Assembly (NCBI RefSeq): GCF_014197445.1
Contig: NZ_JACIFO010000007.1
Span: 62,001-126,000 of the forward strand
Origin: Mesonia hippocampi
GTDB taxonomy: Bacteria > Bacteroidota > Bacteroidia > Flavobacteriales > Flavobacteriaceae
Length of the DNA stretch: 64,000 bases
Reading direction: 5' to 3'
Shown here piece by piece: positions 1 to 64,000 of the stretch. The stretch's first letter is position 1. The number at the start of each line of letters is the position of its first letter. Under the pieces are notes generated by a model, which was not told the DNA's origin, ran no database searches, and saw only the letters and a list, made by a program, of their open reading frames with translations. The position numbers and the translations under genes are program-made.

Positions 1-2136
1 AGACTCCGCATCAATGAGTTGCTGCGTATATGCCACCCACAATAGTTTCTGTGTATGATCACTTCGATTAGCCAGCCACTCTATTTCGGGCTGATCTTTA
101 GATACTGGTCTATCATCAACTGTTATATACTGATCTATTAATTTATAAATATAAACCTTACTCGCTACCTCATCGAATGCTATTCCATCGACGACAATAG
201 TTCCCTTACTAAAGTAATCTTTCAATGCATTAACCTTAGGCAAAGCCTCTTGAATCTCTGCGATATTCTGCTTGTTTAAACTATTCTCAGTCTTGTTGAC
301 GACCATATTAATAAGATAGGTCTTCGGCAACTCTGTATTATCGTAAAAATCATGAAATAACAAGTCTAGTACACAAGTCTCAACATACTGCATACAAGCC
401 TTAGTAAGCGTATCAGAACGATTATTTTGTTTGTCTAAATACACAATATGATTCGCTAAAACAGCCATTTCTGTTGCCCCAAATTTGCGCATATTTAATA
501 GAAAGTCGTCATCATCTTCATAGTCGGTATTAGGTAATACTAGAAACTTTTCGGGTATAACCTCTACAGCAAGTGCTCTATTAACCTCTATTAACTCCGC
601 AATAGCATCTAATTGCTCTTGGTAGACATCATCATTATACCTTCCAAATGAAGCAAGGACATTTTCTAATTCCTTATCCCATGAAATGGCATAGCGTTCT
701 CTAAACTCAAATACAGAACACAACTTGTATTTTTTAGCGCAAAGCTTCTCCACATCATCTTCAAAAGGATTACCATCATTTAAGACAAAAAACACATCTA
801 AAAAGCGCAACAACATCTCAGCATCAAGCTCATTTTGACCATTTGCCTCTAAGTATTTCTTATACTTCTTGAATAATTTCTTCAAAACCTGAGCCAACTC
901 CTCCCAAAGACTTTCCATATCATATATGAAATCAAAACCTTTTAGCAACTCTTGCTTACTATACTGCAAATGTCTAAATATGTTGACTTTTTCTATTTGC
1001 GGTAATTTGTCAATGCTCTGCTTACCGACAATATAATTCCACAATACCTCTCCATTAGTTAACTGATCTTTAAAAAAAGCTTCCCAACCAAGAAATGGAT
1101 TCTTCAGCTCTTTACTTTTTGGTTTTTTGAATTGATTTAGCTTCTTATCCTTGCCAATAGCTACCAGAGCTTGTTCACCTACTTTTTCGCAGACATAAGT
1201 TGTTAACTGTTCTACCTCTTGATAGGCAGGTAAACTAACAAAGGTATGTTCCATAAAAGCATATACATCAAAGTCATCATCCCAACTATTGTATGGGTGC
1301 TCACTAGCTAATATATCCATGACAAAATCCTGAATAGGATTACTTACCTGGTCATCTGGGTGATTTGAACGCTTCAGATAAGGCATATTTTCAAAGCGCT
1401 CAACCAAAGCGTCTTTAAACGCCTGATAATTAGATTCATTTTCTCTAATATATTTTAATAACTCGAAAGAGCGTCCTTCTATTTTTTCATACGTTCCGTA
1501 TTCTGTAGAATATCCAAGCATTTGCTCACGTATCTCACCGTAATCACAATAGCAAAACGCCTTGAGCAAATACGTATAATTCTCCTGCTTTTCCGTCCAA
1601 CTTCTCATCAATATACGAGCCTCTGGCATGTGCTCATCATCCCAATAAGGAACATAAAAACAACCCAACAAATAACCGTATTCAGGATAAGTGCGTACAG
1701 ACAAATAAATTGGTTCAAGACCAAATGGTTGCTCACAAGTAATCCACATCTCTGACGAATCATTAAGCCTTCTAGCAAAAAGCCCTATGACCTCACAAGC
1801 TTTAAGTACCTCCTGCTTTAATTCAGCAAATGTATTGGCTATAGCAAAAAACAAAGTCTCCGTCAACAGTGACTCTACTAGATTAGTCTCTTCAGCGGGA
1901 CGAAAACAAGAAATAATTTCTTTGGTCAATGCCTGCTCAATCATTGGATGATCGTTAAAAATAGCTAACTCAATAGTTTCTCTATTGGGTCTAAACTGAA
2001 TCACACAATAGTTTTGCACAAAACCTTTGTTATCAATCAGTAATTCACAGTATTGATTCAAAGCTTGCTTTATAGAAGCAGGATCATCAATTACGTAATC
2101 TATAATGTATTTAGGTGGAAATTCTTCGTATGCCAT
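1..2136 (-). CDS. Giant acidic protein of unknown function, paralog A (3' end outside window)
   Basis: An open frame runs from ATG at 2136 to the left window edge without a stop (at least 712 residues), so the gene is truncated only by the window. I do not recognise a family. It is homologous along its length to the next gene upstream: N-terminal motif around residues 21-39 (SxKxALNxY...LLxDN), YPEYGYLLG at 150-158, PYWDDEH at 163-169, and LRFLDVFF further on. There is no signal peptide or membrane segment, so it is probably cytoplasmic. It lies 75 bp downstream of its paralog with no clear promoter in its own direction between them, so cotranscription is likely. Sure that it is a gene; function unknown. 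Confidence 0.85.
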   Translation of the reverse strand, partial: MAYEEFPPKYIIDYVIDDPASIKQALNQYCELLIDNKGFVQNYCVIQFRPNRETIELAIFNDHPMIEQALTKEIISCFRPAEETNLVESLLTETLFFAIANTFAELKQEVLKACEVIGLFARRLNDSSEMWITCEQPFGLEPIYLSVRTYPEYGYLLGCFYVPYWDDEHMPEARILMRSWTEKQENYTYLLKAFCYCDYGEIREQMLGYSTEYGTYEKIEGRSFELLKYIRENESNYQAFKDALVERFENMPYLKRSNHPDDQVSNPIQDFVMDILASEHPYNSWDDDFDVYAFMEHTFVSLPAYQEVEQLTTYVCEKVGEQALVAIGKDKKLNQFKKPKSKELKNPFLGWEAFFKDQLTNGEVLWNYIVGKQSIDKLPQIEKVNIFRHLQYSKQELLKGFDFIYDMESLWEELAQVLKKLFKKYKKYLEANGQNELDAEMLLRFLDVFFVLNDGNPFEDDVEKLCAKKYKLCSVFEFRERYAISWDKELENVLASFGRYNDDVYQEQLDAIAELIEVNRALAVEVIPEKFLVLPNTDYEDDDDFLLNMRKFGATEMAVLANHIVYLDKQNNRSDTLTKACMQYVETCVLDLLFHDFYDNTELPKTYLINMVVNKTENSLNKQNIAEIQEALPKVNALKDYFSKGTIVVDGIAFDEVASKVYIYKLIDQYITVDDRPVSKDQPEIEWLANRSDHTQKLLWVAYTQQLIDAES

Positions 2137-2211
2137 CTCTTTATTTTTGAAAGAAACTTATCGACTCACAATATCAAAATTGTAAACCTATAATAACTTA
2201 TTTTTATTTTA

Positions 2212-5200
2212 TTAATTTAAATATGCTCTAACTTTTCTTGATTGATCATCAGCAAAAAGCGCTAAATAAGAAGCTAATTCTTCGTGCTTTTTAATCAGAA
2301 CAACAAGTTTTATGCGTTGCTTTACTCCTGAGTTCGGAAGAAATGCAGGTAATGCCCCTTGCTTGATAAACTCAACCACTTGATCTTGATACACTTCGAT
2401 ATCTTCATATCTCAATAAGAAACTCAACCAATGGTTCGTATCTGTCTCAAATGGCAATAAGTTCTCTAACAACATTCTAGGGGCATTTTCTTCGGCTAAG
2501 TCCATTAAGCGACTATTCATCTCATCAGAAAACGCTAAGTAATCTTCTATACGTTCTTGCTTTGACTCAACCAAACTTCTAACGTAAGCATAGTTGAGAT
2601 ACTCTTCTGCTATTTCAAAACCATCAGGGCTATGATTAAGCAATAACTTCATCAAGTGCTCTTGCTTTTCTTTGTCTAACGACCAATAGTGCTGACCGAT
2701 ACTTGTCATTTTATATTTAGGAGATCCTGTATCTAAGTCAAATACAGGAATATCTTTTTTCATAAGTACCAACATGTCCGCTAAAGCGAAAGTACCACTC
2801 ATATAATCTGTAAATCGCTGTATCAACTCGTCAATGATCACTTGATCTCGACTACTTGAATTAATAGAGAAAAAAGTTTTCATACATCGATCAAAAGACT
2901 CCGGCTGATCAAAGGTGAAACGCGGGTGTCTCAGTGCTAGATTGACAAAAAACTTAATGCGTTCATGTTCATGAATATAATACATTCCCTTATCTAACGC
3001 AATTGCTTTTCTCTTTCTTGCCCCACCAATCATACCTCCATCTTCATCATCTATCTCATCATACAAATCTAACCAGGTTAGATACTCTGCTACATCACAC
3101 GGATCAGCAATACTATGTTTTGATTGTGCTTGTGTCATTTGAAAAGCATACAGCTGGTCTACAGGTACTTTAGCTCTTTTTAAATCCTCATAGAAGCGTT
3201 CTCCTGCTTGATAATCGTCAAAAGCTATAACCGACATATCATCTGAATATACTTTCCCTATCAGCTTAAAAATACGTTGAGGAGCTAAAGCAACCAATAC
3301 TTTAAATATTCTATCTGCATGTGAGCTAATTGGAGGCATCAGACCACGCATCCAATAAGCACATAAAACAAAAGACTGAAAACTATCTCCTCTTTTAAAC
3401 AAGCTATAACTCTTCTGATGCTCAGAAATTGCATTAAATACAAACGGACCTCTATAACACTCTTCTCTATAAAGTGATTTTTCTAAAAGGGCAACTACTT
3501 GCTCTTGACTAGCCTCAGGGGTATTGGGGTTGACAAAGTAATCTTTAATAAGTTTCTTTTGTTCTTTCGTAATTCGATCAGTATCTAACGAATCCTTTAA
3601 TTTTTCATACGCTTTCTCCCAAGGCCCTTCTTTCACAAACTCTAATAGAGCGCCTGTATAATCGTCGAAGTGCATACTGGCTCTATCTAATGACAAAAGA
3701 TAAGCTGCTAAAGTAATAGCTCCAACCTTGTCTCTCTTCCAATCTGAGCAGTCATAAGCCTCTCTTCCTCTCTGCTTAATAACTTTGTTAATATACTTTA
3801 AAGCATCATTATCATTGGTATAACCTGTAATCCCAAAACTAGTTAACTTTAGCTTCTTTTCCTTTTTCTTATCTCCTTTAATACCTTTTTTACTATATCG
3901 CGCATAGAATTCATCTTTCGTTAATAGCACATTGTCCTCTTGATCTTCTTCTCCTGTCAAAACTACTTCTATACCCTTGCCTAGTTTTTTTACTCCTAAC
4001 AATCGGAAAAAGACATCTAGTATACGTAAGAACATTTCTTCATTAGTAGTAAAACTAGTCTGTAAAGTTGCTTTTTCATTGTCTTTTTTACTAAAAATTC
4101 GAGAGATGAAGTTTCTAGTATATTGTATATCCTCTTGCTGCTCATCATCATTTAATAAATCATAAATTACGCTATTTAAGATAGAGTCTAATGAATCATT
4201 AATCTCAGACTCTGGATCTATTTTATTGAGGTAATAAAACATCTGATAATAGAAGTTTCTAGCGTGCTGCTTAGCTATAGGCAACAATTCTGTCTTAACG
4301 ATATCCTCTAATATTTCAGGATTATCGCCTTGTTCAATAAAGTTCCAAAGCTGCTCACCACGATCCAAGGCTAAGATAAACTCTTTTAAATTTCTTACTC
4401 CATCTCCTTTATACGAGTCTTTTTTAAAGAACTCACTCATATCAATTTCTAATTGAGCACTTTCATCATATCTAACAAGTAGCCTACCTACCTTCGCTTC
4501 TACATACTCCTGCAAGTCCATTGCTTCATTCTCTAAAGTATCCGTAATAAAGAAGGTCTGTAAATCTTGTTGATATTCATCATCTTCTTCATTGTAATCC
4601 TCTGAAGCCAGTAAGGTGATATACAAGTCAAGAACAGGGTTTTGTTGCTCTATACGCTCCTCACGGGAATACATTAAAACAGGCTCTTGTTTAAAGCGTT
4701 CTAAAACTTCTTCTTTAAACCATTCATATTCAGCTGGATTAGCCTTTAAGTGGTTTAATAAGCTAGGTAAGCTTGTATCTAATAATGCTGTATAATCTTC
4801 ATTCCACTGATCAGGAAGCGTATCCATATATATTCTGAAATGCTGGTTATCACACCATATATATGCCTTAATCATATCTCTACTCCACCCATACTTCTCA
4901 ACTAAAGTATATAAAAACTTCTCATAACCTGATAGGTGCTCACTGTCCCAATATGGAATCATGTATTGCCCCACTAAGTAGGCATACTCAGGATAAGTAT
5001 AAGCTACCATAAAAAGTGCCTCGACACCAAATATATTCATATCATCTACCCAAACTGCATCTGTATCATTTCGCCCTCTCATCAAAGCTACCATCGCCTT
5101 TGCCGTCTCAACTATTGAAGATTTAAGTTCTGGGTGCTCTAAAACCGAAGCGAAAAAGATAGCTTCCGAAATATATACTTCTGTCTGGTCTGTAATCTCA

Positions 5201-5457
5201 TCTGTAAAATAAGTATCTTCCGAACCAAAGCTAAGCGCTAGTTTTAACAGCTCTTGATTCGCTACATCCCATACCTGTAATCGCCTTAATCCCTCTTTAG
5301 TTTTTGCTTGAAACTCTACATCAAACATACCAAACAAACCATGGGTAAATGCAAGATTGTCATCTAACAACTGTCTATATGCATTCAATGCAATTTTCAT
5401 TGATTCAGCATTTCCTAACTCAAAGGGGATAACTTTACTCTTATCAAATTGATTCAT
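2212..5457 (-). CDS. Giant acidic protein of unknown function, paralog B (1081 aa)
   Basis: A complete 1081-residue protein rich in D, E, Y and L, with no signal peptide or transmembrane segment and no nucleotide-binding or catalytic motif that I can recognise. It shares collinear motifs with the downstream gene: SMKIALNAYRQLLDDN near residues 19-34, YPEYAYLVG at 155-163, PYWDSEH at 168-174 and LRILDVFF in the middle. A lysine-rich stretch near the centre (GDKKKEKKLKL) looks like a linker. The start is supported by a TAnnTTTG promoter element about 30 bp upstream. The helical, repeat-poor composition suggests a scaffold or HEAT-like protein, but this is a guess. Confidence 0.9.
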   Translation of the reverse strand: MNQFDKSKVIPFELGNAESMKIALNAYRQLLDDNLAFTHGLFGMFDVEFQAKTKEGLRRLQVWDVANQELLKLALSFGSEDTYFTDEITDQTEVYISEAIFFASVLEHPELKSSIVETAKAMVALMRGRNDTDAVWVDDMNIFGVEALFMVAYTYPEYAYLVGQYMIPYWDSEHLSGYEKFLYTLVEKYGWSRDMIKAYIWCDNQHFRIYMDTLPDQWNEDYTALLDTSLPSLLNHLKANPAEYEWFKEEVLERFKQEPVLMYSREERIEQQNPVLDLYITLLASEDYNEEDDEYQQDLQTFFITDTLENEAMDLQEYVEAKVGRLLVRYDESAQLEIDMSEFFKKDSYKGDGVRNLKEFILALDRGEQLWNFIEQGDNPEILEDIVKTELLPIAKQHARNFYYQMFYYLNKIDPESEINDSLDSILNSVIYDLLNDDEQQEDIQYTRNFISRIFSKKDNEKATLQTSFTTNEEMFLRILDVFFRLLGVKKLGKGIEVVLTGEEDQEDNVLLTKDEFYARYSKKGIKGDKKKEKKLKLTSFGITGYTNDNDALKYINKVIKQRGREAYDCSDWKRDKVGAITLAAYLLSLDRASMHFDDYTGALLEFVKEGPWEKAYEKLKDSLDTDRITKEQKKLIKDYFVNPNTPEASQEQVVALLEKSLYREECYRGPFVFNAISEHQKSYSLFKRGDSFQSFVLCAYWMRGLMPPISSHADRIFKVLVALAPQRIFKLIGKVYSDDMSVIAFDDYQAGERFYEDLKRAKVPVDQLYAFQMTQAQSKHSIADPCDVAEYLTWLDLYDEIDDEDGGMIGGARKRKAIALDKGMYYIHEHERIKFFVNLALRHPRFTFDQPESFDRCMKTFFSINSSSRDQVIIDELIQRFTDYMSGTFALADMLVLMKKDIPVFDLDTGSPKYKMTSIGQHYWSLDKEKQEHLMKLLLNHSPDGFEIAEEYLNYAYVRSLVESKQERIEDYLAFSDEMNSRLMDLAEENAPRMLLENLLPFETDTNHWLSFLLRYEDIEVYQDQVVEFIKQGALPAFLPNSGVKQRIKLVVLIKKHEELASYLALFADDQSRKVRAYLN

Positions 5458-5487
5458 CTACGATCTTATTTCGAAATTTATATATTT

Positions 5488-5495
5488 CAAAAATA
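5488..5495 (-). promoter_or_regulatory. Flavobacterial -7 element before the giant paralog operon
   Basis: On the minus strand this reads TATTTTTG, a perfect match to TAnnTTTG. The expected transcription start lies near 5482, giving a 5' UTR of about 25 nt before the ATG at 5457. Confidence 0.6.
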
Positions 5496-5630
5496 GAAAC
5501 TTCTTTTTAGTAATATACAGACTTATATTAGGTAAAGTGCTATATCACGGAATTAGGGGATACGAGTGTAAATGAGAAATAAGGGCGTGTAAATTCTTAT
5601 AGACGAAAAGCAGTTTGGTATGTAATCTTG

Positions 5631-5678
5631 TAGTTTTGTAATAATAATCGGAGGGCTATGTTTTTAGGCCTCCGATTA
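5631..5678. terminator. Strong hairpin after hutG, preceded by a plus-strand promoter-like element
   Basis: TAATCGGAGG (5645-5654) pairs perfectly with CCTCCGATTA (5669-5678), a 10-bp stem with a 14-nt loop. Read from the minus strand it lies just beyond the hutG stop and probably terminates hutIG, although the following tract is only U-rich in part. On the plus strand TAGTTTTG at 5631-5638 matches TAnnTTTG, so a short plus-strand RNA starting at the hairpin is also possible. The rest of 5458-5700 holds nothing I recognise. Confidence 0.5.
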
Positions 5679-5700
5679 CTTTATCATTTCTCCTTTTTTA

Positions 5701-6678
5701 TTAGGGGTTTCTTCTTATAAAATCAGATACAAAATAACTCAAGCTTTTTGCAATGGTGGGGTTTTGCGAAGTGATGGCTTCACAAATATGTAAATAGACA
5801 ACATCTTGTTTTCTAGCTATATTTAGAAAACCTCTAATGTTAGTAACGCTAAATCCGGTAGGAGTTATGGCGCTGCTGTTAAAGTTTTCTATAGCGTCGC
5901 AGTCTATTTCTAGCCCGTAATAATCATCTAGAAAATCGGAAGTTTTTTTATACTTAACCAGCTTTTCTAAGTGTGAGAGGTGTAGCATATCTTCAAAAAG
6001 GACATATTCGATATGATTATCGGTATCCATTGCATCAAAAATATAAGTTGGGGTATAGTTTTTATGTAAACCAAAAACGGCATATTTAGCTAAATATTTT
6101 CGGTCTTTGGCAAAACTAAAACCATTACCACTATGCCTATAATTAATTGCACGAAGATCGGTATGGGCATCTATGTTTAGTACGTTAATACTACGTTCTA
6201 GGCCTAAAGATGTTCCTTTTATAATCCCGTAGGCGTTATTATGCCCACCGCCAATTGCAATAGGAATTTTGTTGGCACGAACAATTTTAGTAACAACTTC
6301 TGTAACAACATCATCAATAGCATCTACAATGCTACCTAATTTTTCAGGCTCTTGAATTTTTGCAGCATCGGTTATAAAAGCATCGGTATTAATGTGCCCT
6401 AAAAGAATGCAATTTTCGGGGTTATTAAACTTGTTCTTTTGAATGTTTAAAAAACTAGATAGGAAATCGTTCCATGTACTTCTTGCGCCTTCTTTTCCGT
6501 AATTGGCACGTACGCCTATATCTTCGGGGATTCCGAAAATAACGTATTCTGCAGGATGGTTTTCTAGGTCATTTAAGTCTGTTAAGGTAATTATTTCTTC
6601 CCCTAGTTTTGTTTCCCCAGCTCTAGGGGTAACATATTTAGCAAGGTCTGTTGGTGAATAAAGGCAAAGGTTAGTCAT
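5701..6678 (-). CDS. hutG: Formimidoylglutamase, arginase/ureohydrolase family
   Basis: Last step of histidine degradation: hydrolyses N-formimidoyl-L-glutamate to glutamate and formamide in the cytoplasm. The metal-binding signature of the ureohydrolase family is visible as GGGHNNAYG, then NIDAHTDLR and later LEIDCDAIE, which supply the two-manganese ligands. Length (325 aa) suits the family. It follows hutI with a single base between stop and start, so the two are translated from one mRNA. The substrate assignment rests on the hutI neighbour as much as on sequence, since arginase and agmatinase share the fold. Confidence 0.88.
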   Translation of the reverse strand: MTNLCLYSPTDLAKYVTPRAGETKLGEEIITLTDLNDLENHPAEYVIFGIPEDIGVRANYGKEGARSTWNDFLSSFLNIQKNKFNNPENCILLGHINTDAFITDAAKIQEPEKLGSIVDAIDDVVTEVVTKIVRANKIPIAIGGGHNNAYGIIKGTSLGLERSINVLNIDAHTDLRAINYRHSGNGFSFAKDRKYLAKYAVFGLHKNYTPTYIFDAMDTDNHIEYVLFEDMLHLSHLEKLVKYKKTSDFLDDYYGLEIDCDAIENFNSSAITPTGFSVTNIRGFLNIARKQDVVYLHICEAITSQNPTIAKSLSYFVSDFIRRNP

Positions 6679-6679
6679 A

Positions 6680-7921
6680 TTAATAGGTAATAAATTTTCC
6701 GTCTAAAATAATTTGATCAATATGGTTATTTCCAAACGAGTAGGGTAGGAATCCGTAGGATGGAATTTTATCGGTAATTATTAAATTTGCTTTTTTGTTT
6801 TTAGTAATACTTCCTAAGGTATCACTTACTCCCATGGCATAAGCGGCATTTATAGTTGCAGCATTAATGGCTTCTTCTGGGGTTAATTTCATTTTTATAC
6901 AAGCCAGAGATACTACAAGATTCATGTTTCCGCTTGGTGTTGTTCCTGGGTTGTAATCTGTTGCTAGGGCTAGAGGCAAGCCTTTATCTATTATTTTACG
7001 AGCTGGTGCATAAGGAATTCCTATAAATAAAGAACAAGAAGGTAAGGCAACTGGCATTGTTTGGGTGTTTTTTAAGGTATTATAATCTTCTTCTTGCATA
7101 ATTTCAAGGTGGTCTACACTTAACGCATTTTGTTTTACACTTTCTTGGATACCCCCAATGGCGTTAAATTGATTTACATGTACTTTTCCTTGTAAACCAA
7201 CAGCAGCTCCCGCTTCTAATATATTTTTGGTGTCTTCTACAGTAAAGTAACCTTTTTCGCAAAAAATATCTATATAGTCTGCTAGTTTTTCTTTGGCAAC
7301 AACAGGGAGCATATCTTTTATAATGTGTTCTACATAAGCCTTACTGTTGTGAAAAGATTTTGGTACGGCATGGGCGGCAAGAAATGTACTTTTAATGCTA
7401 ATAGGATAGTTTTCTTTTAAGCGTTTAATAACTCGAAGAATTTTTAATTCCGCTTCGGTGGTTAATCCATAGCCCGATTTAATTTCTATGGCACCTGTTC
7501 CCATTTTAATTACTTCCTCTAGGCGAGCAGCAGCTTCTTTGTATAGTTGGTCTTCTGGGGTTTCCTGAAGTTTTTTTGCACTGTTTTTAATTCCTCCACC
7601 TTTTTTGGCAATTTCCTCGTAGGTGAGTCCGTTTATACGGTCTACAAACTCCTGTTCTCTATTTCCTGCATAAACAAGATGCGTATGAGAGTCTACCCAA
7701 GAAGGAAGCACCATTTTCCCATTAAGATCTACTTGTTGCTCATAAGCTATCGCAGGCATATCTTCCATGCTTCCGTAATTGCTAATTTTTCCATCCTCAA
7801 TTAAGAGCCAAGCGTTTTTTATGCTAGGAAGCGTTTTCATTTCCTCGCCTTTTAAAAACTTGTTATTTAGGTGTTCACGTACTTGGATTAATTCTTTAAT
7901 ATTATAGAGTAATGTTTTCAT
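6680..7921 (-). CDS. hutI: Imidazolonepropionase
   Basis: Amidohydrolase-family enzyme that hydrolyses 4-imidazolone-5-propanoate to N-formimidoyl-glutamate. The metal site motif DSHTHLVYAGNR is near the N-terminus, followed by KSGYGL, AAHAVP, VDHLE and ATDYNPGT, all typical of HutI. I place the start at the ATG at 7921 (413 aa, beginning MKTLLYN) because the 17 codons upstream of it are AT-rich and unlike the family. It is the first gene of a two-gene operon with hutG. hutH and hutU are not in the window and must be elsewhere if the pathway is complete. Confidence 0.93.
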   Translation of the reverse strand: MKTLLYNIKELIQVREHLNNKFLKGEEMKTLPSIKNAWLLIEDGKISNYGSMEDMPAIAYEQQVDLNGKMVLPSWVDSHTHLVYAGNREQEFVDRINGLTYEEIAKKGGGIKNSAKKLQETPEDQLYKEAAARLEEVIKMGTGAIEIKSGYGLTTEAELKILRVIKRLKENYPISIKSTFLAAHAVPKSFHNSKAYVEHIIKDMLPVVAKEKLADYIDIFCEKGYFTVEDTKNILEAGAAVGLQGKVHVNQFNAIGGIQESVKQNALSVDHLEIMQEEDYNTLKNTQTMPVALPSCSLFIGIPYAPARKIIDKGLPLALATDYNPGTTPSGNMNLVVSLACIKMKLTPEEAINAATINAAYAMGVSDTLGSITKNKKANLIITDKIPSYGFLPYSFGNNHIDQIILDGKFITY

Positions 7922-8110
7922 AATAGTTTTTCTATTGAAGATTTTAAATGTATAAAAAAATATAGAAATCAACTTGAAAAAAGCCAGTATTCCTACAAAA
8001 AATGAAGTGTATTTGTTTTTGTTATTAAAACATTCTTTGTGTATAAATTTAATTTATTGAGGTATTGTTATAAATGACTAAAAAGCTTGTTTTTCTCGGG
8101 AAATAAGTTA

Positions 8111-8118
8111 TATTTTTG
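8111..8118 (+). promoter_or_regulatory. Promoter of the peroxiredoxin gene
   Basis: TATTTTTG matches the TAnnTTTG -7 element; a TTG lies at 8087-8089, 21 bp upstream, fitting the -33 element. The transcript would begin near 8124, about 40 nt before the ATG. Confidence 0.65.
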
Positions 8119-8165
8119 AAGCAGATAACAAGTAGTATAACTATTAATTTTAAAAACAAAAAAAC

Positions 8166-8801
8166 ATGTCAATTGTAGGTCAACAGTTTCCAGATTTAAC
8201 CGTAAACGCCATGAATGAAATGGGCGATACATTTACTATCAATGTACTAGAAGAAGCAAAAAAGAACAATAAAAAAGTAGTATTGTTTTGGTATCCAAAA
8301 GACTTTACATACGTATGTCCTACCGAACTTCATGCTTTTCAGGCTGCTTTACCAGAGTTTGAAAAAAGAAATACGATTGTAATTGGAGCGTCATGCGATA
8401 CTGCCGAGGTGCACTTTGCATGGTTAAACACTTCTAAAGACAATGGCGGGATAGAAGGAGTAACTTATCCTATCCTAGCAGACTCTAATCGTAACTTAAG
8501 CATGCGTTTAGGAATTTTAGATGCAGAAGAAAGATTTAACGAAGAAACAGGAGAAATTACCTTAGAAGGAGATAACGTAACATACCGTGCTACTTATTTG
8601 ATAGATGAAGAAGGAGTTGTTTTCCACGAAGGGGTAAACCACATGCCATTAGGACGTAACGTAGATGAGTTTATTCGTATGATTGATGCGTATACGCATG
8701 TACAGAAAAACGGAGAGGTATGTCCTGCAAACTGGGAAGAAGGAAAAGACGCTATGAAAGCCGATAGAGAAGGTGTAGCTTCTTATTTAGCAAGTCACTA
8801 A
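8166..8801 (+). CDS. Typical 2-Cys peroxiredoxin (AhpC/Prx1 type)
   Basis: Reduces hydrogen peroxide, organic peroxides or peroxynitrite using thiols. The peroxidatic cysteine is Cys51 in the motif FTYVCPTE and the resolving cysteine is about Cys186 in EVCPANW, so this is a typical 2-Cys enzyme working as a dimer. Its 211 aa is normal for the Bacteroidota subgroup. It has its own promoter and a strong hairpin behind it. A thioredoxin-like gene follows directly and may be its reductant. No ahpF is adjacent, so I do not assign the name ahpC. Confidence 0.93.
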   Translation: MSIVGQQFPDLTVNAMNEMGDTFTINVLEEAKKNNKKVVLFWYPKDFTYVCPTELHAFQAALPEFEKRNTIVIGASCDTAEVHFAWLNTSKDNGGIEGVTYPILADSNRNLSMRLGILDAEERFNEETGEITLEGDNVTYRATYLIDEEGVVFHEGVNHMPLGRNVDEFIRMIDAYTHVQKNGEVCPANWEEGKDAMKADREGVASYLASH

Positions 8802-8812
8802 AATTATACATA

Positions 8813-8848
8813 AGGCTGTTTAATTTTAGGATTAAACAGCCTATTTTA
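8813..8848 (+). terminator. Terminator between peroxiredoxin and thioredoxin genes
   Basis: AGGCTGTTTAAT pairs with ATTAAACAGCCT over 12 bp with a 6-nt loop, followed by ATTTTATAT. The T tract is weak, so partial read-through into the thioredoxin gene is plausible. Confidence 0.7.
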
Positions 8849-8865
8849 TATCAAAAAATAACATT

Positions 8866-9177
8866 ATGAAAGAATTAGAACAAGATAACTTAAGCCAAAT
8901 TGTAGCCGAAAACGATACTGTAATTGTACAATATATGGCAGGATGGTGCGGAAATTGCCGCTTGATGAAACCTAAATTTAAAAAACTAGCTACAGAAACA
9001 GCTAATGCTACCTTTATAATGGTAGATGCCGAAAAATTTCCAGAGTCTAGAAAATTAGCTACAGTAGATAATTTACCAACATTTGCAACGTTTAAAAACG
9101 GAAGTTTTGTAAACCAAGTGCAAACCAATAAACTAGAACCTTTAAAAGCCTTAGTAGATGAAGTTACCAGTAATTAA
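8866..9177 (+). CDS. Thioredoxin-like protein with CGNC active site
   Basis: A 103-aa single thioredoxin domain with no signal peptide, so cytoplasmic. The active site is WCGNC, near residue 28, rather than the usual WCGPC; the cis-proline is present in NLPTFATF. CGNC changes the redox potential compared with CGPC but both cysteines are kept, so it should be redox active. The position behind the peroxiredoxin suggests it recycles that enzyme or protects protein thiols. The 3' end overlaps the next gene by 20 bp, which implies translational coupling. Confidence 0.88.
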   Translation: MKELEQDNLSQIVAENDTVIVQYMAGWCGNCRLMKPKFKKLATETANATFIMVDAEKFPESRKLATVDNLPTFATFKNGSFVNQVQTNKLEPLKALVDEVTSN

Positions 9178-9406
9178 ACATTTGCAAAAAAATAACACTA
9201 AAGAAGAACTAGAAAACACCGTTAAGGTACTAGAAAGCTTTACCGAACATCGCTCAGTAACCGATCAAGATTTAGACGTAATAGGAGAATTACTTACCAA
9301 TTTGTGTGGAGCGGTAGAAGTACACCAAATGATAGAACAAGGTGTGCCAGAACGTGAGGCTGCTAAAAATTTTGTAAATAAAGTAATGGGAGCCATAGAT
9401 CGGTAA
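9158..9406 (+). CDS. Small conserved-looking hypothetical protein (82 aa)
   Basis: An 82-aa, mostly helical, soluble protein that starts inside the thioredoxin gene (20-bp overlap, different frame) and ends just before a strong terminator. It contains one cysteine (NLCGAVE) and several acidic/hydrophobic helices. I do not recognise it with confidence; similar small proteins accompany peroxiredoxin/thioredoxin genes in this family of bacteria, as far as I recall. The overlap and shared terminator say it belongs with the redox genes; its function is unknown. Confidence 0.8.
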   Translation: MKLPVIKHLQKNNTKEELENTVKVLESFTEHRSVTDQDLDVIGELLTNLCGAVEVHQMIEQGVPEREAAKNFVNKVMGAIDR

Positions 9407-9424
9407 CACAAAATAACGACAATG

Positions 9425-9456
9425 CAAAAAAGTTGGCTTCTTGCCAACTTTTTTTA
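9425..9456 (+). terminator. Rho-independent terminator of the thioredoxin operon
   Basis: AGTTGGC (9431-9437) pairs with GCCAACT (9443-9449) with a 5-nt loop, flanked by A and T runs (T8). It lies before the dgkA promoter, which shows that the ATG at 9422 cannot start dgkA. Confidence 0.85.
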
Positions 9457-9477
9457 TTTCTGCGGTTTTTTATATAC

Positions 9478-9485
9478 TATCTTTG
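9478..9485 (+). promoter_or_regulatory. Promoter of dgkA
   Basis: TATCTTTG matches TAnnTTTG exactly. The expected start near 9491 leaves only about 9 nt before the TTG at 9500. Confidence 0.65.
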
Positions 9486-9499
9486 AAAGAAAAAGAAAC

Positions 9500-9874
9500 T
9501 TGAAACCTAAAAAAACAACTTATTTTAAAGGCCGAATTTTATCAGGAGTTTATGCCTGTAAAGGTATTTTAATATTGCTAAAAAAGGAGCGAAACATACA
9601 AGTGCAGTTTGTTATCGCAATACTAGTAACGGTAATGGGGTTTTATTATCACATAACCCCTGTAGAATGGAGCTTGCAATTATTATCTATAGGATTAGTT
9701 ATAGGGTTAGAGGCCTTTAATACAGCACTCGAGGAAATGGCCAATTTTATACAACCAACTTATCATGAATATATAAAGAAAATAAAAGATATAGCTGCTG
9801 CAGCAGTTCTTTTCGCTGCGATTGTAGCTTTTGTTGTAGGGGTTTTAATTTATTATCCTTATCTTTTTACATAA
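9500..9874 (+). CDS. dgkA: Diacylglycerol/undecaprenol kinase family membrane protein
   Basis: Small integral membrane kinase (124 aa from the start chosen here) with three hydrophobic segments. The family signature appears as EAFNTALEEMANFI followed by KIKDIAAAAVL, containing the catalytic glutamates and the phosphate-binding region. It phosphorylates diacylglycerol or undecaprenol in the inner membrane, recycling lipid by-products of envelope synthesis; which one cannot be told from sequence. I choose TTG at 9500 because the only upstream ATG (9422) lies before a terminator and a promoter. Its neighbour ftsK has its own promoter. Confidence 0.88.
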   Translation: MKPKKTTYFKGRILSGVYACKGILILLKKERNIQVQFVIAILVTVMGFYYHITPVEWSLQLLSIGLVIGLEAFNTALEEMANFIQPTYHEYIKKIKDIAAAAVLFAAIVAFVVGVLIYYPYLFT

Positions 9875-9936
9875 AATAAAACCTAAAATCCTACGATTAG
9901 AATAAGCATAATTATTTTAGGTGTAAAACTAATTTG

Positions 9937-9944
9937 TATTTTTG
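9937..9944 (+). promoter_or_regulatory. Promoter of ftsK
   Basis: TATTTTTG matches TAnnTTTG. Transcription would begin near 9950, so the TTG codon inside the element is not a start and the ATG at 9966 is. Confidence 0.65.
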
Positions 9945-9965
9945 CACACTAACCCTTCATCATTA

Positions 9966-12383
9966 ATGGCACAGAAAAAGAAAAAAACAACAACAACAAC
10001 AAAAACAAAATCGCTACGCGAAAGGTTTTCTTTATCGAAGAAGCAACGTGTTATCTTAGGCTTGTTTTTGTTGTTTTTAGGGCTCGCAATGCTACTTGCT
10101 TTTGTATCGTTTCTTCTGGATTGGAAATCAGACCAAAGTATAGTAGGGCATATCGAAAACCGAGATTTAGAAGCTAAAAATTGGTTTAGTAAATTTGGGG
10201 TAGAAATAAGTCATTTTTTTGTATATCAAGGTTTTGGGGTTGCCTCTTTCTATTTAGCCGTTTTAACTTTTTTAACAGGCTTCTACTTGTTTTTAGGTAT
10301 ATCGTTACAAAAATTAAAATCGTTTTGGTTTTGGGGAACCAGCATGATGCTCTGGCTATCGGTAGTATTTGGTTTCTTAGGTGAAGAAAACCCAATTCTT
10401 GGTGGAGTAGTAGGTTATGAAATGAATGATTTCCTTCAGGACTACTTAGGCTTTGCAGGAACCCTATTTTTATTGCTATTTTTAGTAATTGTTTATATGA
10501 TAATTAGGCTTAATGTAACTCCAGATAAACTAGGGAACTACATTAAACGTACTAAAAAAGAAATAAAAACAGACCTAAATACCGTTTCAACCACGACCAA
10601 TGCCGAAAGTGAAAATGTACAAACGTCAGAAAAACCTACAGAGGAGGAACTTATTGCAGAATTTTTAAATGTAAAGGAAGAAGAAAAACCTCAAGAAGAA
10701 ATAACACTTAACGCAAAGGAGTCTACTTTTTCAGAAGAACAAAAAATATTTCCTACTTCAGAAAAAATAATCATTAAAAACGATGATGATGTAACAGATG
10801 TTGCCATGGAAGTAGAAACCGTTAAAGAAGAAGAGGAAGCCCCAGAAACCTTAAGTGAAAAGCTGGTAAAAGATTTTGGAGAATTTGATCCTACATTAGA
10901 GTTAAGTAATTATAGATTTCCAACCATAGACCTGTTAAAAGATTACACAGAAGGAGGTAGCATTACAATAGATCAAAAAGAACTGGAGGAAAATAAAGAC
11001 AATATTGTAAATACCCTTAAAAATTATAAAATAGATATTGCTCAGATAAAAGCAACGGTAGGTCCTACGGTAACTTTATATGAGATTGTCCCCGCAGCAG
11101 GAATTAGAATTTCTAAAATTAAAAACTTAGAAGACGATATTGCCTTATCACTTTCGGCTTTAGGAATTAGGATTATTGCACCAATACCAGGTAAAGGAAC
11201 CATTGGGATAGAGGTGCCAAATAAAAAAGCCAATATCGTATCCATGCGTTCGGTAGTTGCGTCGTCTAAATTCCAAAAAGCAGAGATGGAATTGCCCATA
11301 GCCATGGGGAAAACCATTTCTAACGAGACTTATGTAATCGATTTAGCGAAGATGCCACACTTGCTTATGGCAGGAGCAACAGGCCAAGGTAAATCTGTAG
11401 GTTTAAATGCAATATTAACCTCCTTGTTATATGCCAAACATCCGGCAGAAGTAAAATTTGTTTTGGTAGACCCTAAAAAGGTAGAGCTAACCTTGTTTAA
11501 TAAAATAGAACGCCATTATTTAGCTAAACTACCAGATGCAGAGGAAGCTATTATAACCGATAATACAAAAGTGATAAACACATTAAATTCACTTTGTATA
11601 GAAATGGACCAACGCTACGATTTGCTTAAAAATGCAATGGTGCGTAACATAAAAGAATACAACCAAAAATTTAAAGCAAGAAAATTAAATCCTGAAGAAG
11701 GACACCGCTTTTTGCCTTATATTGTTTTGGTGGTCGATGAGTTTGCAGATTTAATTATGACTGCCGGAAAAGAAGTAGAAACACCCATTGCTCGTTTAGC
11801 ACAGTTAGCAAGAGCAATAGGAATACACTTAATTATAGCCACACAACGTCCATCGGTAAATGTAATTACAGGGATGATAAAAGCCAATTTCCCAGCTCGT
11901 ATAGCCTTTAGAGTAACTTCCAAAATAGATTCTAGAACAATTTTAGATGCAGGAGGAGCCGAGCAACTTATAGGTAGGGGAGATATGCTGTATACACAAG
12001 GAAATAACCTAACCAGGTTACAGTGTGCCTTTGTAGATACTCCAGAGGTAGAAAAAATTACAGAGTATATAGGAAGTCAAAAAGCTTATCCCGACGCCTT
12101 ATTGCTGCCAGAATATGTAGGCGAAGAAAGTGGCACAGGAGTTGATATAGACATCAGCGAACGCGATAAACTATTTAAGGATGCCGCCGAAATTATTGTA
12201 ACCGCTCAACAAGGCTCGGCATCTTTATTACAGCGAAAATTAAAGTTGGGCTATAATAGAGCCGGAAGAATAATAGATCAACTAGAAGCTGCAGGAATAG
12301 TAGGTCCGTTTGAAGGAAGTAAAGCCAGACAAGTGTTGGTACCAGATTTAATAGCACTGGAAGAATTATTAAATAACGAATAA
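9966..12383 (+). CDS. ftsK: DNA translocase FtsK/SpoIIIE
   Basis: Septal DNA pump that clears and resolves chromosome ends during division. The 805-aa protein has a basic N-terminus (poly-Lys/Thr), four membrane segments within the first 190 residues, an acidic linker of about 130 residues, then the RecA-like motor: Walker A GATGQGKS near residue 470 and Walker B VLVVDEFADL near 588. The C-terminal winged-helix gamma domain (LLQRKLKLGYNRAGRIIDQLE) is complete and would read polar sequence motifs. A lolA-like and an lptF/G-like gene follow closely and are probably cotranscribed. Confidence 0.97.
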   Translation: MAQKKKKTTTTTKTKSLRERFSLSKKQRVILGLFLLFLGLAMLLAFVSFLLDWKSDQSIVGHIENRDLEAKNWFSKFGVEISHFFVYQGFGVASFYLAVLTFLTGFYLFLGISLQKLKSFWFWGTSMMLWLSVVFGFLGEENPILGGVVGYEMNDFLQDYLGFAGTLFLLLFLVIVYMIIRLNVTPDKLGNYIKRTKKEIKTDLNTVSTTTNAESENVQTSEKPTEEELIAEFLNVKEEEKPQEEITLNAKESTFSEEQKIFPTSEKIIIKNDDDVTDVAMEVETVKEEEEAPETLSEKLVKDFGEFDPTLELSNYRFPTIDLLKDYTEGGSITIDQKELEENKDNIVNTLKNYKIDIAQIKATVGPTVTLYEIVPAAGIRISKIKNLEDDIALSLSALGIRIIAPIPGKGTIGIEVPNKKANIVSMRSVVASSKFQKAEMELPIAMGKTISNETYVIDLAKMPHLLMAGATGQGKSVGLNAILTSLLYAKHPAEVKFVLVDPKKVELTLFNKIERHYLAKLPDAEEAIITDNTKVINTLNSLCIEMDQRYDLLKNAMVRNIKEYNQKFKARKLNPEEGHRFLPYIVLVVDEFADLIMTAGKEVETPIARLAQLARAIGIHLIIATQRPSVNVITGMIKANFPARIAFRVTSKIDSRTILDAGGAEQLIGRGDMLYTQGNNLTRLQCAFVDTPEVEKITEYIGSQKAYPDALLLPEYVGEESGTGVDIDISERDKLFKDAAEIIVTAQQGSASLLQRKLKLGYNRAGRIIDQLEAAGIVGPFEGSKARQVLVPDLIALEELLNNE

Positions 12384-12397
12384 ATAAAAATAGATTT

Positions 12398-13042
12398 ATG
12401 AAAAAAATAGCCTTATTAAGCCTTAGCCTTTTATTGAGTCTTGGGATGTTTTCGCAACAAGACCCACAAGCAAAAAAACTACTAAATGAAGTCTCGGCAA
12501 AGGTGAAGAGCTATCAAAATATGTATATAGATTTTGATTATATACTACAAAATACAGCGGAAAATATAGAGCAAAAAACAAGAGGCGAAGTATCTTTACA
12601 AGAAGAAAAATACCGATTAAACCTTATGGGAGCAATACGGTTATTTGATGGGAAAAAACTATACACCATTATCCCCGAAGATGAAGAAATAACCATTTCT
12701 GCCTATAATGCCACCGATGATAAAGATATTACCCCTTCTAAAATGCTTACTTTTTATGAAAAAGGCTACAACTATAAGTGGGATATTGTACAAAATGTAA
12801 AAGGACGAAAAATACAATACATTAAATTATCACCTATAGATTCTAATGCAGAAATAAAAGATATTCTTTTAGGGATAGACCAGCAAACAAAACACATTTA
12901 TAAGCTAATACAAACACAGGATAACGGTACAAAAATTACAATAAAAGTAAATAGCTTTAAAACCAACCAACCTTTATCACCAAATCTTTTTAACTTTGAC
13001 AAAAGTAAATATCAAGGCTACTATATTAACGAATTAGATTAA
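12398..13042 (+). CDS. LolA-like outer-membrane lipoprotein carrier
   Basis: A 214-aa protein with a Sec signal peptide (MKKIALLSLSLLLSLGMFSQ) and the LolA/LolB half-barrel pattern: helix AKKLLNEVSAKVKSYQNMYIDF, then alternating beta strands including RGEVSLQEEKYRLNL and IRLFDGKKLYTIIPEDEEI. It should shuttle lipoproteins across the periplasm from the LolCDE complex. It lies 14 bp after ftsK and 7 bp before an LptF/G permease, an arrangement I believe is common in this family. Confidence in fold is high; strict function less so, since Bacteroidota have several LolA paralogs. Confidence 0.85.
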   Translation: MKKIALLSLSLLLSLGMFSQQDPQAKKLLNEVSAKVKSYQNMYIDFDYILQNTAENIEQKTRGEVSLQEEKYRLNLMGAIRLFDGKKLYTIIPEDEEITISAYNATDDKDITPSKMLTFYEKGYNYKWDIVQNVKGRKIQYIKLSPIDSNAEIKDILLGIDQQTKHIYKLIQTQDNGTKITIKVNSFKTNQPLSPNLFNFDKSKYQGYYINELD

Positions 13043-13049
13043 GATTCTC

Positions 13050-14537
13050 TTGAAAATTTTAGACAGGTATATTCTCTCAAGTTTTATAAAAACCTTTCTA
13101 GCGGTTTTTTTAATTCTTATGTTTATTTTTGTTCTTCAAGGTGTGTGGTTGCACATTGATGAACTTGCAGGAAAAGATTTAGATTATGAAATTGTAGCCA
13201 AATTTCTCTTCTACCTCATTCCCATTTTTGTACCCATGGTATTGCCGCTAACCATTTTGGTTACCTCGATAATGACTTTTGGAAGCTTTTCTGAAAATTA
13301 TGAATTTGCCGCCATGAAATCTTCAGGAATTTCCTTGCAACGCGCCATGAGAGGCTTAACACTTTTTATAGGCGTGCTAAGTATTGTAGCTTTTTTCTTT
13401 GCCAATAATGTTATTCCGTGGGCAGAGTACAAGTCTATAAACCTGCGTTATAACATTCGAGATATGAAGCCTGCTATGGCCATTGTAGAAGGATCTTTTA
13501 ATCAGTTGGGCGATATTAATATCAAGGTAAAAGAAAAATCAGGAGAGAACGATCAGTATTTATCCGATGTTATTATTCATAAAAATAAACCCAATCGAAA
13601 AGGGAATTATACTGTAATAAAAGCAGAACGAGGAGAACTAACCAGTGGTAAAAGTACCGATATTCTATCACTTATTTTATATAACGGAAACTATTACGAT
13701 GAGTTGCTTCCTAAAGATTACCAAGAGCGCCAACGTAAACCTTATGTAAAAAGCTATTTTGAGCAATACCGCATTAATATAGACTTATCTAGTTTTAATG
13801 AAGTAGATTTTGAAAAAGAAGACCGAAGTTCACAAAAAATGCTCGATGTCTCTGAACTTAAAATCTCTATAGATTCTCTTTCTCAGGATTTAAACGAAAC
13901 TAAAACCGATTTTACCCAAAATATTCTCCTACGTAGCGGAATAAAGCAGCTTGGAGAAAACCCTAAACGTACAGTAAACAAAACAAACATAGTAACACAA
14001 AAAACGAACGATACAACTACGTATAAAATTACAAACATAGAAGAGTTTTTTGCCTCTTATAGCACACGGCAACAACAACAGATTATGAATATCGCAGCAG
14101 GAGCTGTACGCGGAACAGTCTCTAACATTTCTGGTAAAAAGCAAATTCTTAGAAATAAAGTAAGGCATATTAACAAAACAGAAATTCAGCTGCATGAAAA
14201 GTATGCACTAGCCGTAGCCTGTTTTGTTCTGTTTTTTGTAGGAGCACCATTAGGAGCTATTATCAGGAAAGGAGGTTTAGGTTTACCTATGGTAATAGCT
14301 ATATTACTGTTCTTAACTTATCACTTTATAGGTATTTTTGCCAAAAATAGCGCAGAAGATAATACCGTTAGTCCTTTTGTGGCGGCATGGATATCAACAC
14401 TAATTATGTTACCCTTAGGTGTTTACTTAACCTATCGCGCAACAACAGATCAAGGTTTTGTAAATACCGATGGCATTACAGAACCCGTTAAAAAATTCTT
14501 CGGAAAACTTTTTATAAACAAGCAAGACAAGAAATAG
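13050..14537 (+). CDS. LptF/LptG-family LPS export permease
   Basis: YjgP/YjgQ family permease of the Lpt machine that lifts lipopolysaccharide out of the inner membrane. The N-terminus (KILDRYILSSFIKTFLAVF) is the family signature; there are three membrane helices, a large periplasmic beta-jellyroll region (about residues 140-370), then three more helices containing LGAIIRKGGLGLP. The start is TTG at 13050; no in-frame ATG fits the family N-terminus. At 495 aa it is longer than E. coli LptF/G because of an insertion in the periplasmic part. Whether it acts as LptF or LptG cannot be told. Confidence 0.9.
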   Translation: MKILDRYILSSFIKTFLAVFLILMFIFVLQGVWLHIDELAGKDLDYEIVAKFLFYLIPIFVPMVLPLTILVTSIMTFGSFSENYEFAAMKSSGISLQRAMRGLTLFIGVLSIVAFFFANNVIPWAEYKSINLRYNIRDMKPAMAIVEGSFNQLGDINIKVKEKSGENDQYLSDVIIHKNKPNRKGNYTVIKAERGELTSGKSTDILSLILYNGNYYDELLPKDYQERQRKPYVKSYFEQYRINIDLSSFNEVDFEKEDRSSQKMLDVSELKISIDSLSQDLNETKTDFTQNILLRSGIKQLGENPKRTVNKTNIVTQKTNDTTTYKITNIEEFFASYSTRQQQQIMNIAAGAVRGTVSNISGKKQILRNKVRHINKTEIQLHEKYALAVACFVLFFVGAPLGAIIRKGGLGLPMVIAILLFLTYHFIGIFAKNSAEDNTVSPFVAAWISTLIMLPLGVYLTYRATTDQGFVNTDGITEPVKKFFGKLFINKQDKK

Positions 14538-14542
14538 ATTAC

Positions 14543-14550
14543 TACCTTTG
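14543..14550 (+). promoter_or_regulatory. Promoter of ribBA
   Basis: TACCTTTG matches TAnnTTTG, 25 bp before the ATG. No FMN riboswitch is visible between it and the gene. Confidence 0.6.
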
Positions 14551-14575
14551 TAGGCATATTAAAAAGAATAAATTT

Positions 14576-15721
14576 ATGGCAGAGCAATCCGTTAAAAATC
14601 GTTTTAAATTAAACACCATTACCGAAGCAATAGAAGATATACGAGCAGGAAAAATGGTAATTGTGGTAGATGATGAAGACCGTGAAAATGAAGGCGATTT
14701 TATTGCAGCTGCAGAAAAAGTAACGCCAGAAATGATTAATTTTATGGCTACACATGGGCGCGGACTAATCTGCGCACCACTTACCGAAGATCGCTGTGAA
14801 GAATTAGACTTAAACCTAATGGTTTCTAACAATACAGTGTTACACCATACACAATTTACAGTTTCGGTAGATTTAATAGGCTATGGTTGTACCACAGGAA
14901 TATCTGCCCATGATAGAGCAAAAACTATCGAGGCATTGGTTAAGCCAGATATTAAAGCACACGAACTAGGGCGCCCTGGGCACATCTTCCCTTTAAGGGC
15001 TAAAAATGGAGGTGTACTTAGACGTACGGGGCATACCGAAGCTGCTGTAGATTTGGCTCGTTTAGCAGGCCTACAGCCCGCAGGAATTTTGGTGGAAATA
15101 CTTAACGAAGACGGGACAATGGCACGTTTGCCACAACTGGTAGAAGTAGCTAAGAAATTCGATTTAAAACTTATTTCTATCGAAGATTTAGTAGCCTACC
15201 GTATGCAAAATGATTCTTTAATCAACAAAAAAGAAGATTTTGAAGTTACAACCCGTTTTGGTAATTACAGGCTTAGAGCTTATAAACAAACTACCAACGG
15301 GCAAGTACATATAGCATTAACTAAAGGCAGTTGGACAGCAGAGGAGCCAGTGCTTGTTCGTGTAAATTCAACCTTGGTAAATAATGATATTTTAGGAACA
15401 TTAACCAATAATGCCGATAAAAAGCTTGATGATATGTTTACAGCATTAAATAAAGCAGAAAAAGGGGTTATTGTTTTTATTAATCAGGAAAATTCCAATT
15501 ATAACCTTATTAATAGATTAGAAGCCTTGAAAGAAAACCAAGCAAACGGAAACATGAAGGCGCCAAGCCTAGCTATGGATAATAAAGATTTTGGTATTGG
15601 GGCACAAATTTTACACGATTTAGGTATTCATAAAATCAAATTGCTTTCTAATTCTCAACAACAAAAAAGAGTAGGAATGATAGGTTATGGTTTAGAGATT
15701 ACCGAGTATGTTTCGTATTAA
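14576..15721 (+). CDS. ribB: 3,4-dihydroxy-2-butanone 4-phosphate synthase with a degenerate GTP cyclohydrolase II domain
   Basis: Residues 1-205 form a complete DHBP synthase: [30 protein letters not shown] and [14 protein letters not shown] are all present, so it should convert ribulose 5-phosphate to the four-carbon riboflavin precursor. Residues about 215-381 align with GTP cyclohydrolase II (RibA), but the three zinc cysteines of the SECLTGD and RCDCG motifs are replaced (STLVNND, TNNAD near 265-285) and QEGRGIG has become QENSNYN. That domain can hardly be catalytic; a separate RibA is needed. ribH lies 45 kb away in this window. Confidence 0.92.
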
Positions 15722-15748
15722 TTAAAGTTATTCAAGAATTTTATATTA

Positions 15749-16381
15749 TTAGGTAATTTCTAAAACAACTTCATTTAAAGGGCGACGTACTTTTTTTAAA
15801 TCAGCAAAAAAATCATCAGTTGCTCGGTAACCTATTGGTAACACCAAAGTTGCTTGTAAGCCTTTTTGGTTAAGTTTTAGAATATCGTTATACTTTTTAG
15901 ATTCAAACCCTTCCATAGGGCAAGCATCAATGTTTTCCTGAGCACAAACGGTTAGTAAATTTCCTAAAGCTAAATATACCTGATTGGTTGCCCAAGTAGC
16001 GATTTCGGCAGTAGATTTTTTTTCAAACATATCGATAAGAAAATTGCGGTAAGGTTCTAGAATAGTATCGGGCGTATTTCTAATTTCCTTTGTTAAATCC
16101 TGAATTTTATTGATGTATGAAGTGTCTATTGTTTTCTCTATACATAAAACCAATACATGCGATGCGGTACCAATTTGTTTTTGATTATAGGTAGCTGCTT
16201 GTAGTTTTTCTTGTAGCGTTTTATTGCTAATTACCACCATTTTTAGGGGTTGTAATCCGTAAGAGGTAGCGGTAAGCCGGAAACTTTCTTTTAAAATATT
16301 TATTTTAGATTCGGTTAGAATCTTATTATTATCAAATTTTTTAGTGGCATACCGCCAATTCAAATTTTTAATACTGTCCAT
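15749..16381 (-). CDS. Nitroreductase-family NAD(P)H-dependent oxidoreductase
   Basis: FMN-dependent reductase of the NfsB-like group, 210 aa. The N-terminal RYATKKFDNNKIL is the FMN-phosphate-binding signature; TATSYGLQPLKMVVISN and the C-terminal ALGNLLTVCAQENIDACPMEGF and LVLPIGYRA are also typical. Substrates are usually quinones, flavins or nitroaromatics; the real one here cannot be inferred. It is transcribed alone from a TATCTTTG promoter and converges with ribB. Confidence 0.9.
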   Translation of the reverse strand: MDSIKNLNWRYATKKFDNNKILTESKINILKESFRLTATSYGLQPLKMVVISNKTLQEKLQAATYNQKQIGTASHVLVLCIEKTIDTSYINKIQDLTKEIRNTPDTILEPYRNFLIDMFEKKSTAEIATWATNQVYLALGNLLTVCAQENIDACPMEGFESKKYNDILKLNQKGLQATLVLPIGYRATDDFFADLKKVRRPLNEVVLEIT

Positions 16382-16409
16382 CCAATTGTTCTGTTTACCT
16401 GTAAAAGTA

Positions 16410-16417
16410 CAAAGATA
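16410..16417 (-). promoter_or_regulatory. Promoter of the nitroreductase gene
   Basis: Minus strand reads TATCTTTG, a match to TAnnTTTG, 28 bp before the ATG at 16381. Confidence 0.6.
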
Positions 16418-16461
16418 TAAACCTTAATGGGTTTCTGTTAGGTATAATTATAGTAATAAAA

Positions 16462-17286
16462 TTAATTTTCTTCTACAACAGTATAAGTCAAATGGTTAAT
16501 TTCCGAGAGTCTAAAATAGCCTAGCGCATAATTATCTGGGTTTTGTTTATTAATAATATTTCCTCTAATGTTTGCAGGTGGGGTTGCAAATGGGTTTCCG
16601 CTGGTAGATTCTAAAATTAAATACATATAGTTATAGAATTGTTCTGAAATCCCTCTATGGGTAATTTCTACAAGGTCCCCAGGTTTTAAATCTTCGTGAG
16701 AAAAACTATCCTCTATTTCTTTTCCGTTTTGTAAGTCGTCATTCATTAGAATATACTCCCGATAATATAGGTGTTCTGTTTTAAAATCGGTAAGGTAATA
16801 ATTGGTTTCATCTTCAGGGTCTTGATAAAAAATAGCGATAGAAATATCTTCGTTAGAAATACCTTTACCTGATTCTTGGATTACCTTGGTTATTTCTGGT
16901 ACAGAGGTAAGGTTTTCTGTTGCCGTATATATTTGGTTATCTATTTCTACTGTTAGGGTGTATGTTTCGTTTAATTTGGGTATAAAATTATTACAAATAT
17001 ATTCTCCAGGTGTATTTGATTCGTGAAAACTAAAAATTTCGCCTGTACTGTTCTGAATTTCTACGATGGCATTAGAGACTTTTGGCGTAGTAGGGTTGTA
17101 ATAATCGGTTAGGCGGCTTAGTTTTATTTTCTGGAAACTTCCGTCGGTTTCTTTTTGCCATTGTATTTCTGCATCGATAACAAGTTTGGGTTCGCCTGTT
17201 TTTAAATCAACTTCAATAACATCTTCACAGGAAAAAAGTAGGAAGGAAAAGAAAATGCTGAGGTATGTTAATGGAGATATTTTCAT
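16462..17286 (-). CDS. DUF4249 family lipoprotein, TonB-receptor partner
   Basis: A 274-aa lipoprotein: signal peptide ending in the lipobox LLFSC (Cys near residue 19), then a beta-rich domain (PKLVIDAEIQW, LSRLTDYY, VSNAIVEI) typical of the DUF4249 family, which sits beside FecR-regulated TonB receptors in Bacteroidota. It probably forms the surface lid or substrate-binding partner of the receptor encoded upstream. I start it at ATG 17286, four bases after the receptor stop; a longer in-frame extension overlaps the receptor gene and is not credible. Confidence 0.88.
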   Translation of the reverse strand: MKISPLTYLSIFFSFLLFSCEDVIEVDLKTGEPKLVIDAEIQWQKETDGSFQKIKLSRLTDYYNPTTPKVSNAIVEIQNSTGEIFSFHESNTPGEYICNNFIPKLNETYTLTVEIDNQIYTATENLTSVPEITKVIQESGKGISNEDISIAIFYQDPEDETNYYLTDFKTEHLYYREYILMNDDLQNGKEIEDSFSHEDLKPGDLVEITHRGISEQFYNYMYLILESTSGNPFATPPANIRGNIINKQNPDNYALGYFRLSEINHLTYTVVEEN

Positions 17287-17290
17287 TTTA

Positions 17291-19888
17291 TTAAAATTTA
17301 AAGTTGTAAGATATGCTTGGTAAAATTCCGAAGATAGATAAACGCCTAGCTTCGTTGTTGCCTGTGTCCTCGTTGGTGGTAAACCTAATAGAAGTAGCGT
17401 TTTTGCGGTTGTATAAATTGTAAATGCTAAACATCCAAGAGCTTTGCCAGCCTTTCTTTTTATTAGGTTTTGGGGTGTAAGTGGCGGCAATGTCTAGGTG
17501 ATGATAGGTAGGGAGCTTATTTTCATTACGGTTGGCATAATTTGGAATATGCAAATCGGCAAATTCGTAATATCCATTAGGAAAGGTTACTGGCTGTCCT
17601 GATTGTAGTGCAAAATTAGCACTAAACGCCCATTTTTTGTTAAGTGTGTAGCTTGTCATAATGCTTACATCGTGTAGTTTATCGTATGGTGAAAGGTACC
17701 ATTCTCCGTTAGCAATACCGGGTTCGTTTGGTGTATTGCCTTTTGTTTTTTGTTCTGCACGAGATAAGGTATAGGCAATCCAACCGGTTAATTTTCCTGT
17801 ATTTTTACGTAATAATAGTTCCATTCCGTAGGCCCTTGCTTTTCCGTTAAGGATAACACGTTCTATATTGTTGTTAGCAAGTAAGTCTGCGCCATCAATA
17901 TAATCTATTCTATTTTGTACGTTTTTGTAGAAGAATTCGGTTTCTAACGAATATTTTTTGTCTGAAAAATTTCTAAAATAACCTATTGCATATTGGTCGA
18001 GTAATTGTGGTTTGATAAAAGGCCCGCTGGGAGTCCAGATATTCATAGGCATAGGAGATTGTGTATTGGAAAGCAAATGTAAGTATTGCGCCATCCTGTT
18101 GTAGCTAGCTTTAAGGGATTGATTTTCATTAAAGGCATAGGAAAGGGAAACTCTAGGTTCTAAATGATTAAAGGAAGAAATCTGTTCGCCTTTTTTATAA
18201 AAATTGGAACCTGTAGGTGTTGCTTCTTCATAAATGTGATAAGTAGGGTTGTAAACCACAGGCTGATTGTTGAGGTAAGTGGCTACTTCTTGTGCGCCAA
18301 AACGGTAGAAAGCGCTGTAACGTAAACCATACCTTAGGTTTAATTTTTCGCTTAGTGTATGTTCAACATCTAGGTATAAAGATGGTTCAAGTGCGTATTT
18401 TTTATCTAATTGTTTATAATTAAATTGAGAATCGGTATTTTCTGGTTTTAGGGTTCCCGGATTAAAATCGTAATAGGTGGCTGCCAAACCGTAGTTAAGT
18501 TGTATGTTGTCAGACAGGAAGTGTTTCCAGTTATAAGTTAATCCGTAGCTTTTTATGGCATTATCCCATTCAAAATTTTGATCGGTTAATTTTAAACTGA
18601 AGGTGTAATCACTGTAAAATACGGCTAAAGTGGTATTTATATTATCAGAAAATCGATGTTTCCAGCTTAAGCTCCCCATAGTGTTTCCGTAAATAGTGTG
18701 GAAAAAATTGCTAAGGTCAAAAACATCATTACCAAAATAGCCAGAAAAATGTAAGCTGTTGTTTTCGTTAAGTTTATAGTTTAGCTTGGTGTTAATGTCG
18801 TAAAATTTCGCCGAATTTTTATTGTCAGACAGTTTTAAAAATAAGTGAGCGTATGAAGTACGTCCCGCAATACTAAAGGAACTTTTTTCTTTTTGTATAG
18901 GTCCTTCTAGCATGAGTCTGCTAGATATTAGTCCGATACCTCCATTAGCATGAAAGTTTTGATAATCTCCTGTTTGTTGCTTTACATCGAGCACAGAGGA
19001 AACTCTACCGCCAAACTGAGCAGGGATTCCGCCTTTATATAAATCTAAGCTATGGATAGCGTCGGCATTAAAAACAGAAAAGAAACCAAACATGTGCGAA
19101 TCGTTATAAATGGGAGCGCCGTCTAATAAAATTAGATTTTGGTCAGAGGCTCCTCCGCGAACATTAAAACCAGACGACATCTCTCCTGCGCTAGTAACTC
19201 CTGGGAGGCTAAGAAGCGATTTTAACGGGTCTGCTTCTCCTAAGGCAACGGGTATTTTTTTTATATCTTCTGCTGTTAGGCTGTTGGTGCTCATTTGTGG
19301 TTTTTTAATATCTACCGCTTTGTGGTTTTGTGTAATAACTACCTCGTCTAAGGTTTGGTTATCAGCTTGCATTGTTAAGTTTAGGTTTTTATTACCTGTT
19401 AATGCTATTTGCTGTTCTAAATTTTTAAAACCTAAATAACTAATTATAAGATTGTAATTTCCTCTAGGAAGGCGAATTGAGAAGTAACCATTTTGGTCTG
19501 AAACACTTCCTTTAGCAAGTTCTTTTATATAGATATTAGCCCCTATTAATGGAGTATTGGCGTCATCTAATATTTTTCCAGAGAGCAAGTATTCTTCTTG
19601 GCTTTGTTTTTTTAGAATAATATTATTCCCAATAATGGTATGTTGTAATGAATGATTTTTATTAAGTATTGTTAAAAATTTATCGACAGGTATGGTGTTG
19701 TAGGTAATGTCATTTTTTAATTTCTGATTTACGTCTACTCCTTGATTGTAAGCAAATTTATAATTTGTTTGACTTTCAACTTCTTGGAATAATTGTTTTA
19801 GGGTTGCTGTTTTATTTAAGGAAACTGTAATTTCTTGCGAAAGTGTACTTAAACTAAATATTAAAAAGCAATAAGTGATATACTTCAT
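17291..19888 (-). CDS. TonB-dependent transducing outer-membrane receptor
   Basis: An 865-aa receptor with, in order: Sec signal peptide (1-17), an STN (secretin/TonB N-terminal) signalling domain (about 20-92), a carboxypeptidase-regulatory-like domain (about 96-180, LSGKILDD...YLGF), a plug (VVITQ, LPGVTSAGEMSSGFNVRGG, DGAPIYN) and a 22-strand-type barrel ending in an aromatic residue (FKF). The STN domain identifies a receptor that signals to an anti-sigma factor as well as transporting. The FecR, ECF sigma and DUF4249 genes flank it in one operon. Ligand unknown; siderophore-iron is the usual guess. Confidence 0.95.
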   Translation of the reverse strand: MKYITYCFLIFSLSTLSQEITVSLNKTATLKQLFQEVESQTNYKFAYNQGVDVNQKLKNDITYNTIPVDKFLTILNKNHSLQHTIIGNNIILKKQSQEEYLLSGKILDDANTPLIGANIYIKELAKGSVSDQNGYFSIRLPRGNYNLIISYLGFKNLEQQIALTGNKNLNLTMQADNQTLDEVVITQNHKAVDIKKPQMSTNSLTAEDIKKIPVALGEADPLKSLLSLPGVTSAGEMSSGFNVRGGASDQNLILLDGAPIYNDSHMFGFFSVFNADAIHSLDLYKGGIPAQFGGRVSSVLDVKQQTGDYQNFHANGGIGLISSRLMLEGPIQKEKSSFSIAGRTSYAHLFLKLSDNKNSAKFYDINTKLNYKLNENNSLHFSGYFGNDVFDLSNFFHTIYGNTMGSLSWKHRFSDNINTTLAVFYSDYTFSLKLTDQNFEWDNAIKSYGLTYNWKHFLSDNIQLNYGLAATYYDFNPGTLKPENTDSQFNYKQLDKKYALEPSLYLDVEHTLSEKLNLRYGLRYSAFYRFGAQEVATYLNNQPVVYNPTYHIYEEATPTGSNFYKKGEQISSFNHLEPRVSLSYAFNENQSLKASYNRMAQYLHLLSNTQSPMPMNIWTPSGPFIKPQLLDQYAIGYFRNFSDKKYSLETEFFYKNVQNRIDYIDGADLLANNNIERVILNGKARAYGMELLLRKNTGKLTGWIAYTLSRAEQKTKGNTPNEPGIANGEWYLSPYDKLHDVSIMTSYTLNKKWAFSANFALQSGQPVTFPNGYYEFADLHIPNYANRNENKLPTYHHLDIAATYTPKPNKKKGWQSSWMFSIYNLYNRKNATSIRFTTNEDTGNNEARRLSIFGILPSISYNFKF

Positions 19889-19927
19889 AAAATTTGTTTT
19901 TATCGTTTTATATTAAGAGGGTGTTTA

Positions 19928-20779
19928 TTATTTTTTGAGACTGAAAACAATCTCTTTTTCATTAGGTTTAATTTTATAATCTAGGTTATGTATTTCTGCA
20001 ATAATGGCAGTAATTGTAGTAAGTTGCTCTTTTTTATAAATTTTGATTGTGGTTTTTTCTGTTGTTAGGTTTTGGGGGATTTTAACTTTATAATTGAAAT
20101 TTTTTTGTATAAAGTTGCTAACTACACTTAGTGGTTCATTATCGAAGTTTTTAAATAATTCAAACGGTTTTATAATAGGGTTTTCTGTATTGTAAACAAA
20201 CTTTTCTCCTGGCTCGAGTAACCAGTTGCGCTTATTCCCTTCAATATTCATTTGTACTTTTCCTTCATAGAGTTCAACAACAATAGCATTACCTGGATTT
20301 CTTTTTATGGAAAACTCTGTGCCTAAAACAGTTGTTGTTGTATTAGCGTAACGAACACTAAAAGGATAATCTTTGTTTTTAGCGATGCTAAAAAAAGCTT
20401 CTCCGTAAAGGGTTGTTGCTCTGTTTTTTGTAAAATTTTCGGAAAATGTAAGTTTTGCATTAGGTTGTAATATAACTACAGAATTATCGGGGAGCTTAAC
20501 TTCTTTTATTGTTTTAGAAGGGTTTTCTATAACGTTTAAGTGCTTTGTAATTAAATTTTCTTGTGATATTGTTTGGTGTGTTCTCAAAACACCTACACTA
20601 ATTAAAATAAGCAAAACGGCTGCAGCAGAATAGTACCACAGTACTTTCTTTTTTCTTGTTTGTTTAAAAGTTTTATGAGCAAAATTTTCCCAGGAAACTT
20701 CTGTTTTTTGAGGAGTTGCATCTGCGTGAGGTTTACTCCAAATATCCTTTAATACTTTATCAACCTTATTATCTTTCAT
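19928..20779 (-). CDS. FecR-family anti-sigma factor
   Basis: Inner-membrane anti-sigma regulator of 283 aa. A cytoplasmic N-terminus is followed by one membrane segment (VLWYYSAAAVLLILISVGVL, about residues 43-63) and a periplasmic FecR domain: KEVKLPDNSVVILQPNAKLTF, LYGEAFFSIAK, VLGTEFSIKR, LYEGKVQM. The C-terminal part (YKVKIPQNL and on) would contact the STN domain of the receptor. It follows the 70-aa protein by 5 bp and the ECF sigma gene beyond that. Confidence 0.93.
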   Translation of the reverse strand: MKDNKVDKVLKDIWSKPHADATPQKTEVSWENFAHKTFKQTRKKKVLWYYSAAAVLLILISVGVLRTHQTISQENLITKHLNVIENPSKTIKEVKLPDNSVVILQPNAKLTFSENFTKNRATTLYGEAFFSIAKNKDYPFSVRYANTTTTVLGTEFSIKRNPGNAIVVELYEGKVQMNIEGNKRNWLLEPGEKFVYNTENPIIKPFELFKNFDNEPLSVVSNFIQKNFNYKVKIPQNLTTEKTTIKIYKKEQLTTITAIIAEIHNLDYKIKPNEKEIVFSLKK

Positions 20780-20784
20780 AAATG

Positions 20785-20997
20785 CTATTTATATTCTTTT
20801 ACAAACAGTCCTTGAGTAGAAAAAAGCCCATGTACAACTTCGGTAATGTCTCTATTCACTTCTATTTTGTAAAGTGTTTTATTTTCTTGAATGTCTATAT
20901 AAATAAGCGCATCGGCTATATTTATTCTAAGCATACTTAAAAGGTAGTCTGCTTTATTGCTATCGGTTATAGTAGCACCAAAAACTTTAATGTTCAT
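20785..20997 (-). CDS. 70-aa protein with HMA-like fold pattern, unknown function
   Basis: A short protein set between the ECF sigma gene and fecR. The predicted pattern beta-alpha-beta-beta-alpha-beta (IKVFGA, a helix around KADYLLSML, IYIDIQ, LYKIEV, a helix, LFVKEY) resembles the ferredoxin-like fold of heavy-metal-associated domains, but there is no CxxC motif, so metal binding of that type is unlikely. It has no signal peptide. Spacing of 40 bp from the sigma gene and 5 bp to fecR means it is part of this operon. It could modulate sigma or FecR; I do not recognise it. Confidence 0.7.
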   Translation of the reverse strand: MNIKVFGATITDSNKADYLLSMLRINIADALIYIDIQENKTLYKIEVNRDITEVVHGLFSTQGLFVKEYK

Positions 20998-21037
20998 TGT
21001 TTGCTTTTTTAGATAACAAACAAGGTTTTAAAAGTTC

Positions 21038-21565
21038 CTAAGTTTTTACGACTTTTTTTTGAAGAAATTTATTAGCAAGGTAAATATGGTTTGCAATTGT
21101 TTTTTTAGATAAACCTGTATGCTCCATTATTTCTTGGTAAGTGTATTGTTCTACTTTATGTAATACATATATTTTTTGTTGCTGTTCGGGGAGTTGTTTT
21201 ATAAGGTTAAAAAACTCCTGTTTTCTATGTTCTAATAGCGTTTGAGTGTTGGCATCATCTTCATCTTCAAAAGTATTGTAGTGGTTGTTTAGCGGGATTA
21301 CTTTTTGCTCTCGTTTTAGATGGTTTATAATATTGTTTTTGCAGATACTATATAATTGTTTGTCAAAAAGTACATCTGTTTTTAATAAGTGTTTGTTTTG
21401 GTACAATTTCAAGAAAGTTTCTTGAGCAAAATCGTCTGGGGAAAGAAATTTGAAATTAAACTTTTTAGCCGAAAGGATTAATTTAGGGTAGTAAAGAAGA
21501 TAAGCTTTTTTAAAAGCTTTTTGATTTCCTTTTTTAAGTTTTTCGATAAACTTTTTGTTTTCCAT
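21038..21565 (-). CDS. ECF-type RNA polymerase sigma factor
   Basis: A 175-aa sigma-70 family factor. Region 2 is seen as LLYYPKLILSAKKF and PDDFAQETFLKLYQN, region 4 as LPEQQQKIYVLHKVE followed by a helix-turn-helix (TYQEIMEHTGLSKKTIANHIY). It is the first gene of the operon and should be held by the FecR protein and released when the TonB receptor binds its ligand. No TAnnTTTG element was found upstream, which fits autoregulation from its own promoter. Confidence 0.93.
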   Translation of the reverse strand: MENKKFIEKLKKGNQKAFKKAYLLYYPKLILSAKKFNFKFLSPDDFAQETFLKLYQNKHLLKTDVLFDKQLYSICKNNIINHLKREQKVIPLNNHYNTFEDEDDANTQTLLEHRKQEFFNLIKQLPEQQQKIYVLHKVEQYTYQEIMEHTGLSKKTIANHIYLANKFLQKKVVKT

Positions 21566-21704
21566 GGCTAAGTTTAGGGTTGCTATAATAACTGTAGTAA
21601 CTAAAAAATGTTACATAAGGTTAAAACTAAATTTAAATAGGTAACGAAGATAATTTATTCTATCCACTCGGTTTAATTTTAAGATTCCCATACATCACAA
21701 AGAA

Positions 21705-21716
21705 ACGACATTTCGT
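21705..21716. promoter_or_regulatory. Inverted repeat ACGA-N4-TCGT upstream of the esterase promoter
   Basis: ACGA (21705-21708) and TCGT (21713-21716) form a dyad about 45 bp upstream of the -7 element of the esterase gene, a normal place for an activator site. The LytTR regulator at the end of this locus is a possible ligand, but LytTR sites are usually direct repeats, so this is uncertain. Confidence 0.3.
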
Positions 21717-21758
21717 CCCAATACTTATAAATAAAGGGTAATCTGCTATTTCTCTATA

Positions 21759-21766
21759 TATTTTTG
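21759..21766 (+). promoter_or_regulatory. Promoter of the esterase-lipoprotein operon
   Basis: TATTTTTG matches TAnnTTTG; start expected near 21772, 28 nt before the ATG. Confidence 0.6.
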
Positions 21767-21799
21767 AGGCTGTAAAATTATTTTTTAAAACAAATTTAT

Positions 21800-22603
21800 A
21801 TGAAAAACATGCAATGTTCCTTTTGGTATTTTTTGATGATGGTTTTATTTTTTTTACTCACAGGATGCCAAAAAGATAAACTCCCCGAGGTGAAAAACAG
21901 TAAACATTATGAGCTTAGCTCAACCAACACTAAAAGTAGGTATAATATTTTTATCGCTTATCCTGAAAATTATCAATCAGATAAATTCTATAATGTAATT
22001 TACATGTTAGATGGTGACGATTATTTTGAGGAGGCTGCAAATGCCCTGCGTAAAACTTCTCACAACAACATCGTTTTAGTAGGTGTAGGTTATAATAGTA
22101 AAAATAAACGTGGTAGAGATTATTCTTACCCAAACGATGCAGATTTTAAAGGAAGTTCGGGCGGAGCTAAAAAGTTTTTAAAATTCCTTACGGAAGAATT
22201 AACCCCTTTTCTTACCAATCAAATAGGTTTACAACATCAAGAAAGTATCCTTTATGGGCATTCTTTGGGCGGATATTTTGCGTTATATACCATGTTTCAG
22301 CAATCGCAAAATCATTTTTTTGATGCTTTTATAGCGGTGAGTCCTAACCTTATGTGGGCAGATGCTTATTTATTTAAATTGGAGGAAAGCTATTTTCAGA
22401 CCACAAATATACTGCCTAAAAAACTTTACTTAAGTGTAGGTGATTTAGAAGGGGTTTCCCAAAACCTTTTTTATCAAGCTTTTTATAGAAAATTAGAAGA
22501 TCGAGAATACGCTCAGTTTGATTTTTATGCAGAACGCTTGTCTAATACAACACACCGTAATACACCAATAAGAGCATTTAAAAACTTTTTAGATAACATT
22601 TAA
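21800..22603 (+). CDS. Alpha/beta-hydrolase lipoprotein of the esterase D / siderophore-esterase superfamily
   Basis: A 267-aa putative lipoprotein: hydrophobic N-terminus ending in LLTGCQ (lipobox), then an alpha/beta-hydrolase of the putative-esterase family: YNVIYMLDGDDYF, oxyanion region, and the nucleophile elbow GHSLGG (serine near residue 153). The catalytic histidine is probably in the C-terminal THRNTP. Related enzymes hydrolyse ferric siderophores (IroE/Fes type) or S-formylglutathione. Export to the envelope and the nearby TonB/FecR locus favour a ligand-processing role, but this is inference. The next gene starts 2 bp later. Confidence 0.82.
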   Translation: MKNMQCSFWYFLMMVLFFLLTGCQKDKLPEVKNSKHYELSSTNTKSRYNIFIAYPENYQSDKFYNVIYMLDGDDYFEEAANALRKTSHNNIVLVGVGYNSKNKRGRDYSYPNDADFKGSSGGAKKFLKFLTEELTPFLTNQIGLQHQESILYGHSLGGYFALYTMFQQSQNHFFDAFIAVSPNLMWADAYLFKLEESYFQTTNILPKKLYLSVGDLEGVSQNLFYQAFYRKLEDREYAQFDFYAERLSNTTHRNTPIRAFKNFLDNI

Positions 22604-22605
22604 TC

Positions 22606-23220
22606 ATGAAACAGTTAAAATTGATAATCATAGGGCTAAGTTTATTAGGTTACGTTGCTAGTGCCCAGAATAATACAAACGAAATAATTACATGGAAGTT
22701 GGAGCTTCTTACTACCTACGATTTTTTAAATACAAGTTACGGTACCAATAATGGTTTTATAGCAAAAGGAAAGTATAGCTTATATCATTCAAAGCATTTT
22801 TCTTTTTATACAGGAATAATGCACCAAAATAGTTACATTAACGAACGCAAAAATAAATTTACCAAACATACAAGAGGCTATACCACCGATGTAGGTTTAT
22901 ATGCTCTGACCGAAATAGTTTATTACCCTTTTAGGCAAAGAAAATTTTTTATGAGCATAGAACCTTTTGTTGGAGCAACCCATTTAAAATCTAAAGGTTC
23001 TTTAAAAATTCCTAGGTATGAAGTTTCTGAAACCTACAAAAACACTTACGTGTACTTTAACTACGGAATGTCAAATAGCTTAGGTTGTCGTTTTGGTAAA
23101 TTTTCTGTGCAGTTAAGTTTATGGAGTTCTTTTAAAGGTTTTTTGGATAAAGGTAGGTTTAGACCAGGCGATTTTGATTCTCGTATTTTTGCCGCTTTAG
23201 GTGTAGGTTATTCATTTTAG
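22606..23220 (+). CDS. Exported protein, probable outer-membrane beta-barrel
   Basis: A 204-aa protein with a signal peptide (MKQLKLIIIGLSLLGYVASA) and alternating aromatic beta strands (HFSFYTGIMHQ, KFFMSIEPFVGATHL, FSVQLSLWSSF) ending in a terminal aromatic (GVGYSF), the pattern of a small outer-membrane barrel. No family recognised. It is cotranscribed with the esterase and its stop codon overlaps by 3 bp the stop of the convergent LytTR gene. Confidence 0.75.
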   Translation: MKQLKLIIIGLSLLGYVASAQNNTNEIITWKLELLTTYDFLNTSYGTNNGFIAKGKYSLYHSKHFSFYTGIMHQNSYINERKNKFTKHTRGYTTDVGLYALTEIVYYPFRQRKFFMSIEPFVGATHLKSKGSLKIPRYEVSETYKNTYVYFNYGMSNSLGCRFGKFSVQLSLWSSFKGFLDKGRFRPGDFDSRIFAALGVGYSF

Positions 23221-24107
23221 CCCATATTATTAAAAGCTTTTTTAAAAGCTTCAAATTTACTTCTAGATACCGGTATTTCGATATCGGTATGATAGAAGTT
23301 TAAACGATAATTTCTGGCATTTCCAGTAGCCGAGGTTATGTTTCTTAGGTTAACTAAATACGACCGATGTGTTCTAATACAATGCTTATCTTGAGCAAGA
23401 GCGTCTTCCAATTGTTGGATGTTAATTCGGTATGGTGTACGTTTATAGCTCGAAGTGGTTTTTACAAAAATGTCGGTGTAATTTCCTTCGGCTTTAGCAA
23501 ATAAAAAGTTTGCTAAATCTATCACAAGAACTTCATTTTTATTATTGGTTTCTATTTTTAATGTATTGTTTTTTGGGAAGTCTTGTTGTTTTAAATTTGC
23601 TTCTAATTGTTTGTTGTATAAAGAAACTTCTTTTAAATTTTGCTTTAAAAGTATAGTGTAATTAAACCAAATAATAATTGCTGTTGGGAGGCTTCCTATG
23701 CCTGCCGCATAGGTAAAAGCATTTACAAATTGTTGAAAAAAGTTATAATCGGTAGTTCTTTTACTAATTATAAAAGCTACAATGTTGTTAAAAATAGCGA
23801 TGGTGAATAAAAGTATAATAATGGTAATAAACTCTTTTCCTACCGTCCAAGTTTCTTTTGTTTTTGTGTTTAAAAAAAACCTTGTACCAATTTCTGTAAT
23901 TAGTAAAGTACTTAGAAAGGTTGATAAACCTGCAAATATACAAACCGCCTGTTTGGAAAAGTTAAAGTTTGTGGTAACAAGAACATCGTTTATACTAATA
24001 AGGTTAAGCAAGTAAATAAAAACCCCTAGCAGAAAAGCAACAATAAAATTGCGTATAGGGGAAAATAAAAATGGATAAGGTTGTTTGATAAATTTATGCA
24101 GTAGCAT
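23217..24107 (-). CDS. Membrane-anchored LytTR-type transcriptional regulator
   Basis: A 296-aa protein with four hydrophobic segments in the first 170 residues (including NFIVAFLLGVFIYLLNL and EFITIIILLFTIAIF), a short coiled linker (LYNKQLEANLKQQD) and a C-terminal LytTR DNA-binding domain: LFAKAEGNYTDIF, RTHRSYLVNLRNI, EIPVSRSKFEAFKKAF. No receiver domain is present, so it senses through the membrane part. I choose ATG 24107: a perfect TACCTTTG promoter overlaps the upstream TTG at 24128. It converges on the esterase/OMP pair and may control it. Confidence 0.88.
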   Translation of the reverse strand: MLLHKFIKQPYPFLFSPIRNFIVAFLLGVFIYLLNLISINDVLVTTNFNFSKQAVCIFAGLSTFLSTLLITEIGTRFFLNTKTKETWTVGKEFITIIILLFTIAIFNNIVAFIISKRTTDYNFFQQFVNAFTYAAGIGSLPTAIIIWFNYTILLKQNLKEVSLYNKQLEANLKQQDFPKNNTLKIETNNKNEVLVIDLANFLFAKAEGNYTDIFVKTTSSYKRTPYRINIQQLEDALAQDKHCIRTHRSYLVNLRNITSATGNARNYRLNFYHTDIEIPVSRSKFEAFKKAFNNMG

Positions 24108-24125
24108 AGCTTGATTATTTATAAA

Positions 24126-24133
24126 CAAAGGTA
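24126..24133 (-). promoter_or_regulatory. Promoter of the LytTR regulator
   Basis: Minus strand reads TACCTTTG (TAnnTTTG). Transcription would start near 24121, 13 nt before the ATG at 24107. Confidence 0.65.
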
Positions 24134-24279
24134 GTTATTTAACTTAAAAAAATGGTTCTGTAAATATTATTAGGCTGTGTACTCTTCAATAATAATTTGT
24201 AATAAAACTACATGTTTTGGGTAATAGTTAGTGTTCTGTAATAAAGTTGTTGTATAGGTTTAGTAAGAAAAAACTATAG

Positions 24280-25035
24280 TTATTTTCGGTTTTTTCGGAG
24301 TAACCAGAGTTTAGAATATCGCATAAAAATAGAGTAGGAGCGAATAAAAGCAATATTTAAGCCTACAACACCATCTCTAAAACCAGCTTGTATAAAGTAG
24401 TGTTTTATAAAGCCCCAAAACGGTTTTACTATAAAATGGAAAGCGGTGAGTTTACCTGTTTTTTTATCGTAATCTTTTGCTTGGCACCATGCGTATCTAT
24501 TCATTTTTTCAAGATAACGATCCATAGTGATATAAGTATTGTGGTAAAGTTTGTTTTCTAATTTTCCTACTTTACCATCAGCAATAATTTCTTCGTGTAC
24601 ATAAATATCTTGATAGTTGCATTTGTCGCGTTTAAAAAGTCTAATTACTTTATCGTTTCGCCATCCGCTATAATGTACAACTTCTCCCATAAAGTGATTT
24701 TTTCTGCCAATCCAATAAGCAACTATATCTTTTGGAGGGTTTTTAAGAAGTGTTTGGATCTCCTTTTTTAGCTCAGGAGTAACACGTTCATCAGCATCAA
24801 CTAGCAGAATCCATTGGTGAGAGGCTTGTGGGATTGTCCAGTTTTTTTGCGAAGCATGATAATCAAACTTACGCTGTAAAACACGGTCGGCCTTTTCTAA
24901 TGCTTTTTCGTACGTGCCATCGGTACTAAAACTATCAACTACCAAAATTTCATCGGCAAAACCTACAGAGGCAATAACTTCTTCTATGTTATGAATTTCA
25001 TTTCCTGTAGGTATGATGGCAGTAAGTTTTTCCAA
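24280..25035 (-). CDS. GT2 glycosyltransferase, LPS core (KdtX/WaaE-like)
   Basis: GT-A fold inverting glycosyltransferase of 251 aa. Motifs: KLTAIIPTGNEIHNI (nucleotide-binding strand), VVDSFSTDGTYE, and the metal-binding VDADERV; RKNHFMGEVVHYSGWRNDKVIRLF is typical of the KdtX/WaaE-like group that adds glucose to the inner core of lipopolysaccharide. The start is taken as TTG at 25035 (giving MEKLTAIIP), because the longer TTG at 25068 lies inside a perfect -7 promoter element. It is divergent from another GT2 gene. Confidence 0.88.
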   Translation of the reverse strand: MEKLTAIIPTGNEIHNIEEVIASVGFADEILVVDSFSTDGTYEKALEKADRVLQRKFDYHASQKNWTIPQASHQWILLVDADERVTPELKKEIQTLLKNPPKDIVAYWIGRKNHFMGEVVHYSGWRNDKVIRLFKRDKCNYQDIYVHEEIIADGKVGKLENKLYHNTYITMDRYLEKMNRYAWCQAKDYDKKTGKLTAFHFIVKPFWGFIKHYFIQAGFRDGVVGLNIAFIRSYSIFMRYSKLWLLRKNRK

Positions 25036-25065
25036 AAAAAAAGTTTTTAATAATAGATTTAACAA

Positions 25066-25073
25066 CAAAAATA
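25066..25073 (-). promoter_or_regulatory. Promoter of the minus-strand GT2 gene
   Basis: Minus strand reads TATTTTTG, matching TAnnTTTG, 31 bp before the TTG start at 25035. Confidence 0.6.
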
Positions 25074-25104
25074 GATAAGATATTTAAAATTATCTACGTT
25101 AAGC

Positions 25105-25128
25105 ATGCTAAATCTTAATAATTAGCAT
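25105..25128. repeat. Inverted repeat between divergent glycosyltransferase genes
   Basis: ATGCTAA (25105-25111) and TTAGCAT (25122-25128) form a dyad with a 10-nt spacer midway between two divergent promoters. It could be an operator shared by both genes or a chance hairpin; no T tract follows, so it is not a terminator. Confidence 0.4.
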
Positions 25129-25209
25129 TGAAATCTCATTAGTGTAGATTCAGGAATTTTAAAAGGTTGCTTTTTCTTTTAAAAAATTTATTTTAAAGTT
25201 AAAAATATT

Positions 25210-25217
25210 TATTTTTG
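25210..25217 (+). promoter_or_regulatory. Promoter of the plus-strand GT2 gene
   Basis: TATTTTTG matches TAnnTTTG; start expected near 25223, 20 nt before the TTG start codon. Confidence 0.6.
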
Positions 25218-25242
25218 TTTTCTTTAGGTAGAAAAAATAGGT

Positions 25243-26073
25243 TTGGATAAAAAAACATCAATTTCTGTTATTATCAGTACATATAATGCTGAGGAGTGGT
25301 TAAAAAAGGTACTTATTGGGTATCAGGTGCAAACCTATACTGATTTTGAATTGGTAATAGCCGATGATGGTTCTTCTAATGCCACTTTTGAGCTGATAGC
25401 AGAGATGCGTAAACAAGTTAACTATCCAATTCAACACGTTTGGCAAGAAGATGATGGGTTTCAGAAATCTAGAATTCTTAATAAAGCTATTATTGCCTCA
25501 AAGTCTGATTACCTCTTGATGAGTGATGGCGACTGTATCCCGCGAAAAGATTTTATTGAAACACATATTGCTTACCGAGAAAGAGGTTATTTTTTATCGG
25601 GAGGTTATTTTATGTTACCTATGGATATTTCTAAGGCAATTACGGTAGAAGATATTAAAACACAGCGATGTTTTGATGTTAATTGGCTTAGGGATAAAGG
25701 GCTTAAAAAATCGTTTAAAAACAAAAAGTTAACCGCTAAAGGTGTACAAAAAAAACTCCTTAATAAGCTTACCCCTACCAATGCAAGTTGGAATGGGCAC
25801 AATGCCAGTGGCTGGAAAGCTGATATTTTAAAGGTAAATGGTTTTGATGAGCGCATGCAATATGGCGGTCAGGATAGAGAATTAGGAGAACGCCTTTTTA
25901 ACGCCGGAATTAAATCTAAACAAATACGATATTCTGCCGTTTGTGTACATTTAGATCATCCTAGAGGTTATAAAACGCCAGAATCTATTGCTAAAAATAT
26001 AGCGATTAGAGAAGCTACAAAAAATAATAAACTTGATTATACTCCTTACGGAATAGAAAAAAACATTAAGTAA
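25243..26073 (+). CDS. GT2 glycosyltransferase with galactosyltransferase-like C-terminal region
   Basis: A 276-aa GT-A enzyme: SISVIISTYNAEEW, VIADDGSSNATFE, the metal-binding MSDGDCIPR, and a C-terminal acceptor region WNGHNASGWKADILKVNGFDERMQYGGQDRELGERL like that in chondroitin-polymerase-type and beta-galactosyltransferases. It probably adds a sugar to LPS core or capsule precursors at the cytoplasmic face. The start is TTG at 25243; no ATG is available near the conserved N-terminus. Its 3' end overlaps the convergent GT9 gene by 8 bp. Confidence 0.88.
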   Translation: MDKKTSISVIISTYNAEEWLKKVLIGYQVQTYTDFELVIADDGSSNATFELIAEMRKQVNYPIQHVWQEDDGFQKSRILNKAIIASKSDYLLMSDGDCIPRKDFIETHIAYRERGYFLSGGYFMLPMDISKAITVEDIKTQRCFDVNWLRDKGLKKSFKNKKLTAKGVQKKLLNKLTPTNASWNGHNASGWKADILKVNGFDERMQYGGQDRELGERLFNAGIKSKQIRYSAVCVHLDHPRGYKTPESIAKNIAIREATKNNKLDYTPYGIEKNIK

Positions 26074-27124
26074 GTTGTTTTTCTACAAAGGTTAAAAGCT
26101 TTTTTTGTATTAAGTTAGGTGTGAATTTTTGATATAATAGTTGCGTATTTTCCTTTAGCTCTTTTCGGTTAGAAGATTCGTAATCTTCAGGATAAAAATC
26201 CTCTAGATGCACTACTTCATGATTTTCTTGGTTTTTTGTTCCCCAAGCTTTGGTAGTTATCCAGGGAGAAAAAATAGCAAAAGTAGGAATATCCAAAGCT
26301 TTACTCATGTTTATCAGTCCGCCCTCATTTCCAATACTCATGCTGCAAAAAGAAGTTAAGGTTATAAAGTCGCGTAGGTTTTTAGCGTAATAAGGGTTAA
26401 TAAGTTTTTGAGTATTGCTATTACACAATTCTATTAACCGATTAACTTCGGCTTGTTGAGCAGGAATATAATTAAATAAAAATTTCACATTTTTAAATGT
26501 GTTAGCAATGCTGTCTAGCAATTTAGCAAGGTAAGCTAGGGGATATGTTTTGTTTGTACTACTTCCTAAGATACTAACCATGATATGTGGTTGTTCATTA
26601 TAATTTATACCATGATTAATACAAATTTGTTTTGTTTTTTCTTGTTCTTCCGTGGTAAGGTATATTTTTGGTTTTAAGCTATAATCTATAGGTACAGATA
26701 AGGGTTCAAGAAATTGTAGTCTATTTTCGTAAGAGAGCTGCGTGTGGTATAAACTCTTAGTTCTGTATTTTATAGTCTTGCTGTATGCCCATTGGGTGTA
26801 CCATTTGTAGATACCAAATTTGGCTTTATTCCCGATTAAAAAGGATAAAAGTGCTGTGTTTATTTTAGAATAGACATCAATTATGAGGTCGTACTTTTCT
26901 GCTTTAAGTTGTTTAGAAAGTAAGAAAATAGTATCTCGGTTAAGTTTTTCTACAGAAATGGCTTTATCTATAGCGGGATGATTTTCAATAACGGGGAGCG
27001 TACGTTTTTCTACTAAGTAATGTAGCGTAATGTTAGGGTAATTATGTTTAAGACTATCTAAAATAATGGTAGATGTAAGTACATCGCCAATCATTTTTAT
27101 TTGAATGATTAAACATTTTTTCAT
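26066..27124 (-). CDS. GT9 heptosyltransferase-family glycosyltransferase
   Basis: A 352-aa GT-B enzyme of the ADP-heptose:LPS heptosyltransferase family. The N-terminus CLIIQIKMIGDVLTST is the family hallmark; IIDVYSKINTALLSFLIG and the C-terminal nucleotide-sugar site FCSMSIGNEGGLINMSKALDIPTFAIF are clear. The sugar need not be heptose in Bacteroidota. Start ATG overlaps the stop of the upstream ATP-grasp gene by 4 bp, so dapD, the ATP-grasp gene and this one form one transcript. Confidence 0.9.
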   Translation of the reverse strand: MKKCLIIQIKMIGDVLTSTIILDSLKHNYPNITLHYLVEKRTLPVIENHPAIDKAISVEKLNRDTIFLLSKQLKAEKYDLIIDVYSKINTALLSFLIGNKAKFGIYKWYTQWAYSKTIKYRTKSLYHTQLSYENRLQFLEPLSVPIDYSLKPKIYLTTEEQEKTKQICINHGINYNEQPHIMVSILGSSTNKTYPLAYLAKLLDSIANTFKNVKFLFNYIPAQQAEVNRLIELCNSNTQKLINPYYAKNLRDFITLTSFCSMSIGNEGGLINMSKALDIPTFAIFSPWITTKAWGTKNQENHEVVHLEDFYPEDYESSNRKELKENTQLLYQKFTPNLIQKKLLTFVEKQLT

Positions 27125-28038
27125 ATTTCTAAGTCGAAATGGTTAATTACAGAAGCTCCTTGAGGGATATTGGGAAGTGTTATATACTCACCAATTATTT
27201 TGTTATACTCGTTGGGTATAAACTCAGAGCGTCCATCGGCGGGATAAAATGTTAACTCTCCAAAAATAATAGTGTTTTTTATAGAGTATAAATCTACTCG
27301 TACAAACGGAAAATTGGCAGCTAATTTCTCTGCTAATTGTTGCATTAGCTTAAAATTTCTGGGAGGATTTATTGGTTTTTGAATGGTTTTTTCTAACGGG
27401 ACATCTCTAAAAGGAAGTTTGTTAAAATCCATATCGAAAAATGAGGATTGATGATTTTCCTGCCTATCTATATGAACTTCTACAAACTTAGCTTTTCCGT
27501 TAAAACAGAAAAATTTATAATCACGAAGCGATTCATTAGTTAATTCAGATAAAAATTTTTCTACAATAAATCTTGGTTTCACATCTTTATAGGCCCATTC
27601 AAGCCCACCTCGATAATATTGATTTTTTCTGTACCACTTATTTAAAAGTAATTTAGCTTTTGTTTTGTTTAATTTAGATTTGTCTGGTGCTATTATATTA
27701 AAACCACAGCCATGTACACCTTTTATCACAAATTGATTTGGAAGCTTATCGAAATTAATATCCGAAGGTTTGTTATACAGGCCAATTAAATCGTTAAGGT
27801 ATTCTTCTCCAATAGTTTTTTTAACATAAGCTCTAACTTCATATTTATCTACCAATTGATTTAATATAGGCGGATGAAAGTAAGTTTTTAGCCATTGTAT
27901 TTTTTCATTAAACTCTTGTGGATTTTTTAAGTTTAAATCCTTATTTGTATAATATTTATAATAAGCGGGGATGTAAATTTCTTGTGGTAGAAACTTCAAT
28001 TTTTTTATAAAGCCATTATATAATTTACTTAATTTCAT
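27121..28038 (-). CDS. TupA-like ATP-grasp protein, polysaccharide biosynthesis
   Basis: A 305-aa protein of the TupA-like ATP-grasp family, recognised by NPQEFNEKIQWLK, LVDKYEVRAYVKK, QFVIKGVHGCGFN (ATP-binding lysine and glycine loop), RFIVEKFL and VDLYSIKNTIIFGELTFYPADG. Members occur in polysaccharide and teichuronopeptide clusters and are thought to ligate amino acids or similar groups to glycans. Here it sits between dapD and a heptosyltransferase, which agrees with modification of LPS or capsule. The start follows the dapD stop by one base. Confidence 0.85.
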   Translation of the reverse strand: MKLSKLYNGFIKKLKFLPQEIYIPAYYKYYTNKDLNLKNPQEFNEKIQWLKTYFHPPILNQLVDKYEVRAYVKKTIGEEYLNDLIGLYNKPSDINFDKLPNQFVIKGVHGCGFNIIAPDKSKLNKTKAKLLLNKWYRKNQYYRGGLEWAYKDVKPRFIVEKFLSELTNESLRDYKFFCFNGKAKFVEVHIDRQENHQSSFFDMDFNKLPFRDVPLEKTIQKPINPPRNFKLMQQLAEKLAANFPFVRVDLYSIKNTIIFGELTFYPADGRSEFIPNEYNKIIGEYITLPNIPQGASVINHFDLEI

Positions 28039-28039
28039 A

Positions 28040-28855
28040 TTATACAGCTACATCGTAAGTTCTTAATGCATCGTTTAATGAGGTTTTCTTGTCGGTACTT
28101 TCTTTACGTTTTCCGATAATCAAAGCACAAGGTACCTGAAATTCTCCTGCAGGAAACTGCTTGGTATAACTACCAGGAATTACTACAGATCGTGCAGGAA
28201 CAATACCTTTCATTTCTACGGGTTCATCACCTGTAACATCAATAATTTTTGTAGAAGCAGTAAGCACTACATTGGCGCCTAAAACCGCTTCCTTTTCAAC
28301 CCTTACTCCTTCAACAACAATGCTTCTAGAGCCAAGGAAAGCGTTGTCTTCTATAATAACAGGAGCGGCTTGTAAAGGTTCTAATACCCCGCCAATACCA
28401 ACACCACCAGATAAATGAACATTTTTGCCAATCTGCGCACAGCTTCCTACGGTAGCCCAAGTGTCAACCATAGTACCTTCATCTACATAAGCGCCTATGT
28501 TTACATAGCTAGGCATCATAATTACACCTTTCGAGATGTATGCTCCATGGCGAGCTACCGCATTTGGTACTACACGGATACCTTTTTCTTGATAGCCTTT
28601 TTTTAAAGGCATTTTATCATGATATTCAAAAATTCCAGCTTCTAAAGTTTCCATTTTTTGGATAGGGAAGTATAGTACAACGGCTTTTTTTACCCATTCG
28701 TTTACTTGCCAACCTTCTGCGGTAGGCTCGGCACAACGTAAATCTCCAGAATCGATAAGATTTATAACAGCCCTGATGCTTTCTTGTGTTTTTTCCTCTT
28801 TTAATAAATCTCGGTTATCCCAAGCGTTTAGTATAGTTTCTTTAAGTGAATTCAT
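28040..28855 (-). CDS. dapD: Tetrahydrodipicolinate N-succinyltransferase
   Basis: Enzyme of lysine and meso-diaminopimelate synthesis, transferring succinyl from succinyl-CoA. A 271-aa left-handed beta-helix protein with an N-terminal helical domain and many hexapeptide repeats (VIMMPSYVNIGAYVDEGTM, SCAQIGKNVHLSGGVGIGGV, IEDNAFLGSRSIVVEGV). Length and the C-terminal LIIGKRKESTDKKTSLNDALR match the family. It heads an operon with two glycan genes, so cell-wall precursor and surface-glycan genes share a transcript. Confidence 0.96.
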   Translation of the reverse strand: MNSLKETILNAWDNRDLLKEEKTQESIRAVINLIDSGDLRCAEPTAEGWQVNEWVKKAVVLYFPIQKMETLEAGIFEYHDKMPLKKGYQEKGIRVVPNAVARHGAYISKGVIMMPSYVNIGAYVDEGTMVDTWATVGSCAQIGKNVHLSGGVGIGGVLEPLQAAPVIIEDNAFLGSRSIVVEGVRVEKEAVLGANVVLTASTKIIDVTGDEPVEMKGIVPARSVVIPGSYTKQFPAGEFQVPCALIIGKRKESTDKKTSLNDALRTYDVAV

Positions 28856-28919
28856 GCTGAAAAATTTGTGTAAATATAAGGCTTCTTTACAAATATTATA
28901 ACAATAGTCTAATAAGTGT

Positions 28920-28927
28920 TACCTTTG
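28920..28927 (+). promoter_or_regulatory. Promoter of ruvX-def operon
   Basis: TACCTTTG matches TAnnTTTG; the start near 28933 leaves about 9 nt before the ATG at 28942. Confidence 0.65.
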
Positions 28928-28941
28928 CAGAAAATATTTAG

Positions 28942-29346
28942 ATGGCACGAATCTTAGCAATAGATTACGGAACAAAACGTACAGGAATTGCAGTAACCGA
29001 CCCCATGCAACTTATTGCTTCGGGATTGACTACGGTGGAAACCCCAAAGCTGATAAAATTTTTGACAGATTATTTTACGGAAGAAAAAGTGAGCTTGGTT
29101 TTGGTAGGAGAACCTAAACAAAAAGACGGAACCCCGTCGCAAAGCGAACCTGCTATTCAAATATTTTTAAAAGAATTTAAAGAGAAATTCCCCGCAATGG
29201 AAGTAAAACGAGTAGATGAACGTTATACCTCCAAAATGGCAACGCAAACCATGTTGGACAGTGGTCTTAAAAAGAAAAAACGACAAAATAAAGCTTTAGT
29301 TGATGAGATAAGCGCAACCATAATTCTACAATCTTATCTCTATTAA
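28942..29346 (+). CDS. ruvX: RuvX/YqgF pre-16S rRNA nuclease (Holliday-junction-resolvase-like)
   Basis: A 134-aa RNase H-fold protein: ILAIDYGTKRTGIAVTD carries the first catalytic aspartate, LVLVGEPKQKDGTPS the second strand, VDERYTSKMA the glutamate, and LVDEISATIILQSYL the last aspartate. YqgF proteins mature the 5' end of 16S rRNA. It is followed 24 bp later by def, suggesting a translation-related operon. Confidence 0.93.
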   Translation: MARILAIDYGTKRTGIAVTDPMQLIASGLTTVETPKLIKFLTDYFTEEKVSLVLVGEPKQKDGTPSQSEPAIQIFLKEFKEKFPAMEVKRVDERYTSKMATQTMLDSGLKKKKRQNKALVDEISATIILQSYLY

Positions 29347-29369
29347 AATAAATATAAACTTATACCATA

Positions 29370-29960
29370 ATGATATTACCCATAGTAGCTTACGGTGACC
29401 CCGTTTTAAAAAAGAAAGGAGAAGAAATTCCTGAAAACTACCCAGAATTACCTACATTAATCGAAAATATGTTCGAAACAATGTATGGAGCTTACGGTGT
29501 AGGGCTTGCAGCACCACAAGTAGGTTTAGCTATTAGAATGTTTGTGATAGATCCAGCACCATTTGCTGAAGATGAAAGTATCTCGGAAGAAGAAAAAAAC
29601 ACTTTACTGAACTTAAAAAAAGTATTCATCAATCCACAAATTACAGAAGAAACTGGGGAGGAATGGGCTTTTAATGAAGGTTGTTTAAGCATCCCAGATG
29701 TACGCGAAGATGTAAAACGAAAGCCTACGATAAGTATTACCTATCAAGATGAAAACTTCAATACGCACACCGAAGAATATTCTGGTTTAGCGGCACGTGT
29801 AATCCAGCATGAATATGACCATATAGAAGGTATTTTATTTACCGATAAACTCTCACCTTTTAAAAGGCGTTTGGTTAAACGTAAGTTAGAAAACATTAGT
29901 AAGGGAAAAATACGCACAGAATACCGCATGCGTTTCCCTAAACTTAAAAAAACTAAATAA
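29370..29960 (+). CDS. def: Peptide deformylase
   Basis: Removes the formyl group from the N-terminal methionine of new proteins. All three metal-site motifs are intact: GVGLAAPQVG, EGCLSIP (metal cysteine) and QHEYDHIEG (metal histidines and catalytic glutamate). The 196-aa length includes the small insertion between motifs 1 and 2 common in Bacteroidota. It lies in an operon with ruvX and a small unknown gene. Confidence 0.97.
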   Translation: MILPIVAYGDPVLKKKGEEIPENYPELPTLIENMFETMYGAYGVGLAAPQVGLAIRMFVIDPAPFAEDESISEEEKNTLLNLKKVFINPQITEETGEEWAFNEGCLSIPDVREDVKRKPTISITYQDENFNTHTEEYSGLAARVIQHEYDHIEGILFTDKLSPFKRRLVKRKLENISKGKIRTEYRMRFPKLKKTK

Positions 29961-30018
29961 TATTGCAAAAATCAAGTATAGATAAGATATTTGCGACAAT
30001 GATATTAAAAACAAATTA

Positions 30019-30444
30019 ATGAGTTTACAAAAAATATTATCCATTTCAGGAAAACCAGGTTTATATGAACTTAAAGCACAAACCCGTGGAGGTTTTGTAG
30101 CAGAGTCTTTAGCAGATAAGAAAAAAATATCGGTAAACGTCCGTCATAATGTAAGTATGCTTAGCGAAATAGCTATTTACACACATACAGAAGAAGTGCC
30201 TTTGGCCGAAGTATTTCAGAAATTAGCCGATAAAGAAGAAGGAAAAGAGAGCTTAAGTCATAAATCTTCCGCAAACGAGTTAACAACACATTTTAAAGAG
30301 GTGTTACCAGATTTTGATGAAGGACGCGTATATGCAAGTGATATTAAAAAAGTTTACCAATGGTATAATATTTTGGTAAATGCAGGAGTAAATACTTTTG
30401 TAGAAGAAACACCAGCAACAGAAGAAAAACCTACAGAAGAATAA
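30019..30444 (+). CDS. Conserved hypothetical protein, DUF5606-like
   Basis: A 141-aa soluble protein beginning SLQKILSISGKPGLYELKAQTRGGFVAESL, a pattern I associate with the DUF5606 family of Bacteroidota; the name is from memory. The first 45 residues look like a small SH3-like beta barrel, the rest helical, with a charged glutamate-rich tail. It follows def by 58 bp and ends at a strong terminator, so it is the last gene of the ruvX-def operon. Function unknown. Confidence 0.8.
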   Translation: MSLQKILSISGKPGLYELKAQTRGGFVAESLADKKKISVNVRHNVSMLSEIAIYTHTEEVPLAEVFQKLADKEEGKESLSHKSSANELTTHFKEVLPDFDEGRVYASDIKKVYQWYNILVNAGVNTFVEETPATEEKPTEE

Positions 30445-30475
30445 TTTTTTTGCTAAGCGAACTAATTAACTAAAC

Positions 30476-30502
30476 AAAACCTCAGTACATTGCTGAGGTT
30501 TT
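30476..30502 (+). terminator. Terminator of the ruvX-def operon
   Basis: AAAACCTCAG pairs with CTGAGGTTTT around a 7-nt loop, a short stem with flanking A and T runs that could work on both strands. Confidence 0.8.
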
Positions 30503-30536
30503 ATAATTTTTACTCGTTGCCTAAACTTAAAATAAA

Positions 30537-31313
30537 ATGAAAAACAGAGAAGCACAATTAAAAGCATTTGGTAGATTGTTAGACATTATGGACGATTTAC
30601 GTGAAAAATGCCCTTGGGATCGTAAACAAACCCTGCAGAGCTTACGTCAATTAACCATCGAAGAAACCTACGAGTTAGGCGATGCTATTCTCGATAACGA
30701 TTTAGAAGAGGTAAAGAAAGAGCTTGGCGATATATTATTACATATTGTTTTTTATGCAAAAATAGGGAGCGAGAAAAATGCTTTTGATATTGCCGATGTT
30801 ACCAATGCGATTTGCGAAAAACTCATTACCAGACATCCACATATTTATGGCGATGTAAAAGCCGATAATGAAGAGGAGGTAAAGAAAAATTGGGAGAAAA
30901 TAAAGCTAAAAGAAGGAAATAAAAATGTGCTTCAAGGCGTACCAAAATCATTACCTGCTTTGGTAAAAGCAACCCGAATTCAGGAAAAAGTTGCAGGAGT
31001 TGGCTTTGATTGGGAAAACCCCGAAGAAGTTTTCGAAAAAGTACAGGAAGAATTGGCAGAGTTTCAAGAGGAAATAACCGCCGAAAATACGCTAGCTATG
31101 GAAGCAGAATTTGGTGATGTACTTTTTTCTTTAATTAATTACGCAAGGTTTTTAAAAATTAATCCAGAAAATGCTTTAGAGCAAACCAATAAGAAATTTA
31201 TTAAACGCTTTACGTACATCGAAACCAAAGCAAAAGAACTAAACAAAAGTATTACAACATTAAGTATTGCCGAAATGAATGCTTTTTGGGAAGAAGCAAA
31301 AAATAAGCAATAA
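30537..31313 (+). CDS. mazG: Nucleoside triphosphate pyrophosphohydrolase MazG
   Basis: House-cleaning enzyme that hydrolyses non-canonical or excess NTPs to NMP and pyrophosphate. The 258-aa protein has two tandem MazG domains; motifs CPWDRKQTLQSLRQLTIEETYELGDAI and ELGDILLHIVFYAKI in the first, and EFQEEI...EAEFGDVLFSLINYARF in the second, provide the magnesium-binding glutamates. Transcribed alone, bracketed by two terminators. Confidence 0.95.
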   Translation: MKNREAQLKAFGRLLDIMDDLREKCPWDRKQTLQSLRQLTIEETYELGDAILDNDLEEVKKELGDILLHIVFYAKIGSEKNAFDIADVTNAICEKLITRHPHIYGDVKADNEEEVKKNWEKIKLKEGNKNVLQGVPKSLPALVKATRIQEKVAGVGFDWENPEEVFEKVQEELAEFQEEITAENTLAMEAEFGDVLFSLINYARFLKINPENALEQTNKKFIKRFTYIETKAKELNKSITTLSIAEMNAFWEEAKNKQ

Positions 31314-31333
31314 AACAGTTTTTTTAATTAAGA

Positions 31334-31376
31334 AAAAAAGCTATCGCTACATTAACGCAGTGATAGCCTTTTTTAT
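31334..31376. terminator. Bidirectional terminator between mazG and sdaA
   Basis: GCTATCGCT pairs with AGTGATAGC (one G-U pair), flanked by an A run on the left and a T run on the right, serving the two convergent genes. Confidence 0.8.
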
Positions 31377-31392
31377 TTTAAAAACGTAATGT

Positions 31393-32826
31393 TTAGCAAT
31401 CACTTAAATAAACTTTAACCGCCAAGCCTCCTTCTGAAGTTTCTTTGTACTTAGAATTCATATCTTTAGCAGTTTCCCACATGGTTTCTATAACTTTATC
31501 TAACGGAACTTTAGCTTTGCTAGCGTCAGATGCTAGGGCAATTTCTGCTGCGTTAATAGCCTTGATGGCTCCCATGGCGTTTCGTTCTATACAAGGTATT
31601 TGTACAAGTCCAGCAACAGGATCGCAGGTGAGTCCTAGGTGATGTTCCATGGCAATTTCACTCGCCATAAGTACTTGTTCTGGAGTTCCACCCATAAGCT
31701 CGGTAAGTGCTCCAGCGGCCATTGCCGACGAAACCCCGATTTCAGCTTGGCATCCGCCCATTGCTGCCGAGATTGTAGCCCCTTTTTTAAATAGGCTTCC
31801 TATTTCGCCTGCTACAAGCATAAATTGCTTAATTTCTTTAAAACTAGCTTGATGGTTCTCGATGGTTAAATAATACATTAAAACAGCAGGAACGGTTCCA
31901 GAACTACCATTAGTAGGTGCGGTAACAACTCGCCCTAGCGATGCGTTTACTTCGTTTACACTAATGGCATAGGTGCTTACCCATTTTAGAATTTGACGGA
32001 ATTTCACTTCGGTATTTCTAATGCTATTTATCCATTCATCATGAGAATTGTAGGTTTGGTCTCCAATAAGATTTTGGTGCATTTCGTAAGCTCGGCGTTT
32101 TACATTTAGCCCTCCAGGGAGTGTGCCTTCTGTATGGCAGCCAATATACATAGACTCTAACATTACTTCCCAAACTTGTTTTATTTGCGCGTCTATTTCT
32201 TTATCGGTGCGTATAGAGCGTTCATTTTCTAAAACAATTTCTGAAATTATTTTATTTTCAGTTTTACAAAAATCGAGTAATTCGGTTGCTTTACTAATTT
32301 GATAAGGGAAATTGTCTATGTTTTCCTCTACATTATTAATATCTTGGGTTTCTTCTTTTACAATAAAACCACCGCCAATAGAGTAGAATTTGGCGCTTTT
32401 TTGCGTTTCATTGCTTAAAGTGGCAGTAAACTTCATTCCGTTTGGATGAAATTCTAAAAAATTCTTATTGAAGTTAATTTGCTCTTCAAAAGAAAAATCG
32501 ATTATTTTTTCTCCGTTAAGGTTTAATTGATTCTTGTTTTTTATGGTTTCAATAGTAGGATCTAAAAGAGTTAAATCCATAGTTACGGGGTCGTATCCAG
32601 ATAGTCCTAGCAAACAAGCAATATCTGATGCATGACCTTTTCCTGTAAGTGATAACGATCCGTATAAATCTATAGTTATCGTTTTAATTTCATCAAATAC
32701 ATTGGCAGATTTTAGTTCTGTAATCCAGCTTTGCGCTGCACGCCATGGACCAAGTGTGTGCGAACTCGATGGTCCTACGCCTACTTTTAGCATGTCGAAA
32801 ATACTAATGCATTCAATTTTTTTCAT
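31393..32826 (-). CDS. sdaA: L-serine ammonia-lyase (iron-sulfur type, single chain)
   Basis: Deaminates L-serine to pyruvate and ammonia with a [4Fe-4S] cluster. The 477-aa protein joins the beta domain (FDMLKVGVGPSSSHTLGPWRAA) and alpha domain (GGCQAEIGVSSAMAAGALTELMGG) in one chain. Cluster cysteines are in GCQAEIG, TCDPVAG and PCIERN. No TAnnTTTG element is exact upstream (CATTTTTG at a suitable place). It diverges from dnaK. Confidence 0.95.
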   Translation of the reverse strand: MKKIECISIFDMLKVGVGPSSSHTLGPWRAAQSWITELKSANVFDEIKTITIDLYGSLSLTGKGHASDIACLLGLSGYDPVTMDLTLLDPTIETIKNKNQLNLNGEKIIDFSFEEQINFNKNFLEFHPNGMKFTATLSNETQKSAKFYSIGGGFIVKEETQDINNVEENIDNFPYQISKATELLDFCKTENKIISEIVLENERSIRTDKEIDAQIKQVWEVMLESMYIGCHTEGTLPGGLNVKRRAYEMHQNLIGDQTYNSHDEWINSIRNTEVKFRQILKWVSTYAISVNEVNASLGRVVTAPTNGSSGTVPAVLMYYLTIENHQASFKEIKQFMLVAGEIGSLFKKGATISAAMGGCQAEIGVSSAMAAGALTELMGGTPEQVLMASEIAMEHHLGLTCDPVAGLVQIPCIERNAMGAIKAINAAEIALASDASKAKVPLDKVIETMWETAKDMNSKYKETSEGGLAVKVYLSDC

Positions 32827-32920
32827 AAATAATGTTTTTTACAAAAATGAGAGTTTTTTTCGAATAAAAAAGTTTTCGGTTAATTATTTGCTATGTTTTT
32901 GTTAATTAAGTTTTTATAAA

Positions 32921-32949
32921 ACATAAATGACAACCTGTCAGGTTTATGT
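32921..32949. promoter_or_regulatory. Long imperfect palindrome upstream of dnaK
   Basis: ACATAAA (32921-32927) then TGACA-ACC-TGTCA (32928-32940), two extra G bases, and TTTATGT (32943-32949). The inner arms are a perfect dyad and the outer arms pair as well, giving 12 paired bases. It is not a CIRCE element. Its place just before the presumed dnaK promoter, also within the sdaA upstream region, suggests an operator. Confidence 0.55.
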
Positions 32950-32952
32950 ACA

Positions 32953-32967
32953 TGGCATAGAGATTGA
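32953..32967 (+). promoter_or_regulatory. Candidate sigma-54-like promoter of dnaK
   Basis: TGGCAT-N5-TTGA resembles the sigma-54 consensus TGGCAC-N5-TTGC, with correct spacing but A in place of the -12 C. No TAnnTTTG element was found in this stretch. Expected start near 32979, about 40 nt before dnaK. Weak on its own. Confidence 0.3.
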
Positions 32968-33017
32968 CAAGTATATACCGAATTTAAACTTTTAAAAAAC
33001 AATTTAACACAGATATT

Positions 33018-34934
33018 ATGAGCAAAATAATTGGAATAGACTTAGGTACCACCAACTCTTGTGTAGCAGTGATGGAAGGTAACGAGCCTACGGTTATCCC
33101 AAATGCCGAAGGTAAACGTACAACTCCTTCTGTAATTGCCTTTGTAGAAGGTGGCGAAATTAAGGTTGGTGACCCGGCAAAAAGACAAGCGGTTACAAAC
33201 CCTCAGAAAACAATAGCTTCTATTAAACGCTTTATGGGTAATAAATATTCAGAATCTGAACGAGAGGCTGGAAGAGTTGCTTATAAAGTAGTAAAAGGCG
33301 ATAACGATACCCCAAGAGTAGATATTGATGGGCGTTTGTATACCCCACAAGAATTATCGGCAATGACGCTTCAAAAAATGAAAAAAACTGCCGAAGATTA
33401 CTTGGGGCAAGATGTAACAGAGGCGGTAATTACCGTACCTGCTTATTTTAACGATTCTCAGCGTCAGGCTACTAAAGAAGCTGGAGAAATTGCAGGATTA
33501 AAAGTGCGTCGTATTATTAATGAGCCTACAGCAGCAGCATTGGCTTATGGATTAGATAAAAAAGGACAAGATCAGAAAATAGTGGTATTTGATTTTGGTG
33601 GAGGTACACACGATGTTTCTATCCTAGAGTTAGGAGATGGTGTTTTTGAAGTATTATCTACCGATGGGGATACACACTTAGGAGGTGATGATGTAGATGA
33701 GAAAATAATCGATTGGTTAGCCGATGAGTTTAAAAGTGAAGAAGATATAGATTTACGTAAAGACCCAATGGCTTTACAACGTCTAAAAGAAGCAGCAGAA
33801 AAAGCAAAAATAGAGTTATCTTCTTCTACACAGACAGAAATTAACTTACCGTATATTACCGCAACAGCTAGTGGCCCAAAACACTTGGTAAGAACTTTAA
33901 CACGTGCCAAATTCGAGCAATTAATTGCAGATTTAGTAGAGCGTACCATTATACCTTGCCAAAAAGCATTAAAAGATGCAGGACTTTCTAATAGTGATAT
34001 CGATGAGGTAATTTTAGTAGGAGGTTCTACACGTATTCCTGCAGTACAGGAAGCCGTAGAGAAATTTTTTGGTAAAAAACCAAGTAAAGGAGTAAACCCA
34101 GATGAGGTTGTAGCTGTTGGAGCGGCTATCCAAGGAGGAGTATTAACAGGAGATGTGAAGGATGTACTGTTATTAGATGTAACGCCACTTTCTTTAGGAA
34201 TAGAAACTATGGGAGGGGTAAATACTAAGCTAATCGAATCTAATACAACAATTCCTACTAAAAAATCGCAAGTATTCTCTACCGCAGCCGACAACCAACC
34301 GTCTGTTGAAATCCATGTGCTTCAAGGAGAACGCCCAATGGCAGCCGATAACAAAACAATTGGTCGTTTCCATTTAGATGGTATCCCGCCAGCACCAAGA
34401 GGAACTCCTCAAATTGAAGTTACTTTTGATATTGATGCTAACGGAATTATCAATGTAAGTGCTACCGATAAAGCAACAGGGAAATCTCAGGATATTAGAA
34501 TTGAAGCTTCATCAGGATTAACAGAAGAGGAAATCCAAAAAATGAAACAAGAAGCAGAAGCTAATGCCGAAGCTGATAAAACAGCTAAAGAAAAAGTTGA
34601 AAAACTAAACGAGGCTGATGCTATGATTTTCCAAACAGAAAAGCAACTTAAAGAGTTTGGTGATAAACTTAGCGATGATAAGAAAAAGCCAATTGAAGAA
34701 GCTTTAACTGAGTTAAAAACAGCTTATGCTACGAAAGAAGTAGAGAAAGTTACCCCAGCTTTAGATAAATTAAACGAAGTTTGGAAAACTGCCTCAGAGG
34801 AAATGTACAAGGCACAAGCCGAAGCACAACAAGCAGGAGGAGCTGCGCCAGGAGGTGATGCTCAGCAAGCTTCAGGGAATAATGCTAAGAGTGGGGACGA
34901 TGTAGAAGATGTAGATTTTGAAGAAGTGAAGTAA
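33018..34934 (+). CDS. dnaK: Chaperone DnaK (Hsp70)
   Basis: ATP-dependent chaperone of 638 aa. ATPase domain: [17 protein letters not shown], phosphate loops in [18 protein letters not shown] (H in place of the more common F) and [14 protein letters not shown]; substrate domain from about residue 390 with [16 protein letters not shown] and [12 protein letters not shown] before it; a lid and a Gly/Ala/Gln-rich tail ending [11 protein letters not shown], the usual EEVD-like acidic end. grpE and dnaJ are not adjacent. A strong terminator follows, so it is monocistronic. Confidence 0.98.
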
Positions 34935-34965
34935 TTACGATTAATATCGATTACTAGAATTATAG

Positions 34966-35003
34966 TAAAAAGCAGTAAACTAAGTGTTTACTGCTTTTTT
35001 TTT
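34966..35003 (+). terminator. Terminator of dnaK
   Basis: AGCAGTAAAC (34971-34980) pairs perfectly with GTTTACTGCT (34986-34995), 5-nt loop, followed by a run of T. Confidence 0.9.
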
Positions 35004-35311
35004 GTTGACATGTCTAATCGTTTATACATGTGTTTTTAGTGTTTTCAACGTTGTAATCAATTTATGATTTGAAGGAATTATACTAAATTCTTTTGAAGAA
35101 TTTAAAATTCAAATTATAGTGATGACGGTTATTAAATAGTTTAAATTCAATAGAAACATCAATAATTTAAAAGTTGATATTGCTTAAATGTACAACGGGT
35201 ATTTAGATACTAAACTTGCGTTAGCAGCAATAAACAAAAAGTCCAATAATTTTATCAAGTTTTTTTAAACATCATAACGCAACTTTATTTTACTATAAAC
35301 ATCTAATAGGT

Positions 35312-35365
35312 ATGAAAGAGTTTTTAAGCTGGCTTAAAAACAAGTTGAGTAAAGTTAAGTTATAA
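35312..35365 (+). CDS. Candidate 17-aa cationic amphipathic peptide
   Basis: In the 467-bp gap between the dnaK terminator and the pyrR promoter there is an ATG frame coding MKEFLSWLKNKLSKVKL, stopping 3 bp before a good terminator hairpin. The peptide has net charge about +4, one tryptophan, and hydrophobic residues at positions 4, 5, 8, 12 and 15, the spacing of an amphipathic helix like those of membrane-active peptides. No TAnnTTTG element precedes it; TACTATAAAC at about 35291-35300 is a weak -10-like string. The rest of 35004-35311 is AT-rich with no other frame I trust. Could also be a small RNA with a chance frame. Confidence 0.4.
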   Translation: MKEFLSWLKNKLSKVKL

Positions 35366-35367
35366 AT

Positions 35368-35403
35368 AGCTGGAGTGTTGTAAAAGATGCTTCAGCTTTT
35401 TTT
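35368..35403 (+). terminator. Terminator after the 17-aa peptide frame
   Basis: AGCTGGAG (35368-35375) pairs with CTTCAGCT (35390-35397) with one G-U pair and a 14-nt loop, followed by seven T. Since dnaK already has its own terminator, this second one implies an independent short transcript. Confidence 0.75.
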
Positions 35404-35435
35404 ATAATCATAATGGGAAGTTCTTCGGAATTATA

Positions 35436-35443
35436 TATTTTTG
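35436..35443 (+). promoter_or_regulatory. Promoter of pyrRB
   Basis: TATTTTTG matches TAnnTTTG; start near 35449, about 22 nt before the pyrR ATG, too short a leader for a PyrR attenuator. Confidence 0.6.
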
Positions 35444-35470
35444 TATTCAAATCGATGTATATAAAATATA

Positions 35471-36022
35471 ATGAGCCAGAAATTACTACTCAGTGCCCGA
35501 GAAATAGATATTATCCTTCATCGTTTGGCATGTCAGCTTATCGAGAAGCATGACGATTTTTCTCAAAGTGTATTAATAGGAATCCAGCCTAGGGGTGTAT
35601 TTTTGGCACATCGAATAAAAGAGAAATTAGAAAAAGATTACCAAATTCCATCCATAAACTTAGGGCAATTAGACATTACGTTTTATCGAGATGATTTTAG
35701 ACGTAGTCAAGAGCCATTACATGCAAATGCAACCAATATAGATTTTATAGTAGAAGATAAACATGTAATTTTTATAGACGATGTATTGTACACGGGGCGT
35801 AGTATTAGATCTGCATTAACCGCAATACAATCTTTTGGAAGGCCAAAAACCATCGAGCTACTTACTTTGATAGATAGACGCTTTAGTAGGCATTTACCCA
35901 TACAACCTAATTATAACGGTAGGAAAGTAGATGCTATTAATAACGAGCGCGTCATTGTAAATTGGGAAGAAAATAACGGGGAAGATAGTGTATACCTTAT
36001 AAATAAAGAATCAAGTATATGA
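35471..36022 (+). CDS. pyrR: PyrR-type bifunctional regulator / uracil phosphoribosyltransferase
   Basis: A 183-aa type I phosphoribosyltransferase. The PRPP loop is VIFIDDVLYTGRSIRSAL, and SVLIGIQPRGVFLAHRI is the pyrophosphate loop. In Bacilli PyrR binds pyr mRNA to attenuate transcription and converts uracil to UMP. Here it overlaps pyrB by 4 bp, consistent with pyrimidine synthesis, but the short leader shows no attenuator, so enzymatic uracil salvage or another kind of regulation is more likely. Confidence 0.93.
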   Translation: MSQKLLLSAREIDIILHRLACQLIEKHDDFSQSVLIGIQPRGVFLAHRIKEKLEKDYQIPSINLGQLDITFYRDDFRRSQEPLHANATNIDFIVEDKHVIFIDDVLYTGRSIRSALTAIQSFGRPKTIELLTLIDRRFSRHLPIQPNYNGRKVDAINNERVIVNWEENNGEDSVYLINKESSI

Positions 36023-36945
36023 GTACATTAAGTGTAAATCACTTATTAGGGATAAAATACCTTAAAGAAGAAGATATTCGATTAATATTCGAAACGGCCG
36101 ATAAATTTAAAGAAGTTATCAATAGACCTATAAAAAAAGTGCCTTCGCTTAGAGATGTAACCATTGCTAATTTATTTTTTGAAAACAGTACACGTACCAA
36201 ATTATCTTTCGAGCTTGCAGAAAAACGTTTAAGTGCAGATGTGGTTAATTTTTCTGCCGCTTCTTCTTCTGTAAAAAAAGGAGAAACGCTTATCGATACC
36301 GTAAATAACATTTTGGCAATGAAAGTAGATATGGTGGTGATGAGACACCCCAATCCAGGAGCCGGAATTTTTCTTTCAAAGCATATAGGTGCAAGTATCG
36401 TAAATGCAGGAGACGGTACCCACGAGCATCCTACCCAAGCATTATTAGATAGTTATTCTATACGAGAAAAACTAGGCGATGTTACAGGAAAAAAAGTGGT
36501 AATAGTAGGGGATATTTTGCATAGCCGTGTGGCATTAAGTAATATTTATGCGTTAAAATTACTAGGCGCAGAAGTAAAGGTTTGTGGACCCAAAACATTA
36601 TTGCCAAAATATATAGAGCAATTAGGCGTAGAAGTAGAACTGAACTTAGATAAAGCCTTAGCTTGGTGCGATGTAGCTAATATGTTACGCGTACAAAACG
36701 AACGTATGGAAATTAGTTATTTTCCTTCAACTAGAGAGTATGTACAGCAATATGGCGTATCTAAACAACGTTTAGCACAACTAGATAAAGAAATTGTAAT
36801 CATGCATCCAGGACCAATCAATAGAGGGGTAGAAATTACGAGCGATGTTGCCGACTCTAAGCATGCCATTATATTAAATCAGGTAGAAAACGGCGTAGCT
36901 ATACGTATGGCAGTTATCTATTTATTAGCTTCAAAATTAAAATAA
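36019..36945 (+). CDS. pyrB: Aspartate carbamoyltransferase catalytic subunit
   Basis: Second step of de novo pyrimidine synthesis, carbamoyl phosphate plus aspartate to N-carbamoyl-aspartate. The 308-aa protein has the carbamoyl phosphate site FFENSTRTKLSFE, HPTQALLD, and the aspartate-site IMHPGPINRGVEI. No pyrI regulatory subunit is adjacent. It is translationally coupled to pyrR (ATGA overlap) and followed 14 bp later by a small gene and rnz. Confidence 0.97.
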   Translation: MSTLSVNHLLGIKYLKEEDIRLIFETADKFKEVINRPIKKVPSLRDVTIANLFFENSTRTKLSFELAEKRLSADVVNFSAASSSVKKGETLIDTVNNILAMKVDMVVMRHPNPGAGIFLSKHIGASIVNAGDGTHEHPTQALLDSYSIREKLGDVTGKKVVIVGDILHSRVALSNIYALKLLGAEVKVCGPKTLLPKYIEQLGVEVELNLDKALAWCDVANMLRVQNERMEISYFPSTREYVQQYGVSKQRLAQLDKEIVIMHPGPINRGVEITSDVADSKHAIILNQVENGVAIRMAVIYLLASKLK

Positions 36946-36959
36946 ATCTATTTTTAGAA

Positions 36960-37295
36960 ATGAATATTATTACAAAAGAAAACTATTCGATTATAGTAGG
37001 CGAAGATGAAAATATAGAAATTCTCTTTCAGGCTATTAGCGATGCTTATAAAGAAGTAGAAGCTGGAAATATAATTATTGATTTACAAAAAAACGAGCAA
37101 ATTACAATAGATAACTTGCTTCTTTTTCAAGAATTAGCCAATAAACATAGAGCAGCCAAACATTCTTTTGTAATTATAAATAATTCGTTGCTACTAGAAG
37201 ATATCCCAGAAGAGCTTATTGTAGTTCCTACGCTTTTAGAAGCCGAAGATATTATCCAAATGGAAGATATAGAGCGCGATTTAGACGTTTTTTAA
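36960..37295 (+). CDS. STAS-like small protein of unknown function
   Basis: A 111-aa soluble protein with alternating strands and helices (YSIIVGEDENIEILFQAI, NIIIDLQKNEQI, LLLFQELANKHRAAKHSFVIIN), reminiscent of STAS/anti-anti-sigma domains, with an acidic C-terminus. The phosphorylatable serine of true SpoIIAA proteins is not evident. It starts 14 bp after pyrB and ends 7 bp before rnz, so is in the same operon. I cannot assign a function. Confidence 0.8.
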   Translation: MNIITKENYSIIVGEDENIEILFQAISDAYKEVEAGNIIIDLQKNEQITIDNLLLFQELANKHRAAKHSFVIINNSLLLEDIPEELIVVPTLLEAEDIIQMEDIERDLDVF

Positions 37296-37302
37296 TTAGA
37301 TT

Positions 37303-38211
37303 ATGGAAGTAGCAATATTAGGCTGTTATGCCGCAACACCTACTACATCGCACAGGCCTACTTCGCAAGTTCTATCAATAGGAAACCATTTGTTTTTAAT
37401 AGATTGCGGCGAAGGAACACAGACTCAGCTGAGGCGGCAAAAAATTAAATTTTCTAGGATAAAACATATCTTTATCTCTCACCTACATGGCGATCATTTT
37501 TACGGGTTAATCGGATTAATAGCTACATTTGGGTTGTTAGACAGGAAAACGCCTTTGCATATCTATGGACCAAAGGGAATAAAAGAAATAATAACTTTAC
37601 AACTTAAGCTGAGTAAATCATGGACAGGTTTTCCATTGTATTTTCATGAGTTAGAACAAAAAACACCGGAAATTATATTCCAAGACGATAAAGTTAGCGT
37701 AGAAACAATTCCGTTAGACCATCGTGTTTACACCAACGGATTTCTGTTTAAAGAAGCCTTAGGTGATCGGAAATTACTTATCGATAAAGTTGATGAATAT
37801 CAAATAGATGTTGCTTATTATAAAAGCATAAAAAAAGGAAAAGATGTTCCCGATAACAACGGAAATCTTATCGCAAACAAACTGCTTACAGCACCGCCAC
37901 CACCGCCTAAAAGTTATGCTTTTTGTAGCGATACTGCCTTTAAACCAGAACTAGCAACACAGCTAAAAAACACCAGTGTATTATACCATGAAGCTACTTT
38001 TTTAGAAAGGCATAAACACCTATGCGAAAAAACCAAGCATACAACCGCAAAACAAGCAGCAACTTTAGCAAAAATGGCAGCGGTAAAAAAACTTATATTA
38101 GGACATTACTCTACCAGGTACGGAAGTATAGAAGTGTTTAAACAAGAAGCAGAACAAGTTTTTCCGGAAGTTTTATTGGCAGAAGACGGGAAAAAATTTA
38201 AGTTTGATTAA
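37303..38211 (+). CDS. rnz: Ribonuclease Z
   Basis: Metallo-beta-lactamase-fold endonuclease that trims the 3' end of tRNA precursors. The zinc motif SHLHGDHFYGLIGLI is intact, and the later ligands are in FCSDTAF, LYHEATF and LGHYSTRY; length 302 aa is the short RNase Z form. The local tRNA-Glu genes lack an encoded CCA, which fits a need for RNase Z and CCA-adding enzyme. Confidence 0.96.
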   Translation: MEVAILGCYAATPTTSHRPTSQVLSIGNHLFLIDCGEGTQTQLRRQKIKFSRIKHIFISHLHGDHFYGLIGLIATFGLLDRKTPLHIYGPKGIKEIITLQLKLSKSWTGFPLYFHELEQKTPEIIFQDDKVSVETIPLDHRVYTNGFLFKEALGDRKLLIDKVDEYQIDVAYYKSIKKGKDVPDNNGNLIANKLLTAPPPPPKSYAFCSDTAFKPELATQLKNTSVLYHEATFLERHKHLCEKTKHTTAKQAATLAKMAAVKKLILGHYSTRYGSIEVFKQEAEQVFPEVLLAEDGKKFKFD

Positions 38212-38270
38212 AGAAATGTAAACTTTCCTAGATTGTTTTTTCCTTAACCTAGATTCTTGTAAATTGCAGT

Positions 38271-38918
38271 ATGGAAAAAAACTTAGAAAACTACCGAAAA
38301 AACTATCAACGGGCAAGTTTAGAGGAAGATAAACTAGCAAAAAATCCCATAGAAACTTTTCAGGATTGGTTTCAGAATGCCGAAAAATGCGATGCCATTG
38401 AGGAAGTAAATGCAATGACGTTAAGCACTATAGGTTTAGATGGTTTTCCTAAAAATAGAGTGGTTTTACTTAAACGAATCACCAATTTAGGTTTTGTTTT
38501 TTACACCAATTATCAAAGCGAAAAAGGAAAAGCAATCGCTAACAATAAACATGTTTGCTTATCTTTTTTTTGGCCAGCTTTAGAGCAGCAAATTATTATT
38601 AAAGGCGTTGCCGAAAAAATATCAGAAACAGAGTCGGATGCGTATTTTAATAGCAGACCTATCGGAAGCCGTTTAGGAGCAATGGCATCTAATCAAAGTC
38701 AACCAATAGCTAGCCGTAATGTTTTGGAAGAGAAATTAATTACACTACAGGAAACGTTTAAAGATGAACCTATTGTTCGTCCAAAACATTGGGGAGGGTA
38801 TTTGGTGAAAACAAAAACTGTAGAGTTTTGGCAAGGTAGGCCAAACCGACTACATGATAGAATTTTATACACTAAAAATGAAAAGGGAGTGTGGAATATT
38901 ACACGCTTAGCTCCATAA
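38271..38918 (+). CDS. pdxH: Pyridoxamine 5'-phosphate oxidase
   Basis: FMN enzyme that oxidises pyridoxine or pyridoxamine phosphate to pyridoxal phosphate. The 215-aa sequence has MTLSTIGLDGFPKNRVVLLK and GFVFYTNYQSEKGKAIANN (FMN binding), PIGSRLGAMASNQSQPI and the C-terminal WGGYLVKTKTVEFWQGRPNRLHDR and RLAP, all conserved. It follows rnz by 59 bp. Confidence 0.97.
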   Translation: MEKNLENYRKNYQRASLEEDKLAKNPIETFQDWFQNAEKCDAIEEVNAMTLSTIGLDGFPKNRVVLLKRITNLGFVFYTNYQSEKGKAIANNKHVCLSFFWPALEQQIIIKGVAEKISETESDAYFNSRPIGSRLGAMASNQSQPIASRNVLEEKLITLQETFKDEPIVRPKHWGGYLVKTKTVEFWQGRPNRLHDRILYTKNEKGVWNITRLAP

Positions 38919-38960
38919 TAAAAATTTTAAAAGCATAACATACAGCATAATTTTATAGAA

Positions 38961-39455
38961 ATGAAAAGACTCATTCTTGTTAGGCATGGAAAATCGTCAT
39001 GGGCAGATCCTGCATTAAAAGATATTGATAGACCTCTAAAAAAGCGAGGTTTCACAGATGCAGAATTAATTATAAAAGCCTTTAATGCAGAAAAAATTTC
39101 TGAAGAAGCCTACCAGGTATATACAAGTCCTGCAAAACGAGCGCTTACAACAGCTAAATTGTTTAGCGATACCTTAGCCAGAACTCCTAAAGATTTTAAT
39201 GTGTTATCAAACCTATATACTTTTAATACGCAGGAGTTGTTACACGTAATTTATACTTTAGAAGAAAAAAGTAACGCCTGCATGCTTTTTGGGCACAACC
39301 CTGCAATTACAGAGGTTGCAAACTTATTAGGAAATAAAGAAATAGCCAATATACCAACCACAGGACTTATTGTGATAGAAGCAGATGTGAAATCATGGGC
39401 AAGTTTTGCTGAAGGGAAAACAACTTTGAAACTATTTCCTAAAATGTTTAAATAA
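38961..39455 (+). CDS. sixA: SixA-type histidine phosphatase
   Basis: A 164-aa phosphoglycerate-mutase-fold phosphatase with the catalytic RHGKSSW motif at residues 8-14 and the second histidine in MLFGHNPAITEVANLL; SPAKRALTTAKLF supplies the conserved arginine. E. coli SixA dephosphorylates phosphohistidine proteins. It starts a tight cluster with ppk1 (7 bp gap) and ppx, which suggests a role in phosphate or polyphosphate metabolism here. Confidence 0.88.
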   Translation: MKRLILVRHGKSSWADPALKDIDRPLKKRGFTDAELIIKAFNAEKISEEAYQVYTSPAKRALTTAKLFSDTLARTPKDFNVLSNLYTFNTQELLHVIYTLEEKSNACMLFGHNPAITEVANLLGNKEIANIPTTGLIVIEADVKSWASFAEGKTTLKLFPKMFK

Positions 39456-39462
39456 AACTTAG

Positions 39463-41538
39463 ATGAAAAAAAGTAAAAACCAATACATTAACAGGGAAAT
39501 TAGTTGGCTTCAGTTTAATGCACGTGTATTGCAAGAAGCAGCAGATACTTCTGTACCGCTAATCGAACGTTTTAGGTTCTTGGGGATTTTTTCCAACAAT
39601 TTAGATGAGTTTTTCAAAGTGCGTTATGCTACGGTAAAACGAATAGACCAAGCCGGTAAAGCCGGTAAAAAGGTATTGGGCGGAATAAAAGCAAGTAAGC
39701 TTCTTAAAGAAATTACACAAAAAGTTATCGAACTACAAACTGAGAGCCTGAAAATATTAGAAGATATACAAGAAGAATTAAAAGCGCATAAAATTTTTAT
39801 TGTAAATGAAACAGAAATTCTTCCGCATCAAATAGAGTTTGTTCACGATTATTTTTTACAAAAAGTTTCCCCAGCATTAGTAACCTTGTTGTTAGATGAT
39901 CTAGACGAAATACCAAGGTTAAAAGATAGCGCAGCATACTTAGCTGTAAGAATGAAGCTAAAAGCCACAGAAAATAAAGAAGCTCGTATAAAATATATTT
40001 TGATAGAAATACCACGAGGTATAAATCGTTTTGTAGAAATACCAAGCGATGGAGATAACCGTTATATCATCATTTTGGACGATTTGATTCGTTATAACCT
40101 AAAGAGCTTGTTTAATATTTTTGATTATGATGAAATCTCTGCACATATGATAAAAATAACACGTGATGCAGAATTGGATATGGAAGGTGATTTAAGTAAA
40201 AGCTATATCGATAAAATACTTTCCAGTATAAAAGATAGGGTAGAAGGGCAGCCCGTGCGTTTTGTTTATGATAAAACAATAGCAAAAGATACCTTAAACT
40301 TTTTGCTAACAAAAATGGAAATAGACGATTCTGATAGTATTATCCCAGGAGGAAGATACCATAACCGTCGTGATTATATGAAATTCCCTAGCTTGCAAAA
40401 AGATTTGCTATACTCAAAATATCAAGCATTACCAATTGTAGGTTTAAATATTCAAGAAAGTATCTTTAATAGAATTACAGAAAAAGATTTTCTGCAATAC
40501 ACACCTTATCATACTTTTTCTTATACCGTAAAGTTTTTACGAGAAGCCGCTTTAGATCCCGCAGTAAAATTTATAAAAATAACCATTTATCGATTAGCAG
40601 AATTTTCGCACATCGCAAGCTCACTGATTAATGCCGTAAAAAACGGAAAACAAGTAACGGTTGCCATAGAGCTTCGCGCTCGTTTTGATGAGGCAAACAA
40701 CATTCGTTATGCCGAACAAATGCAGCGAGAGGGGGTACGCTTAATATTTGGTGTTCCTGGGCTTAAAGTACATTGTAAAGCTTGTGTGATAGAACGTTTA
40801 GAAGAAGGGAAAATTAAGCGTTATGGCTTTGTAAGTACAGGAAACTTTAATGAAAATACCGCAAAAATTTATACCGATTATACCTTGTTTACTGCCAATC
40901 AGCAAATTTTAAAGGATGTAGATAAAGTGTTTGATTTTTTCGATATGAATTATAAGGTGAATAAATACAAACACCTTATTGTATCACCACATTATTCTAG
41001 AAAAACATTTGTACAGCTTATTGATACCGAGATAAAAAATGCAAAAGAAGGAAAACCTAGTGGAATAAAACTAAAGCTTAACAGTTTGTCTGATTATGGG
41101 ATGATAGATAAACTATACGAAGCCAGTAGAGCAGGTGTGAAAATACAACTTATTGTACGCGGAATATGCTCTTTGATACCAGGAGTCGAGGGAATGAGCA
41201 AAAACATAGAAGCCATTAGTATTGTAGATAAATATTTAGAACATCCACGTTTATATATTTTTGAGAATGGAGGAAACCCTAAATATTACATATCTTCGGC
41301 AGATTGGATGACTCGAAACTTAGATCATCGGGTAGAAATATCTTGTCCTATATATCAAGAAGATATACAACAAGAATTGTTAGATACTTTTATGATATGC
41401 TGGAACGATAACGTAAAAGCACGCGATTTTTTTGGGAATAAAAATACATACCGAACCAACAGTAAACCAAAAAATAGAAGCCAATTTGCTACATACAATT
41501 ATTACTTAGAAAAATTAGCCAACCAACATAAAACTTAA
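39463..41538 (+). CDS. ppk1: Polyphosphate kinase 1
   Basis: Membrane-associated kinase that reversibly makes polyphosphate from ATP. The 691-aa protein has the N-terminal domain (INREISWLQFNARVLQEA), the head domain, and two phospholipase-D-like catalytic domains with conserved RARFDEANNIRYAEQM, GLKVHCKACVIER (catalytic histidine) and STGNFNENTAKIYTD, plus IVRGICSLIPGVEG and DHRVEISCP near the end. Located between sixA and ppx in one operon. Confidence 0.97.
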   Translation: MKKSKNQYINREISWLQFNARVLQEAADTSVPLIERFRFLGIFSNNLDEFFKVRYATVKRIDQAGKAGKKVLGGIKASKLLKEITQKVIELQTESLKILEDIQEELKAHKIFIVNETEILPHQIEFVHDYFLQKVSPALVTLLLDDLDEIPRLKDSAAYLAVRMKLKATENKEARIKYILIEIPRGINRFVEIPSDGDNRYIIILDDLIRYNLKSLFNIFDYDEISAHMIKITRDAELDMEGDLSKSYIDKILSSIKDRVEGQPVRFVYDKTIAKDTLNFLLTKMEIDDSDSIIPGGRYHNRRDYMKFPSLQKDLLYSKYQALPIVGLNIQESIFNRITEKDFLQYTPYHTFSYTVKFLREAALDPAVKFIKITIYRLAEFSHIASSLINAVKNGKQVTVAIELRARFDEANNIRYAEQMQREGVRLIFGVPGLKVHCKACVIERLEEGKIKRYGFVSTGNFNENTAKIYTDYTLFTANQQILKDVDKVFDFFDMNYKVNKYKHLIVSPHYSRKTFVQLIDTEIKNAKEGKPSGIKLKLNSLSDYGMIDKLYEASRAGVKIQLIVRGICSLIPGVEGMSKNIEAISIVDKYLEHPRLYIFENGGNPKYYISSADWMTRNLDHRVEISCPIYQEDIQQELLDTFMICWNDNVKARDFFGNKNTYRTNSKPKNRSQFATYNYYLEKLANQHKT

Positions 41539-41547
41539 AATTTATAC

Positions 41548-42450
41548 GTGTTAAAAATAAAAAAATACGCAGCTATAGATATAGGCTCTAATGCCATACG
41601 TTTATTAATATCTACCATTACAGAACCAGAGGGTAAAACGCCAACTTTTAAGAAAACCTCTTTAGTTCGTGTACCAATACGTTTGGGAGAAGATGTTTTT
41701 GTTACAGGAAAAATTTCAGAAAAAAATAAACAGCGGGTGTTAGATAGTTTAAAAGCTTATCAACTATTAATGCGTACCTACCAAATAGAAAAATATAAAG
41801 CTTGTGCTACTTCTGCTATGCGTGATGCCGAAAATGGAGAAGCTCTGGCTAAAGAGATTTACCAAACCACGGGGATAGAAATTGAAATTATAGATGGAAA
41901 GCACGAAGCCGCCATTATTGCAGCAACAGATTTACATAACCTTATACAAGACGATAAAACATACCTTTATGTAGATGTGGGCGGAGGTAGCACAGAGTTC
42001 ACTTTGTTTTCTAAAGGGAAAAATATAACCTCAAAATCGTTTAAATTAGGTACGGTACGTTTACTTAATAACTTGGTAAATGATAAATTGTGGGATGAAG
42101 TACAAACCTGGATTAAAAAAGTAACCAAACCTTATAGTTATATAGCCCTGATAGGAAGTGGAGGAAATATTAATAATATATTTAAATCTAGTGGAAAAAA
42201 GGCAGGCAAACCACTTTCTTATCTTTATTTAAGCTCTTATTATCAATTGCTCAACTCATTAACTTACGAAGAGCGAATCTCTCAGTTAAATCTTAACGAA
42301 GATCGTGCAGATGTAATTATCCCTGCAACTAAAATATATTTGTCGGCAATGAAATGGAGTAGAGCACGCTCTGTTTATGTTCCAAAAATAGGTCTTGCAG
42401 ACGGAATTATAAAATCTTTATACAATGAAGGATTAGAAGAAAACGAATAA
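41548..42450 (+). CDS. ppx: Exopolyphosphatase / pppGpp phosphohydrolase (Ppx/GppA family)
   Basis: A 300-aa ASKHA-fold phosphatase with YAAIDIGSNAIRLLIS, the catalytic-site KACATSAMRDAENG, and YVDVGGGSTEFTLF plus LIGSGGNINNIF. It lacks the C-terminal HD-like domain of E. coli Ppx, the common short form. It starts at GTG 41548, nine bases after ppk1, so synthesis and breakdown of polyphosphate are encoded together. GppA activity cannot be excluded. Confidence 0.93.
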   Translation: MLKIKKYAAIDIGSNAIRLLISTITEPEGKTPTFKKTSLVRVPIRLGEDVFVTGKISEKNKQRVLDSLKAYQLLMRTYQIEKYKACATSAMRDAENGEALAKEIYQTTGIEIEIIDGKHEAAIIAATDLHNLIQDDKTYLYVDVGGGSTEFTLFSKGKNITSKSFKLGTVRLLNNLVNDKLWDEVQTWIKKVTKPYSYIALIGSGGNINNIFKSSGKKAGKPLSYLYLSSYYQLLNSLTYEERISQLNLNEDRADVIIPATKIYLSAMKWSRARSVYVPKIGLADGIIKSLYNEGLEENE

Positions 42451-42469
42451 CGACGTAACTTAATTTTCG

Positions 42470-43426
42470 TTAGGTGTTATCAGAATTTTCCTTGTTATAT
42501 TTTTCTGCAAAAATAGCAACAACAATAAGCTGGAAAATATGATACAGCATAATAGGAGTAAGAAATAACCCCATACTCGCTTGCCCGCTAAACATTACTT
42601 TTGCCATAGCAGAACCATGCACTAAAGATTTTTTTGTACCACAAAATTTTGCGGTAATCTGATCTTCCTCAGAGAAACCTAACTTTTTAGAAAGCATAGA
42701 AATAAGAAAGTAGATACCAAAAAATAGCCAACCAACAATAAGCAGAAAGATTAGAATACTTTTTATTGAAAATTGCTCGAATATATTAGCGTTAAACGAT
42801 AAGCTAAAACTATTGTAAACAATAAGTATAATACTCATTTTGTCAATCAAACTTAATTTAGTTCTGTATTTGTTTACAAAAACCTCTAGCGGATGCCGTA
42901 ATAGAAACCCTAGAATAAGAGGAATTATAATTTGTAGAAAAAGTTTGATAAGAACTTCAGAAAAACTAAAATCTGTTTGCCCTTTTAAGAAAAAACTCAT
43001 GTAAAAAGGCGTAAGAAAAATTCCTAAAATTCCAGAAATACTGGCATTAAATATAGCTGCAGGAATATTGCCTTTAGCAATAGAAACCATAACAACAGAA
43101 GAGGAAACCGTAGAGGGTAAACAGGCTAAAAAGAAAAAAGCTAACCAAACTTCTGGCGTTAAAAATAGATTTGAAAAGGGTTGAATAACGAATATTGTTA
43201 ACGGAAAAACAAAAAAGGTAAAGCTTTGTATAAGTACATGTAATTTATTGTTTTGCATGCCTCTTTTTAGTTCATCTACCGAGAGTTTTAATCCATAAAA
43301 AAAGAAAATAAACCCAATGCCTATATCTGTGATGGTATTAAGCGGAATATAACTCCCTAGATTTGGAAAAAAATAGGAAAAAATTATGGTTAAAATTAGT
43401 GCGCCAACAAATAGGTTTGCTTTCAT
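42470..43426 (-). CDS. Bile acid:sodium symporter family transporter
   Basis: A 318-aa membrane protein with about ten segments of the SBF-like/YfeH group: DIGIGFIFFFYGLKLSVDEL at the second helix, LPSTVSSSVVMVSIAKGNIPAAIFNASISGILGIFLTPF, and CGTKKSLVHGSAMAKVMF in the second repeat. It probably imports an organic anion with sodium; the substrate is unknown. It follows miaE by 15 bp on the same strand. Confidence 0.9.
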   Translation of the reverse strand: MKANLFVGALILTIIFSYFFPNLGSYIPLNTITDIGIGFIFFFYGLKLSVDELKRGMQNNKLHVLIQSFTFFVFPLTIFVIQPFSNLFLTPEVWLAFFFLACLPSTVSSSVVMVSIAKGNIPAAIFNASISGILGIFLTPFYMSFFLKGQTDFSFSEVLIKLFLQIIIPLILGFLLRHPLEVFVNKYRTKLSLIDKMSIILIVYNSFSLSFNANIFEQFSIKSILIFLLIVGWLFFGIYFLISMLSKKLGFSEEDQITAKFCGTKKSLVHGSAMAKVMFSGQASMGLFLTPIMLYHIFQLIVVAIFAEKYNKENSDNT

Positions 43427-43441
43427 ACCGTTTATTGAGTG

Positions 43442-44023
43442 TTACCCATGTATGCTCTCACCATCGCTAAAGCTTTGGATAATTTTAGCTTCGTAAGTAA
43501 GTAAATCTTGCCATTTTTTGTTTACTTCTTCTGGGTTACCGTATTTTCTGGCAAAATTTAAAAACATAGTATAATGATTGGCTTCCGAGATCATTAGTTT
43601 TTTATAAAAAAGTTTAAGCTCTTTATCTTCAAGCTGTTCAGATAGCAATTTAAAACGCTCACAACTTCTGGCTTCAATAAGTCCTGCATACAATAAGCGG
43701 TGAATAAGTTGGTCTTTTCTGCTGCCGCCTTTTGGGAAAAACTTCATCAGTTCGGTTACATAAATATCTTTTCTGTGCCAACCTAAGGTGTAACCTCTTT
43801 CGGTAAGTTTATCATGTACCATTTTAAAATGGCTCATTTCTTCTTCCGTAAGGGCAATCATTTCTTCTACAAGTTCTGGATATTCTGGATAATTTATAAT
43901 TAAGGAAATGGCAGTAGATGCTGCTTTTTGCTCACACCAAGCGTGGTCTATTAAAATTTCTTCTATGTTTTTAGAGGCAATGTTTGCCCATCTAGGGTCT
44001 GTAGGTAATTTTAGGCCAAGCAT
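43442..44023 (-). CDS. miaE: tRNA-(ms2io6A37) hydroxylase, MiaE family
   Basis: Di-iron, ferritin-like monooxygenase hydroxylating the isopentenyl group of ms2i6A37 in tRNA. The 193-aa protein has the ligands in IDHAWCEQKAAS, LTEEEMSHFKMVHDKL, EARSCERF and SEANHYTMFLNFARKYG. The gene begins 2 bp after the dnaX stop, so it rides in the dnaX operon. Confidence 0.92.
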   Translation of the reverse strand: MLGLKLPTDPRWANIASKNIEEILIDHAWCEQKAASTAISLIINYPEYPELVEEMIALTEEEMSHFKMVHDKLTERGYTLGWHRKDIYVTELMKFFPKGGSRKDQLIHRLLYAGLIEARSCERFKLLSEQLEDKELKLFYKKLMISEANHYTMFLNFARKYGNPEEVNKKWQDLLTYEAKIIQSFSDGESIHG

Positions 44024-44025
44024 AA

Positions 44026-45741
44026 TTATAATTCTAAATCAAAGGTGGTTCGTAATTTATCTAATAGTGGGTTTTTTTCTTTTAATTGCTCGTATTTTTC
44101 TCGAGGTGTAAAAGCAAACTTCTTTGCCGTAGTTTCATTTACTAAAATTTCTAGCTGGCACTGGTTGTTGTTAAGTGTTTCGGCAAGGTAGGCTAATAGT
44201 TTTCCTTGTGCACGTTCTAAATCAATTTTCATTGTTGCATTGGGTAACACAACTTTTATTTTATTGTTTTCTAATTTTGGGGTATCTGTTTTGATGATAG
44301 AATAGAGGATTTTTTGTCCTTTTTCTTTCAAAATTTCCCCATAAGCAACCCAAGCTTCTTGGAGTTGTTGCTCTGTAAAATTCTGATTTAAAACTTTTTC
44401 TTCTGGTTTGTTGAGCTGTTGTTGTTTTAATAACTCTTTTTTCTCTCGGATACTTTTTAGGGAAAGTCCAGATGTTTTTTTCTTTCTTTCTGAAGTTAAC
44501 TTAACAGTAGCAGAAGATTCAGTAGTTATACTTTGAGTGTTTTTTGTTGCTTTGGTATAAGGCTCCTTCTCCTCCTTTACTGTTGCAACATTTTGCTGAA
44601 CAATAGGTGGTGGATTGTTTGGGATTACTTGAGCAAAATGACTTGCAGCAATTATAAAGTGTTTAGGCTTTTTTTTTTCTCCATCAAAAGTGATAGAGGC
44701 AATTTGCATAAGGCAGAGCTCTACTAACAGGCGCTGATTTTTGCTGGTTTTATATTGTAAATCGCAAGTATTTGCTAAGTCTATTGCTTCTAAAAGAAAC
44801 TCGCGGTTACATTTTTTTGATTGTTCTAAATACTTGGTTTTAATTTGTTCGCCAACTTCAAGCAGTGCAATGGTTTCCGGATGTTTACAAACCAATACAT
44901 CTCTAAAATGAGAAGCTAAACCGTTTATATAGTGTTGTGCATCAAAACCTTTTGCCAGAATCTGATTAAATTGTAATAAGAGTTCGGGGATGTTGTTTTC
45001 TAGAATTAAATCTGTCGATTTGAAATAGGTTTCGTAATCCAACACATTTAAGTTTTCGGTAACGGCAGCTCGTGTAAGTTTATTTCCGCAGTAGCTTACT
45101 ACTCGGTCATAAATAGATAAGGCGTCTCGCATGGCACCATCGGCTTTTTGGGCAATAATGTGTAGGGCATCATCTTCGGCTTCTACGCCTTCTTTTAAGG
45201 CAATTTTTGCGAGGTGCTCTTTGGCATCGGTTACGGTGATTCTTTTAAAATCAAAAATTTGGCAACGCGATAATATGGTAGGGATTATCTTATGTTTCTC
45301 TGTGGTTGCTAAAATAAAGATAGTGTGTTTTGGCGGTTCTTCTAATGTTTTTAAAAAGGCATTAAAAGCAGAAGAAGATAGCATGTGAACCTCATCGATA
45401 ATATATACTTTGTATTTACCTACTTGTGGTGGTATTCTTATTTGGTCGATAAGGTTTCTAATATCATCTACCGAGTTGTTAGAGGCTGCATCAAGCTCAA
45501 AAATATTGAAGGCAAAATCTTGTTCTGTGTTATCGTCAGAAGCGTATTGATTTATTTTTTTTGCCAGAATACGAGCACAAGTAGTTTTTCCTACACCACG
45601 CGGGCCTGTAAATAATAAAGCTTGTGCTAAGTGATTATTGTTTATGGCGTTTTCTAAGGTGTTGGTAATTGCTTGTTGCCCAACAACATCTTCAAATGTT
45701 TCGGGCCTATACTTTCGTGCTGATACTATAAATTGCTCCAT
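44026..45741 (-). CDS. dnaX: DNA polymerase III subunit gamma/tau
   Basis: Clamp-loader ATPase, 571 aa. Walker A GPRGVGKTT near residue 45, Walker B VYIIDEVHM, sensor and arginine-finger LSRCQIFDFKRI; a Lys/Gln-rich linker and a tau-like C-terminal domain follow. The four-cysteine zinc module normally placed after Walker A is missing: no cysteine follows TTCARI up to the Walker B region. The ATG lies only 5 nt beyond a perfect TATATTTG promoter element, so its mRNA may be leaderless. miaE and the SBF transporter follow. Confidence 0.96.
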   Translation of the reverse strand: MEQFIVSARKYRPETFEDVVGQQAITNTLENAINNNHLAQALLFTGPRGVGKTTCARILAKKINQYASDDNTEQDFAFNIFELDAASNNSVDDIRNLIDQIRIPPQVGKYKVYIIDEVHMLSSSAFNAFLKTLEEPPKHTIFILATTEKHKIIPTILSRCQIFDFKRITVTDAKEHLAKIALKEGVEAEDDALHIIAQKADGAMRDALSIYDRVVSYCGNKLTRAAVTENLNVLDYETYFKSTDLILENNIPELLLQFNQILAKGFDAQHYINGLASHFRDVLVCKHPETIALLEVGEQIKTKYLEQSKKCNREFLLEAIDLANTCDLQYKTSKNQRLLVELCLMQIASITFDGEKKKPKHFIIAASHFAQVIPNNPPPIVQQNVATVKEEKEPYTKATKNTQSITTESSATVKLTSERKKKTSGLSLKSIREKKELLKQQQLNKPEEKVLNQNFTEQQLQEAWVAYGEILKEKGQKILYSIIKTDTPKLENNKIKVVLPNATMKIDLERAQGKLLAYLAETLNNNQCQLEILVNETTAKKFAFTPREKYEQLKEKNPLLDKLRTTFDLEL

Positions 45742-45746
45742 TACCG

Positions 45747-45754
45747 CAAATATA
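45747..45754 (-). promoter_or_regulatory. Promoter of dnaX, giving a leaderless mRNA
   Basis: Minus strand reads TATATTTG (TAnnTTTG). With the usual 4-6 nt to the start site, transcription would begin at or next to the ATG at 45741. Confidence 0.6.
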
Positions 45755-45835
45755 TAAAGTTAGTTTAAGTATAACAACCAATTAACACATGTAACAAACA
45801 AATAAGTTTTAAGTATGATTTTGTAATCTAAGTAG

Positions 45836-45843
45836 TATCTTTG
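45836..45843 (+). promoter_or_regulatory. Promoter of rnpB
   Basis: TATCTTTG matches TAnnTTTG, immediately upstream of the RNA 5' end at about 45847. Confidence 0.65.
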
Positions 45844-45846
45844 CCG

Positions 45847-46145
45847 TAAAGTAGGTCGTCTTATCGCTCTGTAAGGAGAGGAAAGTCCGGACACCATAGA
45901 GCAGCATAGCGGTTAACAGCCGTCGGCCGTGAGGTTAGGAAAAGTGCAACAGAAAGAATGTACAGGTAATGCTGTAGTGAAATCAGGTAAACTCTATGCG
46001 GTGCAATGCCATGTATACCAGCGTTATAGATAGCTCGGTCGATGTTGGAGGGTAGGCAGCTAAGAGATTTTTGGTAACAAAAATTCTAGATAAATGATAA
46101 GAACTCATTTTTTGAGTACAGAATCCGGCTTATAGACCTACTTTA
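45847..46145 (+). ncRNA. rnpB: RNase P RNA, bacterial class A
   Basis: Catalytic RNA of RNase P. The conserved P4 strand and J3/4 sequence GAGGAAAGTCCGGAC occurs near the 5' end, CAGAATCCGGCTTATAG near the 3' end, and the terminal helix P1 is formed by TAAAGTAGGTC with GACCTACTTTA. Other conserved blocks such as AGGGTAGGCAGCTAAG-like text and GTGCAACAGAAA are present. The ends are set by the P1 pairing and may be off by a few bases. Confidence 0.95.
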
Positions 46146-46151
46146 TTTTAT

Positions 46152-46176
46152 AAATCAAAATTTCTTGTTTGATTTT
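46152..46176 (+). terminator. Likely terminator of rnpB
   Basis: AAATCAAA pairs with TTTGATTT with an 8-nt loop and a short T run, just after the RNA. Confidence 0.55.
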
Positions 46177-46241
46177 GCCGACTTCAATAAAAATAAGTAT
46201 TTTTAGTTTTTTTAACAAATACACCAATCTTTTAAGTATTT

Positions 46242-48362
46242 ATGAAAAACTCCAAAAAAAGGAAAGCAACTACAAAGCATTCTAAAAATCAAGAAGAAAA
46301 AGTTAATTTGTTTACCAAGCATTTTATTCCAATTTTAATCTTGTCCTCTTATTTTATTATAGAAACAATAGCGATTAAAGGACAAATAGATTATAAAGGA
46401 TTTCAGTGGTTAGCAATTTCTGTAGTAAATCTTTTCGGGTTAGGTTATATTTTTTTTAACAGCAAGCAATTGAATTTGATAAATGCTGTTTTTAAGAAAA
46501 ATATACTTCTTATTTTATTAGCTATTTTCTTTATCCTTTCAGGAGTTTCTATTTTACAATCAATAAATGTAGGGCAAAGTATAGTAGCTTATGCGGCATT
46601 AACGCCTGTTGTTACCATGGCGTTTGTATTTTTTTGTTTACTTTATAAACGTATAGAAGTTTTAAAAATATTAGCACTTGTTATTACAGGTGTTGCTTTT
46701 TATGAATCGTTTGATGCGGTATCTGCTATTTTAGGAGGTATTGCAGATGGTGAAAATTACAGCACCTTAAGAAGAGCAACTAAAGGGGCAATGGGAAATC
46801 AGAATGTTTTTGCTTTTGCTTTTGTGGTAAAGTTTCCTTTTGTAGCCTATGCAGCAATTGTGTATAAACAATGGTGGGTAAGAATAGCTGTTGCGGTAAC
46901 ACTTTTCTTAAGCTTTATGACTATTTTCTTTACAGGCTCTAGGGCAGGAATGCTATCTGTTGTAGGGCAAAGTGTTTTGATGCTAGGAGGTTTAGGATAT
47001 TTATTTTTTAAAACTAAAGAAAAAACAAGGTTTATTTACCTAGCAGCTTCTTATGCGTTTGTATTGGTTGCTTCTTATTTTATTTATAAAACTATTCATC
47101 AAAATAATACAAGGCCACATAAACCAGTAAGTGTATTGGCACAAGAAAAGAAACCTGCTAACATAATTACGGGTAGGCCTGTAAAAGAAGAGGTTCGTGT
47201 GAAATATTGGGAATATAGTTTTGATTTAATCAAAGATAAACCTTTACAGGGCTATGGTTTTGGAAATTATGAGCTTTATATTCCGAAGTATTATAGAACA
47301 ATAACAGACGGAAACCGTTTTTCAAGGCACCCACATAATGAGTTTGTAAATATAGCAGCAGAATCTGGTATTATTAATTCTTTGGTATTCTTAGGTATTT
47401 TTATAGCTTCATTATTATTGATAATTAAAATTTTAAGGGATAAGGAAAATAATTATCCAGATAACGTTAAAATTGTTGCTGTAATTGGGTTTGTGGCTTT
47501 AGCAGGATATTTTATGGATTGCATGTTTAACTTTCCTATTAATAGGCCTCCTATGCAAATATGGTTTGGATTAATTATCGGACTTATTGCGGCAGTATAT
47601 TTAAGCTATCAGGAAAAATTATCGGAAGAATCTGTAATTGAAAAGCAACCTGTAGGGTTGGTTAAACTATTAGCTGTTTCTTTATTAGTGTTAGGTTTAA
47701 TAGTTACAGTAATTAATTATAACACCTATGTGTCTTACAAAATACAAGGGAAAATGATAGCCGATCTAAGTGCAGTAAATAAAAGGCAACAGCAAAATTT
47801 ATCTAAACCGGAAGGTAAACGTATTCCTGTAAAGCCTACATACAATTATAATAGTTTGGTGAAAGAGTTGCCTAAAATTCCGAACCTAGCAGAAGATACC
47901 GAACCAATTGGCTATAAATTAAGTAGGTATTTATTGCTAGAAAAACGATATGCAGAAGCTGTAAAGGTTTTAGATAGTATCCATCAGTATAGTCCTTATA
48001 CAGGCTATGATTATTACTTAAAAAGTAATGCCTATGATAAAATGAATAAACCTGATAGTGCATATAAATATGCTAAAAAAGCATATTATAACCGACCTCG
48101 TAACCTTAGTTATTACAAAACAGCAATGGCTATGGCGCAACGAACGGGGCATGTAGAAGATTTGAAACCAATGTTTGAAGAGTTTTCAAAATATAGTCCA
48201 CAAGCCGAAGTGCATAGAACCTACATTTATTCATTAATAAGAGCGAAAGAAAATACAACACTTATTATGAGTGAAACTCAAAAAGCAGCAGAATTATATC
48301 CTGAAGATACAAAAATACAAAACTTAAATGCTAAGTTACATAGCCTTCAAAATAGGAGATAA
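46242..48362 (+). CDS. O-antigen ligase/polymerase-family membrane protein with C-terminal TPR repeats
   Basis: A 706-aa protein with about 11 membrane segments in the first 500 residues and the Wzy_C/WaaL motif region (FTGSRAGMLSVVGQ, then LQGYGFGNYELYIPKYY and RHPHNEFVNIAAESGIINSL, carrying the periplasmic arginine and histidine typical of O-antigen ligases). The last 150 residues form tetratricopeptide repeats (YAEAVKVLDSIHQYSPYTGYDYY, PDSAYKYAKKAY). It probably transfers or polymerises a surface glycan; ligase and polymerase cannot be told apart. Confidence 0.85.
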   Translation: MKNSKKRKATTKHSKNQEEKVNLFTKHFIPILILSSYFIIETIAIKGQIDYKGFQWLAISVVNLFGLGYIFFNSKQLNLINAVFKKNILLILLAIFFILSGVSILQSINVGQSIVAYAALTPVVTMAFVFFCLLYKRIEVLKILALVITGVAFYESFDAVSAILGGIADGENYSTLRRATKGAMGNQNVFAFAFVVKFPFVAYAAIVYKQWWVRIAVAVTLFLSFMTIFFTGSRAGMLSVVGQSVLMLGGLGYLFFKTKEKTRFIYLAASYAFVLVASYFIYKTIHQNNTRPHKPVSVLAQEKKPANIITGRPVKEEVRVKYWEYSFDLIKDKPLQGYGFGNYELYIPKYYRTITDGNRFSRHPHNEFVNIAAESGIINSLVFLGIFIASLLLIIKILRDKENNYPDNVKIVAVIGFVALAGYFMDCMFNFPINRPPMQIWFGLIIGLIAAVYLSYQEKLSEESVIEKQPVGLVKLLAVSLLVLGLIVTVINYNTYVSYKIQGKMIADLSAVNKRQQQNLSKPEGKRIPVKPTYNYNSLVKELPKIPNLAEDTEPIGYKLSRYLLLEKRYAEAVKVLDSIHQYSPYTGYDYYLKSNAYDKMNKPDSAYKYAKKAYYNRPRNLSYYKTAMAMAQRTGHVEDLKPMFEEFSKYSPQAEVHRTYIYSLIRAKENTTLIMSETQKAAELYPEDTKIQNLNAKLHSLQNRR

Positions 48363-48374
48363 ACTTTAGAAAAT

Positions 48375-48917
48375 CTATATATTTTTGAAGAAAGAAAATA
48401 CGGTTCCGCCGTATTTTCTGCTTTCTGCAAAACAGTTATGTACCGATAAATCTGTATGTGTATCGTGTTCGATAATTAAAATGCCGTTAAGGTTTAGGAG
48501 TTTGTTTTCTATACATAAATCTGCAATTTCTGTAAATTTATCGAGACTAAAATCATAAGGAGGGTCTGCAAATATGATGTCAAACTTCTCGTTAGTATGG
48601 GCTAGAAAAGCAAAAACATCGCTTTTTATTGTATCGATAGGTGTATTAAAAGTATTCGTGGTGGTTTGTTGTATAAACTTTACACAGGCATAATGGCTAT
48701 CTACGGCTGTAATTTCTGTGCTTCCACGCGAGATAAACTCGTAGGTAATGTTTCCTGAACCAGAAAATAAGTCTAAAATTTTGGTTTCTTGAAAATCAAA
48801 TTTATTAGTAAGTATGTTAAACAAGGCTTCTTTCGCCATGTCTTTGGTTGGTCTAATAGGGAGATTTTTTGGGGCAATAATACGTTTCCCTTTGTATGTT
48901 CCAGAAATTATTCGCAA
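48375..48917 (-). CDS. rsmD: 16S rRNA (guanine966-N2)-methyltransferase
   Basis: A 180-aa class I methyltransferase: MRIISGTYKGKRI and LPIRPTKDMAKEALFNIL at the N-terminus, the SAM loop LDLFSGSGNITYEFISRG, and catalytic FADPPYDF. The start overlaps the DUF3822 gene by 10 bp, a pairing I know from Flavobacteriaceae. Confidence 0.95.
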   Translation of the reverse strand: MRIISGTYKGKRIIAPKNLPIRPTKDMAKEALFNILTNKFDFQETKILDLFSGSGNITYEFISRGSTEITAVDSHYACVKFIQQTTTNTFNTPIDTIKSDVFAFLAHTNEKFDIIFADPPYDFSLDKFTEIADLCIENKLLNLNGILIIEHDTHTDLSVHNCFAESRKYGGTVFSFFKNI

Positions 48918-49753
48918 AATAAACTTTTTAAAATAAGATGATTTGTATGGTAGTCCTTATTAATTAATATATTTTCATTATCAATAAGGTTGTTGTTGAT
49001 GTTTTCTTCTTTAGTAAAAAAGTAAACATGCTTGATATAGGTTTCTATATAGTTGTATGTAGCGGTACCTATGTTGATGTCGCCGCCCAAATAGAGTTTA
49101 ATTTTGGTAGGCTTAATATTTAATTGCTCTAAAGAGAAAAGTAGGTAATAAATAAAATCTTCGGGGGTGTAATAGGAAAAACTATTTGCTAGTATAAGTT
49201 TTTTATCACTAAAAATACTTAAATCAAAGTGTGTTGGATATACCTGGATAAAGCCTTGTGTGGTAGTCTCTAAAAGTTGTTGTTGGACTGAATTTACGAG
49301 TAAACTCACGCTGTGGGTAAAAGTAAAGCTTCCAAATGTATCAAATAGATAATTATTGATATTAGTTAAAGGGATAAACACATTTTTTGTGGCTAAATAA
49401 GGTATATCGTCATAAGTAATATAATCTGTTTCGAGTATTTTGATGTTAAACTTTAAGTATTGACTGAGTTTGTTTTCATCAAAAAAATCATTAGGAACTA
49501 ACGTGTAAAGTGTATTGGCATAAACAACAATAACTTTACTGAGCTGGTAGGTTTGCTGAAGCTTTTGGACTTCGGGTTGTAGGCTTTCTAAAACCGTAAT
49601 AGGAGAAGCCGATGAGTTAATTTTTTTATGCTCATAAGCAATAATCTTTTTGCTTTCACCTGCCGTAGCAGTACAAAAAGAAAGTCCATCTTGAGAAATC
49701 AAGATGGACAAGATATAGTTGTTATCCTTATGTTTATTTGTCGTTATCGCCAT
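48908..49753 (-). CDS. DUF3822 family protein
   Basis: A 281-aa soluble protein of the Bacteroidota DUF3822 family (recognised from YILSILISQDGLSFCTA, VYANTLYTLVPNDFFDE, YLKFNIKILETDYITYDDI). The two-lobed strand pattern suggests an actin-like ATPase fold but no phosphate loop is obvious. I start at ATG 49753; the GTG at 49774 would extend it further into the upstream gene. It overlaps that gene by 20 bp and rsmD by 10, so three genes are coupled. Confidence 0.85.
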   Translation of the reverse strand: MAITTNKHKDNNYILSILISQDGLSFCTATAGESKKIIAYEHKKINSSASPITVLESLQPEVQKLQQTYQLSKVIVVYANTLYTLVPNDFFDENKLSQYLKFNIKILETDYITYDDIPYLATKNVFIPLTNINNYLFDTFGSFTFTHSVSLLVNSVQQQLLETTTQGFIQVYPTHFDLSIFSDKKLILANSFSYYTPEDFIYYLLFSLEQLNIKPTKIKLYLGGDINIGTATYNYIETYIKHVYFFTKEENINNNLIDNENILINKDYHTNHLILKSLFCE

Positions 49754-50387
49754 AAACTTTAGGCCAGTTACCACTGGTGTTAACTTCGTTTAAAGAGCCT
49801 ACTTGTATGTAAGGTCCGTTAACTTCTTCTACCGATACAATTTGCTTTTCTTGCGCAACAAGGTCTTTATCTTGGTCTTTAAGAATTACCTCTTTTGCTA
49901 CTTTTACCTCAAAAACAGGCATTGCAGTATTGTTCTTTTTTATTTTTCTAGCACCTATTTGGAATTCTTCCTCTTTGTTGGTAGTAGGTACATATTTTAA
50001 TTCTTTGTAGCGGTTAGTTCCTTTAAATAAGGAATCTTTAACAGAAACAAACCCAATTGTATCAATTACAACATCTCCTTTGTACTTATCTACCCCGTAA
50101 GATTTTTTGTACTCCTCGTCTAAATAGGTAGTATCTCTACGTTCAGTAATGGTAAATTTTGCCGTATCTATAAATTTAACAAGCCTATCAAAAGTAGGAG
50201 CAAATTCTCCTGTTACTTCTTTATGGGCAAGTTCGGCTTTTCTAATGTCTTTAAGACGCTCGATAACTTTTTTATATCTAGCTTCTTTAACTTTGTTAAA
50301 CTGGATGGGAGCGTACACGGCATTAAAGGTTAGGTAGCCTAGGAATACAATTACCACCCAAAGAATTAACTGAACAACAAGTTTCAT
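49734..50387 (-). CDS. Conserved membrane-anchored hypothetical protein
   Basis: A 217-aa protein with one N-terminal membrane segment (MKLVVQLILWVVIVFLGYL), a basic helical stretch (KVKEARYKKVIERLKDIRKAELAHKEVTGEF) and a beta-rich C-terminal domain. The hydrophobic start followed by a long helix resembles type IV pilin-like or Tad-like subunits, though no prepilin cleavage motif is seen. First gene of the rsmD operon with a TAGATTTG promoter 46 bp upstream. Function unknown. Confidence 0.82.
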   Translation of the reverse strand: MKLVVQLILWVVIVFLGYLTFNAVYAPIQFNKVKEARYKKVIERLKDIRKAELAHKEVTGEFAPTFDRLVKFIDTAKFTITERRDTTYLDEEYKKSYGVDKYKGDVVIDTIGFVSVKDSLFKGTNRYKELKYVPTTNKEEEFQIGARKIKKNNTAMPVFEVKVAKEVILKDQDKDLVAQEKQIVSVEEVNGPYIQVGSLNEVNTSGNWPKVYGDNDK

Positions 50388-50433
50388 AGTTGAGGTATAT
50401 TTAGTTTAGATTTATAAGTTTTATGTTATTACG

Positions 50434-50441
50434 CAAATCTA
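50434..50441 (-). promoter_or_regulatory. Promoter of the unknown/DUF3822/rsmD operon
   Basis: Minus strand reads TAGATTTG, matching TAnnTTTG; 5' UTR about 40 nt. Confidence 0.55.
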
Positions 50442-50486
50442 CAATTTTTTTTTATACGTAAAAGTTTACAAGAAAAAAATCATGGT

Positions 50487-50494
50487 TATATTTG
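50487..50494 (+). promoter_or_regulatory. Promoter of the helicase-kdsB operon
   Basis: TATATTTG matches TAnnTTTG; start near 50500, about 20 nt before the ATG. Confidence 0.6.
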
Positions 50495-50520
50495 AATTTT
50501 TGTAAAGCTTCTACTTTTAT

Positions 50521-51942
50521 ATGGATTCACAAGAATTATACCAATTATTACGAGACGATTTTAAATTCTCTCCAACACAGGAGCAAGATCTTGCTTTACA
50601 GAAAATTACAAGATTTCTTTTTGATAGAGAAGAAAATACTTTTATTCTTAAAGGATATGCAGGGACAGGAAAAACCACATTAATAGGTTGTTTGGTGAAA
50701 AATTTATGGAAAATAAAAGTATCCCCTTCGCTTATGGCACCTACGGGAAGAGCAGCAAAGGTAATGACTAACTATTCGGGGTATCAGGCGCAAACAATAC
50801 ATAGAAAAATTTATTACCCCAAAAAAGCAGGTGTAAAGTTGCAATTTGTTTTGCAACCTAATAAACATAAGAATACCGTATTTATAGTAGATGAAGCTTC
50901 GATGATTTCAGATATGTCTAACCAAGGTTCATTGTTTGATAACGGTTCATTGTTAGATGATTTAATGCAGTATGTACAAAGCGGAAAAAATTGCAAGTTG
51001 ATACTGGTAGGCGATACCGCTCAGCTTCCTCCTGTAAACTTAGACAAAAGCCCTGCGTTAGATGCAGATAATTTAGCGCTGAAATACCAAGAAAACGTCT
51101 CTCAAATAGAGTTGAGCGAAGTAGTAAGACAGCAGCAAGAAAGCGGAATTTTATTAAACGCTACACGCCTGAGAGAACAACTTCAAACAGATTTTTACGA
51201 TGATTTTAAGTTTTCGCCTCATGTAGGGAAAGATTTTGAGCGCTTGATAGATGGACATGAAATAATGAATGCTATTAACGAATCCTATAGCAATTTAGGG
51301 CATGAAGAAACCGCTATTATCGTACATTCTAATAAACGAGCAAACCTGTATAATCAACAAATTCGTTCAAGGATTTTATTTAGAGAGGATGAAATTGCTG
51401 CAGGTGATTACCTTATGGTGGTTAAAAATAACTATTTTTGGGTAAAGCCAAGTTCCGATGCGGGGTTTATAGCAAATGGAGATATTATAGAAATATTAGA
51501 AATTTTTGCCATTAAATCACTGTATGGATTTAGGTTTGCGGAAGTAAAAGTAAAAATGGTAGATTACCCAAAAATGAGGGCTTTCGAAACCGTGGTAATG
51601 CTCGATACGCTTTCGGTAAATTCACCAGCTTTACCATACGAGGACGCTAACAAACTTTATGAAGAAGTACAGAAAGATTATGCCGATGAACGTACAAAAT
51701 ATAAGCGTTTTCTTAAAGTGAAAAACAATAAATACTTTAACGCATTACAAGTAAAATTTAGTTATGCAATTACTTGCCATAAATCTCAAGGAGGACAATG
51801 GCATACTGTTTTTGTAGAACAACCCTATTTAAAAAACGGAATAACAAAAGAGTATTTACGTTGGTTGTATACCGCTTGTACACGTGCAAAAGAGCAATTG
51901 TATTTAATAGGATTTAAAGACGATTTTTTTATAGAAGAATAA
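50521..51942 (+). CDS. RecD-like ATP-dependent DNA helicase
   Basis: A 473-aa superfamily 1B helicase: Walker [16 protein letters not shown], Ia [10 protein letters not shown], Walker [11 protein letters not shown], motif [13 protein letters not shown], and the UvrD_C_2 region with [13 protein letters not shown] (motif V) and [17 protein letters not shown] (motif VI). It lacks the N-terminal region of RecBCD RecD, matching the short RecD2-like group in Bacteroidota. It probably works 5' to 3' in DNA repair. kdsB follows 4 bp later. Confidence 0.93.
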
Positions 51943-51946
51943 TACA

Positions 51947-52696
51947 ATGAAGAAAAATAAAATAGTAGCTATGATTCCAGCGCGTTATGAGGCCTCTCGT
52001 TTCCCTGGGAAATTGATGGAAGATTTAGAGGGAATGCCTGTAATTTGCCGTACGTATTTTGCTACAAAACAAACTCAACTTTTTGATGAAGTCTATGTGG
52101 TAACCGATAGCGATATTATTTATAATGAGATAATAAAACACAAAGGGAAAGCTATAAAAAGTATTCGTGAGCATGAATGTGGGAGCGATAGGATAGCAGA
52201 GGCTATTCATACAATAGATGCAGATATTGTGGTAAACGTTCAAGGTGATGAGCCTTTTACATCAAAAAAAATACTAGCACAACTCTTAGCAGTTTTTGAA
52301 GATGATGCGATGAAGGCAATAGATTTGGCTTCCATTATGACGCCTATCTCTAGTAAAGAAGAAATAGCAAACCCTAATAATGTAAAAGTAATTGTAGATA
52401 ATCAGTCTCGAGCTATGTATTTTTCGCGTTCTGTAATTCCGTACCAACGGGCAGATGTTGGACATACTTATTTTAAGCATATAGGTATTTATGCGTTTAG
52501 AAAACAAGCCCTTTTAGATTTTGAGCAATTGCCTATGCGAAGCCTAGAAGCTACAGAAAAACTAGAGTGTCTACGATTTTTAGAGTATGGAAAAACCATA
52601 AAAATGGTAGAAACACAAGAAAAAGTTATAGGTATAGATACCCCAGAAGATTTGCAAAAAGCTAGAGAGTTTTTGACTTCTTCTGCTAAAAATTAA
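51947..52696 (+). CDS. kdsB: 3-deoxy-manno-octulosonate cytidylyltransferase
   Basis: Activates Kdo as CMP-Kdo for lipid A-core assembly. The 249-aa protein begins with the nucleotide-binding [15 protein letters not shown] and keeps [29 protein letters not shown] and [16 protein letters not shown]. It confirms that this organism makes Kdo-containing LPS. Its 3' end overlaps the convergent OmpP1 gene by 11 bp. Confidence 0.96.
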
Positions 52697-54218
52697 AACT
52701 AATACCTAGACTTATGTTGTTGCGTTCGTGGTTTACACTTGCAGTTTGATTACTGTGTTGGAAGTTGTTGGTGTAATCCCTATCAGAATAATCATAAGAA
52801 GCATCTATCCTTATGTTATAAAAAGTATATCCTAAACCAAAGGAGAATCCTTCTAGGTCGCTCATATATAGGTTATTTTTATAAGGACTTTCTTCATAGC
52901 GATAACCTCCACGTAAGCTTAATGCTTTTATACGATATTCTGCACCAACTTTATAGGTAGAAACAGCTTTGTAATTATTTTTAATAAAATGGTTTAAGTT
53001 GTCAAAGTATATCGGATCATAATTATTAGCGTAGTATTTTATGTTAGCGTAATCTTGATACCCATAGTCAAAGCTAATAATCGCCTTGTTAGAGACAATA
53101 TAAGCAACACTAGCATTAAGCTTGCTAGGGGTGCGTAAATCGTAGTTAGGGTATAAATTAATAACATCAGGAGCTACTGTATAATATTTATTATTTGAGC
53201 TGTCGAAACTTTCTAAAAATTGAGAGGTTTCATCGCTAATGGTATACCAAGTAGGAGAGTGGTAACTTGCTCCCACTCGCAACGAGTTTGTTAATTTTGC
53301 AATGGCACCTATTTGTACAGAAAAACCTGTTCCTATTGTATTTTGAAAATTTTCAAAATCTACAGAACTTATATTACTTGCAGGAGATTTAGTTTCCTCA
53401 TAAGCATAGTTTCTTTTTTCGTAGTTTATAAAGTGGCTATTAAGGTTTAGTCCTAAGTAGATTTTATCTTTAAGTGCCATAGCGGCATTTGCTACCAAAA
53501 CTCCGTTATAGCCTGTTGCTCTATATTCGTATGCTTTATTGTAAGATGTTCCGTTAAAATTATTTTGATAGGTGGTTGTATTATTGTTGTTGCTTGTTGG
53601 GTTGATAATAAAAGTTTCGTAGCCTAAAAAAGCATTTTGCATGGCTCGGTTGCTAAGCCCTCTATAATGTCTATCTCCTAGTTCTATGTATGCATTGGTA
53701 AGATTAGAAGAGAGGTTGTTGAAGGTGCTTAATGGGATTCCGTTTGCTTGTGAGGCAAAATAATCTCCAATAGAATAGTTGTTGTTTCCAAAGCCAAATA
53801 TCTTATTGTTAAGGCTGTTTTTAGTCTCAAAATTTAGAGCTACACTAAATTTATTAATAGTGGATTTTGTATTATAATCATTAAAAACAAAAACAGCACC
53901 TGCCTGGGATATAGAAAAAACATTGTTTTTCGTATTGGTATTTACATTACCTATAGAAGCTGAATTTGTATAGGTTTGATTATTTAATGTAAAACTTGCT
54001 GTACTACTACTAAAAACAGCAGATCCAGCAGGGTTTACTTTTAGAGCAGATAAATCTCCTCCTAATGCTCCAAAGGCGCCGCTCATGGCAACAAACCTTG
54101 GTGTTCCGTATAATTGCTCGTAGGTGTAGTTGAAGCTGTCGTCCATAATTTGGGCATTACTTACAAAAGGTATTGTAAATATGCTTAGTAATAATGGAAG
54201 TATATATTTTTTATTCAT
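52686..54218 (-). CDS. OmpP1/FadL-family outer-membrane porin
   Basis: A 510-aa outer-membrane barrel protein: signal peptide (to about residue 22, FVSNAQ), then the FadL N-terminal region ([39 protein letters not shown]) that forms the plug, and long amphipathic strands ending in GISFNF. The family imports fatty acids or other hydrophobic compounds. It is cotranscribed with the upstream lipoprotein gene (20 bp gap). Confidence 0.92.
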
Positions 54219-54238
54219 AATGTTAGTTTATACTGTTA

Positions 54239-55408
54239 TTAACGCCCTCTTCCTCCGCTATAACTACTTGAGGATCTTCCTCTTCCAGTATTAGTGTTGT
54301 AGCTTCGTGAGCTAGAACTTCTGGTGGGAGTGCTACTTCTGTTGTAGTTGTTAGATGAACTTCTTCGGTAAGAAGAGTTGTTATTGTTAGAAGAACTACG
54401 TCTGTTGGTATTGGTGTTGCTAGAACTTCTTCTGGTGTTAGTAGCAGGTTTAGAGTAATTATTCTGACTTCTTGCAGAAGTGTTATTGTACGAACCTGAT
54501 CTGTTAGAAGTGTTGTTGCTTCTTTGTGTGGCATTAGAAGAGTTACGTCTATTCGTATTTATAGAGTTTCGGTTACTGCTGTTATTGGAGGAACCTCGAG
54601 CATTTATATTTCTAGAGTTTCTTATTGTAGGAGTAGTGGCATTACTTCTTCTGTTAGAATTATTGTTACTTCTTCTTATGTTGTTGTTATTATTCATGTT
54701 ACTTCTTCCACGATGCGAAGCATTATTGGTGTAGTTGCTACGTCCTCTATAACGGCTATCGGTATAATTACTGCGCCCTCTGTAGCGAGAATTATTTGCG
54801 TAGTACGGGTTTGAGTAACCATAGTAATGGTGATAATGATTGTTGTACGGGCGATAATAATAGCTGTTATAAGGGTGGTAATAATAACTGTTATATCCCC
54901 AAGGGCGATAATAGCCACCCCAGCCCCAATTAAACCCAATGTACCAACCGCCATAGGGGTTTCCATAATAGCTGTTGTATCCCCAAGAGTTGTAATAGCC
55001 GCCACCCCAAGCATTATAAGGGTATCCGTTATTTATATAATTAACGTTAATTGTGGTTGGGTTACTTCCCCAAGAGGCATTAGGTTGGTAATTTCCCTGA
55101 TCATAAATTAATTGTCCGTTATTGTTACCATTATTATTAGAAGTATAGCTATCTACGTTGGTAAATATTTCGCCATCAGCGCTATATTGGCTTGCTTGAG
55201 CAATTTGCTCTCCTTGCTGTGCAAAATAGTTTTCATAATAAGAAGATGAATTTTGTACAGGTACAATCTCACTTCCATTAGAAGAGCCATAGATGCCATC
55301 CTCATAATTAGAAATATGATAGGTACTACACGATGTTAGTACAAAAACACTAAAAGCACTAAGTAAAAGTACTTTTTTTGATAAGAGTAGGGATATAAGC
55401 GAATTCAT
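54239..55408 (-). CDS. Low-complexity lipoprotein rich in Tyr, Asn, Ser and Arg
   Basis: A 389-aa lipoprotein: signal with lipobox VLTSCST (Cys near 27), a middle part (about 110-205) dominated by Tyr, Gly, Asn, Trp and Pro, and a C-terminal half built of Asn, Ser, Arg and Thr with repeated RGRSN units near 215-250 and a final GRGRSSSSYSGGRGR-like tail. I recognise no domain. The start is ATG 55408: a TATTTTTG promoter element covers the alternative at 55441. Cotranscribed with the FadL-like porin. It may be a surface-exposed, sticky or DNA-binding cationic coat; that is speculation. Confidence 0.8.
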   Translation of the reverse strand: MNSLISLLLSKKVLLLSAFSVFVLTSCSTYHISNYEDGIYGSSNGSEIVPVQNSSSYYENYFAQQGEQIAQASQYSADGEIFTNVDSYTSNNNGNNNGQLIYDQGNYQPNASWGSNPTTINVNYINNGYPYNAWGGGYYNSWGYNSYYGNPYGGWYIGFNWGWGGYYRPWGYNSYYYHPYNSYYYRPYNNHYHHYYGYSNPYYANNSRYRGRSNYTDSRYRGRSNYTNNASHRGRSNMNNNNNIRRSNNNSNRRSNATTPTIRNSRNINARGSSNNSSNRNSINTNRRNSSNATQRSNNTSNRSGSYNNTSARSQNNYSKPATNTRRSSSNTNTNRRSSSNNNNSSYRRSSSNNYNRSSTPTRSSSSRSYNTNTGRGRSSSSYSGGRGR

Positions 55409-55438
55409 AATTTGGGTTTTAATAGTTGTTGGACATAT

Positions 55439-55446
55439 CAAAAATA
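55439..55446 (-). promoter_or_regulatory. Promoter of the lipoprotein-OmpP1 operon
   Basis: Minus strand reads TATTTTTG (TAnnTTTG); start expected near 55433, about 25 nt before the ATG. Confidence 0.6.
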
Positions 55447-55512
55447 ATTAGTTTTGTCCGAAATAAAAATTCTTAACTTAGAAAATACAATATTTGTGCC
55501 AAATAACTGATA

Positions 55513-56991
55513 ATGGGGAAAAAACTTACACCAAGAAACCAAGATTATTCAAAGTGGTATAACGAGCTAGTCGTTCAAGCAGATTTAGCCGAAAACTCCG
55601 CAGTACGTGGATGCATGGTTATAAAACCGTATGGATATGCCATTTGGGAAAAAATGCAAGCCAAATTAGATAAAATGTTTAAAGAAACAGGGCATGAAAA
55701 TGCATATTTTCCGCTTTTTGTACCCAAAAGTTTATTTGAAGCCGAAGAAAAAAACGCAGAAGGTTTTGCTAAAGAATGTGCGGTAGTTACACATTATAGG
55801 TTAAAAACCAACCCGGATGATAAAACAAAGCTTATTGTAGATCCTGAAGCTAAATTAGAAGAAGAGCTTATTGTAAGGCCAACTTCTGAAGCTATTATTT
55901 GGAATACCTATAAAAACTGGATTCAATCGTATAGAGACTTACCTATACTAATAAACCAATGGGCAAATGTAGTACGTTGGGAAATGCGAACCCGTTTGTT
56001 TTTAAGAACAGCCGAGTTTTTATGGCAAGAAGGGCATACAGCACACGAAACAAAAGCCGAAGCCATTGCAGAAGCAGAACAAATGAATAAAATATATGCA
56101 GATTTTGCAGAAAATTTTATGGCAATACCTGTAGTGCAAGGTAAAAAAACAGAAAGTGAACGTTTTGCAGGAGCAGAAGATACCTACTGTATAGAGGCGT
56201 TAATGCAAGATGGAAAAGCATTGCAAGCAGGTACATCGCACTTTTTGGGGCAAAATTTTGCAAAAGCCTTTGATGTTAAATTTACTTCTAAAGAAGGAAA
56301 GCAAGAATATGTATGGGCAACCAGTTGGGGGGTTTCTACTCGATTAATGGGGGCGCTTATAATGACGCATAGCGATGATAAAGGGTTAGTGTTACCACCA
56401 AAACTAGCCCCTAATCAAGTGGTTATTGTTCCTATCTATAAAGGAGAAGAACAACTAAACCAAATATCGGAAGTAGCATTAGCGTTAAAAAAGCAATTAG
56501 AAGAAGCAGGTATCTCTGTTAAGTTTGATGCTAGAGATACCCATAAACCAGGCTGGAAATTTGCACAATATGAATTACAGGGAGTTCCTGTGCGCATAGC
56601 TATTGGCCCTAAAGATTTAGAAAAGGGAACAGTAGAGTTAGCACGCCGAGATACGTTAACCAAAAGCTTTGTAGAGAGAGAGAATGTAGTTGATACAGTT
56701 AAGCAGTTAATGGAAGAAATTCAAGAAAATTTATACACTAAAGCTAAAACTTATCGTGACGAGCATATTACAGCCGTAGATAGCTTTGAGGAGTTTAAAG
56801 AGGTATTGGACAATAAAGGAGGTTTTATTGCAGCACATTGGGATGGTACACCAGAAACAGAAAACAAAATAAAAGAGCTTACTAAGGCAACTATACGATG
56901 TATTCCGTTAAATACTGAAAAAGAAGAGGGTAGCTGTGTGTTTACAGGGAAACCTTCGGCTAAACGAGTGTTATTTGCAAAAGCATATTAA
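55513..56991 (+). CDS. proS: Prolyl-tRNA synthetase (archaeal/eukaryotic type)
   Basis: Charges tRNA-Pro with proline. The 492-aa class II synthetase lacks the editing insertion of the E. coli type and has motif 2 [40 protein letters not shown], motif 3 [16 protein letters not shown], and a C-terminal zinc-binding-like domain ending in a Tyr (AKAY), the mark of the archaeal/eukaryotic form common in Bacteroidota. An AATATTTG near 55489-55496, one base off TAnnTTTG, may be its promoter. Confidence 0.97.
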
Positions 56992-57041
56992 AAAAAATGA
57001 TTTTTTTTGATGAAAAAGTTTGCAGAATTGAAAATATATCC

Positions 57042-57049
57042 TATTTTTG
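57042..57049 (+). promoter_or_regulatory. Promoter of the tRNA-Glu pair
   Basis: TATTTTTG with TTG at 57020-57022, 19 bp upstream: the best -33/-7 pair in the window. Transcription would start near 57055. Confidence 0.75.
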
Positions 57050-57069
57050 CATCCGCATTTAGCAATCAA

Positions 57070-57141
57070 GGTCCGTTCGTCTAGGGGTTAGGACGCCAGG
57101 TTTTCATCCTGGTAACAGGGGTTCGAATCCCCTACGGACTA
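57070..57141 (+). tRNA. tRNA-Glu (anticodon TTC), copy 1
   Basis: A 72-nt cloverleaf: acceptor GGTCCGT with ACGGACT (terminal G-U pair), D-arm GTCTAGGGGTTAGGAC, anticodon arm CCAGG-TTTTCAT-CCTGG with TTC, T-arm AGGGG-TTCGAAT-CCCCT. No CCA is encoded. Confidence 0.97.
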
Positions 57142-57186
57142 CTACTTAAAATTTCTTCGGAAATTTAATTTTGAAATAATGATAAT

Positions 57187-57258
57187 GGTCCGTTCGTCTA
57201 GGGGTTAGGACGCCAGGTTTTCATCCTGGTAACAGGGGTTCGAATCCCCTACGGACTA
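57187..57258 (+). tRNA. tRNA-Glu (anticodon TTC), copy 2
   Basis: Identical in all 72 positions to the first copy, 45 bp downstream and without a separate promoter, so both come from one precursor. CCA is not encoded. Confidence 0.97.
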
Positions 57259-57295
57259 CTTTTTAGTTTAAGGAAAAACGAAATATTAACGAGGT

Positions 57296-57544
57296 ATGGC
57301 AAATCATAAGTCGGCATTAAAAAGAATACGCAATAGCGAGGTTAAGCGTTTGAGAAATCGCTACCAGCATAAAACAACGCGTAATGCCATTAAAAAATTA
57401 AAATTAGCAGAAAAATCGGAAGCTCAAACAATGATGCCGAATGTTTTTTCTATGATAGATAAATTAGCAAAACGTAATATTATTCATGCTAATAAAGCAG
57501 CAAACTTAAAGTCTAAGTTAGCTAAGCATGTAGCTGCTTTGTAA
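57296..57544 (+). CDS. rpsT: 30S ribosomal protein S20
   Basis: An 82-aa basic, helical protein beginning [21 protein letters not shown] and ending with a helix rich in Ala and Lys, as in S20 proteins that bind the bottom of the 16S rRNA. It follows the two tRNA genes by 37 bp and may share their transcript. Two terminators follow. Confidence 0.95.
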
Positions 57545-57569
57545 GTAACGTATTAGTGTTCATAATTTT

Positions 57570-57608
57570 TAAGAGCCTTTTTTATTGTTTAGATAAAAAA
57601 GGCTTTTA
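57570..57608 (+). terminator. Terminator after rpsT
   Basis: AGCCTTTTTTAT (57574-57585) pairs perfectly with ATAAAAAAGGCT (57593-57604), followed by TTTT. Confidence 0.85.
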
Positions 57609-57654
57609 CTTGTTTTAGTGATAATGAAATATTTGTACTTTCTGAGTATAAAAA

Positions 57655-57690
57655 GAGAAAGCCCGCTTTAAAATTAAAGTGGGCTTTTAT
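57655..57690. terminator. Second terminator between rpsT and the recF operon
   Basis: AAAGCCCGCTTTA pairs with TAAAGTGGGCTTT (one G-U pair) around a 4-nt loop, with A and T runs on both sides, so it can serve the convergent minus-strand operon too. Confidence 0.8.
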
Positions 57691-57796
57691 GTGTTGCTAG
57701 TAATTTTAGTGTTAAAAGGCTAATTCAAACAAATAATACCAACATTTATACTAATAGACTTTGAAAGAATATAAATGTTACAATTCATTTGTTTAA

Positions 57797-58093
57797 TTAG
57801 TTTAAAATTAACTTTTTTATGATATCTTCTCCCAGATAATCGTTAAGGTTGTTTATAATTTTTTCTTTACCATAGCTTAATTCTTCCCGTAATACAGAGG
57901 AATTTAATTTTATATGAAGCGTGTGGTTTCTCAGCTCTATGCTGTGGGTGTAATTTTTTATAGCCGGACCCATTTGGTTTTCCCAAGCTTCGCGTACATT
58001 TATTTTGTCTAAACCTTTATCGAGTTTATTCTTTTCTATAAATTGCTTTAATACTTCTGATAAGCTGCTGTTTTCTGCGTTCCTATTACTCAT
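57797..58093 (-). CDS. DUF721 (DciA-like) protein
   Basis: A 98-aa DUF721 protein: helix LSEVLKQFIEKNKLDKGLDKINVREAWENQMGPAIKNYT then strands LRNHTLHIKLNSSVLREELSY. DciA, the ancestral replicative-helicase loader of bacteria without DnaC, belongs to this family, and the recF linkage agrees with a replication role. The start overlaps the preceding lipoprotein gene by 8 bp. Confidence 0.85.
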   Translation of the reverse strand: MSNRNAENSSLSEVLKQFIEKNKLDKGLDKINVREAWENQMGPAIKNYTHSIELRNHTLHIKLNSSVLREELSYGKEKIINNLNDYLGEDIIKKLILN

Positions 58094-58514
58094 GAGATAA
58101 ATAACCGTTAAAGCGTTGATAGGTGTAGGTTAACCCGCGTTTGTTCTTTACAGTGAAACTGTTTTTGTCTAGCTTAAGTAAGCTTTCTTTCCATGTAGCT
58201 TGCGGTGTGTTGTAATGTATAAAAATACTGTCGTTTTGGAGGTCTATTTTTAAGTTCTCTCTAGTGCCAGTTTTTGTGTATTTCCCTTCTAAATCGGGTT
58301 TTACTTTGGTTCTAAAACCATTTAAATCTTCGTTGATAAAAATATAATCTACACTTTCGTTAAAACTAAATGTTTTTTTCTTTCCGCTTTGGCTCTCCAC
58401 GGTTTTTATTTCCCAATAGCCTTTTAGTTGCTGTAAATCTTCTTTTGTAGGGCTTTGAGAGCAAGCACTAAATAGGGCGATGCTAATTAAGCTTAGATAA
58501 AGTAATTTTTTCAC
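58086..58514 (-). CDS. Lipocalin-like lipoprotein
   Basis: A 142-aa lipoprotein with lipobox IALFSACSQ (Cys near 18) and a small lipocalin-like beta barrel (QLKGYWEIKTVES, YIFINEDLNGFRTK, GKYTKTGTRENLKIDL). Bacteroidota have many such proteins with unknown ligands. It lies 27 bp after recF and overlaps the DUF721 gene by 8 bp. Confidence 0.8.
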   Translation of the reverse strand: MKKLLYLSLISIALFSACSQSPTKEDLQQLKGYWEIKTVESQSGKKKTFSFNESVDYIFINEDLNGFRTKVKPDLEGKYTKTGTRENLKIDLQNDSIFIHYNTPQATWKESLLKLDKNSFTVKNKRGLTYTYQRFNGYLSHE

Positions 58515-58541
58515 GGGGTATGGTTTAAGGTTTGTATATCG

Positions 58542-59627
58542 TTATGCTTGCAAATTTATTAAAGAATATTCTTTTGCGCTTGCTTTTATGGCAGCTTCTG
58601 TTCTGTCGGGATGCGTATCGCTGATAAAGAGCTGCCCTAAATCGTCCTGACTTACTAATTGGATAATATGGCGAACACGTTGTTCGTCTAACTTGTCAAA
58701 AATATCATCTAAAAGTAAAATAGGATTTACGTTGTTTTGTTTTTTTAGAAAATCGTATTGTGCAAGTTTTAGTGCAATTAAAAAACTTTTTTGTTGCCCT
58801 TGAGAACCATACTTTTTTATAGGGTGGTTGTTGAGTTTAAAAACCAAGTCATCTTTATGTGTTCCAACAGAGGTGTATTGCAAAGCACGATCTTTATCGA
58901 GGTTTTCTTTAAAAAGTTCATTAAGGCTAAGTTGAGAAAGCTGACTTTTGTAGTTTATAGCAACCTTTTCTTGTTTATTGCTAATGCTTTCGTATCGTTG
59001 CTCAAAAATAGGGGCGAAAATTTCTAAAAAAGCTTTTCTCTTTTCAAAAATAACTTTTCCAAATTCTTCTAGTTGTTCGTTATAAACCTCTAGATTAGTT
59101 TGGTTAAAGCTACGGTTGGCAGCAAAAAATTTTAATAAGGAATTTCGTTGGCTTAAAGTTTTATTGTAGCGTATAAGGTTTTGTAGGTAAACCGTATCGC
59201 TTTGCGAAATGATACTGTCTATAAATTTACGACGCATTTCGCTACCTTCTATAATTAAATCTCTATCGGCAGGCGAAATAATAACAAGAGGAATTAAGCC
59301 AATATGTTCACTGAATTTTTCATAGGCTTTCCCATTTCGTTTAATAATTTTTTTTTGTCCTTTTTTAGCACTTACTACAATTTTTTCATCTCGGTTGTGT
59401 TTTACAAAATGCCCTTCAATAACAAAAAAATCGGCATAGTGGTTAATGTTTTGCGAAGTAATGGGGTTAAAGTAACTTTTCCCATAAGCTAAATGGTAAA
59501 TACTATCCAATACATTGGTTTTGCCTATTCCGTTAGGGCCTACAAAACAATTTATCTTTTTATTTAGATAAAAATCTTGCTGTTCGAAATTTTTATAATG
59601 AAGTAAAGAGAGTTTGTCTAGGTACAT
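58542..59627 (-). CDS. recF: DNA replication and repair protein RecF
   Basis: A 361-aa SMC-like ATPase that helps load RecA on gapped DNA with RecO and RecR. Walker A is [14 protein letters not shown] (residues 30-43); [21 protein letters not shown] and the signature/Walker [18 protein letters not shown] and [16 protein letters not shown] are intact. First gene of a three-gene operon with the lipoprotein and DUF721 genes. Confidence 0.96.
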
Positions 59628-59705
59628 AAATCTGGTCTTAACTCAGTGTCTTAAAAAAAACGTAAAATAACAAATATTTTATCTTTTAAATATGAATAAA
59701 AATTA

Positions 59706-59713
59706 TATTTTTG
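59706..59713 (+). promoter_or_regulatory. Promoter of the TPR-ribH operon
   Basis: TATTTTTG matches TAnnTTTG; start near 59719, so the TTG at 59711 inside the element is not the start codon. Confidence 0.65.
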
Positions 59714-59734
59714 CCAACCAATGAAGATTTACTT

Positions 59735-60526
59735 ATGGCGACGTACAAAAAAAGAGGTTATAAACCCAAAGCAAAAAAAGAGAAAGAACAAATTCCTGGA
59801 GAGGAAGAAGTTTATGTAGAAGGTGAATCTACCACCGAAGAAGTTTTTGATACCTTAGATCAAGGCGCAAACCGCACCGAAGAGTGGGTGTCTAAAAATC
59901 AAAAACCTATTTTTATAGGTATAGGTGTAGTGGTAGTTGCCGTTTTAGCATATATAGGTTTTGATAAGTTTATACAACAACCTAAAGAAATAGAGGCAGC
60001 AAACGAAATGGGACAAGCTCAAATATATTTTGAGAATGCACAAAATGCAACTTCAGCTACTCAGGATTCTTTATATAACATGGCATTAAATGGTGGTGCT
60101 GGTAAATTTGGTTTTCTAGACATTACCGAAGCTTATAGCGGGACAAATGCAGCTAACTTAGCTCATTATTATGCAGGAATGTCACTTCTGAAAACAGGAA
60201 AGTATAAAGAAGCTATCAGCCAATTAGAAAGCTTTAAAAGTGAAGACCAAATCTTATCGGTATTAGCTAAAGGAGCAATAGGAGATGCTTTTATGCAGTT
60301 AGAGCAACCTAAAGAAGCCTTAAGTTATTACGAGAAAGCTGCCGCAATGCAAGCTAACGGATTTACCGCTCCAAAATATTTGCTTAAATCTGCAATTGCA
60401 GCCATTCAACTTAACGAAGGTGGTACAGCTGTAAAGCATTTAGAAAAAATAAAAGAAGCTTACCCTAATGCAACTGAAGCAGAAAAAGTACCTGCATATT
60501 TAGGTCAAGCTAAAGCAATGCAATAA
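59735..60526 (+). CDS. YfgM-like membrane-anchored TPR protein
   Basis: A 263-aa protein from ATG 59735: an acidic/basic cytoplasmic N-terminus, a single membrane helix (PIFIGIGVVVVAVLAYIGFD, about 56-75) and periplasmic tetratricopeptide-like helices (AQIYFENAQNATS, AHYYAGMSLLKTGKYKEAISQLE, KEALSYYEKAAAM). This is the layout of YfgM, which assists SecYEG and periplasmic chaperones. ribH starts one base after it. Confidence 0.88.
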   Translation: MATYKKRGYKPKAKKEKEQIPGEEEVYVEGESTTEEVFDTLDQGANRTEEWVSKNQKPIFIGIGVVVVAVLAYIGFDKFIQQPKEIEAANEMGQAQIYFENAQNATSATQDSLYNMALNGGAGKFGFLDITEAYSGTNAANLAHYYAGMSLLKTGKYKEAISQLESFKSEDQILSVLAKGAIGDAFMQLEQPKEALSYYEKAAAMQANGFTAPKYLLKSAIAAIQLNEGGTAVKHLEKIKEAYPNATEAEKVPAYLGQAKAMQ

Positions 60527-60527
60527 C

Positions 60528-61037
60528 ATGGCAACAGTAGGAAATAATTTATCACAATACGATAAAACAACAATCCCAAATGCGAAAAATTTTCGGTTTG
60601 GGATTGTTGTTTCTGAATGGAACGAAGCTATTACTGAAAACCTTTTTCAAGGCGCTTTTGAGGCACTTTTGGAAAATGGAACGCTAAAGGATAACATTGT
60701 TAGATGGAATGTGCCAGGAAGTTTTGAACTTATTTATGGCGCCAAGACCATGCAGAAAAGCTACCCAATGCTAGACGCTGTAATCGTAATTGGAAATGTG
60801 ATTAGAGGAGAAACGCAACATTTTGATTTTGTTTGCGAAGGCGTAACACAAGGCATTAAAGATTTGAACATTCAAAGCGATATTCCGGTAATATTTTGTG
60901 TACTTACCGATAATAATAAACAACAATCTATAGACCGCTCTGGAGGTAAACATGGTAATAAAGGGACAGAGGCTGCTATAGCGGCTATAAAAATGGCGCA
61001 ATTAAAAAAAGAAGCCAAATTCTATTCGGCCGAATAA
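60528..61037 (+). CDS. ribH: 6,7-dimethyl-8-ribityllumazine synthase
   Basis: Penultimate riboflavin step, joining the RibB product and the pyrimidinedione. The 169-aa protein has FGIVVSEWNEAITENLF, WNVPGSFELIYGAKTM, VIGNVIRGETQHFDFVCEG (catalytic histidine) and FCVLTDNNKQQSIDRSGGKHGNKGTEAA. Cotranscribed with the TPR gene. Separate from ribB at 14.6 kb. Confidence 0.97.
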   Translation: MATVGNNLSQYDKTTIPNAKNFRFGIVVSEWNEAITENLFQGAFEALLENGTLKDNIVRWNVPGSFELIYGAKTMQKSYPMLDAVIVIGNVIRGETQHFDFVCEGVTQGIKDLNIQSDIPVIFCVLTDNNKQQSIDRSGGKHGNKGTEAAIAAIKMAQLKKEAKFYSAE

Positions 61038-61085
61038 TCTTCTAGCTTAAAATTTCACATTAATTTTAGTTTATTATTGCTCTAG

Positions 61086-61097
61086 CAATACGTATTG
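61086..61097. repeat. Perfect 12-bp palindrome downstream of ribH
   Basis: CAATACGTATTG is a perfect palindrome directly after ATTGC-TCTA-GCAAT, a second small hairpin. The two overlapping dyads lie between the ribH stop and the next promoter, so they may end the ribH transcript or bind a regulator. Confidence 0.35.
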
Positions 61098-61154
61098 GTA
61101 TTATTATTGAAATAAATTTAACGGCTTCCTTTTTTTAGACTGGAGCAATTTCTG

Positions 61155-61162
61155 TAAATTTG
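61155..61162 (+). promoter_or_regulatory. Promoter of the small membrane protein-mutL operon
   Basis: TAAATTTG matches TAnnTTTG; start near 61168, about 9 nt before the ATG at 61177. Confidence 0.6.
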
Positions 61163-61176
61163 AATTTCATAAAAAG

Positions 61177-61470
61177 ATGGCTATGCTAAAGCTTAATATG
61201 TTTAAACGTCGCGATAATAATCGTTACAACTATACCCCACGTTATTATAAAGGTAAAGACTTGGGGAATCCGTACGATTTTGATTCTAAATTTGCAAAAT
61301 ATCGCGAAGCAACTAACGCTGTCGATTTTGGTTCGCAATGGGCAAAAGCACGTAAAGAAAGCCGTACACGGTCTAATAGAAATTTTAGCGGTAGGGTATT
61401 AGTAATAGCAGCTATTCTAATCTTTATCTTTTTGTGGTTAATAGATTTCGATTTATCCATATTTTTCTAA
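61177..61470 (+). CDS. Small membrane protein with one C-terminal helix
   Basis: A 97-aa protein with a basic, Tyr/Arg/Asn-rich N-terminal 70 residues and one hydrophobic helix at the C-terminus (VLVIAAILIFIFLWLIDF), a tail-anchored topology. I recognise no family. It starts the operon that continues with mutL (9 bp gap) and a rhomboid protease (1-bp overlap). Confidence 0.8.
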   Translation: MAMLKLNMFKRRDNNRYNYTPRYYKGKDLGNPYDFDSKFAKYREATNAVDFGSQWAKARKESRTRSNRNFSGRVLVIAAILIFIFLWLIDFDLSIFF

Positions 61471-61479
61471 GTATTTTTC

Positions 61480-63342
61480 ATGAGTGACATCATTCAGTTA
61501 TTACCCGATCATGTGGCAAACCAAATTGCTGCAGGAGAAGTTGTACAACGCCCCGCATCGGTGGTAAAAGAGTTGTTAGAAAATGCAATAGATGCTGGAG
61601 CTACTCAGGTTAATCTACTCATAAAAGATGCAGGAAAAACATTAATCCAAGTAGCCGATAATGGTTCTGGAATGAGTACTACCGATGCCCGTTTATGCTT
61701 TGAACGGCATGCAACTTCTAAAATAAAACAAGCAGAAGATTTATTTAACCTAAACACTAAAGGGTTTCGAGGGGAAGCTTTAGCATCTATTGCCGCAATT
61801 GCACATGTAGATTTAAAAACAAAACCCGAAACTGCAGAAGTAGGAACGCATATAAAAATTCATGGAAGCGAACTTATTACACAGGAGGTTTGTGTAACTC
61901 CAACAGGAACTATTATAAGTGTTAAAAACTTATTTTATAACATTCCTGCTAGGCGTAATTTTTTAAAATCTAATAATGTTGAAATTCGGCATATTATCGA
62001 TGAATTTCAACGTGTAGCTTTGGCTCATCCGCAAATAGGTTTTTCATTACATCATAACGGAAATGAGCTATTTCAATTATCTTCTTCTAGTTATCGGCAA
62101 CGAATAGTAGCTGTTTTTGGTGGGAAAACTAACGAAAAACTAGTTCCGGTAGAAGAGGATACAGAATTGGTTAAACTTAGTGGTTTTGTAGGTAAACCAG
62201 AGTTTGCTAAGAAAAGTAGAGGAGAGCAGTTTTTTTTTGTAAACCATCGGTTTATTAAAAGTCCGTACCTTAATCATGCAGTACAAGCCGCCTATGAAGG
62301 TTTGCTGAAAGACAAAACACATCCTAGCTATTTTCTATATTTAGAAATTGATGCTAGCCGAATAGACATTAATATTCACCCTACAAAAACCGAAATAAAA
62401 TTTGATGACGAGCATGCTCTTTATGCCATTTTACGCAGTGCAATAAAACATAGTTTAGGGCAATTTAGTGTGGCTCCTGTTTTAGATTTTGATAAAGATC
62501 CTACTTTAGAAACACCTTATTCGTTTAAAGAAAAACAGGTTTCTCAGCCTGCTATAGAGGTTGATAGAAATTTTAACCCCTTTGAAGCGGAAACAAAACA
62601 ACATGTAAAAAGCGGAAGGGGAAATGCTTCAAGCATTCCAAATTCATTTAAAAAAAACAGTCAAACTTGGGAGGCTTTATATACCGGTATTTCAGATGAG
62701 AATGAGGTACCAACAATAGAGCTGGAAAGCGAGGAGGTAACAGGAAGCTTGTTTACAGAGGAAACTTTGGCGGTAAAGGAACACCTCGATATATTTCAAT
62801 TGCATAAGAAATATATTATAAGTTCTACCAAAACAGGTTTATTGATTATCGATCAATACCGAGCGCATACTCGTATTTTATATGAACAATTACTTATTAA
62901 TATTACGCAAGCTCCTGCGCTAAGTCAGCAGTTGTTATTTCCGTTAAATTTATCATTTTCAGCACAAGAAGTAGAGGTGCTAAGTGCCTTAAAAGATTCG
63001 TTAGAGCAAATAGGACTTATTTTTTCTTTATTAGAAAAGGATAATATCGAAATAGTCGGAATACCTACGTTAATATCGGAAAGTGAAACCCAAATTTTAT
63101 TAGAACAATTATTAGCTGATTTTTCTTTAGAAATACCAGAAAGCGGCTTTACACAAACCGATGTTTTAGCAAAATCATTAGCTAAAAGTATGGCAGTACG
63201 AGCAGGAACGGTGTTAAATATAGAAGAGCAACAACATTTGGTAAACCAATTATTTGCGTGTAAAGAACCGCAAGTGAATCCGTTTGGAAAGAAGATTTAT
63301 AGCATGTTAACATCCACAGATTTGGATAAAAAATTTATGTAA
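61480..63342 (+). CDS. mutL: DNA mismatch repair protein MutL, without endonuclease motifs
   Basis: A 620-aa mismatch-repair mediator. The N-terminal GHKL ATPase is complete: ENAIDAGATQV, ADNGSGM, GFRGEALASIAAI. The dimerisation domain follows a linker of about 100 residues. In the C-terminal domain the metal-endonuclease motif DQHA(x)2E(x)4E reads DQYRAHTRILYE (near 458), with Tyr, Arg and Thr at key places, and the CPHGRP motif is replaced by NPFGKK near 600. So it should be unable to nick DNA by this site. mutH is not expected in Bacteroidota. Confidence 0.95.
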   Translation: MSDIIQLLPDHVANQIAAGEVVQRPASVVKELLENAIDAGATQVNLLIKDAGKTLIQVADNGSGMSTTDARLCFERHATSKIKQAEDLFNLNTKGFRGEALASIAAIAHVDLKTKPETAEVGTHIKIHGSELITQEVCVTPTGTIISVKNLFYNIPARRNFLKSNNVEIRHIIDEFQRVALAHPQIGFSLHHNGNELFQLSSSSYRQRIVAVFGGKTNEKLVPVEEDTELVKLSGFVGKPEFAKKSRGEQFFFVNHRFIKSPYLNHAVQAAYEGLLKDKTHPSYFLYLEIDASRIDINIHPTKTEIKFDDEHALYAILRSAIKHSLGQFSVAPVLDFDKDPTLETPYSFKEKQVSQPAIEVDRNFNPFEAETKQHVKSGRGNASSIPNSFKKNSQTWEALYTGISDENEVPTIELESEEVTGSLFTEETLAVKEHLDIFQLHKKYIISSTKTGLLIIDQYRAHTRILYEQLLINITQAPALSQQLLFPLNLSFSAQEVEVLSALKDSLEQIGLIFSLLEKDNIEIVGIPTLISESETQILLEQLLADFSLEIPESGFTQTDVLAKSLAKSMAVRAGTVLNIEEQQHLVNQLFACKEPQVNPFGKKIYSMLTSTDLDKKFM

Positions 63343-64000
63343 TGGGCAGAATTACAGATACCGTAAAAGCTTTATTGATTATCAATATACTTTTCTTTTT
63401 AGGAAGTCAATATATAGGCGATTATGCCGTAAAATTATTTGCACTTTGGTTTCCCGAAAACCCAAATTTTCAGTTGTGGCAAATATTTACACACATGTTT
63501 ATGCATGCCGATTTAGGGCATATTCTTTTTAATATGTTTGCCTTGTATATGTTTGGAAGCGTACTCGAACAAAGTTTGGGAAGAGAACGGTTTTTGTTTA
63601 TATATTTTTCGGCAGGTTTAGGAGCCGCAGGCTTACAAATTCTATTTAGCTATTTTAATTTTAATGAGGCGTATGAGGTATATCTTGCTGCAGGAGCAAC
63701 TCCAGCAGATATTCAGGAGCTTCTATTAAAATCGGCACAAACCAATAATTATTATTTTTTAAATAATGTAGCAAAAGAGTATACCATGTCGCTTACACAT
63801 ACCTATATAATCCCTATGTTAGGAGCTTCGGGAGCAATTTTTGGTGTGTTGGCTGCTTTTGCAATACTTTATCCTAATTTGCCTTTGTACATTATGTTTA
63901 TTCCTATCCCTATAAAAGCAAAATACTTAATAGGCGGGTACTTTGCCCTTAATGTGTTTTCGGCAGTAACAGGAATTACTGTTTTAGGGCCTTCAAATAC
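63342..64000 (+). CDS. Rhomboid-family intramembrane serine protease (3' end outside window)
   Basis: The frame opens at ATG 63342, overlapping the mutL stop by one base (TAATG), and stays open to the window edge (219 codons visible). It is a multi-spanning protein with the rhomboid motifs: FTHMFMHADLGHILFNMFALYMFG in the second helix region and the catalytic-serine loop GASGAIFGVLAAF. A long periplasmic insertion lies between. The catalytic histidine should be beyond the window. Substrate unknown; coupled to mutL only by position. Confidence 0.92.
   Translation, partial: MGRITDTVKALLIINILFFLGSQYIGDYAVKLFALWFPENPNFQLWQIFTHMFMHADLGHILFNMFALYMFGSVLEQSLGRERFLFIYFSAGLGAAGLQILFSYFNFNEAYEVYLAAGATPADIQELLLKSAQTNNYYFLNNVAKEYTMSLTHTYIIPMLGASGAIFGVLAAFAILYPNLPLYIMFIPIPIKAKYLIGGYFALNVFSAVTGITVLGPSN

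Follow-up and report, generated by a model that had tools for sequence, protein, structure and literature searches.

The gene pair

The left end of the window (the whole stretch of 64,000 nucleotides of Mesonia hippocampi DNA that was analysed) is occupied by two adjacent genes on the minus strand, which we call B and A; B comes first and A follows 75 bp behind it. The coding features, together with the last bases that they share with a second genome, are as follows.

1..2136, minus strand: gene A, first 712 of 1312 codons (open frame and contig reading)
2137..2211, minus strand: spacer between B and A, 75 bp, with 75/75 bases the same as in the Myroides pelagicus copy
2212..5457, minus strand: gene B, complete, 1081 aa (open frame)
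5458..5461, minus strand: last four unbroken bases (GTAG) common with Myroides upstream of the B start (alignment)

The earlier note had given these proteins as 1081 residues and at least 712 residues. The first of these numbers is the complete B, while the second has to be raised to 1312 aa for A in the whole contig, where the gene extends 1803 bp to the left of the window (to G000:C7:60198). When the full A is compared with B using BLASTP, 132 of 498 positions are identical (27%, E 5e-34), covering residues 5-452 of A and 3-486 of B, and the motifs that had been named in the earlier note are collinear in a four-sequence alignment. Both proteins are acidic (pI 4.74 for A and 4.80 for B), and neither contains a membrane-like stretch, the largest 19-residue Kyte-Doolittle mean being 1.33 and 1.29 respectively. 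The description of the two as adjacent, diverged, acidic paralogs lacking a membrane segment is thus borne out by the alignments, the pI values and the hydropathy maxima. Homology is not claimed for the C-terminal halves of A and B, because the hhalign signal is weak (E 0.0046, probability 7.5%, with E 0.83 in the reversed control).

The structure model of B, built from three sequences, consists mostly of helices with a mean pLDDT of 41.6, and the model of the last 172 residues of A (using the Myroides copy) contains strands only, with a mean pLDDT of 45.7. Both models are too poor to build on; A and B are probably mostly alpha-helical, with A carrying in addition a beta-rich, DUF3859-like tail, and at such low confidence the models speak neither for nor against the multi-subunit scaffold suggested in the earlier note.

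Relation to known protein families

Neither A nor B is matched over the curated threshold by any model of Pfam or NCBIfam. PADLOC gives 0 families for the two at E up to 1, so that none of its models of known anti-phage defence proteins is matched, and PHROGs gives weak matches alone (best E 0.0071). The claim that there is no known domain in the pair holds at the curated thresholds for both, and for A it needs one qualification, namely a weak match to DUF3859 (PF12975) in the part of A that lies outside the window. Residues 1179-1310 of A align with positions 6-123 of the 123 in the profile at E 0.011 and 16 bits; the score in the genome search is 21.3 bits, and the second piece of a Vibrio campbellii relative is matched at E 0.002 and 18.5 bits, all of these, like every match found here, being below the curated cut-off of 24 bits. 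The DUF3859 fold is a beta-sandwich. Within the pair the likeness to this family is confined to the end of A; B has no match and the other ~1170 residues of A are outside the matched region. The name DUF3859 is not mentioned in the literature searched.

Other searches were also carried out at the levels of domain, structure and RNA. A RecG model of NCBIfam matches B weakly (E 0.25), and we take this as a chance match and do not consider B to be related to RecG. No solved structure has a sequence match to A or B, and the profile of the N-terminal region finds two solved structures, both at E 0.4. In the stretches L004 (the window genome) and L005 (the Myroides locus), nothing scores over the gathering score of Rfam. 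As judged by sequence, A and B belong to a protein family that matches no known family in the libraries searched and that has members in Bacteroidota and Vibrionaceae.

Probable exchange with Myroides pelagicus

A scan of the species genome collection for close relatives gives one locus, that of Myroides pelagicus SM1T, the window's own record possibly having been left out of the scan. Myroides pelagicus belongs to Flavobacteriaceae. The window and the Myroides copy align over 7265 bp without gaps and with 77 mismatches (98.94% identity, BLASTN), and the matching stretch reaches from 4 bp upstream of the start codon of B to 1 bp beyond the stop of A. The pair is together in Myroides, with the order B-A and the 75-bp spacer the same as in the window. 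There is no other BLASTN match between the Myroides locus (L005) and the window, L003 or L004. Among the Myroides neighbours compared by protein, the one in common is a repeat protein (read as MORN/YwqK-like, 25% identity, L003:5303-7813 and L005:15435-17357), which in Myroides comes immediately after A and in the window genome is some 8 kb off.

The pattern of transfer is unusual in that the coding block is 98.9% identical, the promoter is ~62% alike and the downstream flank is unrelated. For the sequence upstream of B, the local alignment score between the window and Myroides is higher than all of 1000 shuffles with one scoring and all but 2 with another, and for the downstream flank it is no better than in shuffles. 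The 61 genomes of the Myroides genus group that we searched are an even draw from a larger group, and the genus of the window has 16, so the two hosts are in different genera in that taxonomy. A near-identical pair that is found in another genus with other neighbours is probably a transferable accessory module, and the alignment makes it probable that different genera have exchanged the B-A coding block in recent times.

The same comparison bears on an explanation that involves no transfer, in which the two would be an ordinary old housekeeping or surface gene pair that was lost in most lineages. The base composition agrees with this, the G+C content of the pair (35.6%) being near that of the Myroides flanks (34.6%) and of the measured stretches of the window genome (33.9% and 33.0%), with third-position G+C of 0.30 and 0.32 near the top of the range of the neighbouring genes (0.22-0.31). 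An old pair would, however, have to account for the near-identical DNA in different genera with different neighbours and for the lack of the pair in the other 15 genomes of the genus, and we regard this explanation as very improbable.

The mismatches are not evenly spread within the exchanged block. The first 246 bases, a stretch that was picked after seeing the data, contain 13 mismatches vs 2.6 expected (P 4e-6), and dS falls from 0.25 in B codons 1-80 to 0.055 in codons 81-450 and 0.019 in the remainder of B, with 0.028 in A. These uneven values may be read as a mosaic, in which an older and diverged start and promoter would be joined to a recently exchanged remainder. The crude dN/dS between the window and Myroides is 0.13 for B and 0.15 for A, which indicates that both proteins are maintained under purifying selection.

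Genomic neighbourhood

The A stop is followed by a terminator-like hairpin with 16 base pairs (L004 2166-2131), although the scan that lists such sites proves little by itself, with 4 terminator-like sites in the stretch vs 3.5 in shuffles. Past the hairpin is a gene with a DJ-1/PfpI domain on the opposite strand, and the genes further left are interpreted as porin-like, as belonging to Trk potassium uptake and as a sensor pair of the KdpDE type. From the hairpin, the opposite strand of the DJ-1/PfpI gene and the genes that follow it, the operon consists of B and A only. The earlier note had proposed a system that continues to the left of the window; what continues there is only the rest of gene A, followed by the hairpin, the DJ-1/PfpI gene and the genes just listed. 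The part of that proposal that survives is the pair itself, as two co-oriented paralogs of an unknown family that are kept together in a second genome; the larger system is not supported. A partner set recurring in related genomes had also been suggested as a check, and by a reading of the neighbours no such set recurs beside the relatives.

On the other side of the pair is an arginase-family gene, with HutI beside the arginase-family gene in all 15 other genomes of the genus. In the three of these 15 that were read further (one of them on a contig that ends 3.7 kb beyond the arginase gene), peroxiredoxin and thioredoxin are on the far side of the arginase gene in 3/3, and the B-A pair and the DJ-1/PfpI, porin-like, Trk and Kdp genes are not found in the stretches taken. 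With the block on the arginase side conserved and B-A missing from the relatives, the pair lies at the border of a conserved stretch. Next to it, neither the window genome nor Myroides has a recognised partner whose known function is in defence or stress. Elsewhere in the window, positions 57070-57259 hold two tandem tRNA-Glu (TTC) genes, 44 bp apart.

Distribution and distant relatives

The pair is rare. A is matched in 1/16 genomes of the window's genus, which is the window's own genome (0/15 for the others), and B in 2/299 family genomes, one of them false, leaving 1/299. The N-terminal profile is matched in 1/61 genomes around Myroides and in 1/395 genomes of the phylum. These genome sets overlap, and the true positive is always the window genome or Myroides itself. 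We also considered a decayed B homologue in one family genome (G105, E 6e-4, with stops), and reject it because the alignment runs antisense to a gene for phosphoenolpyruvate carboxylase; with the family profile there is no match in that frame, though B alone aligns at E 1.4e-6 in a small test.

Outside the phylum, relatives are found on replicons of Vibrio and Photobacterium (Vibrio campbellii, Photobacterium sp. GJ3 and Vibrio coralliilyticus), with B matched in 5 of 72,556 plasmid records and A in 2, all Vibrionaceae. In the V. campbellii and Photobacterium relatives it is the N-terminal region that resembles A or B (22-28% identity), and in V. coralliilyticus the likeness is to the middle region of B (22-24%). 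They differ from the pair in being one gene with other neighbours, split into two frames in V. campbellii, and the Photobacterium and V. campbellii relatives differ also in having extra C-terminal sequence past the DUF3859-like part. The two V. campbellii frames (836 and 524 aa, L013:11929-16043) together match the single Photobacterium gene and sit between a Wzz/Wzc-type gene and a DUF1835 gene. On the V. coralliilyticus plasmid (L014:4556-17940), nine copies of a 47-nt integron-cassette-like repeat lie between small genes, and the relative of B is in a repeat-free stretch between two blocks of these repeats. We do not take the V. coralliilyticus relatives to be integron cassettes, as repeats are present on both sides and yet none is seen, by eye, at the ends of the gene pair.

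Such a distribution raises the possibility that B-A is an anti-phage defence operon, in which large helical proteins would sense infection and stop growth from a transferable island. The pair is sporadic, transferred, made up of two genes and apparently regulated; its relatives are on plasmids, one of them between the cassette-like repeat blocks; and the first V. campbellii frame matches, below threshold, the N-terminal family of PvuRts1I-like restriction endonucleases (PF21598, E 0.0052, 17.4 bits vs 27). Against these points are the empty PADLOC result, the absence over threshold of any nuclease, NTPase, protease or membrane domain in A and B, the absence of recognised defence genes adjoining the pair in either genome (by a reading of the neighbours), and the phage and viral collections, where 0/50,697 phage records match A or B and the viral contigs contain no confirmed relative. 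Taken together, an anti-phage defence operon appears unlikely.

Downstream of the Photobacterium relative, in the same orientation and after a gap of ~400 bp, are two TelA and two TerD genes. B-A could for this reason be imagined as an accessory part of a Ter/TelA-type stress response, for which these adjoining stress genes are the likeness. The gap and the single locus count against it, as does the fact that neither gene was noticed beside the pair in the stretches read from the window genome and Myroides, where some of the neighbours were given to Pfam. A and B themselves match neither TerD nor TelA. We hold this assignment to be quite unlikely.

Promoter and candidate operator

The features upstream of B, numbered relative to the start inferred from the -7 element, are as follows.

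5473-5480, minus strand: weaker -7 candidate, 7 of 8 positions
5488..5495, minus strand: -7 element TATTTTTG, consensus TAHHTTTG at 8 of 8 positions, leader 26 nt
5522..5534, minus strand: second conserved box TACCTAATATAAG, at -51 to -39
5542..5563, minus strand: operator-like imperfect palindrome, 7 of 11 positions symmetric, centre -69.5

The Flavobacterium-type -7 consensus, TAHHTTTG, is taken from PMC6847099. Agreement with it at 8/8 positions upstream of B supports the earlier claim that a promoter precedes the first gene. Sigma-70-like sites are no commoner than in shuffles (21 vs 30.3).

The operator-like features can be combined into a 33-bp pattern, which consists of the palindrome-like operator, 7 nt, and then TACCnAATnTAnG. 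When up to 3 mismatches are allowed, the two genomes contain the pattern three times, each time as an exact copy, and the reversed pattern 0 times; the three sites precede the window pair, the Myroides pair and a Myroides gene of 131 aa that is 12 kb from that pair. Because the pattern was built from the three sites, the exact fit is by construction, and its evidential weight comes from there being no near miss in the two genomes and from the agreeing spacing to the -7 element, which was not used in building it. The -7 elements at the three sites agree with the consensus at 8, 8 and 7 of 8 positions. The operator centre is at -69.5 in the window and at -68.5 at both Myroides sites, with the second box from -51/-50 to -39/-38; using the weaker -7 candidate of the window would shift the operator centre to -84.5. 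The symmetry is 7/11 in the window, 8/11 at the Myroides pair and perfect (11/11) at the 131-aa gene. By itself the palindrome of the window is weak, since 843 of the ~64,000 stretches of 22 bases there match or exceed its symmetry. Compared over the distance between operator and start codon, the three promoters show 62, 65 and 63% likeness with gaps counted, so the two B-A promoters are no closer to each other than either is to the promoter of the 131-aa gene.

The pattern does not mark a large regulon. A shorter pattern with 3 mismatches is found at 13 places vs 14 for the reversed control, so that apart from the exact sites it behaves like the control. Of 397 family genomes, 53 contain the 33-bp pattern when up to 3 mismatches are tolerated, at 55 places in all (1 exact, at the window locus, 2 with 2 mismatches and 52 with 3), vs 53 places for the reversed control. 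With no fourth site in the two genomes, and with the 54 near misses in the family about as many as in that control, we reject the idea of the operator as such a mark. The viral contigs contain no exact 33-bp site.

The 131-aa gene downstream of the third operator site has no Pfam match and is not present in the window or L003. In Myroides it is the first of several genes in one direction at 4-12 kb from the pair (L063:4861-12683), followed by genes for a 189-aa protein with sub-threshold zinc-ribbon matches, an acidic 1287-aa protein, a DUF1266 protein and a TPR-like protein. A Deinococcus plasmid contains a stretch that resembles the 189-aa protein (39.7% over 194 positions), and immediately after it comes a match to the N-terminal 100 residues of the 1287-aa giant (36%). 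This zinc-ribbon and giant operon is not taken to be under control of the operator, as a terminator is read, by eye, between it and the 131-aa gene.

Proposed role and significance

The B-A pair is not an artefact. It is an accessory operon of rare occurrence, which has a clear candidate for its control element and whose pattern of transfer is unusual. Combining this information, the explanation that we prefer, and put forward tentatively, is that of a regulated accessory operon that has been exchanged horizontally and encodes two soluble, mostly helical paralogous proteins, perhaps with a conditional role in stress or defence. The layout would be a compact one of operator, promoter, B, A and terminator, encoding two paralogous acidic proteins with no membrane segments. 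A regulator, most likely an activator, would bind upstream and over the -33 region, at the palindrome near -69 and the second box at ~-50 to -38, and switch the operon on; the palindrome could instead bind a repressor. B and A would be made together and form a hetero-assembly in the cytosol, the tail of A may serve as an add-on binding domain, and the assembly would act in a conditional stress or defence response and not in housekeeping. The role in stress or defence is suggested by the way the pair has been transferred, by a promoter that looks regulated and by the Photobacterium locus with its TelA and TerD genes. It is a guess of moderate strength, and that locus is one case.

What these observations provide is an uncharacterised protein family, in Bacteroidota and Vibrionaceae, that now has an operon and a testable control element. 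The transfer pattern raises the question of how the exchange stopped so near to the gene ends. The operator, along with the 131-aa gene that has the same operator, gives a direct way into the question of what turns the system on. A bolder reading, to which we give a low probability, is of a new two-protein accessory system whose coding block recombines between genera under promoters that have a common operator layout and otherwise resemble each other no more closely than unrelated promoters within a single regulon do. If this is true, B-A would be a transferable coding cassette that is plugged into a common infection- or stress-responsive control circuit.
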